The notes under the pieces: generated by a model
Databases searched by the model: none
The model's input: only the letters and a program-made list of their open reading frames with translations
What the model was told of the DNA's origin: nothing
From: Flavobacteriaceae bacterium
Lineage (GTDB): Bacteria; Bacteroidota; Bacteroidia; Flavobacteriales; Flavobacteriaceae
DNA length: 35,235 nucleotides
Direction: 5' to 3'
Assembly (NCBI GenBank): GCA_020854235.1
Contig: JADZFW010000151.1
Coordinates: 1-35,235, forward strand
Part shown: positions 1 through 35,235 of the stretch, piece by piece
How the letters are laid out: each line of letters starts with the position of its first letter
Numbering within the stretch: the stretch's first letter is position 1
Position numbers and translations under genes: made by a program

Positions 1-20
1 AATTAACACATTAACATTTT

Positions 21-53
21 AAACCCCGAAGGTTTTCAGAACCTTCGGGGTTT
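21..53. terminator. Bidirectional hairpin terminator candidate
   Basis: AAACCCCGAAGGTT (21-34) pairs perfectly with AACCTTCGGGGTTT (40-53) around a 5-nt loop. The T-rich ends on both strands fit an intrinsic terminator. It is one of two copies downstream of the minus-strand gene ending at 220. Confidence 0.6.
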
Positions 54-133
54 GTTACGTCATTGGGTAAAAGAATATGCTAATTTATTAATTTGTAAAT
101 GTGCTAATGTGCCAATTAACACATTAACTTTTT

Positions 134-166
134 AAACCCCGAAGGTTTTCAAAACCTTCGGGGTTT
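134..166. terminator. Second copy of the CCCCGAAGG hairpin terminator
   Basis: AAACCCCGAAGGTTTT (134-149) pairs with AAAACCTTCGGGGTTT (151-166), giving a longer perfect stem than the first copy. It lies 54 bp beyond the stop of the minus-strand gene at 220-852 and is its likely terminator. Confidence 0.65.
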
Positions 167-219
167 GTTCGTTAATAGGTAAAAGAATTAGCACATTTAC
201 AAATTGGCAAATTAACAAA

Positions 220-852
220 TCATCTCAAAAATCCACTTTTCCGAATATCTCTATGTATACTTTCAATATAGGAAGGAATTTCATAAACATCTATCCAGTT
301 CAAATCCAATCCATGCCTGATAGCAGTATCCATCAAGGCTGGTACTTGCGACATATTATTCCTTAAAAGCATCAAATCCGACTTAAACTCAATCCGAAAA
401 TCCTCATGGAGTTTGGTGATTTGAATCAAAGTCCTAAAAATACGCGTCACCACATATAGATTAAAAGCATGCATCCGAAAGGAAGAAGTCTTCTGAAGTA
501 AAGTAAACGATGTCTTGAAAGTTTGATTGAGCATGTGTATATTCAAGGAAATTTCACCAAATTTATCTTTGGTTTCATACACATGGTCATTGATATTGCC
601 ACTTATTTCTCTCAATTGAATCAATAAAGAATCGACACTGACTTTATTTTGATTGAGCCTTTCTAAATTTAGGTCGATTTTTTGAGCCAAATGCGCTCTT
701 TTTTCTTCCACAGTCTCCGTATTCATGTATTCAAAAAAGAGCCTCTTTGCCAAAGCCATATCTTTCCTTAAAAGGCGTGCCAATAACTTATCTTTTTCCT
801 TTTCGGAAATATGAGAAATGAGTAGTTTAATTTGATCGTTGAATTCTGACAT
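220..852 (-). CDS. Hypothetical protein, helical, 210 aa
   Basis: I do not recognise a named family. The protein is soluble-looking, has no signal peptide or membrane segment, and is almost entirely charged and amphipathic helix. The N-terminal third (SEFNDQIKLLISHISEKEKDK) and the middle (LNLERLNQNKVSVDSLLIQL) have heptad-like spacing that suggests coiled coil. The start is set at the ATG at 852 (MSEFND). The frame stays open to 900, but that extension is translated 'aatgtgctaatgtgcc' repeat DNA. It is a single gene between repeat-rich intergenic regions, followed by two hairpin terminators. A structural or scaffolding role is possible but unsupported. Confidence 0.75.
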   Translation of the reverse strand: MSEFNDQIKLLISHISEKEKDKLLARLLRKDMALAKRLFFEYMNTETVEEKRAHLAQKIDLNLERLNQNKVSVDSLLIQLREISGNINDHVYETKDKFGEISLNIHMLNQTFKTSFTLLQKTSSFRMHAFNLYVVTRIFRTLIQITKLHEDFRIEFKSDLMLLRNNMSQVPALMDTAIRHGLDLNWIDVYEIPSYIESIHRDIRKSGFLR

Positions 853-966
853 GGTTTTAATTTGACAATGTGTTAATGTGCTAATGTGCCAATTAGCCAA
901 TTAGCACATAAGCACATTAGCTAATTAGCACACTTCGACAGGCTCAGTGCATCGCATTAAATAATT

Positions 967-2910
967 TTACAAAGTTTCTTTCAACCACTTGTAAAACTCC
1001 CGTTGCCATACCAAGGCATTTTGAGGTTTTAAAATCCAATGGTTTTCATCTGGAAATAAGAGGAGTTTGGCTTTGACATCGCGTAATCTCGCTGCTTGAA
1101 ATGCCTGCATCGCCTGACTTTCGGGAACTCTATAATCTTTTCCACCTTGAATAATCATAATGGGTGTATTCCAATTTTGAACAAAATTACTAGGTGATTT
1201 GGCAAAGCTCTTTTGCGCAACAGCATTATCTTTCTCCCAATAAGCACCACCTTTTTCCCAATTCTCAAAAAAGAGTTCTTCGGTTGTGCCATACATACTT
1301 CTAAAATCAAAGATACCGGCATGAGCAATAAAAGTTTTGAATCGGTTTTCGTGATTTCCGGCTAAATAAAATACCGAGAATCCTCCAAAACTAGCTCCGA
1401 TAGCGCCCAATCTGTCTTTGTCTACATAAGATTCCTTAGACATATCGTCAATAGCGGCCAATAAATCTTGTGTTTCCTTGCCTCCCCAATCTTTGCTGAT
1501 GTCTTCATTCCATTTGGTACCGTGTCCATGCATACCTCTTCTATTTGGAGCTACAATAATATAACCTTGTGATGCCATCAAATGTAAGTTCCAACGGAAA
1601 GAATAAAACTGAGTCAACGGAGATTGTGGGCCACCTTGACAATAGAGTAGGGTCGGGTATTTTTTGGTAGGGTCAAAATCGGGAGGATAAACAATCCAAC
1701 TCATCAATTGTTGGTTATCAGCAGTAGTAATATAGCGGCGTTCGGTTTTACACGTTTTGATTTGAGCGTAAAAAGCATCATTCACATGAGAAATTTGGGT
1801 CATTTGACCAGAGCCGTTATCTACGGCAAAAATTTCAACAGCGTGATTAAAATCCTGACGGGTGACATAAATGCTTCCCCCAACTTGACCTATTATCCCG
1901 GTGATGTCAAAATCTCCTTGGGTGAGTTGTTTGATTTCATATAATTTGGGCGCCGCAACTTTTGATTTTTTAACTTTTTTACCGGGTTCTACACTGTTGT
2001 CAACCAACACAGAATATAGTTGCACGGTTCCATTGATTGCAGAAGTAAAGTAAATGGATTTTCCATCTGCACTCCATTGGAAACTTTCTACATGTATGTG
2101 ATCATGGGCAGCTGTAAGATTTACTTTGTTGGTTCCGTTTAAAATAATAAGGTCTTGTTTATCGGCTTCATAGCCGTCTCTTTTCATTTGTAACCAAGCT
2201 AAAACACCTTTAGCATTGAAACTGGGTTGGAGGTCATAACCTTCATTGTCATCAGTGAGATTGATAGTCGTACCACTTTTGAGATCGTATTCAAACAAGT
2301 CGGTATTGGTACTCATAGCAGTAGGTTTACCCTCAAAAGCACGGGTGACATAGATTACTTTTTGTAACGAAGGATGCCAAATAAAATCTTCGTCTCCTCC
2401 AAAAGGCAAGATGGGACAATCAAACATTTTACCTTCCAATAAATCTTTTTTATTGGTTGGAATGGGGATTTCAGTTACAAAAATGTGATTGAATTTTCCA
2501 TCTTCCCAAGAATCCCAATGTCGATATGGAATATCTTCAAAAGTCATGACATTGGATTGATCCAATTCGGGATATAAATCTTTGCCGAAAACCGGTAGCA
2601 TTTTAACTTCTTCAGTGCTCAAACGGTAACGACCATTGGCGGAAATTTTTGTGTCGGGGAGGAATTCTTCAGGTTTTGCAATTTCAGTGATACTTTTACT
2701 TTGTAGGTTGAGTAAATAGAATTTTTTAGGAATTTTATTGGTTGCCATATCGGGAGTTCCTACGGCATAAACGATAGCCGATTGATCTTTAGACAAACCC
2801 ATGGCAGTTATGCGCTTCACTTCCCACAGTTTCTCAGGAGTCATTGTGGTTTGAGCAAACAAACTAAAACTGATAAAGAATAAAAATAATTGGAAAATCT
2901 TTTGAGACAT
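967..2910 (-). CDS. Exported S9-family serine peptidase (acylaminoacyl-peptidase-like)
   Basis: Predicted exported peptidase of 647 aa that cleaves peptides with its alpha/beta-hydrolase domain. The start at 2910 gives a clean signal peptide (MSQKIFQLFLFFISFSLFAQ). The in-frame 64-residue extension upstream is intergenic DNA. Residues ~25-400 form a WD-like beta-propeller region with repeated 'W..DGK.I.F' blades. The catalytic domain follows, with nucleophile Ser507 in GASFGG, Asp592 in GGKDYRVP and His624 in DENHW; this spacing is normal for S9. Family members are usually periplasmic in Bacteroidota. It is divergent from tsaE across ~186 bp. Family call is firm; substrate specificity cannot be read from sequence. 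Confidence 0.93.
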   Translation of the reverse strand: MSQKIFQLFLFFISFSLFAQTTMTPEKLWEVKRITAMGLSKDQSAIVYAVGTPDMATNKIPKKFYLLNLQSKSITEIAKPEEFLPDTKISANGRYRLSTEEVKMLPVFGKDLYPELDQSNVMTFEDIPYRHWDSWEDGKFNHIFVTEIPIPTNKKDLLEGKMFDCPILPFGGDEDFIWHPSLQKVIYVTRAFEGKPTAMSTNTDLFEYDLKSGTTINLTDDNEGYDLQPSFNAKGVLAWLQMKRDGYEADKQDLIILNGTNKVNLTAAHDHIHVESFQWSADGKSIYFTSAINGTVQLYSVLVDNSVEPGKKVKKSKVAAPKLYEIKQLTQGDFDITGIIGQVGGSIYVTRQDFNHAVEIFAVDNGSGQMTQISHVNDAFYAQIKTCKTERRYITTADNQQLMSWIVYPPDFDPTKKYPTLLYCQGGPQSPLTQFYSFRWNLHLMASQGYIIVAPNRRGMHGHGTKWNEDISKDWGGKETQDLLAAIDDMSKESYVDKDRLGAIGASFGGFSVFYLAGNHENRFKTFIAHAGIFDFRSMYGTTEELFFENWEKGGAYWEKDNAVAQKSFAKSPSNFVQNWNTPIMIIQGGKDYRVPESQAMQAFQAARLRDVKAKLLLFPDENHWILKPQNALVWQREFYKWLKETL

Positions 2911-3084
2911 GATATTAAATTTGGAGTTAAGATTTTCCAAAGGTAAATTTTTTTTAGAAAACTGAAATAGTTCCGTATAGAATTGTATGGAAAAGGAAAA
3001 TCTGATTGGCTCATGGAGATAGGTCAAAGTGATGAATGGAAATGAACCAGCGATTCTCCATTTTCTATTTTCTAAAAAATAATG

Positions 3085-3092
3085 TAGTTTTG
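3085..3092 (+). promoter_or_regulatory. TAnnTTTG -7 box of tsaE
   Basis: TAGTTTTG matches the Bacteroidota -7 consensus TAnnTTTG and ends 4 nt before the tsaE ATG, so the message would be leaderless or nearly so. No clear -33 TTG was found. Confidence 0.4.
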
Positions 3093-3096
3093 TGAA

Positions 3097-3510
3097 ATGC
3101 AAAGAATATTCGAACTTACAGAATTGGAATCCGTAGCCAAAGCGTTATTGGAGGCAACACAAGGCCGTATTTTCCTTTTTTACGGTAAAATGGGCGTAGG
3201 TAAAACCACCTTGATTAAAATGATTGCCAAAGTATTAGGTGTAACCGATACCGTGAGCAGCCCTACCTTTTCACTAGTCAATGAATATAGAACGACCTCC
3301 CAGGAAATAGTATATCATTTCGATTTTTATAGAATCAATTCGGAAGTGGAAGCTTTGGATATGGGGATTGAAGAATATTTTGATTCAAAGGCATTTTGCT
3401 TGATCGAATGGCCGGAAAAAATTAAAAATTTATTACCTTTAGACGCTGTTTCCGTATATATTGAGGAAATGCCGGATGGTAAAAGAAAATTGGTAATAAA
3501 CAATGCATAA
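3097..3510 (+). CDS. tsaE: TsaE, ATPase of tRNA t6A synthesis
   Basis: TsaE is the P-loop ATPase that works with TsaB and TsaD to make threonylcarbamoyl-adenosine-37 in tRNAs reading ANN codons. The 137-aa length is normal for the family. Visible motifs are the Walker A GKMGVGKT (residues 30-37), the family motif SSPTFSLVNEY and an acidic patch (HFDFYR) that corresponds to the Walker B region. The ATG lies directly behind a TAGTTTTG promoter box. ald follows 56 bp downstream on the same strand, a pairing I recall from Flavobacteria, so co-transcription is likely. Confidence 0.95.
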   Translation: MQRIFELTELESVAKALLEATQGRIFLFYGKMGVGKTTLIKMIAKVLGVTDTVSSPTFSLVNEYRTTSQEIVYHFDFYRINSEVEALDMGIEEYFDSKAFCLIEWPEKIKNLLPLDAVSVYIEEMPDGKRKLVINNA

Positions 3511-3566
3511 ATTCCAATCCCGATAGCAATCGATACAATTTCTAATTTCTAATTTCTAATTTACAG

Positions 3567-4769
3567 ATGTCCACAAAACCAAAAACCCCTTTCACCCAAT
3601 CCCAGTTGATGCCGCAAGCAGAAATGCTGGAAGTGCAAAGACGCAAAGGAAAGTTGGTCATTGGAATTCCCAAAGAGACACACTTTCAGGAAAAAAGGGT
3701 TTGCCTTACTCCCGATGCTGTAGCCTCTTTAACGGCCAATGGACACCAGTTTGTCATTGAAACAGGTGCCGGTGTTGGTGCCAATTTTTCAGACAAAGAG
3801 TATTCGGAGGCTGGTGCCAAAATTGCCTATGACCGCAAAGAAGTTTTTGAATGCTCGATGATTCTCAAAGTCGAACCGCCATCCTTGAAGGAAATCGAAT
3901 TGATGAATCCGCAAACAGTCTTGTTTTCGGCTTTGCAAATCAAAACGCAGGAAAAATCTTATTTTGAAGAACTGGCTAAAAAGCGAATCACAGCGTTAGC
4001 TTTTGATTATATCCGAGACGAACATGGGTCTTATCCCATCGTACAAGCATCGAGCGAGATTGCCGGTATAGCCTCCATTCACATTGCATCCGAATTGTTG
4101 AGTAATGTACACGGTGGAAAAGGTTTGCTTTTGGGCAATATCAATGGTGTTCCACCAACCAATATTGTGATTTTCGGTGCCGGAACAGTGGGCGAATTTG
4201 CCGCTCGAACCGGTTTGGGTATGGGAGCTATCGTAAAGGTTTTTGATAATTCGGTTGTCAAATTGCGCAATTTGCAAAAGAGCTTAGGTACCAATATTTA
4301 CACGTCTACTTTACAACAAAAAACCATTGAAAAATCACTGAAACGTTGCGATGTAGCTATCGGAGCACTACGGGGTAGTATGCGTGCGCCTGTAGTAGTA
4401 ACCGAAGCCATGGTAGAAAGGATGAAAGAAGGTTCGGTTATAGTCGATGTCAGCATTGACCGTGGAGGCTGTTTTGAAACCAGCAAACTGACTACCCATA
4501 CCGATTCAACATTTGTCAAACACGATGTCATACATTATTGTGTTCCCAATATTCCTTCCAGATACGCCAGAACAGCCAGTGTTTCCATCAGTAATATCAT
4601 CAGTCCTACTTTACAACACATTGCCGAAGAAGGCGGTTTTGAACACGTCATCCGATTTGACAAAGGTTTGCAAGCCGGCATGTATTTGTTTAATGGTATT
4701 TTGACACACAAAACAGTTGCCGACTGGTTTAGCATTCCTTATAGAGATATCAACTTATTATTTTTATAA
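3567..4769 (+). CDS. ald: Alanine dehydrogenase
   Basis: Catalyses NAD-dependent interconversion of L-alanine with pyruvate and ammonia. At 400 aa it is slightly longer than classical Ald (~370 aa) because of an N-terminal extension (MSTKPKTPFTQSQLMPQAEM). The AlaDh/PNT N-terminal domain begins at GIPKETHFQEKRV. The Rossmann NAD-binding motif GAGTVGE lies near residue 204, and the C-terminal YCVPNIPSRYARTAS segment is characteristic of Ald. Bacteroidota carry this long-form Ald, sometimes labelled AlaDh/PNT family. It probably sits in a transcription unit with tsaE. Confidence 0.93.
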   Translation: MSTKPKTPFTQSQLMPQAEMLEVQRRKGKLVIGIPKETHFQEKRVCLTPDAVASLTANGHQFVIETGAGVGANFSDKEYSEAGAKIAYDRKEVFECSMILKVEPPSLKEIELMNPQTVLFSALQIKTQEKSYFEELAKKRITALAFDYIRDEHGSYPIVQASSEIAGIASIHIASELLSNVHGGKGLLLGNINGVPPTNIVIFGAGTVGEFAARTGLGMGAIVKVFDNSVVKLRNLQKSLGTNIYTSTLQQKTIEKSLKRCDVAIGALRGSMRAPVVVTEAMVERMKEGSVIVDVSIDRGGCFETSKLTTHTDSTFVKHDVIHYCVPNIPSRYARTASVSISNIISPTLQHIAEEGGFEHVIRFDKGLQAGMYLFNGILTHKTVADWFSIPYRDINLLFL

Positions 4770-4813
4770 AATTTCATGTGTTTAAATTTATTTGTTTTTT
4801 ATAGGTCACATGT

Positions 4814-4864
4814 AATAGCCATTTAATCATTCCCGGTTGGTATGATGTTAATCTTATGGCTATT
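4814..4864. terminator. Inverted repeat downstream of ald
   Basis: AATAGCCAT (4814-4822) and ATGGCTATT (4856-4864) form a perfect 9-bp stem with a 33-nt loop, followed by TTTT. It could end the ald transcript or act as an operator for the next gene. The long loop makes it a weak terminator call. Confidence 0.35.
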
Positions 4865-4905
4865 TTACCAGCAATAAAAATTATACAATCCCAAAAAATA
4901 TTTAT

Positions 4906-5298
4906 ATGAACCCAAAAATATCCGCATTTCTAAGAAGATTTAGTTTTTTTCTCTTAGGATTGGCTTTAGGCATGATGTTATTGAACTTTTTTTTCAGTAA
5001 AAAAAACATCGAATTTGATTATTTACCCAATGCCCGCACTTTAAAAAGCATCCGCACCAAGCCACATCTGGTTTTTGCTCCCGAGGTTAAAACCTATATG
5101 ACTGTTCATCAAGTTGATTCTGTTCAAGTGATGAGTTTGTTGTACTATGGCGATGTCGATTTTCAAAAAAGTACTTTGAAAGAAATTGCTTGTCCCATTT
5201 ATTTTATCGAACCTACTTCCAAATCAGCTCCTCTGCAAATGTGGGTGGAACGATGTGATAGTGTTTCTACGGTGAAAGAAATCAAACTTCAAAAATGA
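4906..5298 (+). CDS. Small membrane-anchored protein (DUF4258-like?)
   Basis: A 130-aa protein with one N-terminal hydrophobic segment (residues ~12-29, FFLLGLALGMMLLNFFF) after positive charges, so it is inner-membrane anchored with the rest outside or periplasmic. The C-terminal half (VHQVDSVQVMSLLYYGDVDF, then KEIACPIYFIEP) resembles the DUF4258 fold, but I am unsure of this. The stop overlaps the next start by ATGA, so translation is coupled to the Sir2-type gene. The overlap implies shared expression, not necessarily shared function. Confidence 0.75.
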   Translation: MNPKISAFLRRFSFFLLGLALGMMLLNFFFSKKNIEFDYLPNARTLKSIRTKPHLVFAPEVKTYMTVHQVDSVQVMSLLYYGDVDFQKSTLKEIACPIYFIEPTSKSAPLQMWVERCDSVSTVKEIKLQK

Positions 5299-5978
5299 AA
5301 ACCCTAGTAGTCTTAACCGGAGCCGGCGTAAGTGCTGAAAGTGGTGTGCAAACCTTCAGAGATGCAGGTGGTTTGTGGGAAGGACATGATGTCATGGAAG
5401 TGGCTTCACCCGAAGGTTGGCGTAAGAATCCCGAATTGGTTTTGGATTTTTATAACAAACGGCGCGCGCAACTTTTTAAGGTCCAACCCAATCAAGGGCA
5501 TTTGGATTTGGTAGACCTGGAACGAGATTTTATAGTTCAAATCATTACCCAAAATGTAGACGACCTACACGAAAGAGCCGGTAGTGCTGCCGTTTTACAC
5601 TTGCACGGCGAACTCTTTAAAGTGAGAAGTGTATATGATGAAAATGAAGTTTTGGAATGGAAAAAGGATTTATTTCTGGGAGATGTAGGTAAGAATGGCG
5701 ACCAATTGAGACCCCATATCGTGTGGTTTGGAGAAGCCGTTCCACTCATTCCGACTGCCATAGAAATGGTGGAAGAAGCCGATATACTAGCCGTTATTGG
5801 AACTTCATTGCAAGTCTATCCTGCTGCATCCTTATTACATTATGTGAAAAAAGGAACACCTATTTATTATGTGGATCCCAATCCGGGGATTTCCGAATCA
5901 GCCTTTCCGCATCTGACCATCATCAGAGAAAAAGCAGGCATAGGAGTCGCTATCATGCGAAAGATGTTGGAACAATAA
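5295..5978 (+). CDS. NAD-dependent Sir2-type deacylase, SIRT5/CobB class
   Basis: Removes acyl groups from lysine using NAD. At 227 aa it is a minimal sirtuin core. Motifs: GAGVSAESGVQTFRDAGGLW (NAD loop, residues ~9-28), TQNVDDLHERAG, catalytic His in LHLHGE, GTSLQVYPAA and VDPNP. The FYNKRR segment contains the Tyr-x-x-Arg pair that marks class III sirtuins preferring succinyl- or malonyl-lysine. The protein has no cysteine at all, so the usual four-Cys zinc ribbon is absent; its place is taken by the stretch from VRSVYDENEV to GDVGKNGDQL. It is translationally coupled to the upstream membrane protein and convergent with the next gene. Confidence 0.93.
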   Translation: MKTLVVLTGAGVSAESGVQTFRDAGGLWEGHDVMEVASPEGWRKNPELVLDFYNKRRAQLFKVQPNQGHLDLVDLERDFIVQIITQNVDDLHERAGSAAVLHLHGELFKVRSVYDENEVLEWKKDLFLGDVGKNGDQLRPHIVWFGEAVPLIPTAIEMVEEADILAVIGTSLQVYPAASLLHYVKKGTPIYYVDPNPGISESAFPHLTIIREKAGIGVAIMRKMLEQ

Positions 5979-5985
5979 AGGGAAA

Positions 5986-6456
5986 TTAGTTGATGATTTT
6001 GGAAACCGCTTCATACAATTGACCATCGGTCAAAATGGAACCTTCTTCAATCAATTTAAAAATTTCCGCATTGCGATGTGACTGATAGGATTTTTTACCT
6101 TTGAAATATTGAATACTTGCATCGTTGGAATGATTGATAAACCAATCAAAACCTGCTTGGGTCAACAAGTCGATTTCAGGATTTTCTAACCGTACCACTA
6201 GGCGATCCATAAATTCCTTTTCACAACAAAACAAATTGATACTATCGGGCGAATGATGTTCCAAATAACGTGCTCTATTCAACACATCTTCCCATACCAA
6301 ATCACTGAATTGCGCCAATAAATCATCTACCTTTTCTACCTGATGCACTTTGATCATATCCCATTCGGCTTTGTCTATTTCCAAAACAGCCAGAAAGGAG
6401 GCAAATTCTTGATGTAAGGATTCGAATTGTTCTTTGGTTAAGAGGCGGTATTTCAT
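5986..6456 (-). CDS. DUF6495-like protein, 156 aa
   Basis: Conserved flavobacterial protein of unknown function. It begins MKYRLLTKEQFESLHQEFA and contains a central FSDLVWEDVLNRARYLEH segment and an IDLLTQAGFDWFI segment, which I associate with DUF6495. It is soluble with no signal peptide and rich in acidic helices. It is convergent with the sirtuin gene, with 7 bp between stops. Existence as a gene is firm; the family name is from memory. Confidence 0.8.
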   Translation of the reverse strand: MKYRLLTKEQFESLHQEFASFLAVLEIDKAEWDMIKVHQVEKVDDLLAQFSDLVWEDVLNRARYLEHHSPDSINLFCCEKEFMDRLVVRLENPEIDLLTQAGFDWFINHSNDASIQYFKGKKSYQSHRNAEIFKLIEEGSILTDGQLYEAVSKIIN

Positions 6457-6582
6457 ATGAGAAACTAGAAATTAGAAATTAGAAATTAGAAAATAGTCCC
6501 TATAGCTATTGGGATTAGAATTTGGTTATTGAACTCATGTTTCGAACAGACGCTATAAATATGAAGCTATTCACAACAAATT

Positions 6583-6951
6583 TTATCTTATTAATTTGTA
6601 ATCCCCAATTAATATTTCGGATGAAAGGTTTAAACGTATGGTTAAGTTTCGTATCATTTCAACAGTTAATTTTCTTTTACGATTCAAAACTTCTGAAACT
6701 CTACTTTTACCACCAATTACATCAACTAAATCAATTTGTTTGAGTTGCATTTCTTCCATCCTAATTTTGATGGCTTCAATAGGATCTGGAGCATCAATAG
6801 GATAATGTTTTTTTTCATATTCATCAATCATCAATCCTAAAATATCTGCTTCATCGCTTTCAACTGAACCGATGGCTGCATCAAATATTTGTTCCATTCT
6901 TTTTAACGCTTCTCTGTAATCAGATTCTGTTTTTAATGGTTTAATGTTCAT
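6583..6951 (-). CDS. higA: HigA-type antitoxin with HTH
   Basis: The antitoxin neutralises the preceding toxin by binding it and represses their shared promoter. It has 122 aa. The N-terminal half (KRMEQIFDAAIGSVESDEAD through MIDEYEKKHYPID) is the typical HigA/COG5499 leader. A Xre-like helix-turn-helix spans residues ~65-105 (MQLKQIDLVDVIGGKSRVSEVLNRKR). The start at 6951 (MNIKPLKTESD) lies 16 bp after the toxin stop; the longer frame to 6984 would overlap the toxin and adds MPKRYNLNKNK, which is unlike the family. Toxin-first order is the HigBA signature. Confidence 0.9.
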   Translation of the reverse strand: MNIKPLKTESDYREALKRMEQIFDAAIGSVESDEADILGLMIDEYEKKHYPIDAPDPIEAIKIRMEEMQLKQIDLVDVIGGKSRVSEVLNRKRKLTVEMIRNLTIRLNLSSEILIGDYKLIR

Positions 6952-6967
6952 TTTATTTTTATTTAGG

Positions 6968-7264
6968 TTATACCGTTTCGGCATCTATTTGATCATAATC
7001 TTGGTGTGTTCCAATAAATCGAATAAAAACCCATTGTTTTTCAAAATTGAATTTTGCAATCAATCGAAAAGAATTACCCTTTATATTAAATACAATTCTA
7101 CTATTTTTTAAAATACTCGCATTTGCATAAGTCAATTTAACATCATTTGGTGATTTCCAATCAGCATTTTTAACGGTTTCATACCATGTTTTCAAATATT
7201 GTTCTGATTCGATATGTACTTCCCAAAACGCTCTTAATGTACTTTTTGAAAAAATTCTCTCCAT
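6968..7264 (-). CDS. higB: HigB-type mRNA interferase toxin
   Basis: A 98-aa RelE/HigB-superfamily toxin expected to cleave mRNA at the ribosome. The sequence follows the HigB_toxin family (PF09907 type): a basic helix (STLRAFWEVHIESEQYLKTW), a DWKSPNDVK segment, a beta-strand core (SRIVFNIKGNSFRLIAKFNF) and the ending VFIRFIGTHQDYDQID, where the HxxYD motif is diagnostic. It is first in a two-gene unit with higA and directly downstream of a promoter box and palindrome. The pair borders the cassette island and could be its distal-most cargo, but I see no clear site to its left. Confidence 0.92.
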   Translation of the reverse strand: MERIFSKSTLRAFWEVHIESEQYLKTWYETVKNADWKSPNDVKLTYANASILKNSRIVFNIKGNSFRLIAKFNFEKQWVFIRFIGTHQDYDQIDAETV

Positions 7265-7283
7265 CTATTAACATTTTTGGATG

Positions 7284-7291
7284 CAAATATA
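7284..7291 (-). promoter_or_regulatory. -7 box of the higBA promoter
   Basis: On the minus strand this reads TATATTTG, an exact TAnnTTTG match, 20 bp upstream of the toxin ATG. The operator palindrome at 7299-7313 sits directly upstream, between the -7 and the expected -33 position. Confidence 0.6.
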
Positions 7292-7298
7292 AATTTAA

Positions 7299-7313
7299 TT
7301 CTCAATTTGAGAA
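7299..7313. promoter_or_regulatory. Palindromic operator candidate for HigA
   Basis: TTCTCAA-T-TTGAGAA is a perfect 7+1+7 palindrome. It lies inside the promoter spacer of higBA, 8 bp upstream of the -7 box. HigA proteins repress their own promoters by binding such dyads, so this is the obvious autoregulatory operator. Only one copy is seen. Confidence 0.6.
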
Positions 7314-7472
7314 CTTTTTATCTTGCTTATTTTTTATAGAATAATGGGGCTAACTGTTTTTATAAATAAGAAGTAGCGAGTAATATTCTCTTGAACTAAA
7401 CTGTTTTGAGTTTGAAGTTGAAAAAATGAACTTATCTAAGTGCTCTCACAGTCAGCTTAAGGTAGGGTAGTC

Positions 7473-7510
7473 TACTTGATTAACGGTAGCTTTTTTATAT
7501 TAATCAAGTA
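7473..7510. other. Perfect 11-bp inverted repeat in gene-free stretch
   Basis: The region 7314-7806 holds no gene I can support. It contains this dyad, TACTTGATTAA (7473-7483) with TTAATCAAGTA (7500-7510) around a 16-nt loop. No T-tract follows on either strand, so it is not a clear terminator. It also holds a plus-strand TATCTTTG box (7614-7621) followed by a 14-codon ORF at 7654 that runs into the degenerate site at 7667-7690. Confidence 0.45.
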
Positions 7511-7666
7511 CATATCCACAATACCAATTGATAATTTTAAGCTCAGAAAACAACATGATTACAACTAATAAGTTAAACCCAATATAAAAGAAAAATAATT
7601 TTTTATGTATATTTATCTTTGGAACAAAATACCTTAACAAAAGCATACTTGGAATGAAAAAAAACT

Positions 7667-7690
7667 TAAATAACGTTCTTATCCGTTATG
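7667..7690 (-). other. Degenerate attC-like site A1
   Basis: Read on the minus strand, CCATAAC and GAAC-GTTATTT flank 7-8 nt (ATAACG at 7670-7675 pairs with CGTTAT at 7684-7689). The GAAC|GTT junction matches the right box of better sites. The long inner arms are missing. It marks the left end of the recognisable array. Confidence 0.35.
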
Positions 7691-7806
7691 GTTTATAGAT
7701 GACGTTGAGCGATTTTTTAATTTTCGGTTGCTTCTGAATTTATGATATCATCAATTTTATAATACAGTCAAATTTGTCCTTTTTAATATTATTACTTTTT
7801 AGATTT

Positions 7807-8322
7807 TCATATATTGTCGTTAATAAATTTCTCTAATTTATTAGATTCTTGAAGTTCAATATAGTTTTCAATAGATTTTTTTGTGGTTTTCAAATAACGG
7901 TTATTTTTAAAATATTTTACATTTTTTTTATAAAACTCTATTACAGCTTTAACTCCAGCAAGATTTTTATTGTATTTATTCGAATAGTCTTTGTTTTCAA
8001 TCGAATATTTTGCCATTCCACCAATAAAAACAGCAATACAATCGGGTGAATCCATGAAGGTTGCGATTTCATTTGTTGTATCAAAAATAAAATAGGGGTT
8101 CTTATTTACCCATCCAAAGATAAAATAATAAGTTTTTGTTCTTTTCTCCATTTCTTCGTCTATGGGATTTTCAATTATCCAATCAACTGCTTTCACAACA
8201 TCGCCTTCCAAATTTAAATAATCAATTTCGGTTTCTAGTTTGTAATTATTTGGAATTATGAAATCTTGAGCGATTAAATTAAAAGTTGTGAATGTGAAAA
8301 AAAATATAAATGCTAGTTTCAT
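7807..8322 (-). CDS. Exported hypothetical protein, 171 aa
   Basis: It has a clear signal peptide (MKLAFIFFFTFTTFNLIAQ) and a mature domain of ~150 aa with a central IFGWVNKNPYFIFDTTNEIA segment and a C-terminal lysine-rich helical part (GVKAVIEFYKKNVKYFKNNR). It looks periplasmic. I recognise no family. The last recognisable cassette of the array on this side; the intergenic DNA on both sides is long (345 bp upstream with site A2, about 540 bp downstream). Confidence 0.8.
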   Translation of the reverse strand: MKLAFIFFFTFTTFNLIAQDFIIPNNYKLETEIDYLNLEGDVVKAVDWIIENPIDEEMEKRTKTYYFIFGWVNKNPYFIFDTTNEIATFMDSPDCIAVFIGGMAKYSIENKDYSNKYNKNLAGVKAVIEFYKKNVKYFKNNRYLKTTKKSIENYIELQESNKLEKFINDNI

Positions 8323-8474
8323 TTTATTTTTATTTAAATTTATTCAGACTTACGGCAAATTTTTTATAGTTTGTCAATTAGTTATACTTTTTGTTTTAGT
8401 TTAAAATTTTTGCTTTTCTTGTCTCATGTTTTTGACTTTAGCATCAGAAATCAGTATCTTAGGAATAGGGGGAA

Positions 8475-8561
8475 TTACTCACATCGTAAAACGTTAGTGG
8501 CAACCTTAATTTTAAGTACACTAAGTGTTTCTAAGTACTGTTTACGTGCTATTGTTTGCAT
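8475..8561 (-). pseudogene. N-terminal remnant of an AAA ATPase (DUF4143 type)?
   Basis: A 28-codon reading frame opens 4 nt behind a TATCTTTG promoter box (8566-8573). It reads MQTIARKQYLETLSVLKIK, then VATNVLRCE and stop. Bacteroidota AAA_14/DUF4143 ATPases begin in the same pattern (I.R..YL..L, then KV.TGVRRCGKS for the P-loop). If it is one, it has lost a few residues before the P-loop and everything after it, and its 3' part is merged with the left arm of site A2. The similarity is short and by eye. Confidence 0.4.
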
Positions 8562-8654
8562 AGAACAAAGATACGATAAATCCTAAAACTATTTAAAAAT
8601 TAAGACTTTTAGGAATTTCAGATTTCACTTTTTTGCCAAACGTCTGTTACTTGC
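8486..8654 (-). other. attC-like site A2
   Basis: Left arm GTAAAACGTTAGTGGCAACC (8486-8505), right arm TTGCCAAACGTCTGTTAC (8633-8650). On the minus strand the tail box is GCAAGTAAC (8646-8654), matching 8/9 the head box GCAGGTAAC (9054-9062) of the same cassette, gene 8668-9015. The 169-bp site is longer than its neighbours and contains a promoter box, the ATPase-like remnant and an extra CCTAAAA/TTTTAGG dyad (8582-8613). Confidence 0.6.
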
Positions 8655-8667
8655 TGCCTTACTTTTG

Positions 8668-9015
8668 TTAGTGAAGTTGTATTTCAATTTTTTTTCGTTT
8701 CGTGTCAATAACAAACCAATTTTGTTGGTCTGGATTGGGTACACATTCTTTAATGTCCAAGTTTCTTGCATATCGGCTTAAGGCCTTTTTACCAAATTTC
8801 AAAGTCAATTCATATTCGGTTTGTCCGTCTTTTCCTATATGAACTTTCAAAATCACTTGTCTATAGTCGTTTACGAATTTTGGAGAATAATAAAGTTCTG
8901 GTTGGTCTTTTAAAACTCCATCACACCAAAATCCTTTGATTTCGTCATCGTCTGAATACTCAAACGCATTGCAGATTTCACATTCTAAAAAATCGCAAAA
9001 ATCTCGGTCTATCAT
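8668..9015 (-). CDS. Hypothetical cassette protein, 115 aa
   Basis: A cytosolic-looking protein that begins MIDRDFCDFLECEICNAFEY and ends in a basic strand (DTKRKKIEIQLH). Early cysteines and the CDGVLKDQPELYYSP motif suggest a small alpha/beta fold of the immunity-protein kind, but no family can be named. The ATG at 9015 is chosen; the frame also has a TTG three codons upstream (9024). It is flanked by sites A3 (head) and A2 (tail), whose boxes complement each other 8/9. Confidence 0.75.
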   Translation of the reverse strand: MIDRDFCDFLECEICNAFEYSDDDEIKGFWCDGVLKDQPELYYSPKFVNDYRQVILKVHIGKDGQTEYELTLKFGKKALSRYARNLDIKECVPNPDQQNWFVIDTKRKKIEIQLH

Positions 9016-9053
9016 TCTCGTCAAATTAGTTTTGTTAGTTTGTCTTTTAGATT

Positions 9054-9126
9054 GCAGGTAACAGTTGGTAAATAGACATCCCGGACTATGGGCATTTCCG
9101 CATGGGCTTATTTGCTGTTATACGTA
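9054..9126 (-). other. attC-like site A3 (short form)
   Basis: A 73-bp imperfect palindrome. The left arm GGTAACAGTTGGTAAATA (from 9057) pairs with the right arm TATTTGCTGTTATAC (9109-9123), the left carrying 4 extra bases between the AAC box and the inner stem. The coding end of the lipoprotein gene (TTYNSK) runs into the right arm. Minus-strand right box: GTTACCTGC. Confidence 0.65.
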
Positions 9127-9665
9127 GTTAATTTGTCTAATAAGCATTCTCGTAATTTAATCATCTTCTTGTCTTTAGGAAGGAACATTTGTTGTTCAGT
9201 CGAGCATTCGTATATTAGAAATTCATTCGTCTCACCGAAATATTTGGCAAATTTTAAGTCCGAAATTTGACCGGGGTTTTCTTCAGTGAATTTTACAGAT
9301 TCTTTCACTTCTTCGCTATTTATGTAAAAATGCAATATAATTTCAGGATAATATTTATGACCATTTTTTCCATTATAGTTCTCCCCCAGTAACGTGTCTT
9401 CCAACTCATAGTCCGCTTTAAAATGTAAGTCGAAAATTCCATTTCCGATATGAGCAAGAAAGGTTTTCTTTTCTTCGGAATTTTCTTCCCAACCGGACCA
9501 TTGAACAGGCAGGCAAGTTAATAAATGCCTAGATATGTCATTTGCACATACTATTGTATCACTGCTAGAATAAACTGAGCCTTGTTGATTAACATTCTTG
9601 TCGGTTGAAGAATTACCGCAACTTATCAAGAGAGATGAGAACAAAAATATTAATGGATACTTCAT
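9108..9665 (-). CDS. Lipoprotein, 185 aa, unknown function
   Basis: The N-terminus MKYPLIFLFSSLLISCGNSS is a lipoprotein signal with lipobox LISC-G, so the protein is lipid-anchored in an envelope membrane. The mature domain (~165 aa) contains CLPVQWSGWEENSEEKKTF and repeated beta strands with many acidic residues. I recognise no family. The last codons are made from the right arm of site A3. Its start lies 15 bp after the right box of site A4, and a TATATTTG box (9743-9750) lies 78 bp upstream. Confidence 0.82.
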   Translation of the reverse strand: MKYPLIFLFSSLLISCGNSSTDKNVNQQGSVYSSSDTIVCANDISRHLLTCLPVQWSGWEENSEEKKTFLAHIGNGIFDLHFKADYELEDTLLGENYNGKNGHKYYPEIILHFYINSEEVKESVKFTEENPGQISDLKFAKYFGETNEFLIYECSTEQQMFLPKDKKMIKLRECLLDKLTTYNSK

Positions 9666-9679
9666 TCGGGTCTTATGAA

Positions 9680-9946
9680 TTACTGATAACGTCAGTTTGT
9701 CTAAAAGCCTCTATAATCAATTTACAAAGGCTTAATTTAAGACAAATATAAAGGATATAAAGGAATTCTTTTTGATTTTAATCTGATTTTATTTGGTGAC
9801 ATTTTAATTGATAAATTTTAGAATTATGAGCTTTAACTATAAGATAAACCTCCTTAAAATAGCTTCTAAAGAGGTCAAATTTTATGTTTTTTTGAAAATT
9901 GTTTTTAAAAATTGTGGGTTGTGCAACAGTTACGGCTGTTGTAGGT
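9680..9946 (-). other. attC-like site A4 (long form, duplicated at A10)
   Basis: Head box on the minus strand GTTATCAGTAA (9680-9690), tail box ACCTACAAC (9938-9946). The tail box complements the head box of its own cassette (10399-10407) in 8/9 positions. Next to it is the small dyad CAACAG/CTGTTG. The ~230-bp interior is AT-rich and carries the promoter box TATATTTG (9743-9750) and an AAGGAGG run. Bases 9693-10018 recur at 14282-14608. Confidence 0.6.
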
Positions 9947-10018
9947 AGTTTTTATTCTAATTCTTTAAATATTTTTGTGAATTTCAAATCGTTTGGGACT
10001 TTCAGTTGTCTCTTTCTC
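9693..10018. repeat. Copy A of a ~326-bp duplication
   Basis: Nearly identical to 14282-14608. It spans most of site A4 plus the last ~20 codons of the lipoprotein gene 9952-10374. Differences are scattered substitutions and a few small indels. Copy A keeps the complete gene, so it is the likely parent. Confidence 0.9.
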
Positions 10019-10374
10019 ACTTCGAATTGTGTTGATGTTAATTTCGTGCTTTCTGTATATTCTTTTTTCGAATTGTTATCAACTTTGATTATGTGATAGT
10101 ATGTCACCTTTTTGTTAACTCTGTTTATTGAGTCTTTTGGATGACTTTTCGCAATTATAAATTCATCATCATAACCAACTGCAAAAACAGTTTCCTCTAC
10201 TATTAAATCATTTTGATATTCTGCGGTATGATGCCAAATACTCATTTCGTCCATTGAATTGTTTGCAAACAGAGAATAATCTTCCGTTAAATTTTCTTCA
10301 ACTAAACCTGCCCCAAAATAACATGACTGAAATAGGAGTAAGGATAACAATGCATATTTCGCTAACGATTTCAA
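9952..10374 (-). CDS. Lipoprotein, 140 aa, TTG start
   Basis: A small predicted lipoprotein. The signal reads KSLAKYALLSLLLFQSCYF with lipobox LFQS-C. An in-frame stop lies directly upstream and no ATG precedes the signal, so TTG at 10374 is the only reasonable start. The mature part (~120 aa) contains MSIWHHTAEYQNDLIVEETV and ends VPNDLKFTKIFKELE. Family unknown. The head box of site A5 lies 25 bp upstream. A copy of its last 19 codons survives at 14542-14601. Confidence 0.78.
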   Translation of the reverse strand: MKSLAKYALLSLLLFQSCYFGAGLVEENLTEDYSLFANNSMDEMSIWHHTAEYQNDLIVEETVFAVGYDDEFIIAKSHPKDSINRVNKKVTYYHIIKVDNNSKKEYTESTKLTSTQFEVRKRQLKVPNDLKFTKIFKELE

Positions 10375-10398
10375 TTTTTATATAGTGGATTTTAAATT

Positions 10399-10534
10399 GC
10401 CTACAACGTTCCACCGCTTGGCGAGGTTACAAACTACGGAACTGATTATTTTCTATCAAAGATAAAATTTCTTGCGAAATGTAAACGTGAATTTACCACA
10501 AAATTCACATTCTTGCAATACGCTTGTTGTGAGT
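10399..10534 (-). other. attC-like site A5
   Basis: 136 bp. Minus-strand boxes: tail ACTCACAAC (10526-10534) and head GTTGTAGGC (10399-10407). The tail box is fully complementary to the head box of its cassette at 11016-11024 (9/9) but only 6/9 to its own partner. The loop contains TATCTTTG (10457-10464), 83 bp upstream of the next gene. Its interior (10438-10528) is almost identical to that of A7. Confidence 0.82.
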
Positions 10535-10540
10535 AGTTTT

Positions 10541-10984
10541 TTACCAAGCATTGTTTTGGTTTGTCCAATCAAATAAAAATATGAGTTGTTCTAATTCCAA
10601 AATGGCTTTATCAAGTGTTCTTTCATCTTTTGAATAATGGTTTGTTTCGACATTGTCAATTACGGACCTCATTAAGGCAAAATTTGCAAGAATTTCATGA
10701 GCAATATAATTTCGATATTCAACTACGCTCTCAAGAAAATGTATAAAGTCTGGTCGCAACCCTTTTGCAGCAAGTTCTTTTTTTGTTCTTCCCAATGTCC
10801 ATCTCTCCATTTCTTCTAACGTATTTCCATATTTTTCTTGATGAAGTTTTTTGAGACCAAATTCTAAAAGTTGAGCGACACCCATATACATAGCGTATTT
10901 TCCTAAGAAATCAAGATTCTCATACTTTTTAGTTCCATTTTGTGTTCCAGCTTGAATTTCTTCTCGCGTCAATTCTTTAGACAT
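10541..10984 (-). CDS. HEPN-like protein with RX4H motif, 147 aa
   Basis: A soluble, helical protein of 147 aa. The segment VVEYRNYIAHEIL contains R-N-Y-I-A-H, which fits the RX4-6H motif of HEPN domains, many of which are ribonucleases in toxin-antitoxin, abortive-infection and CRISPR systems. The helical arrangement before it (FLGKYAMYMGVAQLLEFGLK) also fits a HEPN four-helix bundle. The exact family is unknown, and some HEPN-like proteins with this motif are non-catalytic. It is a single-gene cassette between sites A6 and A5, with the stop 7 bp from the tail box and no partner antitoxin beside it. Confidence 0.75.
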   Translation of the reverse strand: MSKELTREEIQAGTQNGTKKYENLDFLGKYAMYMGVAQLLEFGLKKLHQEKYGNTLEEMERWTLGRTKKELAAKGLRPDFIHFLESVVEYRNYIAHEILANFALMRSVIDNVETNHYSKDERTLDKAILELEQLIFLFDWTNQNNAW

Positions 10985-11013
10985 ATTTCTGTGTTTACGG
11001 GATTTCTATAAAA

Positions 11014-11155
11014 TTACTCACAACGTTTCGCAGCTACAAGAAGTTGCGTACTTCATTCACTGACAATTACAAATATAGACAAAACTTTGATTCAATAATT
11101 ACCAATTCTGATAAATCCCAAGCCTAGCAATTTCTTGTAATTGCTGTTATCTGCA
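11014..11155 (-). other. attC-like site A6
   Basis: 142 bp. The inner arms CAGCTACAAGAAGTTGC (left) and GCAATTTCTTGTAATTGC (right, from 11127) pair over ~17 bp with two mismatches. Tail box TGCAGATAAC complements the head box of its cassette at 11724-11733 in 10/10 positions. The right box on the minus strand reads GAAAC|GTTGTGAGTAA. The loop holds a TATATTTG box (11070-11077), 86 bp upstream of the HEPN-like gene. Confidence 0.85.
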
Positions 11156-11156
11156 G

Positions 11157-11708
11157 TTATAATTCAAGCAATTCATATTCATTCAGAGCATCTATCCAAA
11201 TGTTTTCTTTATTAATTTCAATTGCTTTCTTTACGAGTGAGCGAATTATATTTTGAAATAATTCATCATGATTTATGAATTGAATAAATATTTTCGAATC
11301 TTCAACACTTAAAGGTTTTGAGTTTTCTTTAAAATCACAACATCCATATCCATCAAAAGATGTTCTAATAAGAAATACTAAATTTTCATCAGAAACATCA
11401 AAGTCGAGAAAAACAGAACCATCTAAACATCCTAAATAGTAATCCGCTTTTCTGGTTATAGGCATTGTGGTTTTGAAAAAAATAATGCCTCTATCGATTG
11501 GAATTTCAATTATTAAATTCCTTTTTGAATCAAAGAAAGAATTGTTTTCAAAGATTATTTCTTCGTCCATTTGCATTTTGGACAATTTTTCTACAAAATT
11601 TTTAGTAAACTCTTTAATTTTTTTGCTTGGATTTGTTATTCCTTCATCCTGCATTTTTTTTCTAATTATATAAATATTAAGAAAATGTTTTACATCTAAG
11701 TTTTTCAT
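11157..11708 (-). CDS. Hypothetical cassette protein, 183 aa
   Basis: Cytosolic-looking, with no signal peptide. The N-terminal ~60 residues are basic and helical (MKNLDVKHFLNIYIIRKKMQ), followed by a beta-rich core (NLIIEIPIDRGIIFFKTTMP; YYLGCLDGSVFLDFDVSD) with a conserved-looking TSFDGYGCCDF motif, then an acidic helical tail. I recognise no family. The start lies 16 bp after site A7 and the stop 2 bp before site A6, a very tight cassette. Confidence 0.78.
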   Translation of the reverse strand: MKNLDVKHFLNIYIIRKKMQDEGITNPSKKIKEFTKNFVEKLSKMQMDEEIIFENNSFFDSKRNLIIEIPIDRGIIFFKTTMPITRKADYYLGCLDGSVFLDFDVSDENLVFLIRTSFDGYGCCDFKENSKPLSVEDSKIFIQFINHDELFQNIIRSLVKKAIEINKENIWIDALNEYELLEL

Positions 11709-11723
11709 GTTTTTAGGAATAAT

Positions 11724-11860
11724 TGCAGATAACGTTCAGGCGTTTGGCTAGGTTGCGAGTTTCGGAACTGATTATTTTCTATCAAAGATAAAAATTCTTG
11801 CGAAATGTAAACGTGAATTTACTACAAAATTCGCAATCTTGCAATACGCTTGTTACCAAC
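11724..11860 (-). other. attC-like site A7
   Basis: 137 bp. Left arm AACGTTCAGGCGTTTGGCTA then GGTTGCGA; right arm TCGCAATCTTGCAATACGCT then TGTTACC. They pair along their length once four bases (GTTC) are looped out next to the left AAC. Minus-strand head box GTTATCTGCA, tail box GTTGGTAAC. The loop has TATCTTTG (11783-11790), 75 bp upstream of the next gene. Confidence 0.82.
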
Positions 11861-11862
11861 AT

Positions 11863-12537
11863 TTATTCTCCAATTTTCACTTCTACTGCTTCATTACTTT
11901 CTATTCCTTTGCTGTTGTCTTTTAATAAAACTAAATCTTTATTTACAAATTTTATCCAATCACTTGAATAATATTGTTTTTGCCCTACAAGACTATCAGG
12001 CACAATTTCAAAGCTCAAGCTTTTGATTGAATTTCCACCGCCAATGGATGTTCCAAAAAAGGTGGAAGGATTAAACCCAACTAAGTTTTTATCTAAATCT
12101 TTACCGTCTGTCTGCTTCACGATTGGTCTTGAGTAAGTTTTATTAAAAGTCCACTCGGTCAAATACCCAATTCCATTGCTGTCAACAGTCAAAACATTGT
12201 CTCCCACATTTGATAAGACTAAATTGATTTCACCTTTATATCTGTTGGGGACTATAATTGTCAAGGTTGGGGAATACAATTGGTAATGGAAGATTAAAAA
12301 AGAAATTGCTATCGTAATTGAAAATATGGTCAAAAAAGATGTCCGCTTAAAAAAAAGTTTTAAAAGCACTGTCACAAATAAACAACCTAGAATAATCCCA
12401 ACAATCATCATTCCTCCAAGAAAAAGTCCAGACAAAATCATTCCACCTGGAACATTTGTCAACTTGAAGAGCAATGTTGCCAAAAGTCCGACTGATAAAA
12501 GTCCGAATATGATTTTTAGTTTACGGTCTGTAGTCAT
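11863..12537 (-). CDS. Membrane-anchored hypothetical protein, 224 aa
   Basis: The N-terminal ~95 residues hold three predicted membrane helices (IIFGLLSVGLLATLLF; GGMILSGLFLGGMMIVGIIL; FLTIFSITIAISFLIFHY). A ~130-aa beta-rich domain follows, presumably outside the cytoplasm (PTLTIIVPNRYKGEINLVLS, GIGYLTEWTFN, FFGTSIGGGN). I recognise no family. It is a single cassette; the stop is 3 bp from site A7's tail box. Confidence 0.8.
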   Translation of the reverse strand: MTTDRKLKIIFGLLSVGLLATLLFKLTNVPGGMILSGLFLGGMMIVGIILGCLFVTVLLKLFFKRTSFLTIFSITIAISFLIFHYQLYSPTLTIIVPNRYKGEINLVLSNVGDNVLTVDSNGIGYLTEWTFNKTYSRPIVKQTDGKDLDKNLVGFNPSTFFGTSIGGGNSIKSLSFEIVPDSLVGQKQYYSSDWIKFVNKDLVLLKDNSKGIESNEAVEVKIGE

Positions 12538-12558
12538 AATTGATGGTATCGGATTAGT

Positions 12559-12686
12559 GTAGGTAAAGTGGCAGTTTCTTCAAGAGAATTCTCGATAAAA
12601 TTACAAAATTTCCAACAAACTACTTCAACATCTTTAATGCCTCAAACCGCCATTTATAAAATACCGTGTTACAGGCGTTATCAATT
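12559..12686 (-). other. Degenerate attC-like site A8
   Basis: The head box candidate on the minus strand is TTTACCTAC (12559-12567), 7/9 complementary to its cassette's tail box GTTGGTAAC at 11852-11860. The tail candidate is TTGATAAC, overlapping the stop of gene 12681-13280, followed by an AACGCC/GGCGGTT dyad. The inner arms are poor. It was placed mainly by position between two cassettes. Confidence 0.4.
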
Positions 12687-13280
12687 TTCTAATTTATTTA
12701 TTAAAACAGGTAGCCTATAATTCAACTGATTATATTCTCGCTTTATTTCATTTCCATTTTTGTCGATTTGGATTAAGTATTTATCAACTACTATGTTTTT
12801 ATCCTTGTAAATAACTTTCTCTAAAGTGTCAGATTTCCTTATAACAAATCTATTGGTAGTTAAAACATCATCAAAATTATCTCTATCCACAACTATAAAA
12901 CTATCTATCAATTCATAAGTTCCATAAAAATGGGTTCTACTTGCCCAACTACCGCTAATTATAACATAATCCCCGTTCTTCTTAAAATCAGCATATCCAC
13001 CAAAAATTTGAGCTTTGATTAATGTCTCGGAATTTACTTTAGTTTCGTAAAAAATGGAAATTCCAATATTTAAAATTAAAATTAAAAGACCTACAATAAA
13101 GGTTGAATAATTACTTTTCGTGTTTTTCAATTTCACTATTGTTTTTCCAAAAATTATGATCCAAGGAATCCCCAATAATGCATATATGAATACTTGAAAT
13201 ATATTATCATAATGATAAGATTGGTAAAGAGTGAAAGCAAATAGACTTCCTAAAAGAATTAAGATTATTTTTATTTTCAA
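12681..13280 (-). CDS. Membrane-anchored hypothetical protein, 199 aa, TTG start
   Basis: Three N-terminal hydrophobic segments (IKIILILLGSLFAFTLY; FQVFIYALLGIPWIIIFG; FIVGLLILILNIGISIFY) precede a ~120-aa beta-rich domain (GGYADFKKNGDYVIISGSWA, THFYGTYELIDSFIVVDRD). The layout resembles the neighbour at 11863-12537. The DxxDxFVI-like strands recall small periplasmic response domains, but no family is named. The first codon is TTG at 13280; no ATG exists between the upstream in-frame stop and the first membrane segment. The 96 bp before it hold only a poor site. Confidence 0.75.
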   Translation of the reverse strand: MKIKIILILLGSLFAFTLYQSYHYDNIFQVFIYALLGIPWIIIFGKTIVKLKNTKSNYSTFIVGLLILILNIGISIFYETKVNSETLIKAQIFGGYADFKKNGDYVIISGSWASRTHFYGTYELIDSFIVVDRDNFDDVLTTNRFVIRKSDTLEKVIYKDKNIVVDKYLIQIDKNGNEIKREYNQLNYRLPVLINKLEN

Positions 13281-13376
13281 TTCAATATTTTTTATTTAGT
13301 TTCTTAATGACTTTGAACTTTTTTCAATTAGAATATGTGGACTTATCGCTTGTGGTTGATGAGTAAGTAGATCTTA

Positions 13377-13658
13377 TTACGAATAGAAACTCCAAAGATT
13401 TCTTAACCTTTGAGCGGATTCACTTGAAATTTCACTGGACGTTCTTATTATTGTTTTCCCATCTGAATTTTTTACCGCGTAAATGAGTCCATTACTTATG
13501 TTGTTTTCACGTACAATATCTACACAATCATTTATAAATTTTATGTTTTTATCACCTTTTACGTGTCTAACCTGTGAATTTTTTACTTCAATAATAAAAA
13601 CAGGATTAGAACTTATTTTACAAAGAAATAGCTTGATTGAAAGAAGAATGTTATTCAT
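13377..13658 (-). CDS. DUF3634-like small protein, 93 aa
   Basis: A hydrophobic N-terminus (NNILLSIKLFLCKI) is followed by the pattern FIIEVKNSQVRHVKGDKNIK, then FINDCVDIVRENNISNGLIY and SSEISSESAQRLRNLW. This order (VKNG, F..C..I...N.I.G.IY, S..IP....QRIRN.W) is what I recall of DUF3634, a small membrane-linked family best known from gammaproteobacteria and of unknown function. Membrane association is likely. After the stop, TTACTCATCAAC matches the head box of site A9 in 10/12 positions with one gap, so this gene also behaves as a cassette. Confidence 0.75.
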   Translation of the reverse strand: MNNILLSIKLFLCKISSNPVFIIEVKNSQVRHVKGDKNIKFINDCVDIVRENNISNGLIYAVKNSDGKTIIRTSSEISSESAQRLRNLWSFYS

Positions 13659-13700
13659 TTGTTTTTTATTCTTAATTATTTATCAAATGTTGGAATAATT

Positions 13701-13842
13701 ACTAATAACGGTTTGGCGTTTGAAAAAAAAACGGATTTTGTAACACATAATGGTCTGTTAAAACTAGGCTTGATACGAAGCACAAAGCTTGATTTAACCA
13801 CTGAACCTCCAATTTCTTGTAAGTGCTTTTAGCGGTTCGGCT
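13701..13842 (-). other. attC-like site A9
   Basis: 142 bp, the usual length. Minus-strand boxes: tail GCCGAAC (13835-13841) and head CC|GTTATTAGT (13701-13709). The inner arms are weakly paired. It lies between the stop of gene 13863-14237 and the start of the DUF3634-like gene. No -7 box is seen in its loop. Confidence 0.55.
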
Positions 13843-13862
13843 TTCTTGTCTATAGTTTTCCG

Positions 13863-14237
13863 TCATTTTATTTTTCTGTAATGTCTTATAGCTAAAATGG
13901 ATACAACTATAAACGGAATAGTTGAAATTATTATTTTGATATTCATACTCATTAATCCAACAATGAACATAAATCCTAAAAGTAAACTTAATCCTGCAAT
14001 ACTAATGTATGTCAGTATTTTACTTGGTGTCTTTTGGAATAAAGTAATTAGCAATAATATTTGACCCATTAAGGGGATTAATGTGAATGGATGAATTACA
14101 GAAGTCGGATTTGTAAAAAGCTTTTGAATTATTTCAATCTCTCCTGCAAAAAGAAATATATGGCTCCCGCCACCCCATTCCAAATATCCTAAAAGCGAGG
14201 TGATGATTAAGAGTAAGTTTATAATTTTACTTTTCAT
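13863..14237 (-). CDS. Small integral membrane protein, 4 TM, 124 aa
   Basis: Four predicted transmembrane helices: residues ~5-22 (IINLLLIITSLLGYLEWG), ~48-66 (IHPFTLIPLMGQILLLITLF), ~73-95 and ~100-117. Short loops and a basic tail (RHYRKIK) put the C-terminus in the cytoplasm. The EWGGGSHIFLFAGE motif after helix 1 may be family-specific, but I cannot name the family. Its upstream site is the duplicated A10, with a TATATTTG box at 14332-14339, 95 bp before the ATG. Confidence 0.8.
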   Translation of the reverse strand: MKSKIINLLLIITSLLGYLEWGGGSHIFLFAGEIEIIQKLFTNPTSVIHPFTLIPLMGQILLLITLFQKTPSKILTYISIAGLSLLLGFMFIVGLMSMNIKIIISTIPFIVVSILAIRHYRKIK

Positions 14238-14281
14238 TATGTTGTTTAATTTTTATATTGTCGTTTTAAGACCACTACCGG

Positions 14282-14536
14282 CAGTTTGTCTAAAAACCTC
14301 TATAATCAATTTACAAAGGCTTAATTTAAGACAAATATAAAGGATATAAAGGAATTCATATCGATTTTAATCTCATTTTATTTGGTAACATTTTATTTGA
14401 TAAATTTTAGAATTATGAGATTTAACTAATAAATAAACCTCCTTAAAATAGCTTCTAAAGAGGTCGAAAATTTTATGTTTTTTGAAAATTGTTTTTAAAA
14501 ATTGTGGGTTGTGCAACAGTTACGGCTGTTGTAGGC
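14282..14536 (-). other. attC-like site A10 (copy of A4)
   Basis: The tail box on the minus strand is GCCTACAAC (14528-14536). It does not match the head of its present cassette at A11, but it is a 9/9 complement to the head box at 10399-10407 belonging to the gene whose tail was copied. The head-side end diverges from A4 right after AAACTG. Confidence 0.6.
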
Positions 14537-14541
14537 AGTTT

Positions 14542-14601
14542 TTATTCTAATTCTTTAAATATTTTTGTGAATTTCAAATCGTTTGGGACTCTCAGTTGTC
14601 T
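14542..14601 (-). pseudogene. 3' remnant of a second copy of lipoprotein gene 9952-10374
   Basis: The last 19 codons plus stop (RQLRVPNDLKFTKIFKELE) are intact, with one change (K to R) from the complete gene. The 5' part is missing and the frame overlaps the stop of the neighbouring lipoprotein gene by two bases. It can have no function as a gene; it marks a recombination junction. Confidence 0.88.
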
Positions 14602-15067
14602 ATTTCTGTCTCCCTAAATAATAAATTACATCTTTATTCTTTGTTTTAAGTTCCAAGTCAAAACTAATACTGTCTTGCATTAAACGTGCTTCGTAAATGC
14701 TGTCTGTAAACGTTCTATTTATTTCAGCACTTTTATCTCCTGTCAATCTAATCAAGAGCAAGTCATCTTTCAAAGTCCAGTTGACTACCTGCTTTTCTTG
14801 TGATGGATATGTAATAATAGCAGAATTGTCGCTTTTAAATTCAATAATCTTGCAAACATTTGCTGTCATTGTAACACCGCCAGAACTCGTTGCACAATTT
14901 GTCCAAACTCCTAAAATATCTCTATTCGGTAAGTTTATTGAAGTCTGCAAACTGTCTGATGATTGTAAAGCCTGCTTCTCAGATTTATTTGTAGCCTTGT
15001 TGTCAGCTTGACCGCATGATGCCGTCAGAAATACCAGTCCAAGAATGAAATTTGTTATGTGTTGCAT
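14600..15067 (-). CDS. Lipoprotein with lipocalin-like domain, 155 aa
   Basis: The signal MQHITNFILGLVFLTASCGQ has lipobox TASC-G. After a Ser/Asn/Lys-rich linker, the mature domain starts RDILGVWTNCATSSGG and continues with alternating strands (VCKIIEFKSDNSAIITYP, QVVNWTLKDDLLLIRLTG). This layout, with 'LxGxW' at the start and a later 'W.l.dd.L.l', is typical of small lipocalin-like lipoproteins of Bacteroidota. Ligand unknown. Its 3' flank is not its own: it joins the copied tail of another cassette within two bases of its stop. Confidence 0.8.
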   Translation of the reverse strand: MQHITNFILGLVFLTASCGQADNKATNKSEKQALQSSDSLQTSINLPNRDILGVWTNCATSSGGVTMTANVCKIIEFKSDNSAIITYPSQEKQVVNWTLKDDLLLIRLTGDKSAEINRTFTDSIYEARLMQDSISFDLELKTKNKDVIYYLGRQK

Positions 15068-15084
15068 GTGTCGTTTTTAAAATT

Positions 15085-15221
15085 GTCACTTATATCCCGG
15101 TGCTAAGCGAGGTCGTGGTGAATACGAACTGCGTACGCTCAGCAATATAAAATATTTTCGTGAATAACAATTTACCGGTGACTAAAAATGCCAACGATCT
15201 CGCTTAGCGCCTGTAACCGAC
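15085..15221 (-). other. attC-like site A11
   Basis: 137 bp. Perfect arms GCTAAGCGAG (15102-15111) and CTCGCTTAGC (15199-15208) extend to ~17 bp with one mismatch. The tail box GTCGGTTAC (rc of 15213-15221) is 7/9 complementary to the head box of its cassette, 15712-15720. Spacing from box to stem is 4 on the tail side and 8 on the head side. The head box is altered (ATAAGTGAC in place of GTT). Confidence 0.72.
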
Positions 15222-15229
15222 TGGCGCAA

Positions 15230-15685
15230 TTAGAAACTGCCACGTCCTGAAACTTTCAGTTCATAATTTTCATTAACCTCAAGTTCGAGGGAGCCATTTG
15301 TGCAAGTATTTATAAAACGAAATATAGAAATTTTATTTTTTGTTTCAAAGCTGTATAAAACGATTTTCCCACGTCTACATTCCCCTCTAACTCTTTGTGC
15401 GTCATTTTCAATATCAATCTTACTATTATTAATAATTTTCAATTCACTACAATTTGTTTTTATTGAAATAGTGGAAAAAACATAATTAGTATTATTATAG
15501 ATAGCAGTATTTATAAATAAGCTATCAGGTTTTCTGCAGATTCTAAAATCAGATTGAAAAGTCGAATCATTTAAGCAAGTCGCTAATTTTTTCAAGTAAT
15601 TATCTGACTTAGCACTTTGTCCAAAATTGAGTAATGGATAAAAACATAATGAATAAAAAATTACTCTGATAAATATTGATTGCAT
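15230..15685 (-). CDS. Exported cysteine-containing protein, 151 aa
   Basis: The signal peptide ends FYPLLNFGQ (residues ~1-23). The mature protein has six cysteines (KLATCLNDS, DFRICRKPD, IKTNCSEL, RGECRRGK, INTCTNGS), probably disulfide-bonded in the periplasm or outside, and beta-rich segments (YVFSTISIKTN, KIVLYSFETKNKISIFRF). I recognise no family. The stop lies 9 bp before site A11's tail box. A TAAATTTG box in site A12 (15776-15783) lies 91 bp upstream of the start. Confidence 0.8.
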   Translation of the reverse strand: MQSIFIRVIFYSLCFYPLLNFGQSAKSDNYLKKLATCLNDSTFQSDFRICRKPDSLFINTAIYNNTNYVFSTISIKTNCSELKIINNSKIDIENDAQRVRGECRRGKIVLYSFETKNKISIFRFINTCTNGSLELEVNENYELKVSGRGSF

Positions 15686-15711
15686 AATTGTTGGAGATTT
15701 TTTAAGCGCTT

Positions 15712-15849
15712 GCCGGTAACGATCTGCATGCTAGCGATGGGCGCAAAACTGAAGCACTGAACTGCAAGCCTATTACAAATTTATAAAAGAAATACGAACT
15801 TCCATATTTACGCTGAACCAGCGACTATCGCTAGCACGCTGTTACTGGC
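15712..15849 (-). other. attC-like site A12
   Basis: 138 bp. Perfect arms TGCTAGCGAT (15729-15738) and ATCGCTAGCA (15827-15836) extend to 16 bp with two mismatches. Tail box GCCAGTAAC (rc of 15841-15849) is a 9/9 complement of the head box of its cassette at 16534-16542. Head box GTTACCGGC. Box-to-stem spacing is 4 on the tail side, 8 on the head side. The loop has TAAATTTG (15776-15783). Confidence 0.88.
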
Positions 15850-15951
15850 TGTAGCTTTATTGTGCTTGTCAGGCTAAGGTCAGTCGAGTATTTATTGTCA
15901 GTCTTAGTGCAAATTGGTGATAAAGTCTTGCTGTCTATACAATTCTATTTT

Positions 15952-16506
15952 CTAATGGATTTTACTTAATATTTTCAATTCTTTTCTTGTGAGCTTTCTA
16001 TCGAATTGCCATTTAGAGTCTTTAAACACTTCAATATATCCATTTTCATTATTAAAAATATATCTTAATGTCCCTTCTGGTTTATAGTGGTCTTCAACAA
16101 ACCATTTAAACTTTAGTTCTTGCTTTTCTGCTTCAGTCAAATGGCTGTCAGTAATTTTAATTGTCTTAATTTGTTCTTGAATCTCTTTCCCATTGACCAA
16201 TATTTTAGGTGTTTCTATTGTGATTAGTCCACTTTGCGTGGGTCTTAAAATATATGTCCATGTTGTTGTTTCTGTTTTGATACCATCATGTAGTGACTTA
16301 GTTGAACTTATATTAGGTCCGCTTACAATTTTTACACCTTCAAATCTAGGTTGTTTTGCAAGTCCCGTGTCAAAGTCCATTTTTATAATTACTTTGATAG
16401 TTTCTTCAAATTTATATTCGTCTTTCTCTATTTGAAGAATTACAGTTTGTCCAAATATTACATTAAGATTCAGTAATAGTGAAATGATAAAAATTGTCAG
16501 TCTCAT
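15952..16506 (-). CDS. Exported BatD-like domain protein, 184 aa
   Basis: The start at 16506 gives the signal peptide MRLTIFIISLLLNLNVIFGQ; the frame opens further up to 16626, but that part is site A13 DNA. Residues ~20-120 follow the BatD (oxygen-tolerance) domain: FEETIKVIIKMDF, PRFEGVKIVSGPNISSTKS, TTWTYILRPTQSGLITIETP, ILVNGKEI. BatD proteins are normally 500-600 aa membrane proteins in bat operons with VWA-domain partners. Here a single domain is carried alone with a short helical tail and no membrane anchor. The stop is 103 bp from site A12, the longest 3' gap in the array. Confidence 0.75.
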   Translation of the reverse strand: MRLTIFIISLLLNLNVIFGQTVILQIEKDEYKFEETIKVIIKMDFDTGLAKQPRFEGVKIVSGPNISSTKSLHDGIKTETTTWTYILRPTQSGLITIETPKILVNGKEIQEQIKTIKITDSHLTEAEKQELKFKWFVEDHYKPEGTLRYIFNNENGYIEVFKDSKWQFDRKLTRKELKILSKIH

Positions 16507-16533
16507 ATTATCTAGTTTTTTTGTCATGTTATT

Positions 16534-16666
16534 GCCAGTAACGATTGCGGTATGGCCAGTAAGGGATTGCGGGCGATTTCCTATCAGGTTACACGAAAAG
16601 TTGAAGCGAGTTACAAACCTTCGCAAACCACTGAAACCCTTATTGGCTATATTGTGTGTTGGGCGC
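16534..16666 (-). other. attC-like site A13
   Basis: 133 bp. The arms TATGGCCAGTAAGGG (16551-16565) and CCCTTATTGGCTATA (16637-16651) pair with two mismatches. Tail box GCGCCCAAC (rc of 16658-16666) is a 9/9 complement of the head box of its cassette, 18265-18273, more than 1.5 kb away. Its match to its own head box GCCAGTAAC is only 5/9. It fits the integron RYYYAAC (GCCCAAC) consensus exactly. Confidence 0.9.
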
Positions 16667-16669
16667 TGC

Positions 16670-18217
16670 TTAATTTTTAAATGTCGTATTACAATATGGA
16701 TGAGTTAATTGTCCATTATCAGCCAAACCAATTCCACCATCTTCTTTTCGTTCAATGTGGTCAATTGAAATTGCATTCTTATGAAGATACCCTTTACATA
16801 TTTTACATTTTAGTCCATTCTTAATTGCCTCCCTAATATATACTTCAGATTTCGTGTCCGTTGTAAAGTCCTTATAACCAAACTTATCTTCTGATTCTGG
16901 TTCTAATTTAATAAATTTAAATTTTTCAATTTTGATAATATTTTGTAAAAATTCATTAATTGATTTACCACTTTTCAAATCATTTATAAGCATTATCAAC
17001 AAATCAACAACATGCGGAATACTTCTTGAAGCACTTCGGAAATTCCTTGTTATTTGGGTCAAAATGTAATCAGTTTCAAGCAAAAACTTCTCAAATTGTT
17101 CTCTGACTCTAATAAAGTCATTAAATAAGTTCTTTTGCTCAAGTTCAAGTATTAAGGCAACCATATAATAAAACGATGCCGGTTTATGCTTACCTTCAAT
17201 AGAATAGAAATATACAATTGGGTGTAAACCTAATGATGATGGATGAACACTATTTATTCGCCAAGCAATTTTTCTTGCTTGTCTTAAATAATTGATAGTT
17301 ATATTACCTTCTTTATCATCATCAATCGTTTTCGAAAAATTATCGTCTATTCTATTTGACATATTAACGAATTCTAAAATCAGCGGCAAACTCTGGGCTG
17401 AAAATAATTTGCCACCTAAAGGTATATCCAAAGTCTTAACAGGTGTTTTTAATACTGGACTATAAATTATTTCATGAATCTCCTTAGAAAGTTTTTGAAT
17501 TTCCGCTTGATTTTCAGCAGAAAAGTCTGCCCAATATTTGTGTCCTTGTCCGCCTCTGATTATTCCTCTTGCCGCAATACAGTTTGGTTTTTTCCTTGAC
17601 TGCAATATTTTTAATTCAGTTGGGTCAATTTTAGAGGCCTGTTGATTAATTTTAAAAAATGAATTTTCTGCTTTTTTAGCATCACCATCTACCCATTGAA
17701 CTTGTATTGAATAGGCTCCCAGATTCTTTGCTCTTTCAATAAAAATTGGATTTGGTTTGGAATCATTTGCTGCTGAGATTATTTCTTTGTAAGGCCCAAT
17801 CTTCTTTTTAATTAAATCTCGTGTCTTATTCGCAAGGTCAATCTGTTCTTCACTTACAATCCCATTGTAAAATTTCCTAGAAATTTCACCATCACCGTAG
17901 TCGTCATTAATCCACGAAATTAATGCACTCAATCTGTGAGCGCCATCAATTACAAAATATAATCCAGTTTGACTTCTCCATAATATTATTGCAGGAATTA
18001 ATTCTCCATTTATAAAACTCTCAATAAATTCAAGAATCTTTTTACTTTCCCATTCATTTGTTTCTCTTTGAAAATCAGGTTTTCTAAGAAATGGGTAAAA
18101 GAATCCGCCCGTGAAATTTGTAATTGATATAGAGCTAAATAAATTAGTAGAGTTTTGTACTCCAGCTATTTCGAAATCTTCTCTAGGTATCAGGGCATCT
18201 AAATTTACTTTTGACAT
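16670..18217 (-). CDS. DUF262-HNH nuclease (GmrS/D-like), 515 aa
   Basis: Two domains. The DUF262 (GmrSD N-terminal/ParB-like) domain covers roughly residues 30-250: YPFLRKPDFQRETNEWESKK, then IPAIILWRSQTGLYFVIDGA with HRLSAL, where DGAHR corresponds to the DGQxR nucleotide-binding motif. The C-terminal HNH nuclease has CKICKGYLH, SIDHIERKEDGG and HPYCN, giving paired cysteines, the catalytic IDH and the HxxCN end. DUF262 proteins include GmrSD and SspE-type phage-defence nucleases, so anti-phage restriction is plausible; a standalone HNH form is common and unproven. The stop is 4 bp from site A13. It is by far the largest cargo of the array. Confidence 0.87.
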   Translation of the reverse strand: MSKVNLDALIPREDFEIAGVQNSTNLFSSISITNFTGGFFYPFLRKPDFQRETNEWESKKILEFIESFINGELIPAIILWRSQTGLYFVIDGAHRLSALISWINDDYGDGEISRKFYNGIVSEEQIDLANKTRDLIKKKIGPYKEIISAANDSKPNPIFIERAKNLGAYSIQVQWVDGDAKKAENSFFKINQQASKIDPTELKILQSRKKPNCIAARGIIRGGQGHKYWADFSAENQAEIQKLSKEIHEIIYSPVLKTPVKTLDIPLGGKLFSAQSLPLILEFVNMSNRIDDNFSKTIDDDKEGNITINYLRQARKIAWRINSVHPSSLGLHPIVYFYSIEGKHKPASFYYMVALILELEQKNLFNDFIRVREQFEKFLLETDYILTQITRNFRSASRSIPHVVDLLIMLINDLKSGKSINEFLQNIIKIEKFKFIKLEPESEDKFGYKDFTTDTKSEVYIREAIKNGLKCKICKGYLHKNAISIDHIERKEDGGIGLADNGQLTHPYCNTTFKN

Positions 18218-18264
18218 ATCAATTTATATTTTGTTATCATGTTGCAGGATGCTTTTCTTAAGTT

Positions 18265-18310
18265 GCGCCCAACGTTCCTATAACCGCAATCAATTGCGCA
18301 TAATGTTAAT
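18265..18310 (-). other. attC-like site A14 (upstream end of array)
   Basis: A short site. Left box GCGCCCAAC then GTTCC; stem TATAACCGCAAT (18279-18290) with ATTGCGCATAAT; right box GTTAAT. On the minus strand it reads GGAAC|GTTGGGC, an exact GTTRRRY match. A degenerate second copy of the stem (TAAACGCAGTTAATTGCAGG) lies 40 bp further right (18321-18340). No gene precedes it, so it may be an attI-like or array-edge site. Confidence 0.72.
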
Positions 18311-18344
18311 ATAAGTTCGATAAACGCAGTTAATTGCAGGTAAA

Positions 18345-18668
18345 TTATCCTTTAACGAGTAAAATTGTTTTTACATCTATTGTAATTCTGCAACTTTCCA
18401 AGCATTTTCAAACATCACTTTGTTTTTTATAAGTTACTTAAAACCCATTCAGCAATTACAACAAACCTCTATTTCTTCAAAACAACACAATGGGTAAAGG
18501 GTAATCTTTTTTATCACAACAAATATCATAAATATTTCTTTTATAATCACAAAATACAGAATTATTTATCTTCAATTTTTCTTTTTTTTATTGCATGTAA
18601 AAAATTCTTTGAAATTATTCCAAAAGTTTCTTAAAACACAAACGTGGCATTACACATAGCATTTTTGT
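18345..18668. other. Gene-free AT-rich stretch
   Basis: About 320 bp between the cassette array and the first 21-bp tandem array. I see no gene, recombinase remnant or RNA gene, only A/T runs and one short 'cccattcagc / aatgggtaaaggg' segment. Confidence 0.7.
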
Positions 18669-18941
18669 TGGAACTCGTTGCCCGAACTATGGAACTCGCT
18701 GCCCGACTCATGGAACTCCTTGCCCGACGCATGGAACTCGTTGCCCGACGTATGGAACTCGTTGCCCGACTGTTGGAACTCCTTGCCCGACGCATGGAAC
18801 TCCTTGTCCGACGCATGGAACTCGTTGCCCGACGTATGGAACTCCTTGCCCGACGCATGGAACTCCTTGCCCGACGCATGGAACTCGCTGCCCGACGTAT
18901 GGAACTCGTTGCCCGACGCATGGAACTCGCTGTCCAAACTT
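18669..18941. repeat. 21-bp tandem array, block 1 (13 units)
   Basis: Thirteen units of exactly 21 bp. Each starts TGGAACTC, continues with (G/C)(T/C)TGCCCGACG and ends in a variable C/T-A. The last unit degenerates into TGTCCAAACTT. Because 21 is a multiple of three and the unit lacks stops, several frames on both strands stay open (for example heptads of MELVARR); substitutions do not favour any frame, so I treat it as non-coding. A 104-bp spacer follows (18942-19045). Confidence 0.95.
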
Positions 18942-19045
18942 GGTTACGCTCTACCCAAATCCCATTGATTCCCACTAAACCATAACGATGGCAATTCCAT
19001 CCCAATAACCCAATAACTTAATAACTTAATAACTCATTTAAACTG

Positions 19046-19339
19046 TTTGAACTCGCATCATGATTGTTTGAACTCGCGTCATGATTGTTTGAACTCGCGT
19101 CATGTTTGTTTGAACTCGCATCATGTTTGTTTGAACTCGCGTCATGTTTGTTGGAACTCGCGTCATGATTGTTGGAACTCGCATCATGATTGTTTGAACT
19201 CGCATCATGATTGTTTGAACTCGCGTCATGATTGTTTGAACTCGCATCATGTTTGTTTGAACTCGCGTCATGATTGTTTGAACTAGCATCATGTTTGTTT
19301 GAACTTCCGACAAGATTGTTGGAACTCCTTGTACAAACT
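19046..19339. repeat. 21-bp tandem array, block 2 (14 units)
   Basis: Fourteen 21-bp units with core TTTGAACTCGC(A/G)TCATG(A/T)TTG. Unit 13 is a block-3 type (CTTCCGACAAG) and unit 14 ends like block 1 (CCTTGTACAAACT). It is followed by a 105-bp spacer (19340-19444) that is a diverged copy of the block-1 spacer: 'aatcccattgattcc', 'ccataacgat', then 'taacttaata' repeats and AAACTG. Confidence 0.95.
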
Positions 19340-19444
19340 TGCTAATTCTATACCCTAATCCCATTGATTCCTACTTAACCATAACGATTCCAATAAAATC
19401 CCAATAACTTAATAACTTAGTAACTTAATAACTCATTCAAACTG

Positions 19445-19759
19445 TTGGAGCTCCCGACACGACTATTGGAACTCTCGACACGACTGTTGGAACTCCCGAC
19501 ACGACTGTTGGAACTCCCGACACGACTATTGGAACTCCCGATACGACTATTGGAACTCCCGACACGACTATTGGAACTCCCGACACGACTGATGGAACTC
19601 CCGACACGACTGATGGAACTCGCGACACGACTGATGGAACTCCCGACACGACTGATGGAACTTGCGACACGATTGTTGGAACTCCCGACACGACTGATGG
19701 AACTCGTTACCCGACGCATGTAACTCCTTGCCAGACTGATGGATCTCATTGCACTTTTC
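19445..19759. repeat. 21-bp tandem array, block 3 (15 units)
   Basis: Fifteen units with core (T/A)TGGAACTCCCGACACGACT. Units 13-15 shift to block-1 wording (GTTACCCGACGC, CTTGCCAGACTG) and then decay. The GAACTC core keeps the same phase as in blocks 1 and 2. Confidence 0.95.
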
Positions 19760-20115
19760 CTAGAACTAAAACACTTTATTCTAGAACTAAAACCCTTTGA
19801 GCAAAGCGAAAAGAATCTTTGTGTACTAGGTGACTAAGTGGTGAAAATCCCTTTTGAGCGCAGCGAAGAAGCATTAGTGTTCATACATATCAACCCAAAA
19901 ATCCGTGTAATCTGTGTAATCTGTGGCAAAAAACTTTTGAGCGCAGCGAAAAAGAACACTACTTTCAAATACTTTAATTTAACCACAAAGACACAAAGAA
20001 CACAGAGGTTTTTTATATTTAAACTCTGTGGTAAATACCCCTTTGAGCAAAGCGAAAAGAATCTTTGTGTACTAGGTGACTAAGTGCTGAAAATCCATTT
20101 TGAGCACAGCGAAAA
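19760..20115. repeat. Dispersed-repeat cluster between arrays and GMC gene
   Basis: There is no gene here. A ~75-bp unit beginning 'ctttgagcaaagcgaaaag' and containing 'gtgtactaggtgactaag' occurs at ~19797-19870 and ~20040-20115. The motif 'ttgagc(g/a)(c/a)agcgaa' occurs five times. Between them an ACCACA..AGAG / CTCTGTGGT foldback (~19982-20034) resembles the 'aaccacaaagacacaaag' repeats common in Bacteroidota intergenes. Confidence 0.75.
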
Positions 20116-20161
20116 AGAATAACAATGTTTCTCCTAAAAGTATCCCCATTCAAAACCGTGT

Positions 20162-21733
20162 TCAACGGGAATCCCCAATCTTACTCATAGCCCGCTCCGT
20201 AATAGCCGTTATACTCAAACTGGGATTGACTCCCGGATTGGCCGAAATGGCACTACCATCGCAAATGAGCATGTTTTGGTAATTGAAAACGCGGTTGTCG
20301 GCATCTATAACACCTTGCGTGGCGTCACTTCCCATACAAGCACCTCCCAATATATGGGCTGTAGTTGGACTGCCTAATATAGTTTCATTGGCCAAAACCA
20401 TAGCTTTGCCGTTGTTGATTTTCTCAATTTTTTTAGCAATAGATTGCGCAATGGGATTGAATGCCGTTGGTGCAGCTCCCTGATCCAAAGCGGTTTTTAA
20501 ACCACCCCAAGATCTTCTTTTCATACGCAAAGTGGAATCGATACTCTCCATGTATAAGAGAATTTGCGTTCTCTTACTCCAATCATCTACGAAGAAGGCT
20601 TTCAAATTGGCTCTCGGATGGATCGCCACTTCTTTAAACATGTTGAATATTCTACCCAACACCGTTTTCCCTTGTACCATAGGTGCCATCAAAATACGCC
20701 AAAACCCCGATCCTTCCGAATACTTAACCGGTTCCACATGTCGGTTTTCATCTATATGGACTATCGAACCTATGGCAATACCTTCAGCATAGGAAACATC
20801 GTCAAAAGTGGTTACCCCAATCAAACTCTCCGAATTGGTACGAACGCCTCTTCCCAATTGGTCGGATAGTCGTGGTAACGAGGTCTTTTTGAGTTTTAAC
20901 AACAAAGGCAATGTCCCCAAAACGCCACCGGCAAAGAGTACCGAACGGGTGGTGAGACTTCCCTTTTTTCCAAAATAACGCAAAGCATCTTTGAATTTGA
21001 TTGTATAGCCGGCGCTGCCGTCTTCATTGAGTGGAATGACATCGTAAACTTCTGTTTCGGCTTTGATTTCACAACCCAATTGCTGGGCGAGATGCAAATA
21101 ATTTTTATCCAAGGTATTTTTGGCATTATACCTACAACCCAACATACAACCGCCACATTGTTTACAACCCGTACGATCAGGACCTTTTCCGTCAAAATAA
21201 GGATCGGCTACTGTTTCCTCTGATTTCCCAAAATAAACAGCCACATCAGGTCTTTCAAAGGCTTCGGGTTTGCCCAATTCAACCGCCAGTTGCTTCATAG
21301 ATTCGTCACTGCGACTCATATAAGGATGTTGGGAAGCTCCCAACATTTTCAAAGCGGTTTGGTAAAACGGTTTTAATTCTTGTTCCCAATCGGCTAAGTG
21401 TTGCCAAGAACCGGTCTTGAAAAAAGCTTGTTTGGGTATAGGTAAGGTATTGGCATATACGATGGATCCACCACCCACACCCACACCACTGAGTACGGTA
21501 ACATGTTTGTAAATAGACAATTTTAACATCCCTTGCAAACCCAATGAGGGTAGCCACATCCATTTGCGCAAATTCCAATTGGTTTTTGGAAAATCGGCTT
21601 CTTGAGCAAACCATTTTCCTTTTTCAATAACCAAAACTTTGTAGCCTTTTTCAGCCAATCGCAATGCTGAAACCGAACCACCAAAACCACTGCCTATGAT
21701 GACATAATCGTAATCGAATGTTGTTTGTGACAT
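20162..21733 (-). CDS. GMC-family FAD oxidoreductase (cholesterol-oxidase-like)
   Basis: A 523-aa flavoenzyme predicted to oxidise an alcohol or sterol-like substrate. FAD-binding GSGFGGSVSALRLAEKGYKV lies at residues ~13-32 and VGGGSIVYANT at ~86-96. A four-cysteine cluster (GCKQCGGCMLGCRYN) is typical of the bacterial cholesterol-oxidase branch. The C-terminal GMC signature includes HILGGACMG, a conserved NP in SANPGVNPS, and a late DADNRVFNYQNMLICDGSAI. No signal peptide, so probably cytoplasmic. It is downstream of the acyl-CoA synthetase on the same strand but separated by a 395-bp repeat-filled gap. Substrate unknown; sterol oxidation is not implied. Confidence 0.9.
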   Translation of the reverse strand: MSQTTFDYDYVIIGSGFGGSVSALRLAEKGYKVLVIEKGKWFAQEADFPKTNWNLRKWMWLPSLGLQGMLKLSIYKHVTVLSGVGVGGGSIVYANTLPIPKQAFFKTGSWQHLADWEQELKPFYQTALKMLGASQHPYMSRSDESMKQLAVELGKPEAFERPDVAVYFGKSEETVADPYFDGKGPDRTGCKQCGGCMLGCRYNAKNTLDKNYLHLAQQLGCEIKAETEVYDVIPLNEDGSAGYTIKFKDALRYFGKKGSLTTRSVLFAGGVLGTLPLLLKLKKTSLPRLSDQLGRGVRTNSESLIGVTTFDDVSYAEGIAIGSIVHIDENRHVEPVKYSEGSGFWRILMAPMVQGKTVLGRIFNMFKEVAIHPRANLKAFFVDDWSKRTQILLYMESIDSTLRMKRRSWGGLKTALDQGAAPTAFNPIAQSIAKKIEKINNGKAMVLANETILGSPTTAHILGGACMGSDATQGVIDADNRVFNYQNMLICDGSAISANPGVNPSLSITAITERAMSKIGDSR

Positions 21734-21840
21734 GTTATTTGGTATAGATATACAAATCTATGAAAAAGTCATAGAAGAACAAAACTTCAAATTTTCCTCA
21801 CTTATCAAAAGGAATTACTTTCTAATTTATAACTTATAAT

Positions 21841-22062
21841 TCAATGTCGTTTAGTTAACAAAAAATGTTCAAACTTTAACCGCAGAGTACCGCAGAGTTC
21901 AACGCAGAGTACCGCAGAGTTCAACGCAGCGTTTCGCAAAATTCAACACAGCGTTTCGCAGAGAAGTTAGATATTAAAAAGCTCTGCGGTACTTTGCGCC
22001 TTCTCAGCGTACTCTGCGTTAAAAACTTTTAAGATTCATACTCTTTAACTAAACGGCATTGA
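21841..22062. repeat. MITE-like foldback element, 222 bp
   Basis: Terminal inverted repeats TCAATGTCGTTTAGTTAA (21841-21858) and TTAACTAAACGGCATTGA (22045-22062) match 17/18. Inside, ACCGCAGAGT-type direct repeats (21879-21925) fold onto CTCTGCGGTACTTTGCG and ACTCTGCGTT (21981-22020). There is no coding capacity. It occupies the otherwise empty 395-bp gap between the GMC gene and the acyl-CoA synthetase. Confidence 0.8.
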
Positions 22063-22128
22063 CTTCTAATTTCTATTTTCTAATTTCTAATTTCTATTCC
22101 GATAGCTATCGGAATCTAACTTCTAATT

Positions 22129-23892
22129 TCAAGTAGCATACATCTCATCAATCAACATTGAAAACCGTTGCAATACAATATTGCGTTTGATTTTTAAAGT
22201 AGGAGTCAACTCGCCTAAATCCATGTTGAATTCCATAGGCAACAGTTTGAAATTTTTAATTTTTTCAAAACCGGCGAGATTCTTTTGCAATTGGTTGACA
22301 CGCTCGTTGTAAAAGTCTTTGATTTTTTGAATATTGACCAATTCATCCATCGTTTCAAATTTCAATTCCAATTGATGCGCCATTTCCTTCAATGCCTCAA
22401 AATTGGGAACCAAAAGGGCTGTGACATAAGGTTTGTCATCACCTACCAAAACCGCTTGTTGGATGTAATTGTCATTGGTTAAGAGGTTTTCAATGGGTTG
22501 CGGTGTGATGTATTTACCATTGGAAGTCTTCATCAAATCCTTGATGCGGTCAATAATCATCAGATTACCATGGGCATCTACTGCCCCCGAATCTCCGGTT
22601 TTAAACCATCCATCGGGTGTGAAAACTTCAGCAGTGGCTTCCGGTTTTTTGTAATACCCTTTCATGACGCCATTGCCTTTCACCCATATTTCATTATTAT
22701 CTCCAATTTTGTAGTATACGCCATCAAGTGGTAATCCGGCTGTGCCATAGGCGTATTGGGTAAATGGAAAACAAGTAACCGTAGCAGTGGTTTCAGTCAA
22801 TCCATATCCAATGGTCAAATGAATACCCAAAGCATCAAAAAATTGGGTTATTTCAGAAGATATAGCTGAACCTCCAACAGGCATAAACCACAATCGGCCT
22901 CCCATTTGGGCTTTGATTTTGCTAAAAACCAATTTGTCGGCAACAGCATGTTTTATTTTCAAACCCATATTCGGTTTCAATTCATGACGAAGTAGGTTGG
23001 AATAAGCTGTTCCAACTTTTAAAGCCCATCGGAAAATCTTTTGTTTGGTTTGTGAACTCTTGTTCATTTTATCCCAAACAGCCGAATACACTTTTTGATA
23101 CAATCTGGGTACCGAACACATCATCGTCGGTTTGACTTCTTTCAATACTTCCGCAATCAATTTTGGATTTTCAGATACGTAAATCTGTGCGCCTACGTGC
23201 AACATAAAGATGGCCCAAATACGTTCAAATACATGACTCAAAGGGAGAAATGACAAGGAATGTTCGTTTTCAGGGTTTTTAAATTTGAAGAAATTGATAT
23301 GTGAATCAAATCCTTTGAGGAAGTTACTATGGGTCAACATGACGCCTTTGGGTTCACCGGTTGTACCCGAGGTATAGATGATGGTAGCCAAATCATCGGG
23401 ATTTCGGGTTTCAATAGTCCATTCGGTAGGAAAATTTTGAATCCAATCGTGATAGTAAAAGGAAGAATCGGTAACCAATTTTACGGTAGGTTTGGCTACG
23501 ATGATAGTTTTTAAATATTCGTTTTGAGTGTAGATTTGAAGGATGTTGTCATATTGAATTTGGTCGCCCGTTAGAATCGTTTGAACTTGCGCCTCATTTA
23601 AAATATACTGTGCTTGTTCGGGTGTACTGGTAGCATAAATGGGAACCGATACAGCTCCAATACTCACAATGGCCAAATCAAATAAAATCCATTCAGCCAT
23701 ATTCTCAGCATAAATGGCTACGTTGTCCTCGGTTTGAACACCCAATTGTTTTAATGCATGTGCGGTTTGTGCTACCTTGGCACTCAATTGACTCCAGGTA
23801 TAATTTTTCCAAGTGTCATTTTCTTTGTAATGTAAGCAGGGTTTGTTTGGGTAAAGAGCAGTGTTGGTAGGAATGAGCTGTGTATAATTCAT
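22129..23892 (-). CDS. Long-chain fatty-acid--CoA ligase (AMP-forming)
   Basis: Activates fatty acids to acyl-CoA through an acyl-AMP intermediate. It has 587 aa, normal for the FadD15/FACL branch. Motifs: the ATP/AMP signature IIYTSGTTGEPKGVMLTHSN, the L-motif region YGLTETTATVTCFP, GWFKTGDSG, and the FACS motif LMIIDRIKDLMKTSNGKYIT containing the Asp-Arg hinge; the C-terminal lid follows. It is a membrane-associated cytosolic enzyme for beta-oxidation or lipid synthesis. It is divergent from the S9 peptidase at 24138. Confidence 0.95.
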   Translation of the reverse strand: MNYTQLIPTNTALYPNKPCLHYKENDTWKNYTWSQLSAKVAQTAHALKQLGVQTEDNVAIYAENMAEWILFDLAIVSIGAVSVPIYATSTPEQAQYILNEAQVQTILTGDQIQYDNILQIYTQNEYLKTIIVAKPTVKLVTDSSFYYHDWIQNFPTEWTIETRNPDDLATIIYTSGTTGEPKGVMLTHSNFLKGFDSHINFFKFKNPENEHSLSFLPLSHVFERIWAIFMLHVGAQIYVSENPKLIAEVLKEVKPTMMCSVPRLYQKVYSAVWDKMNKSSQTKQKIFRWALKVGTAYSNLLRHELKPNMGLKIKHAVADKLVFSKIKAQMGGRLWFMPVGGSAISSEITQFFDALGIHLTIGYGLTETTATVTCFPFTQYAYGTAGLPLDGVYYKIGDNNEIWVKGNGVMKGYYKKPEATAEVFTPDGWFKTGDSGAVDAHGNLMIIDRIKDLMKTSNGKYITPQPIENLLTNDNYIQQAVLVGDDKPYVTALLVPNFEALKEMAHQLELKFETMDELVNIQKIKDFYNERVNQLQKNLAGFEKIKNFKLLPMEFNMDLGELTPTLKIKRNIVLQRFSMLIDEMYAT

Positions 23893-24098
23893 GAAATCGG
23901 TTTGATTCGGGTTGATTGGGTACTATTTTTAGGCACTTACATCTTCGTTATTTTAAAGATGTTTAATAAACATCAAACCAAAGCAAAAAATGGCAGTTAT
24001 ACAAATAATTGCGTTTATTTTTTAATGTCCTATGGGGTATAATTACCAAAAAAATGTTAAAAGTTTAGAATTACCATGATATTGAATTATTTAGAATT

Positions 24099-24106
24099 TA
24101 TATTTG
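24099..24106 (+). promoter_or_regulatory. -7 box of the second S9 peptidase gene
   Basis: TATATTTG, an exact TAnnTTTG match, 31 bp upstream of the ATG at 24138. A TTG lies at 24082-24084, closer than the usual -33 spacing. Confidence 0.5.
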
Positions 24107-24137
24107 AACAAATATTCATCATTCAATACCTTTTTTA

Positions 24138-26555
24138 ATGAAACTCAGACTTGCCTTAATCGGATTGCTATTCAGTACCCTAAGTTGGACCCAAGAAAAT
24201 GTAACCTATCAAAAACCCTCCGCAGAAATATTGGCCCTAGCCGATTATGAGCGTGCACCAAGTGTATCCATGGATACCAAAAAGGAGTACATGTTATTAT
24301 CCTATAGAAATACGTACAAGACTTTAGACGACTTAAACCAAGCAGAATTGAAGCTGGCTGGTTTGCGTATCAATCCGGTTACCAATATTTCCAGTACCAT
24401 TACGTATATCAATAATCTAAAGATTAGAAAGATAAACGAACTAAAAGTTGAACCCGTACAAGTAAAAGGTTTACCGGAAAATCCTAAAATTTCTTATGTA
24501 GATTGGTCCCCGGACGACACTAAAATCGCATTTACCAATACTACTGCTACAGGTGTTGAACTGTGGGTAATCGAAGTCAAAACGGCCGAAGCCAAAAAAA
24601 TTACTGATGCCACTTTGAATGCCAATTCAGGAAAACCTTTCAGTTGGTTTAAAGATTCTCAAAAATTGCTCGTTTATTTTATCCCAAAAGACAAATCTGA
24701 ATTAATCGACGCCTCCAAAAATTTACCCAAAGGCCCCATTGTACAAGTTGCCGATGGTAAAGTTTCCCAAAATAGAACCTATCAAGATTTGTTGAAAAAC
24801 AAAACAGATGAGCAAAATTTTGAAACATTGTTGAATTCTGAAATGTATACCGTAGGTTTGGATGGTTCCAAAACCTTGTTCAAAGCTAAAAATTTATTCA
24901 TAGGCATGTCTTTTTCTCCCGATGGACAATATGTTATGCTTACTTACCTCAAAAAACCTTTTTCCTATATTGTTCCTTTGAATCGTTTTCCAATGACTTC
25001 AGTGGTTTACAACCTAGCAGGTGAAGAAATTAAAACAGTTAATGAAGTTCCTTTGACAGAAATTACCCCAAAGGGATTTATGGCAACACGCGTGGGCAAG
25101 AGAAATATGAGTTGGAGAAAAGACGAACCGGCAACTTTGTTCTACGTAGAAGCATTGGATGGAGGAGATCCTGCTGTAAAAGCCGATTACAGAGACGAAT
25201 TGTTTGTATGGAAAGTGCCATTTGATCTAGCTCCTATCTCAATAGCTAAAACACAACAGAGATTTGATGGAATTATTTGGGGAAATCAAACGGTTGCCAT
25301 AGTAACTGACAATTGGTACGATACGCGTAATGTAAAAACGTATTTGATCAACCCATCATTGCCCCATACGGTTAACCTTATTGGAGACCGCAATTCACAA
25401 GATGTATATGCTGATCCGGGAAATTTCGAAACCAAAGAGAATCTTTACGGCGAACATACATTGGCAATTGAAAATAATAATTTATATCGTATTGGGGAAG
25501 GTTTTACTGCCAATGGCCAATTTCCTTTCATCGATGAATTTAATTTGAAATCTTTAAAGTCTAAAAGATTGTATCAATCTAAATATACGGATAAAAAAGA
25601 AGACATTTTATCCATTGAAGATTACAAGTCGGGAAAAGCTTTGGTGCAAATTCAATCTAAAAGTGAATTCCCCAACTATTATTTCCGACAATTTAAATTC
25701 AAAAGTACTTTGACTCCCATTACAACTTTTAAAAGTCCATTTGAAAGTATCAAAGATGTTGAAAAGGAAGTCATCAAATACAAAAGAGCTGATGGTGTTG
25801 AATTATCGGGTACTTTGTATTTGCCTCAAGGCTATGACAAAACCAAAAAAGAGAAATTACCGCTGTTGATTTGGGCCTATCCAACTGAATTCAAAGACAA
25901 AAATTCCGCCGGTCAAAGTACCCAGAATTCCAACGAATTTACGTTTCCCTATTATGGTTCGTTTGTGTATTGGGTCACCAAGGGTTATGTGGTCTTGGAC
26001 GATGCAGCTTTCCCAATTATAGGAGAAGGTACTACAGAACCCAATGATACTTTTATCGAACAATTGGTTGCCAATGGCAAAGCGGCTATCGATGCCGTAG
26101 ATGCTTTAGGTTATATTGACAGAACGAAAGTGGCAGTCGGAGGACATTCTTATGGGGCATTTATGACGGCCAATTTATTGACCTATTCCAATGATTTTGC
26201 TTGTGGAATTGCCCGAAGCGGTGCTTACAATCGTACTTTGACGCCATTTGGATTCCAATCAGAACAACGCAATTATTGGGATGTACCCGAGGTATACAAC
26301 AGCATGTCTCCTTTTATGAATGCCGAAAAAATGAAAAAACCCATCCTGTTGGTTCATGGAGAAGCCGATAACAATCCGGGAACTTTTACCTTGCAAACCG
26401 AACGCTATTTCCAAGCCATCAAAGGTTTGGGTGGCACTGCGCGCATGGTCATTTTACCCAAAGAAAGTCATGGGTATGTAGCCAAAGAAAATATTTTGCA
26501 TTTGCTGTGGGAACAAGAACAATTTTTAGATAAATATCTAAAAAATAAAGAATAA
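24138..26555 (+). CDS. Exported prolyl-oligopeptidase-family S9 peptidase
   Basis: An 805-aa exported peptidase with signal peptide MKLRLALIGLLFSTLSWTQ. A long propeller-like N-terminal region (~30-560) is followed by the hydrolase domain. The catalytic triad is Ser671 in GGHSYGAFM, Asp744 in HGEADNNPG and His778 in PKESHGY. The EADNNPGTF and KESHGY wording is that of glutamyl endopeptidase (GEP, S9D)-like enzymes, which cut after Glu in that branch; this is an inference. Unrelated in detail to the S9 peptidase at 967-2910. Its own promoter box and a strong terminator (26580-26610) make it a single-gene unit. Confidence 0.93.
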   Translation: MKLRLALIGLLFSTLSWTQENVTYQKPSAEILALADYERAPSVSMDTKKEYMLLSYRNTYKTLDDLNQAELKLAGLRINPVTNISSTITYINNLKIRKINELKVEPVQVKGLPENPKISYVDWSPDDTKIAFTNTTATGVELWVIEVKTAEAKKITDATLNANSGKPFSWFKDSQKLLVYFIPKDKSELIDASKNLPKGPIVQVADGKVSQNRTYQDLLKNKTDEQNFETLLNSEMYTVGLDGSKTLFKAKNLFIGMSFSPDGQYVMLTYLKKPFSYIVPLNRFPMTSVVYNLAGEEIKTVNEVPLTEITPKGFMATRVGKRNMSWRKDEPATLFYVEALDGGDPAVKADYRDELFVWKVPFDLAPISIAKTQQRFDGIIWGNQTVAIVTDNWYDTRNVKTYLINPSLPHTVNLIGDRNSQDVYADPGNFETKENLYGEHTLAIENNNLYRIGEGFTANGQFPFIDEFNLKSLKSKRLYQSKYTDKKEDILSIEDYKSGKALVQIQSKSEFPNYYFRQFKFKSTLTPITTFKSPFESIKDVEKEVIKYKRADGVELSGTLYLPQGYDKTKKEKLPLLIWAYPTEFKDKNSAGQSTQNSNEFTFPYYGSFVYWVTKGYVVLDDAAFPIIGEGTTEPNDTFIEQLVANGKAAIDAVDALGYIDRTKVAVGGHSYGAFMTANLLTYSNDFACGIARSGAYNRTLTPFGFQSEQRNYWDVPEVYNSMSPFMNAEKMKKPILLVHGEADNNPGTFTLQTERYFQAIKGLGGTARMVILPKESHGYVAKENILHLLWEQEQFLDKYLKNKE

Positions 26556-26579
26556 ACGCAGGATTCCTTTTTATAGAAG

Positions 26580-26610
26580 AACCTCTTAACTGAAAAGTTG
26601 AGAGGTTTTT
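26580..26610 (+). terminator. Intrinsic terminator after S9 peptidase
   Basis: AACCTCTTAACT pairs with AGTTGAGAGGTT (one G-T wobble) around a 4-nt loop, followed by a T-tract. A clean Rho-independent terminator that separates the peptidase gene from the riboswitch. Confidence 0.85.
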
Positions 26611-26698
26611 CGCTTTTACAAAACAACTTTCTATATCTATCAACAATCTGTTCATAACTAAATCTAAAATCTAAAATCTAAAATCTAAATTTTAAAAC

Positions 26699-26706
26699 TA
26701 CATTTG
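26699..26706 (+). promoter_or_regulatory. -7 box for the riboswitch-receptor transcript
   Basis: TACATTTG matches TAnnTTTG and lies just upstream of the first conserved riboswitch bases. The DNA before it is a run of 'aaatctaaaatctaaa' repeats. Confidence 0.55.
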
Positions 26707-26711
26707 CAGCT

Positions 26712-26906
26712 CATTACGGTTTCATTCTCGATTTGTTTTGAGAGGAATTAAAATGGGAATTTGGTGTAATACCAAAGCTGTCCCCGCAACTGTAAGCTCA
26801 GTCCCTTTTGATAGGGATACTTTTTGAAAACTGCAATCCACTGTCTCGCTAACGACGGGATGGGAAGGAATCAAAAAGATGCAAGCCAGGAGACCTGCCG
26901 AATGAA
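26712..26906 (+). ncRNA. Cobalamin riboswitch
   Basis: An RNA element that senses adenosyl- or related cobalamins. Conserved blocks in order: AAAATGGGAA and GGTGTAATACC, the highly conserved GCTGTCCCCGCAACTGTAA (26790s), GGGATGGGAAGGAATC, and the B12 box AGCCAGGAGACCTGCC (26884-26899). The leader continues ~140 nt to the receptor ATG. It contains a CCGAC..GTCGG hairpin near 26988-27017 and a TGATTT/AAATCA dyad near 27020, candidate parts of the expression platform. Cobalamin binding would lower expression of the downstream receptor. Confidence 0.95.
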
Positions 26907-27042
26907 AATACTAGTTTATAAACCGTTTTCGGAGGAAAAACGCGATAAGATGAAACCAAAACATTTTTCCATTTTATCTTTATTATCCGACAGTTTTAAT
27001 ACTGTTCTGCGTCGGTCTCTGATTTGTAAAAATCAAAGTACA

Positions 27043-28962
27043 ATGAAGTCTTTTTCATTTCTAATCTTCTTTTTTAGTGTATTCACGTATGCTCAAACGT
27101 TGGATTCTATCCAACAACTCGATGAAATTGTCGTCTCGGGAACCAAGTATCCCATTGCTAGAAAAAATTCAGGTAAAATCGTGGTTAAAATCTCCTCATC
27201 CGATATCAAACTCAATCCGGGTAAGAATGTAGCCCAACTTTTGGATGAATTGGCAGGTGTTGAAATCAATGGTTCAAATGCGGTAACCGGTAAAAACCAA
27301 GGCGTTTATATAGAAGGTGGTAAAGCCGGACAAGTTTTGGTCATTGTGGATGGCATACCGGTGACAGATCCTTCAGGAATCGATATGTCTTATGATTTGA
27401 ATATGTTGTCGACTTCCCAGATTGAGTCTATTGAAGTCATGCGTGGAGCTGCCGGAACCTTATATGGAAGCGGAGCAGCAACGGCTGTCATACAAATCAA
27501 AACGATACATGCGAGTAAAAAGAGTTTTGATCTGGATTTGGGCAGTAGTATCAGTACCCAAAGATCCCAAAATGATGCGTTCTTCAATGGAAAAGTATGG
27601 CAACAATTTATCAATGTCAGTGGCACTTCTCAACCATTTACCTATCATGTGTCAGTTGCAAATATAAGTTCAGGTGGCATATCGGAAGCTTTTTCTCCTG
27701 AATCTGAATTCAAAGAAAATCCGTATGACAAGCAAAATGTTCTGGCCAAATTGGGCTATCAAATCAAACCCGATTTACAAATTTTGTTATCGGGTAGTTA
27801 TACCAAACAGTATCACCTTTTTGATGCAGATGCCTATACCGATTCCGAAGTAAATACCAATACCAATGAGGAATGGAAAATTGGTTTGCAGTCTTTTTGG
27901 AAATACGATACCGGAAAATTAAATTGGATGTCTGAATTCAAAAATTTTGACCGAAATTACGAGCAATGGAATACTTGGGTAAACGCGCTTGAAGTGTATC
28001 AATACCATACCCAAAGTGTACAATCCGATTTGTTTAATCAATGGTCAGTCAATCAAAAATTGGATATTTTATCGGGAATGAATTTCCAATTCCACCAAAC
28101 CGATAACACGACACCGTATGGAAATATCGACGCTAAAACCGGTCAATTTTATTCCTTGGATCCTTATCTCACTTTGAATGTGAAGGATGTAAAAGGATTC
28201 AATATGTCATTGGGAAGTCGTTTGAATATGCATAACTTATACGGTTCGCATCTCACTTTTTCATTCAATCCTTCTTATGTTTATGCTATTTCGGAAAACC
28301 GTTATGTCAAGTTGATGAGTTCTTGGAGTTCGGCTTATATTGTCCCTAGTATATATCAGCTCCATTCGGTATATGGCAATGTGGATTTGAAACCTGAAAT
28401 TACAGAAACGCTCGAATTTGGTACCGAAGTTTTCTGGTCCCAAAAATTGAATTTTAGTGCATTATATTTTGAAAGAGCTGAAAATAATTCGATTATTTTC
28501 TACTCCAATCCCGATACTTGGGAGTCCCAATACATCAATGATGAAGTGAGTAGTTTGTGTGTTACAGGTTTTGAAACAGCTCTTCAATGGAAACCCAATC
28601 AAAAATTGGATTTGAAAACCAATTATACCTATACGCATGCTTCAAAAGAGAGACCTTACAGCATACCCAAAAACAAGTGGAATGCCCGATTGCGTTATCA
28701 AGTTCTCAAAGGAAGCCAGTTGCAAGTACAATATCAATATGCATCAGACCGTACCCAAATGGACTTTTCTACCTATCCTTATGAAACTCAAAAGTTGAAG
28801 AATTTTCATTTGTTTGGAATCGGATGGCACCAAGCCATGATGCAGGACAAAATAGACCTCCATGTAGGTGTTGACAATATCTTTAATGTCAATTATGTGG
28901 AAACGATTGGATATACTTCTATGGGACGCAATTATGCCTTGAGTATGAGGTACAAACTTTAA
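27043..28962 (+). CDS. btuB: TonB-dependent receptor, BtuB-like (cobalamin uptake)
   Basis: An outer-membrane beta-barrel importer of 639 aa with signal peptide MKSFSFLIFFFSVFTYAQ. The plug domain begins with a TonB-box-like DEIVVSG segment, then KNVAQLLDELAGVEING, VLVIVDGIPV and IESIEVMRGAAGTLYGSGA. The ~22-strand barrel follows and ends MRYKL with the aromatic-rich final strand NYALSMRYKL. The length fits BtuB (~600 aa). The frame is open from 26824, but that includes riboswitch sequence, so the ATG at 27043 is the start. Cobalamin specificity is inferred from the riboswitch, and cobinamide or another corrinoid cannot be excluded. Confidence 0.92.
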   Translation: MKSFSFLIFFFSVFTYAQTLDSIQQLDEIVVSGTKYPIARKNSGKIVVKISSSDIKLNPGKNVAQLLDELAGVEINGSNAVTGKNQGVYIEGGKAGQVLVIVDGIPVTDPSGIDMSYDLNMLSTSQIESIEVMRGAAGTLYGSGAATAVIQIKTIHASKKSFDLDLGSSISTQRSQNDAFFNGKVWQQFINVSGTSQPFTYHVSVANISSGGISEAFSPESEFKENPYDKQNVLAKLGYQIKPDLQILLSGSYTKQYHLFDADAYTDSEVNTNTNEEWKIGLQSFWKYDTGKLNWMSEFKNFDRNYEQWNTWVNALEVYQYHTQSVQSDLFNQWSVNQKLDILSGMNFQFHQTDNTTPYGNIDAKTGQFYSLDPYLTLNVKDVKGFNMSLGSRLNMHNLYGSHLTFSFNPSYVYAISENRYVKLMSSWSSAYIVPSIYQLHSVYGNVDLKPEITETLEFGTEVFWSQKLNFSALYFERAENNSIIFYSNPDTWESQYINDEVSSLCVTGFETALQWKPNQKLDLKTNYTYTHASKERPYSIPKNKWNARLRYQVLKGSQLQVQYQYASDRTQMDFSTYPYETQKLKNFHLFGIGWHQAMMQDKIDLHVGVDNIFNVNYVETIGYTSMGRNYALSMRYKL

Positions 28963-28968
28963 ACTTTT

Positions 28969-29490
28969 TTAAAACAAATCGCTGACTTCGTTTTTAATGT
29001 AGATCAAAGCCGACAAACTAGGATGTTCTTCGGTTAAACCTTCTTTCAGGATGGCTTCCTGTAGTTCATTTGCGTTTTTAATCTCACCCGATACGGCTTT
29101 GTTTCGCATCAATTGTAACGTGGTGTTTTTGGCCGTAACAATCATATCCCAACATGGGTCACTGACATAAATTTGTTGGGATAAATTATGTTCAAACTCT
29201 TGTTCTACATTTTGAACCAACATTTGAAGGTAATCTATTTTGTTATCCGAAATGGGTTGCACTCTGATGAGTAGTTTGTTGGGATTGATGCGCTCCAAAA
29301 ACAAAACCATACGTTCGTAGGCCTGTAATCGCAAAGGAAAACTTTGTTTTTGATGTTCTTTATGCAATTGGAATCGGCGGATGTTTTCCTCATTTTTCAA
29401 ATGTCTTTCAAAGAAATAGAAAGCAATTGCTCCGGTTACTAGAGCCGGAATAGTGTAGGAGAGGAGTTCGATGATGGTATTGGTGTTCAT
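28969..29490 (-). CDS. Membrane-anchored conserved protein (DUF7935-like?), 173 aa
   Basis: One N-terminal membrane helix (residues ~6-26, IELLSYTIPALVTGAIAFYF) is followed by a cytoplasmic helical domain (RRFQLHKEHQKQSFPLRLQA, YERMVLFLERINPNKLLIRV). It recalls a conserved flavobacterial family labelled DUF7935, from memory. Function unknown. It is convergent with btuB, 6 bp between stops, and lies downstream of the HAD gene on the same strand. Confidence 0.8.
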   Translation of the reverse strand: MNTNTIIELLSYTIPALVTGAIAFYFFERHLKNEENIRRFQLHKEHQKQSFPLRLQAYERMVLFLERINPNKLLIRVQPISDNKIDYLQMLVQNVEQEFEHNLSQQIYVSDPCWDMIVTAKNTTLQLMRNKAVSGEIKNANELQEAILKEGLTEEHPSLSALIYIKNEVSDLF

Positions 29491-29545
29491 GAGGTTTTGG
29501 GTTTTGGTATTTTAGATTTTAGATTGGCGATTTTAGATTTGGAAT

Positions 29546-30148
29546 TTAAATCAGTTTTAGCTCATTTAATTCCATGCTTAATTGAGTTGGATTTAAAAAA
29601 TGTATGGCGTGAAATCCCATGCTTTTTGCCTGATTGATATTGTTTAGATTGTCATCTATAAACAACGATTCTTCGGGTACTAAATTGTATCTGTCCAAGA
29701 TCAATTGAAAAATTCTCGGATCGGGTTTGATGAGTTTTTCATCTCCCGAAACCACTATTCCCTCAAATTCCTTGAAAAAAGAATACCTTTTATAGGCTAT
29801 GGGAAATGTTTCTCCCGACCAATTGGTCAAGCCGTATAAGTGATAATGCGGTTTGAGTTGATATAAAAGGGCTACCGTTTCGGGAATATCGCTGTGGAGC
29901 ATTGTTTCCCATCGATCGTAAAACATTTTGATTAAATCACTGTATTCGGGATGTTGATCCAATAAAATCTGAGTGCCTTCCGCCAAACTTCTCCCCCGAT
30001 CTTGCTCCAGATTCCATGCATCATGGCAAATGTTATGAAGGAAATACGCCATCTTTTCATCGTCATTAAAAACCGATTTATACAGATAACGCGGATTCCA
30101 ATCTACCAAAACACCTCCAAAGTCAAAGATTATATTTTTTATAAGCAT
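29546..30148 (-). CDS. HAD-family hydrolase (YihX-like), 200 aa
   Basis: Probable phosphatase of the HAD-IA subfamily. Motif I is FDFGGVLVDWN with the nucleophile and acid Asp pair, motif II GLTNWS, motif III lysine in LIKPDPRIF, motif IV FIDDNLNNI. The FGGVLVDW variant and GLTNWS are typical of the YihX / alpha-glucose-1-phosphatase-like group. Substrate cannot be read. Downstream of the OstA-like gene by 27 bp, so probably co-transcribed with it. Confidence 0.92.
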   Translation of the reverse strand: MLIKNIIFDFGGVLVDWNPRYLYKSVFNDDEKMAYFLHNICHDAWNLEQDRGRSLAEGTQILLDQHPEYSDLIKMFYDRWETMLHSDIPETVALLYQLKPHYHLYGLTNWSGETFPIAYKRYSFFKEFEGIVVSGDEKLIKPDPRIFQLILDRYNLVPEESLFIDDNLNNINQAKSMGFHAIHFLNPTQLSMELNELKLI

Positions 30149-30175
30149 GGAAATTCAATAGTTTATGGGGCAAAT

Positions 30176-31900
30176 TTACAATCCTTTAAGTTCCGTCTTT
30201 AAAGGTTCAGATTGTATTTCGGGTTCTGAAACTTTTTCAGAATTATTTTCATTCTTTTTTTCTGTATCTGTATCCTTTTCTACTTCTTCTTTTTGGGCTT
30301 CTCGTTTTTTTATTTTTTCAGCATCTCTTATCGCTTGTTTTTCAGCTTCAATTCGCGCTTCAATTTCTGCAATTCTCAAAGCAGCTATCAAGGCATCATC
30401 TCCTTCATCTGTAATAAATATATCTTCCATTTTTTTGGGTCGTTCCAAATCTCGCCATTTAAATCCGGGCAGCTTTTCTTCTTCTTTTGGAAATTTTGAT
30501 TCCGGAAATGTTTTGCCATCGGGCATGGTAATAAACTTTACTTCGTGCATTTTACCCGATTTCAATCGGAAAGATAAGTCACTACAAGCCATTTTGGTAA
30601 TGCCCACGAGTTTTTTGTTTTCATCCCGATTGTAATTGATCATTTGACCATTACCTAAAATTAAAACATGATCCAGAGTATCTTTGACAAATTTGCCATA
30701 CAAAAATTTGCCTTTGATTTGACTGTAATATTCCAAACTGTCTTTACTGATGACAAACGCATTGTTGTATACTTTCAGAGAATCAATTTTATCTGTTACC
30801 GGATTACTCAGAAAATGAATGGTGTCTCCTGTGATTTGGTTTTCCTCATTCCATAAAATGGGTCGACGGTACATTTTGGTCAAACCTTGTTTTTCATTAG
30901 AGTAAAGCGAATCGCATTTGCCTTGCAAATCATTTTTAAAGAACTTGACGTGATGATAGGCTCTGACAATGCGTTCTTCGGGTTTGCCGGTAATCATCAA
31001 AGTGTCACCATGAATGTACATGGAATCCTTTTCTATCAAACTCACCGCATAAGGTTTGCCCACCATAAAAACCGAATCTTTGGCTTCAAAGTATTCTGAA
31101 TATTGACCTTTGACCAGCGTATTGTTGATGGTATCGGTAACGGTAATGTTACCTGTAGCTGAAGCAAATTTCTTACTTTCATCGTAATAGAGTGAATCTC
31201 CTTCTATAATGCGATCTTTGTAAGTGATTTTAGCTTTTTTGGTAAAATGCGAAATCTTGGATTTGGAATTGTGAAATCCGTTTTCACAATACAAGGTATT
31301 GGCTGAATCTTTTATCGTCGAAGGTCCATATAAATATGAAATGCCGGTATTGGTATAATAATCCAAGTGGTCGGAATTTACCGTGTTATCCGGATTGGTT
31401 ATGACCACATGTGACAAGGCTTCAAATTTGTCTTCTTTCAAATAATATCTCCCAATTTGACTGTTTAAGGTATTTGTAAAATCGGTGATGGTAGCTTTGT
31501 CATCGTAATACAAGAGTTGTTTGCCTCGGTCAAATCGCAAAGTATCAGTGGTCAAAGTCATTTTTTGATCCTTCAAAATGACATTACCCCATGACTTGGC
31601 CACTTTGGTATTACCATTATAATCTACGTATTTACTGGATTGTGTAAGCGTATCCCCTTGTTTGATCAAAACCTCACCAAAGGCTTTGATGACATTGGAT
31701 TCTTGATAAATCAAAGCTTGTTTGCATTGCAAAATCGCTCCTTCGTGCTCTACCATGACATTTCCCAATACCACAATGGCTCCGGGATACTTTTCTTCAT
31801 TGGTAAAAGTGTTGTCGGAATGGATGATTTGAATGCGTTTGTTTTGGGCAAATGTTCCCAAAGTCAAACTGATGAAAATGATAATTAAGAAATGCTTCAA
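30176..31900 (-). CDS. OstA-family (LptA/LptD N-terminal-like) protein, TTG start
   Basis: An exported protein of ~574 aa. Residues ~20-200 show OstA-fold repeats (PGAIVVLGNVMVEHEGAILQ, NVIKAFGEVLIKQGDTLTQ, then SWGNVILKDQKMTL), the building block of LPS-transport bridge proteins LptA and LptD-N. The C-terminal ~80 residues are Glu/Lys-rich and likely coiled coil. In Bacteroidota such proteins sit near LPS transport functions; the exact role is not proven. The start is the TTG at 31900, giving KHFLIIIFISLTLGTFAQ as signal peptide. The earlier TTG at 31918 lies inside a TATTTTTG promoter box and cannot be translated from that promoter. Confidence 0.88.
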   Translation of the reverse strand: MKHFLIIIFISLTLGTFAQNKRIQIIHSDNTFTNEEKYPGAIVVLGNVMVEHEGAILQCKQALIYQESNVIKAFGEVLIKQGDTLTQSSKYVDYNGNTKVAKSWGNVILKDQKMTLTTDTLRFDRGKQLLYYDDKATITDFTNTLNSQIGRYYLKEDKFEALSHVVITNPDNTVNSDHLDYYTNTGISYLYGPSTIKDSANTLYCENGFHNSKSKISHFTKKAKITYKDRIIEGDSLYYDESKKFASATGNITVTDTINNTLVKGQYSEYFEAKDSVFMVGKPYAVSLIEKDSMYIHGDTLMITGKPEERIVRAYHHVKFFKNDLQGKCDSLYSNEKQGLTKMYRRPILWNEENQITGDTIHFLSNPVTDKIDSLKVYNNAFVISKDSLEYYSQIKGKFLYGKFVKDTLDHVLILGNGQMINYNRDENKKLVGITKMACSDLSFRLKSGKMHEVKFITMPDGKTFPESKFPKEEEKLPGFKWRDLERPKKMEDIFITDEGDDALIAALRIAEIEARIEAEKQAIRDAEKIKKREAQKEEVEKDTDTEKKNENNSEKVSEPEIQSEPLKTELKGL

Positions 31901-31915
31901 AACTGAAAATTTTGA

Positions 31916-31923
31916 CAAAAATA
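31916..31923 (-). promoter_or_regulatory. -7 box of the OstA-like gene
   Basis: On the minus strand this reads TATTTTTG (TAnnTTTG). It ends 16 bp before the TTG at 31900 and overlaps the alternative TTG at 31918, which settles the start choice. Confidence 0.55.
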
Positions 31924-32001
31924 CACAATTTTAATCCAAAGGAATGCCGATTGTTTTTTTTAGGGTTTTGTTAAGGATTTAACGGAATAGGTGCCTAGGA
32001 A

Positions 32002-32952
32002 TCAATTGAATTTTTCCAAAAACCCCATGATTTCAGCAATCAATTGTTGCATTACCGGCAAATCTTTATTCATATACGACATCTGATTCTCAAGGTCTTC
32101 ACCTTTGATTTCTTTAAAGATGTGATTCATGTTTTCTATGATTACCAATTTGGCCAATGGGGCTTTTTCAACCAATATAGATGCCTCTTTTTCGTTGACC
32201 TGAATGTCTTTGGTTCCGCCTATAACCAAACTTGGAATTTTGAGTTGGGATAGAACTTCTTGAGGATTGTGTTGCATCCATTCGTTTAAAAAGGGTTGGA
32301 CCGATGGTCTGAAAATACTGGCCAACATCGGATTGACATTAGTCAAAGGCTCTCCGGTTTTCATCTGCTCCAGATTTTTGCTAAAACTCTCTTCCAATTG
32401 GGGCACTTGTTTCATCAATTGGTCATACAAAACCCGATCGATACTTTGTCCGGCACCATTCAATGAAATATAGGCATCAGCGTAATCTTGGGCTGCCAAT
32501 AGACCTACCAAACTACCCTGACTATGACCCGCTAGAATGATATGGTTGTATTCTTTGGTGTTTCTAAAGAATGTAATGATGTTATGCACCTCATCGACCA
32601 AACTGTTAAAAGTGTAATTTTCTTCTTTAAATTCGGGATGTTTGGATTGTGAAATGACGCTTTGATCAAATCTATAGGTTGCCAATCCATTTTCACTCAA
32701 AGCCTCAGCAAGAAATTTGAGCGAATTATTGGCAAGCATGCCTTGATTGCCATTGCGATCAGTTGGCCCCGAACCGGGTATGATGATGACCAAATTGGTT
32801 TGTGTTGTACTATCGGGACTTAATAAGGTGCCATAAATACTGTCAATAGCCATCGGAATGGCGACTTCAGTTTCTTTGTATTTTTGAGCCCACATGAGGT
32901 TGGTTGATACCAAACTCAGCAATAAGATGATTTTATTCAGTTTCATTTTCAT
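32002..32952 (-). CDS. Exported alpha/beta hydrolase, 316 aa
   Basis: Predicted esterase-like enzyme. The signal peptide (MKLNKIILLLSLVSTNLMWAQ) begins at residue 3, so the ATG at 32946 is an equal alternative. The oxyanion region is IIPGSGPTDRNGN. The nucleophile is Ser144 in GHSQGS, the acid is probably the Asp in GGTKDIQV, and the His is in ENMNHIFKE. The PGSGPTDRNG motif is typical of a subgroup of dienelactone-hydrolase-like proteins. Its start overlaps the DUF4177-like gene by 20 bp, so the pair is translationally coupled. Confidence 0.88.
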   Translation of the reverse strand: MKMKLNKIILLLSLVSTNLMWAQKYKETEVAIPMAIDSIYGTLLSPDSTTQTNLVIIIPGSGPTDRNGNQGMLANNSLKFLAEALSENGLATYRFDQSVISQSKHPEFKEENYTFNSLVDEVHNIITFFRNTKEYNHIILAGHSQGSLVGLLAAQDYADAYISLNGAGQSIDRVLYDQLMKQVPQLEESFSKNLEQMKTGEPLTNVNPMLASIFRPSVQPFLNEWMQHNPQEVLSQLKIPSLVIGGTKDIQVNEKEASILVEKAPLAKLVIIENMNHIFKEIKGEDLENQMSYMNKDLPVMQQLIAEIMGFLEKFN

Positions 32953-33124
32953 TAGTTTTAGATTCTTTTTTATCTCTTTCCAAAATGGCTTTCACGACGC
33001 CACGATGTACAAAAGCATTGATAATTCTCCAACCGGTTTTGGCATAGGAATTAAGCAATTCTTCAAAGTCAGCATCTCGTTTAAAAGGCGTTAATTTTTG
33101 ATGAATGAATTTATATTCTTTCAT
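32933..33124 (-). CDS. DUF4177-like small protein, 63 aa
   Basis: It begins MKEYKFIHQKLTPFKRD, and the segment LLNSYAKTGWRIINAFVHRG followed by KAILERDKK matches the DUF4177 pattern (YEY.V, LN.Y...GW, then an ILER strand). It is a small cytosolic beta protein of unknown function. It overlaps the start of the alpha/beta hydrolase gene by 20 bp, implying shared expression. Confidence 0.82.
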   Translation of the reverse strand: MKEYKFIHQKLTPFKRDADFEELLNSYAKTGWRIINAFVHRGVVKAILERDKKESKTNENETE

Positions 33125-33345
33125 TATTTAGGTTTAAGGTTTAAAGTTTAAAGTTTCAAGTTTTAAGTTTCAAGTTTCAGGTTTCACCCAACATCCATCA
33201 TCCCACAGTTTCACGTTTGAAGTTTCCAACACCCATCACCCAACATCCATCACCCATCACCCATCACCCATCACCCAACACCCAACATCCAACATCCTAC
33301 AGTTTCACGTTTCAGATTTATGAGATATCAAGATATCATATGGAC
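33125..33345. repeat. Simple-sequence repeat tract
   Basis: There is no gene here. It holds 'tttaaagtttcaagtttcaag'-type repeats (33125-33180), then a 'cccatcacccaacatcc' microsatellite (33230-33300) flanked by two copies of 'acagtttcacgttt'. The DNA is CA-rich on the plus strand with no conserved reading frame. Confidence 0.8.
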
Positions 33346-33385
33346 GAAACAAGGTGTAAAAGTAAGTATTGTTTGGTACATGCAC

Positions 33386-33411
33386 AAAAAAGCTCCGATT
33401 TTCATCGGAGC
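33386..33411 (-). terminator. Intrinsic terminator of the folE-gpx unit
   Basis: GCTCCGAT (33392-33399) and ATCGGAGC (33404-33411) form a perfect 8-bp stem with a TTTC loop. On the minus strand a run of six T follows. It lies ~45 bp after the glutathione peroxidase stop at 33454. Confidence 0.88.
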
Positions 33412-33453
33412 CGTTTGATGGAATTTATACAGGGGAGAGAAAAATGTTGTCCA

Positions 33454-34029
33454 TCAAACTTTATTAAAGTGTTGGGTGATGCTGTCGCTCAAGGGTTTAG
33501 TGATGCTGTAATAGACATCTATCAAGCGCCCGTTTTCATCCAATAAATATTTTTGAAAGTTCCATTTGACACTCGAATTCTTTAATCCGTTTTTCTTTTC
33601 ATCAGTTAACCATTGGTATAACGGATGTTGGTTGTCGCCTTTTACTTCAATTTTTTCTGTCAGGAGAAAGGTAACTCCAAAATTTACCGAACAAAATTCG
33701 TGAATTTCCTCAGGAGTTCCGGGTTCTTGTTTGCCAAATTGGTTACAAGGCAATCCAATAACCGTTACCTGATCTGAATAGGTTTCGTGTAATTTTTGTA
33801 AATCGGCGTATTGTGGTGTAAAACCACATTCTGAAGCGACATTTACAAAGAGTATCTTTTTGCCTTTGAATTTTTTGAGATCAATCGGATTTCCATTTAA
33901 ATCGTTAATGGCAAACGCTGAATCATAAATTGAAGGCTGATTTTCAATCTGTTTCTTAGGTTTGGTATACGCATAAATCACATAAACAAGTAGGACTAAG
34001 CCGCCGATGAGTATCAAAGTTTTTAACAT
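33454..34029 (-). CDS. Glutathione peroxidase-like thiol peroxidase
   Basis: Reduces peroxides. It has 191 aa with an N-terminal membrane anchor or signal (LKTLILIGGLVLLVYVIYAY), so the enzyme probably faces the periplasm. Catalytic signature: NVASECGFTPQY with the peroxidatic Cys, followed by LPCNQFGKQEPG and later KWNFQKYLLD with the conserved Trp-Asn. Bacterial enzymes of this kind usually use thioredoxin instead of glutathione. The ATG overlaps the folE stop by 7 bp (ATGTTAA), so the two are coupled, ending at the terminator near 33400. Confidence 0.93.
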   Translation of the reverse strand: MLKTLILIGGLVLLVYVIYAYTKPKKQIENQPSIYDSAFAINDLNGNPIDLKKFKGKKILFVNVASECGFTPQYADLQKLHETYSDQVTVIGLPCNQFGKQEPGTPEEIHEFCSVNFGVTFLLTEKIEVKGDNQHPLYQWLTDEKKNGLKNSSVKWNFQKYLLDENGRLIDVYYSITKPLSDSITQHFNKV

Positions 34030-34733
34030 GAGGTGGAATTTTTAAAGATGTAATTGTGTAATTCGTTGATTTTGTCAGTATTTTTAAAGGCACCGTCGTA
34101 ATGACTGGTAACCGTTGTAGAAGTGTCGTCTTGAACACCACGTGAAGAAACACACAAGTGCTTGGCTTCAATGATGACTGCAATATCTTCCGTTCCCAAA
34201 GCTTTTTTGAGTTCCTGAGCAATCTGAACGGTCATGCGCTCTTGTACTTGTGGTCTTTTGGCAAAATATTGTACGATGCGATTGAGCTTGGATAATCCGA
34301 TTACTTTCCCATTGGAAATATAGGCCACGTGTGCTTTCCCCATAATCGGGACAAAATGATGTTCGCAATTGGAATAAAAGGAAATATTTTTTTCTACCAA
34401 CATTTCCTGATATTTATATTTGTTGTCAAACAAAGCCATATGAGGTTTGTTTTTGGGATTCAAACCCGAGAATATTTCATCTACATACATTTTGGCAACC
34501 CGTTCGGGCGTACCTTTTAGGGAATCATCGGTCAAATCCAAACCCAATGTTTCCATAATTGCTTTAAAATGTTGGGCAATTTTGACCTTTTTTTCAGCAT
34601 CACTAATCAAGTGTGCATCAGGTCGCATCGGAGTTTCAAGTGAAGTGTAAAGATGCTCGTCACCTATTTCGTCGATGGTAAATTCACGTATACCAGCGAC
34701 CTCAATTTTTGGAAAAGTGTCAGCTAATCTCAT
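34023..34733 (-). CDS. folE: GTP cyclohydrolase I
   Basis: Converts GTP to dihydroneopterin triphosphate, the first step of folate and tetrahydropterin synthesis. It has 236 aa with motifs SNCEHHFVPIMGKAHVAYIS (zinc-binding Cys and His), GLSKLNRIVQYFAKRPQVQE, and KHLCVSSRGVQDDTSTTVTS with the second zinc Cys. It starts at 34733 (MRLADTFPKI); a further 31-residue in-frame extension upstream is promoter DNA. First gene of a coupled unit with the glutathione peroxidase. Divergent from the SRPBCC gene. Confidence 0.96.
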   Translation of the reverse strand: MRLADTFPKIEVAGIREFTIDEIGDEHLYTSLETPMRPDAHLISDAEKKVKIAQHFKAIMETLGLDLTDDSLKGTPERVAKMYVDEIFSGLNPKNKPHMALFDNKYKYQEMLVEKNISFYSNCEHHFVPIMGKAHVAYISNGKVIGLSKLNRIVQYFAKRPQVQERMTVQIAQELKKALGTEDIAVIIEAKHLCVSSRGVQDDTSTTVTSHYDGAFKNTDKINELHNYIFKNSTSC

Positions 34734-34793
34734 GTTAGTTAGTTTTAGATAGTGTAAAGGTACATTTCTTTTTGAATAAAATTTAAAGTCAAA

Positions 34794-34801
34794 CAAATTT
34801 A
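34794..34801 (-). promoter_or_regulatory. -7 box of the folE promoter
   Basis: On the minus strand it reads TAAATTTG, with a TTG at 34824-34826, 22 nt further upstream. This is the same 22-nt spacing as the opposite promoter, and the two -33 elements nearly overlap. Confidence 0.6.
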
Positions 34802-34818
34802 TGTAATGTTTAACAACA

Positions 34819-34852
34819 TTTGACAATAGTTAAACATAAAAATCTATCTTTG
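34819..34852 (+). promoter_or_regulatory. Promoter of the SRPBCC gene
   Basis: TTTG (34819-34822), 22 nt, then TATCTTTG (34845-34852), a full match to the Bacteroidota TTTG / TAnnTTTG promoter pattern. The predicted leader to the ATG at 34959 is about 100 nt. Confidence 0.7.
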
Positions 34853-34958
34853 TATCAATAAAATTGATTTATAGAATATTTTGAATCCAATTTAATTTCA
34901 AATACCGTATAATAAAATAGATCAAAAATCATATATCTAAAATATAAAATATTGAAAA

Positions 34959-35235
34959 ATGGCATTTTACCAATTCAAAAGAGAACAATTCATACAGGCA
35001 GATTTGAAAACCGTTTGGGACTTTATGGCATCGCCTGCCAATCTCAAAAAAATTACGCCACCCTACATGGGCTTTGATATCACATCAGGTGATTTACCCG
35101 AGAAAATGTATCAAGGGATGATTATCAGTTATAAAGTCAGTCCATTTTGGGGAATCAAAACCGATTGGGTTACCGAAATCACCCATATCAAAGAATTGGA
35201 GTATTTTGTTGATGAACAACGCATGGGACCTTATG
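34959..35235 (+). CDS. SRPBCC family protein, 3' end outside window
   Basis: The first 92 codons of a START/SRPBCC ligand-binding-fold protein, cut off by the window end. It begins MAFYQFKREQFIQADLKTVW, with the START-like 'DFMASPANLKKITPPYMGF' stretch, a GMIISYKVSPFWGIKTDWVT core and FVDEQRMGPY. This is the common flavobacterial 'cell division inhibitor-like' SRPBCC group; ligand unknown. It has its own promoter and is divergent from folE. Confidence 0.88.
   Translation, partial: MAFYQFKREQFIQADLKTVWDFMASPANLKKITPPYMGFDITSGDLPEKMYQGMIISYKVSPFWGIKTDWVTEITHIKELEYFVDEQRMGPY

Follow-up and report, generated by a model that had tools for sequence, protein, structure and literature searches.

The window, by which we mean the whole 35,235-nt stretch of Flavobacteriaceae DNA analysed here, contains a run of 14 ORFs on the minus strand, spanning roughly 18273 to 7807. 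Imperfect inverted-repeat sites lie in between, and an attI-like palindrome stands at the head of the run. In a cassette array of the integron kind, the first bases of each cassette complement its own R'' box; agreement with this signature is given below out of six.

18271..18298, minus: attI-like head, palindrome CGCAATTGATTGCG + GTTATAGGAAC, then the GTT of cassette 1; rank 2 of 70,430 positions scanned
18315..18337, minus: second attI-like copy, upstream, GCAATTAACTGCGTTTATCGAAC; rank 5 in the same 70,430-position scan
16543..18273, minus: cassette 1, gene 16670-18217 with GmrSD N-terminal domain and HNH (Pfam PF03235, PF01844); start and R'' complementary 6/6
16534..16666, minus: recombination site 1, 133 bp
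15721..16542, minus: cassette 2, BatD-like gene (15952 to ATG at 16527), PF13584; signature 6/6
15712..15849, minus: recombination site 2, 138 bp
15230..15685, minus: cassette 3 gene, no Pfam family; signature 5/6
15085..15224, minus: recombination site 3, 140 bp, degenerate 3' boundary; E 5.5e-6 with a covariance model untrained on it
14600..15067, minus: gene 4, no Pfam family; then a copy of the gene 11 tail
14272..14537, minus: composite site 4, 266 bp; copy of site 11 (repeats D2, D4)
13863..14237, minus: gene 5, no Pfam family
13702..13842, minus: recombination site 5, 141 bp; E 6.6e-4, outside the training set
13377..13658, minus: gene 6, DUF3634 (PF12321)
12681..13280, minus: gene 7, no Pfam family
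12542..12677, minus: recombination site 7, 136 bp, weak; E 0.076 and 0.095 in two model runs
11863..12537, minus: cassette 8 gene, no Pfam family; signature 5/6
11725..11861, minus: recombination site 8, 137 bp; loop contains TATCTTTG
11157..11708, minus: cassette 9 gene, no Pfam family; signature 6/6
11017..11154, minus: recombination site 9, 138 bp
10541..10984, minus: cassette 10 gene, no Pfam family; signature 6/6
10399..10533, minus: recombination site 10, 135 bp; loop contains TATCTTTG
9952..10374, minus: cassette 11 gene, weak DUF3997 (PF13162, 23.1 bits, below the cut-off of 25); signature 5/6
9683..9946, minus: composite site 11, 264 bp
9108..9665, minus: gene 12, no Pfam family
9054..9126, minus: site 12, short and weak, overlapping the gene 12 end; signature 4/6
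8668..9024, minus: gene 13, no Pfam family; signature 5/6
8482..8654, minus: site 13, 173 bp; loop contains TATCTTTG; covariance model 15.2 bits, E 0.35
7807..8322, minus: gene 14, final gene of the run

An earlier note had counted thirteen genes and placed a site behind each of them; the minus-strand run and its sites stand, but there are 14 ORFs, the 96-nt gap between gene 6 (13658-13377) and gene 7 (13280-12681) is without a site, and none was found 3' of gene 14 by palindrome and covariance-model search of the window. Its seven sites of 133-142 bp become eight minus-strand sites of 133-141 bp between 16666 and 10399, the others being composite (264-266 bp), 173 bp long or, in one case, short and weak. 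The AAC and GTT boxes are present, but two boundary boxes are degenerate, with ATA at 15093 and GAT at 12550 replacing GTT; GCCCAAC (inside 16666-16658) and GTTGGGC (18273-18267) do match the integron consensus exactly and are both ends of one cassette. In the whole window, the sole Rfam match at gathering scores was a cobalamin riboswitch.

Four of the window sites were found on the minus strand by a simple AAC...GTT stem scan with scores of 37.5-41; six Markov-shuffled copies of the array reached at most 33. Outside the array, the scan returned an unrelated palindrome at 19-173 (53) and another at 21874-22023 (34). A covariance model was trained on 11 sites, of which the window supplied four; it recovered four more window sites that were absent from its training set (E 5.5e-6, 3e-4, 6.6e-4 and 0.076). 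Site 1, with a misaligned 3' arm, was for that reason left out of the training, and the training set was enlarged with homologous sites from the genome contigs and the stem scan. Homologues of site 10 lie on three further contigs of the same genome, which holds at least 21 sites, and the site model matched at least 142 of 296 sampled genomes of the phylum, whose assignment to Bacteroidota was inferred from the protein search and the tree, both of which include named relatives. Genome-wide counts are lower bounds, up to 57, 11 or 150 candidates having been scored per genome depending on the survey.

In relatives, we identified 29 loci in which at least one site lies downstream, and on the same strand, of an N-terminally extended tyrosine recombinase without the ~42-residue insertion of IntI; the region of the insertion measures 64-69 residues in 29/29 of these array-heading recombinases versus 106-107 in 8/8 IntI. 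Within the set of recombinase loci, 68 of 72 sites are downstream of the recombinase and on its strand, and sites are present in 16 of the 24 Bacteroidota loci whose downstream sequence extends for 1.5 kb or more; at locus L040 the order is reversed and the recombinase is without the N-terminal extension. Two conserved palindromic attI types lie between recombinase and first cassette, whose predicted start falls 27-155 bp past the recombinase stop at 22/29 loci (2000 permutations: mean 2.0, maximum 8). Among 60 genomes, 27 had both at least three sites and the recombinase N-domain, 9 the sites only, 3 the domain only and 21 neither (p 3.4e-6). The fold predicted for the N-terminal extension may come closest to those of the XPB N-terminal and HARP domains. 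Intact members of this recombinase family occur, for example, in Winogradskyella ursingii and Seonamhaeicola aphaedonensis. In a tree of 59 proteins, IntI forms one supported branch with no array-heading Bacteroidota recombinase inside, and the deeper order fits an ancestral or an independent origin; L086 stands apart in this tree and is without an attI at the expected place, and its link to the system is doubtful. The 220-bit cut-off of NF040815 was passed by three of five recombinases tested (L028, 232; L040, 225.4; L031, 223.5) and not reached by L039 (214.1) and L032 (189.3). In G002, a genome of the same genus with a broken recombinase, no site of this kind was found within the surrounding 20 kb.

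We consider it highly probable that the window carries a headless cassette array of a site family that elsewhere lies directly downstream of an insertion-less tyrosine recombinase, which likely moves the cassettes via the folded bottom strand. An alternative is that the housekeeping XerC/XerD moves the cassettes via hairpins, as reported for CTX phage, and that the adjoining recombinase is incidental; the genome does encode an XerC-like protein (read from the searches, not named by family) beside at least 21 sites and no N-extended recombinase, and stems free of bulges resemble double-stranded sites (PMC4792948). This reading is nevertheless unlikely, as it leaves unexplained both the order of recombinase, attI and array in 22/29 loci and the co-occurrence of sites and recombinase across the 60 genomes.

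The attI-like head was ranked with a matrix derived from ten class-A attI sites that belong to other species, and its position is fixed independently by the boundary of cassette 1; because this head is kept, the array reads as an integron minus its recombinase. Upstream of the head, tblastn with 20 recombinases found no recombinase remnant, the best E among the matches listed being 0.079, elsewhere. In the 76%-complete genome, no IntI match above the cut-off and no N-extended recombinase were found, and the recombinase either has been lost or lies within the missing quarter of the assembly.

We characterized the stems in 134 sites; three overlapping opposite-strand matches had been removed (146/149 kept), and 12 of the 146 were excluded for want of clear AAC/GTT. 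Within the first 19 nt, 86/134 stems have no bulge versus 0/13 canonical sites, and 48/134 have one or two; in the own genome, 9/11 sites are free of bulges there, while all 13 canonical controls, taken from IntI loci, have some stem bulge. As a rule, then, the extrahelical bases of canonical attC are not seen in these stems. Instead, two T.G wobbles are conserved on the bottom strand, which is the more stable one in 111/134 sites, and position 15 of the stem is A/C in 121/131. With an alignment itself fitted to the structure, 80.9% of cells in 74 sites are paired versus 56.9% when shuffled, and the covariation score is 0.523 versus at most 0.083 when slid. Related sites carry inner hairpins inside their loops. 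The motif TAnnTTTG occurs in 7/16 own-genome loops and in none on the opposite strand (shuffled maximum 5); a single subfamily with similar loops accounts for four of these seven, and we treat the motif as a local observation. Promoters inside the sites were considered and rejected, since of 138 loops in the wider family 12 have the motif forward and 11 in reverse.

These stems bear on the view of the earlier note that the cluster looks CALIN-type. Taken in the ordinary sense, a CALIN would consist of canonical attC cassettes that a standard IntI, since lost, used to move. The R'' and R' boxes and the signature are as in integrons, and the genome itself has no IntI above the cut-off; however, canonical sites are all bulged and the sites here mostly are not, none of 40 relatives exceeds the TIGR02249 cut-off, and the recombinase at the head of related arrays is without the insertion. 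Moreover, among the matches listed, the same covariance model (R2) finds no site in any of 20 genomes from outside the phylum, eight of them encoding an IntI with the insertion. We regard an ordinary CALIN as improbable, and the label is not supported. Weak TIGR02249 matches are unspecific and also occur in 14/14 control genomes.

Over the window and related arrays, 78 of 103 consecutive site pairs show a perfect signature; the mean is 5.34/6, versus 2.16 for the site's own 3' end and 2.48 for the best of 2000 permutations, and in parts of the window the signature is worn. In L039, three whole cassettes of 557-560 bp share 96.8-99.8% identity and diverge at GTT; two of them lie in tandem and the third stands elsewhere, and similar repeats are present in L076 and L040. 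Breakpoints at GTT, which the earlier note had proposed to seek between strains, are seen on cassettes duplicated inside relatives' genomes. Synteny of the left flank with same-genus genomes ends at window position 6474 (G002) and 5948 (G003); as searches of G001-G003 gave no counterpart of the right-flank gene, no clean empty site is readable. Taken with the lack, in the 76%-complete genome, of IntI above the cut-off and of an N-extended recombinase, the signature and the GTT-bounded duplications bear out the suggestion that the window holds integron-like cassettes but no integrase. That the palindromes serve small genes as transcription terminators, or are REP-like repeats, rather than recombination sites is hardly credible: their position between genes and the inner hairpins in related loops would suit it, but it offers no reason for GTT-bounded duplications or, above all, for the signature, by which it is largely refuted.

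From the sequences, we infer how the recombinase-linked system may function. The neighbouring recombinase would be the cognate enzyme of the sites and would cut beside the GTT in the bottom-strand hairpin; the T.G wobbles, paired on the bottom strand and A/C mismatches on the top, may signal strand choice in place of extrahelical bases, and the N-terminal extension, if its predicted XPB/HARP-like fold is correct, could read the hairpin. On balance, we lean towards the view that a second integron lineage, widespread and at no time dependent on I2, exists in Bacteroidota, with an insertion-less recombinase, a putative XPB/HARP-like reader, a palindromic attI and a wobble-marked bottom strand. 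This lineage may show a condition that preceded I2 and extrahelical bases, or it may have invented cassette capture independently. The large store of mobile small genes in the phylum would thereby have an identifiable candidate shuffling system; our judgement that this kind of headless integron is new rests on open PMC text.

The system shares with integrons, including sedentary chromosomal ones, a recombinase, an attI, tandem and mostly one-gene cassettes, R''/R' boxes, the signature, a more stable bottom strand and cassette duplications. It differs in that the recombinase is N-terminally extended and is without the ~42-residue insertion, the stems are mostly without extrahelical bases and have two conserved T.G wobbles, the attI is a palindrome of its own, and the recombinase points towards the array, whereas the canonical integrase is transcribed away. 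A CALIN, a cluster of attC sites lacking integron-integrase, calls for two or more hits of the IntegronFinder attC model in the absence of IntI. Like a CALIN, the window array has no integrase nearby, but its sites are of another structural type and its attI-like head is kept. An atypical integrase direction is known from Treponema chromosomal integrons, in which the enzyme is named IntI, in contrast to the insertion-less recombinases here. The core domain is shared with NF040815, 'site-specific tyrosine recombinase/integron integrase', and with XerA-like proteins; the recombinases here differ by their N-terminal extension and by the cassette array that follows them, L040 being an exception in both extension and order. 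With the XerCD-dependent hairpin integration of CTX phage, the common element is a bulge-free folded single strand as substrate (PMC4792948), but here there are a recombinase of the system's own and cassette arrays. PMC8138268 describes the IntI insertion as not fully conserved in an integron-like subgroup, yet essential for integron function, PMC2727003 the first extrahelical base as absolutely conserved, and PMC4792948 the selection of the insertion before attC sites existed as a chicken-egg paradox. A cassette system that is mostly without insertion or extrahelical bases makes this chicken-egg question testable.

Fourteen ORFs, mostly small and without known family, make up the cassette array, and most of them are kept apart by eight palindromic sites of 133-141 bp. 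A Pfam search placed three of the 14 over the cut-off (a GmrSD N-terminal domain with HNH, a BatD-like ORF and DUF3634) and matched DUF3997 weakly in another; no family was found for 10 of the 14. The array and the repeats and riboswitch seen in the window are as follows:

about 18273 to 7807, minus strand: the 14 ORFs of the array, with G+C per kb of 0.25-0.34, lower than in the flanks (0.33-0.43)
9687-10017 and 14276-14607: copies of a repeat of about 331 bp, 89-94% identical, comprising the gene 11 tail and its site
18627-18983: a twelve-fold 21-bp tandem repeat, directly ahead of the array head
26700-26916: a cobalamin riboswitch (95.2 bits)

The 14.5-kb copy of the repeat of about 331 bp sits behind a different ORF, and therefore recombination also occurred inside the gene tail. 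A scan for AAC-GTT stems gave 37.5-41 for four window sites and at most 33 in six shuffled copies, but alone it is unspecific because two palindromes elsewhere in the window score too (53 and 34). The covariance model R1, trained on 11 sites including four from the window, picked up four further window sites on which it had not been trained (E 5.5e-6 to 0.076); all of them share one strand. The motif TAnnTTTG, which we take to be promoter-like in Bacteroidota, lies on the gene strand in 7 of the 16 model-found site loops of the window's own genome (sites 2, 8, 9, 10, 13 and others) and in none on the other strand; the sites may hold promoters that belong to the cassettes.

An integron cassette circle holds one complete site, and therefore the first bases of a cassette in the array should complement the end box, R'', at the opposite end of that cassette. 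Cassette 1 begins with GTTGGGCGC and has GCGCCCAAC as R''; outside the fixed triplet, this cassette and cassettes 2, 9 and 10 are complementary at 6 of 6 positions, cassettes 3, 8, 11 and 13 at 5 of 6 and cassette 12 at 4 of 6, a comparison that leaves out cassettes 4 to 7, which have no such clear boundary. The seven model-found window pairs score 6, 5, 3, 2, 5, 6 and 6 of 6. Across all arrays read in this analysis, 78 of 103 consecutive site pairs are perfect and the mean is 5.34 of 6. The control comparison, made with the 3' end of the site itself, gives a mean of 2.16, and the highest mean in 2000 permutations was 2.48. The earlier note had read the array as integron-like cassettes of CALIN type and taken the boundary triplet GTT as the place where cassettes should break. 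Breakpoints do lie at GTT for duplicated cassettes in relatives, in a comparison made within genomes, not between strains. At locus L039, one whole cassette of 557-560 bp stands in three copies (96.8-99.8% identical; two in tandem, one apart), whose flanks are unlike each other and whose identity begins and stops at GTT; L076 holds a 342-bp cassette twice (99.1% identical), and L040 three copies of a 271-bp piece beginning at GTT. Sites of another type, 90 bp long, lie in a short repeated cassette of L040 (3443-3532, 5234-5323 and 6640-6729), and a second size class of about 187-210 bp is interspersed with the 130-bp class (L039 209-399, L046 13828-14024 and others).

Such sites extend well beyond the window. 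With site 10 as query, blastn hit sites on three further contigs of the window's genome, and one more in a second genome from the family. R2, a model rebuilt from 47 sites, found at least 21 sites (E up to 0.1) in the window's own genome, spread over eight contigs. Its matches extend to 41 of 60 relatives and to 142 of 296 genomes sampled evenly across the phylum, and to none of 20 genomes of other phyla. Within the genus, R2 matched at least ten sites in G002, one in G001 and none in G003. The one-contig genome G017 has at least 57 R2 candidates. The matches listed for it form two clusters, at about 2.22-2.26 Mb and 2.75-2.79 Mb, and a recombinase at 2.794 Mb heads the latter.

This tyrosine recombinase, which heads arrays in relatives, has an N-terminal extension and lacks the insertion of about 42 residues of the canonical integron integrase, IntI. 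Partial integron-integrase matches lack specificity, occurring in 39 of 40 relatives and 14 of 14 control genomes, and none in either set passes the cut-off. Of 20 places taken from among the best partial matches, 11 are followed directly by sites on their own strand, one (L040) has sites on the other strand and eight have none, several of these at contig ends. With an alignment of the 11 recombinases as query, 80 named loci were collected by protein likeness alone, and 68 of their 72 sites lie downstream of the recombinase on the same strand; the remaining four are two upstream in L071, where sites flank the gene on both sides (900-2723 and 8359-10325), and two in L098. Where at least 1.5 kb of sequence follows the recombinase, 16 of 24 Bacteroidota loci carry sites, the siteless L116 being counted among the 24, and two loci with less than 1.5 kb (L048, L050) carry them too; site-bearing loci include Lutibacter, Mesonia, Zunongwangia, Algibacter, Flavobacterium, Winogradskyella, Seonamhaeicola, Aquiflexum and Arundinibacter. 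In L044, L051, L054, L065, L068, L073 and L075 the contig ends within about 100 bp of the recombinase stop, the kind of break that repeated arrays would produce during assembly.

A first cassette that follows the signature rule has a start predictable from its own R''. This was applied to 29 loci, the 11 above plus the 18 site-bearing named loci, selected for at least one site downstream of the recombinase. In 22 of them the predicted start (a 9-mer, one mismatch allowed) falls 27-155 bp past the recombinase stop, and in six it lies at a greater distance; in L035 it was not found; predictions dealt among loci in 2000 permutations gave a mean of 2.0 and a maximum of 8. By eye, the head site ahead of the first cassette, attI, falls into two conserved palindromic types, ATAAACACACTAGTGTGTTTAT plus 6 nt and then GTT (ten loci) and a sequence ending in GATATAACnA and then GTT (ten loci, with variants in some); two of the 22 match neither. 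In the window, CGCAATTGATTGCGGTTATAGGAAC precedes the start of cassette 1. Scored over both strands (70,430 positions) with a matrix of the ten first-type sites, this head ranks 2nd and another attI-like copy 40 bp upstream ranks 5th; their scores (14.2 and 12.6) are lower than those of the ten reference sites (22-30). Upstream of this head neither a recombinase nor a remnant of one was found, nor was a recombinase of the array-heading type found in the window's own genome, which is 76% complete; G002 has a broken recombinase of this family that contains stops (L043 9527-10575), with no window-type site in the 20 kb around it. Because an attI-like head and cassettes are present and no recombinase was found, the window resembles an integron that has kept its head and cassettes and not its enzyme; either loss or an assembly gap would fit the data.

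Bacteroidota are named among integron-bearing phyla in reviews (PMC8618304, PMC9668308). Searches of open PMC text turned up no account of arrays like these and none of an integron recombinase without the insertion; since this literature excludes preprints and barely includes subscription journals, we regard the novelty of both as provisional.

The stem of the sites is backed by covariation, and the bottom strand is the more stable fold in 111 of 134 sites. A/C pairs, which are T.G on the bottom strand, number 315 in these 134 sites versus 70 G/T pairs, an excess to which training biased towards A/C sites may contribute. Stem position 15 is A/C in 121 of 131 sites and position 10 in 90 of 133; on the top strand the two A/C columns fail to pair in 70 of 73 and 46 of 74 sites. 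We propose that the bottom strand, exposed during replication or transfer, would fold, that the recombinase would bind the R and stem boxes of the folded site and use the wobbles and the asymmetric spacer to sense polarity, and that it would cut beside GTT and join the cassette either to attI or to another site. Bulges are absent from the stem's first 19 nt in 86 of the 134 sites, while 40 sites have one there and 8 have two, 20 of the bulges being at position 19, the end of the counted stem; canonical comparison sites from four IntI loci all have one to four (13 of 13). Such a mechanism is not far-fetched, because on a Vibrio site lacking extrahelical bases the spacer could still impose polarity (PMC2727003).
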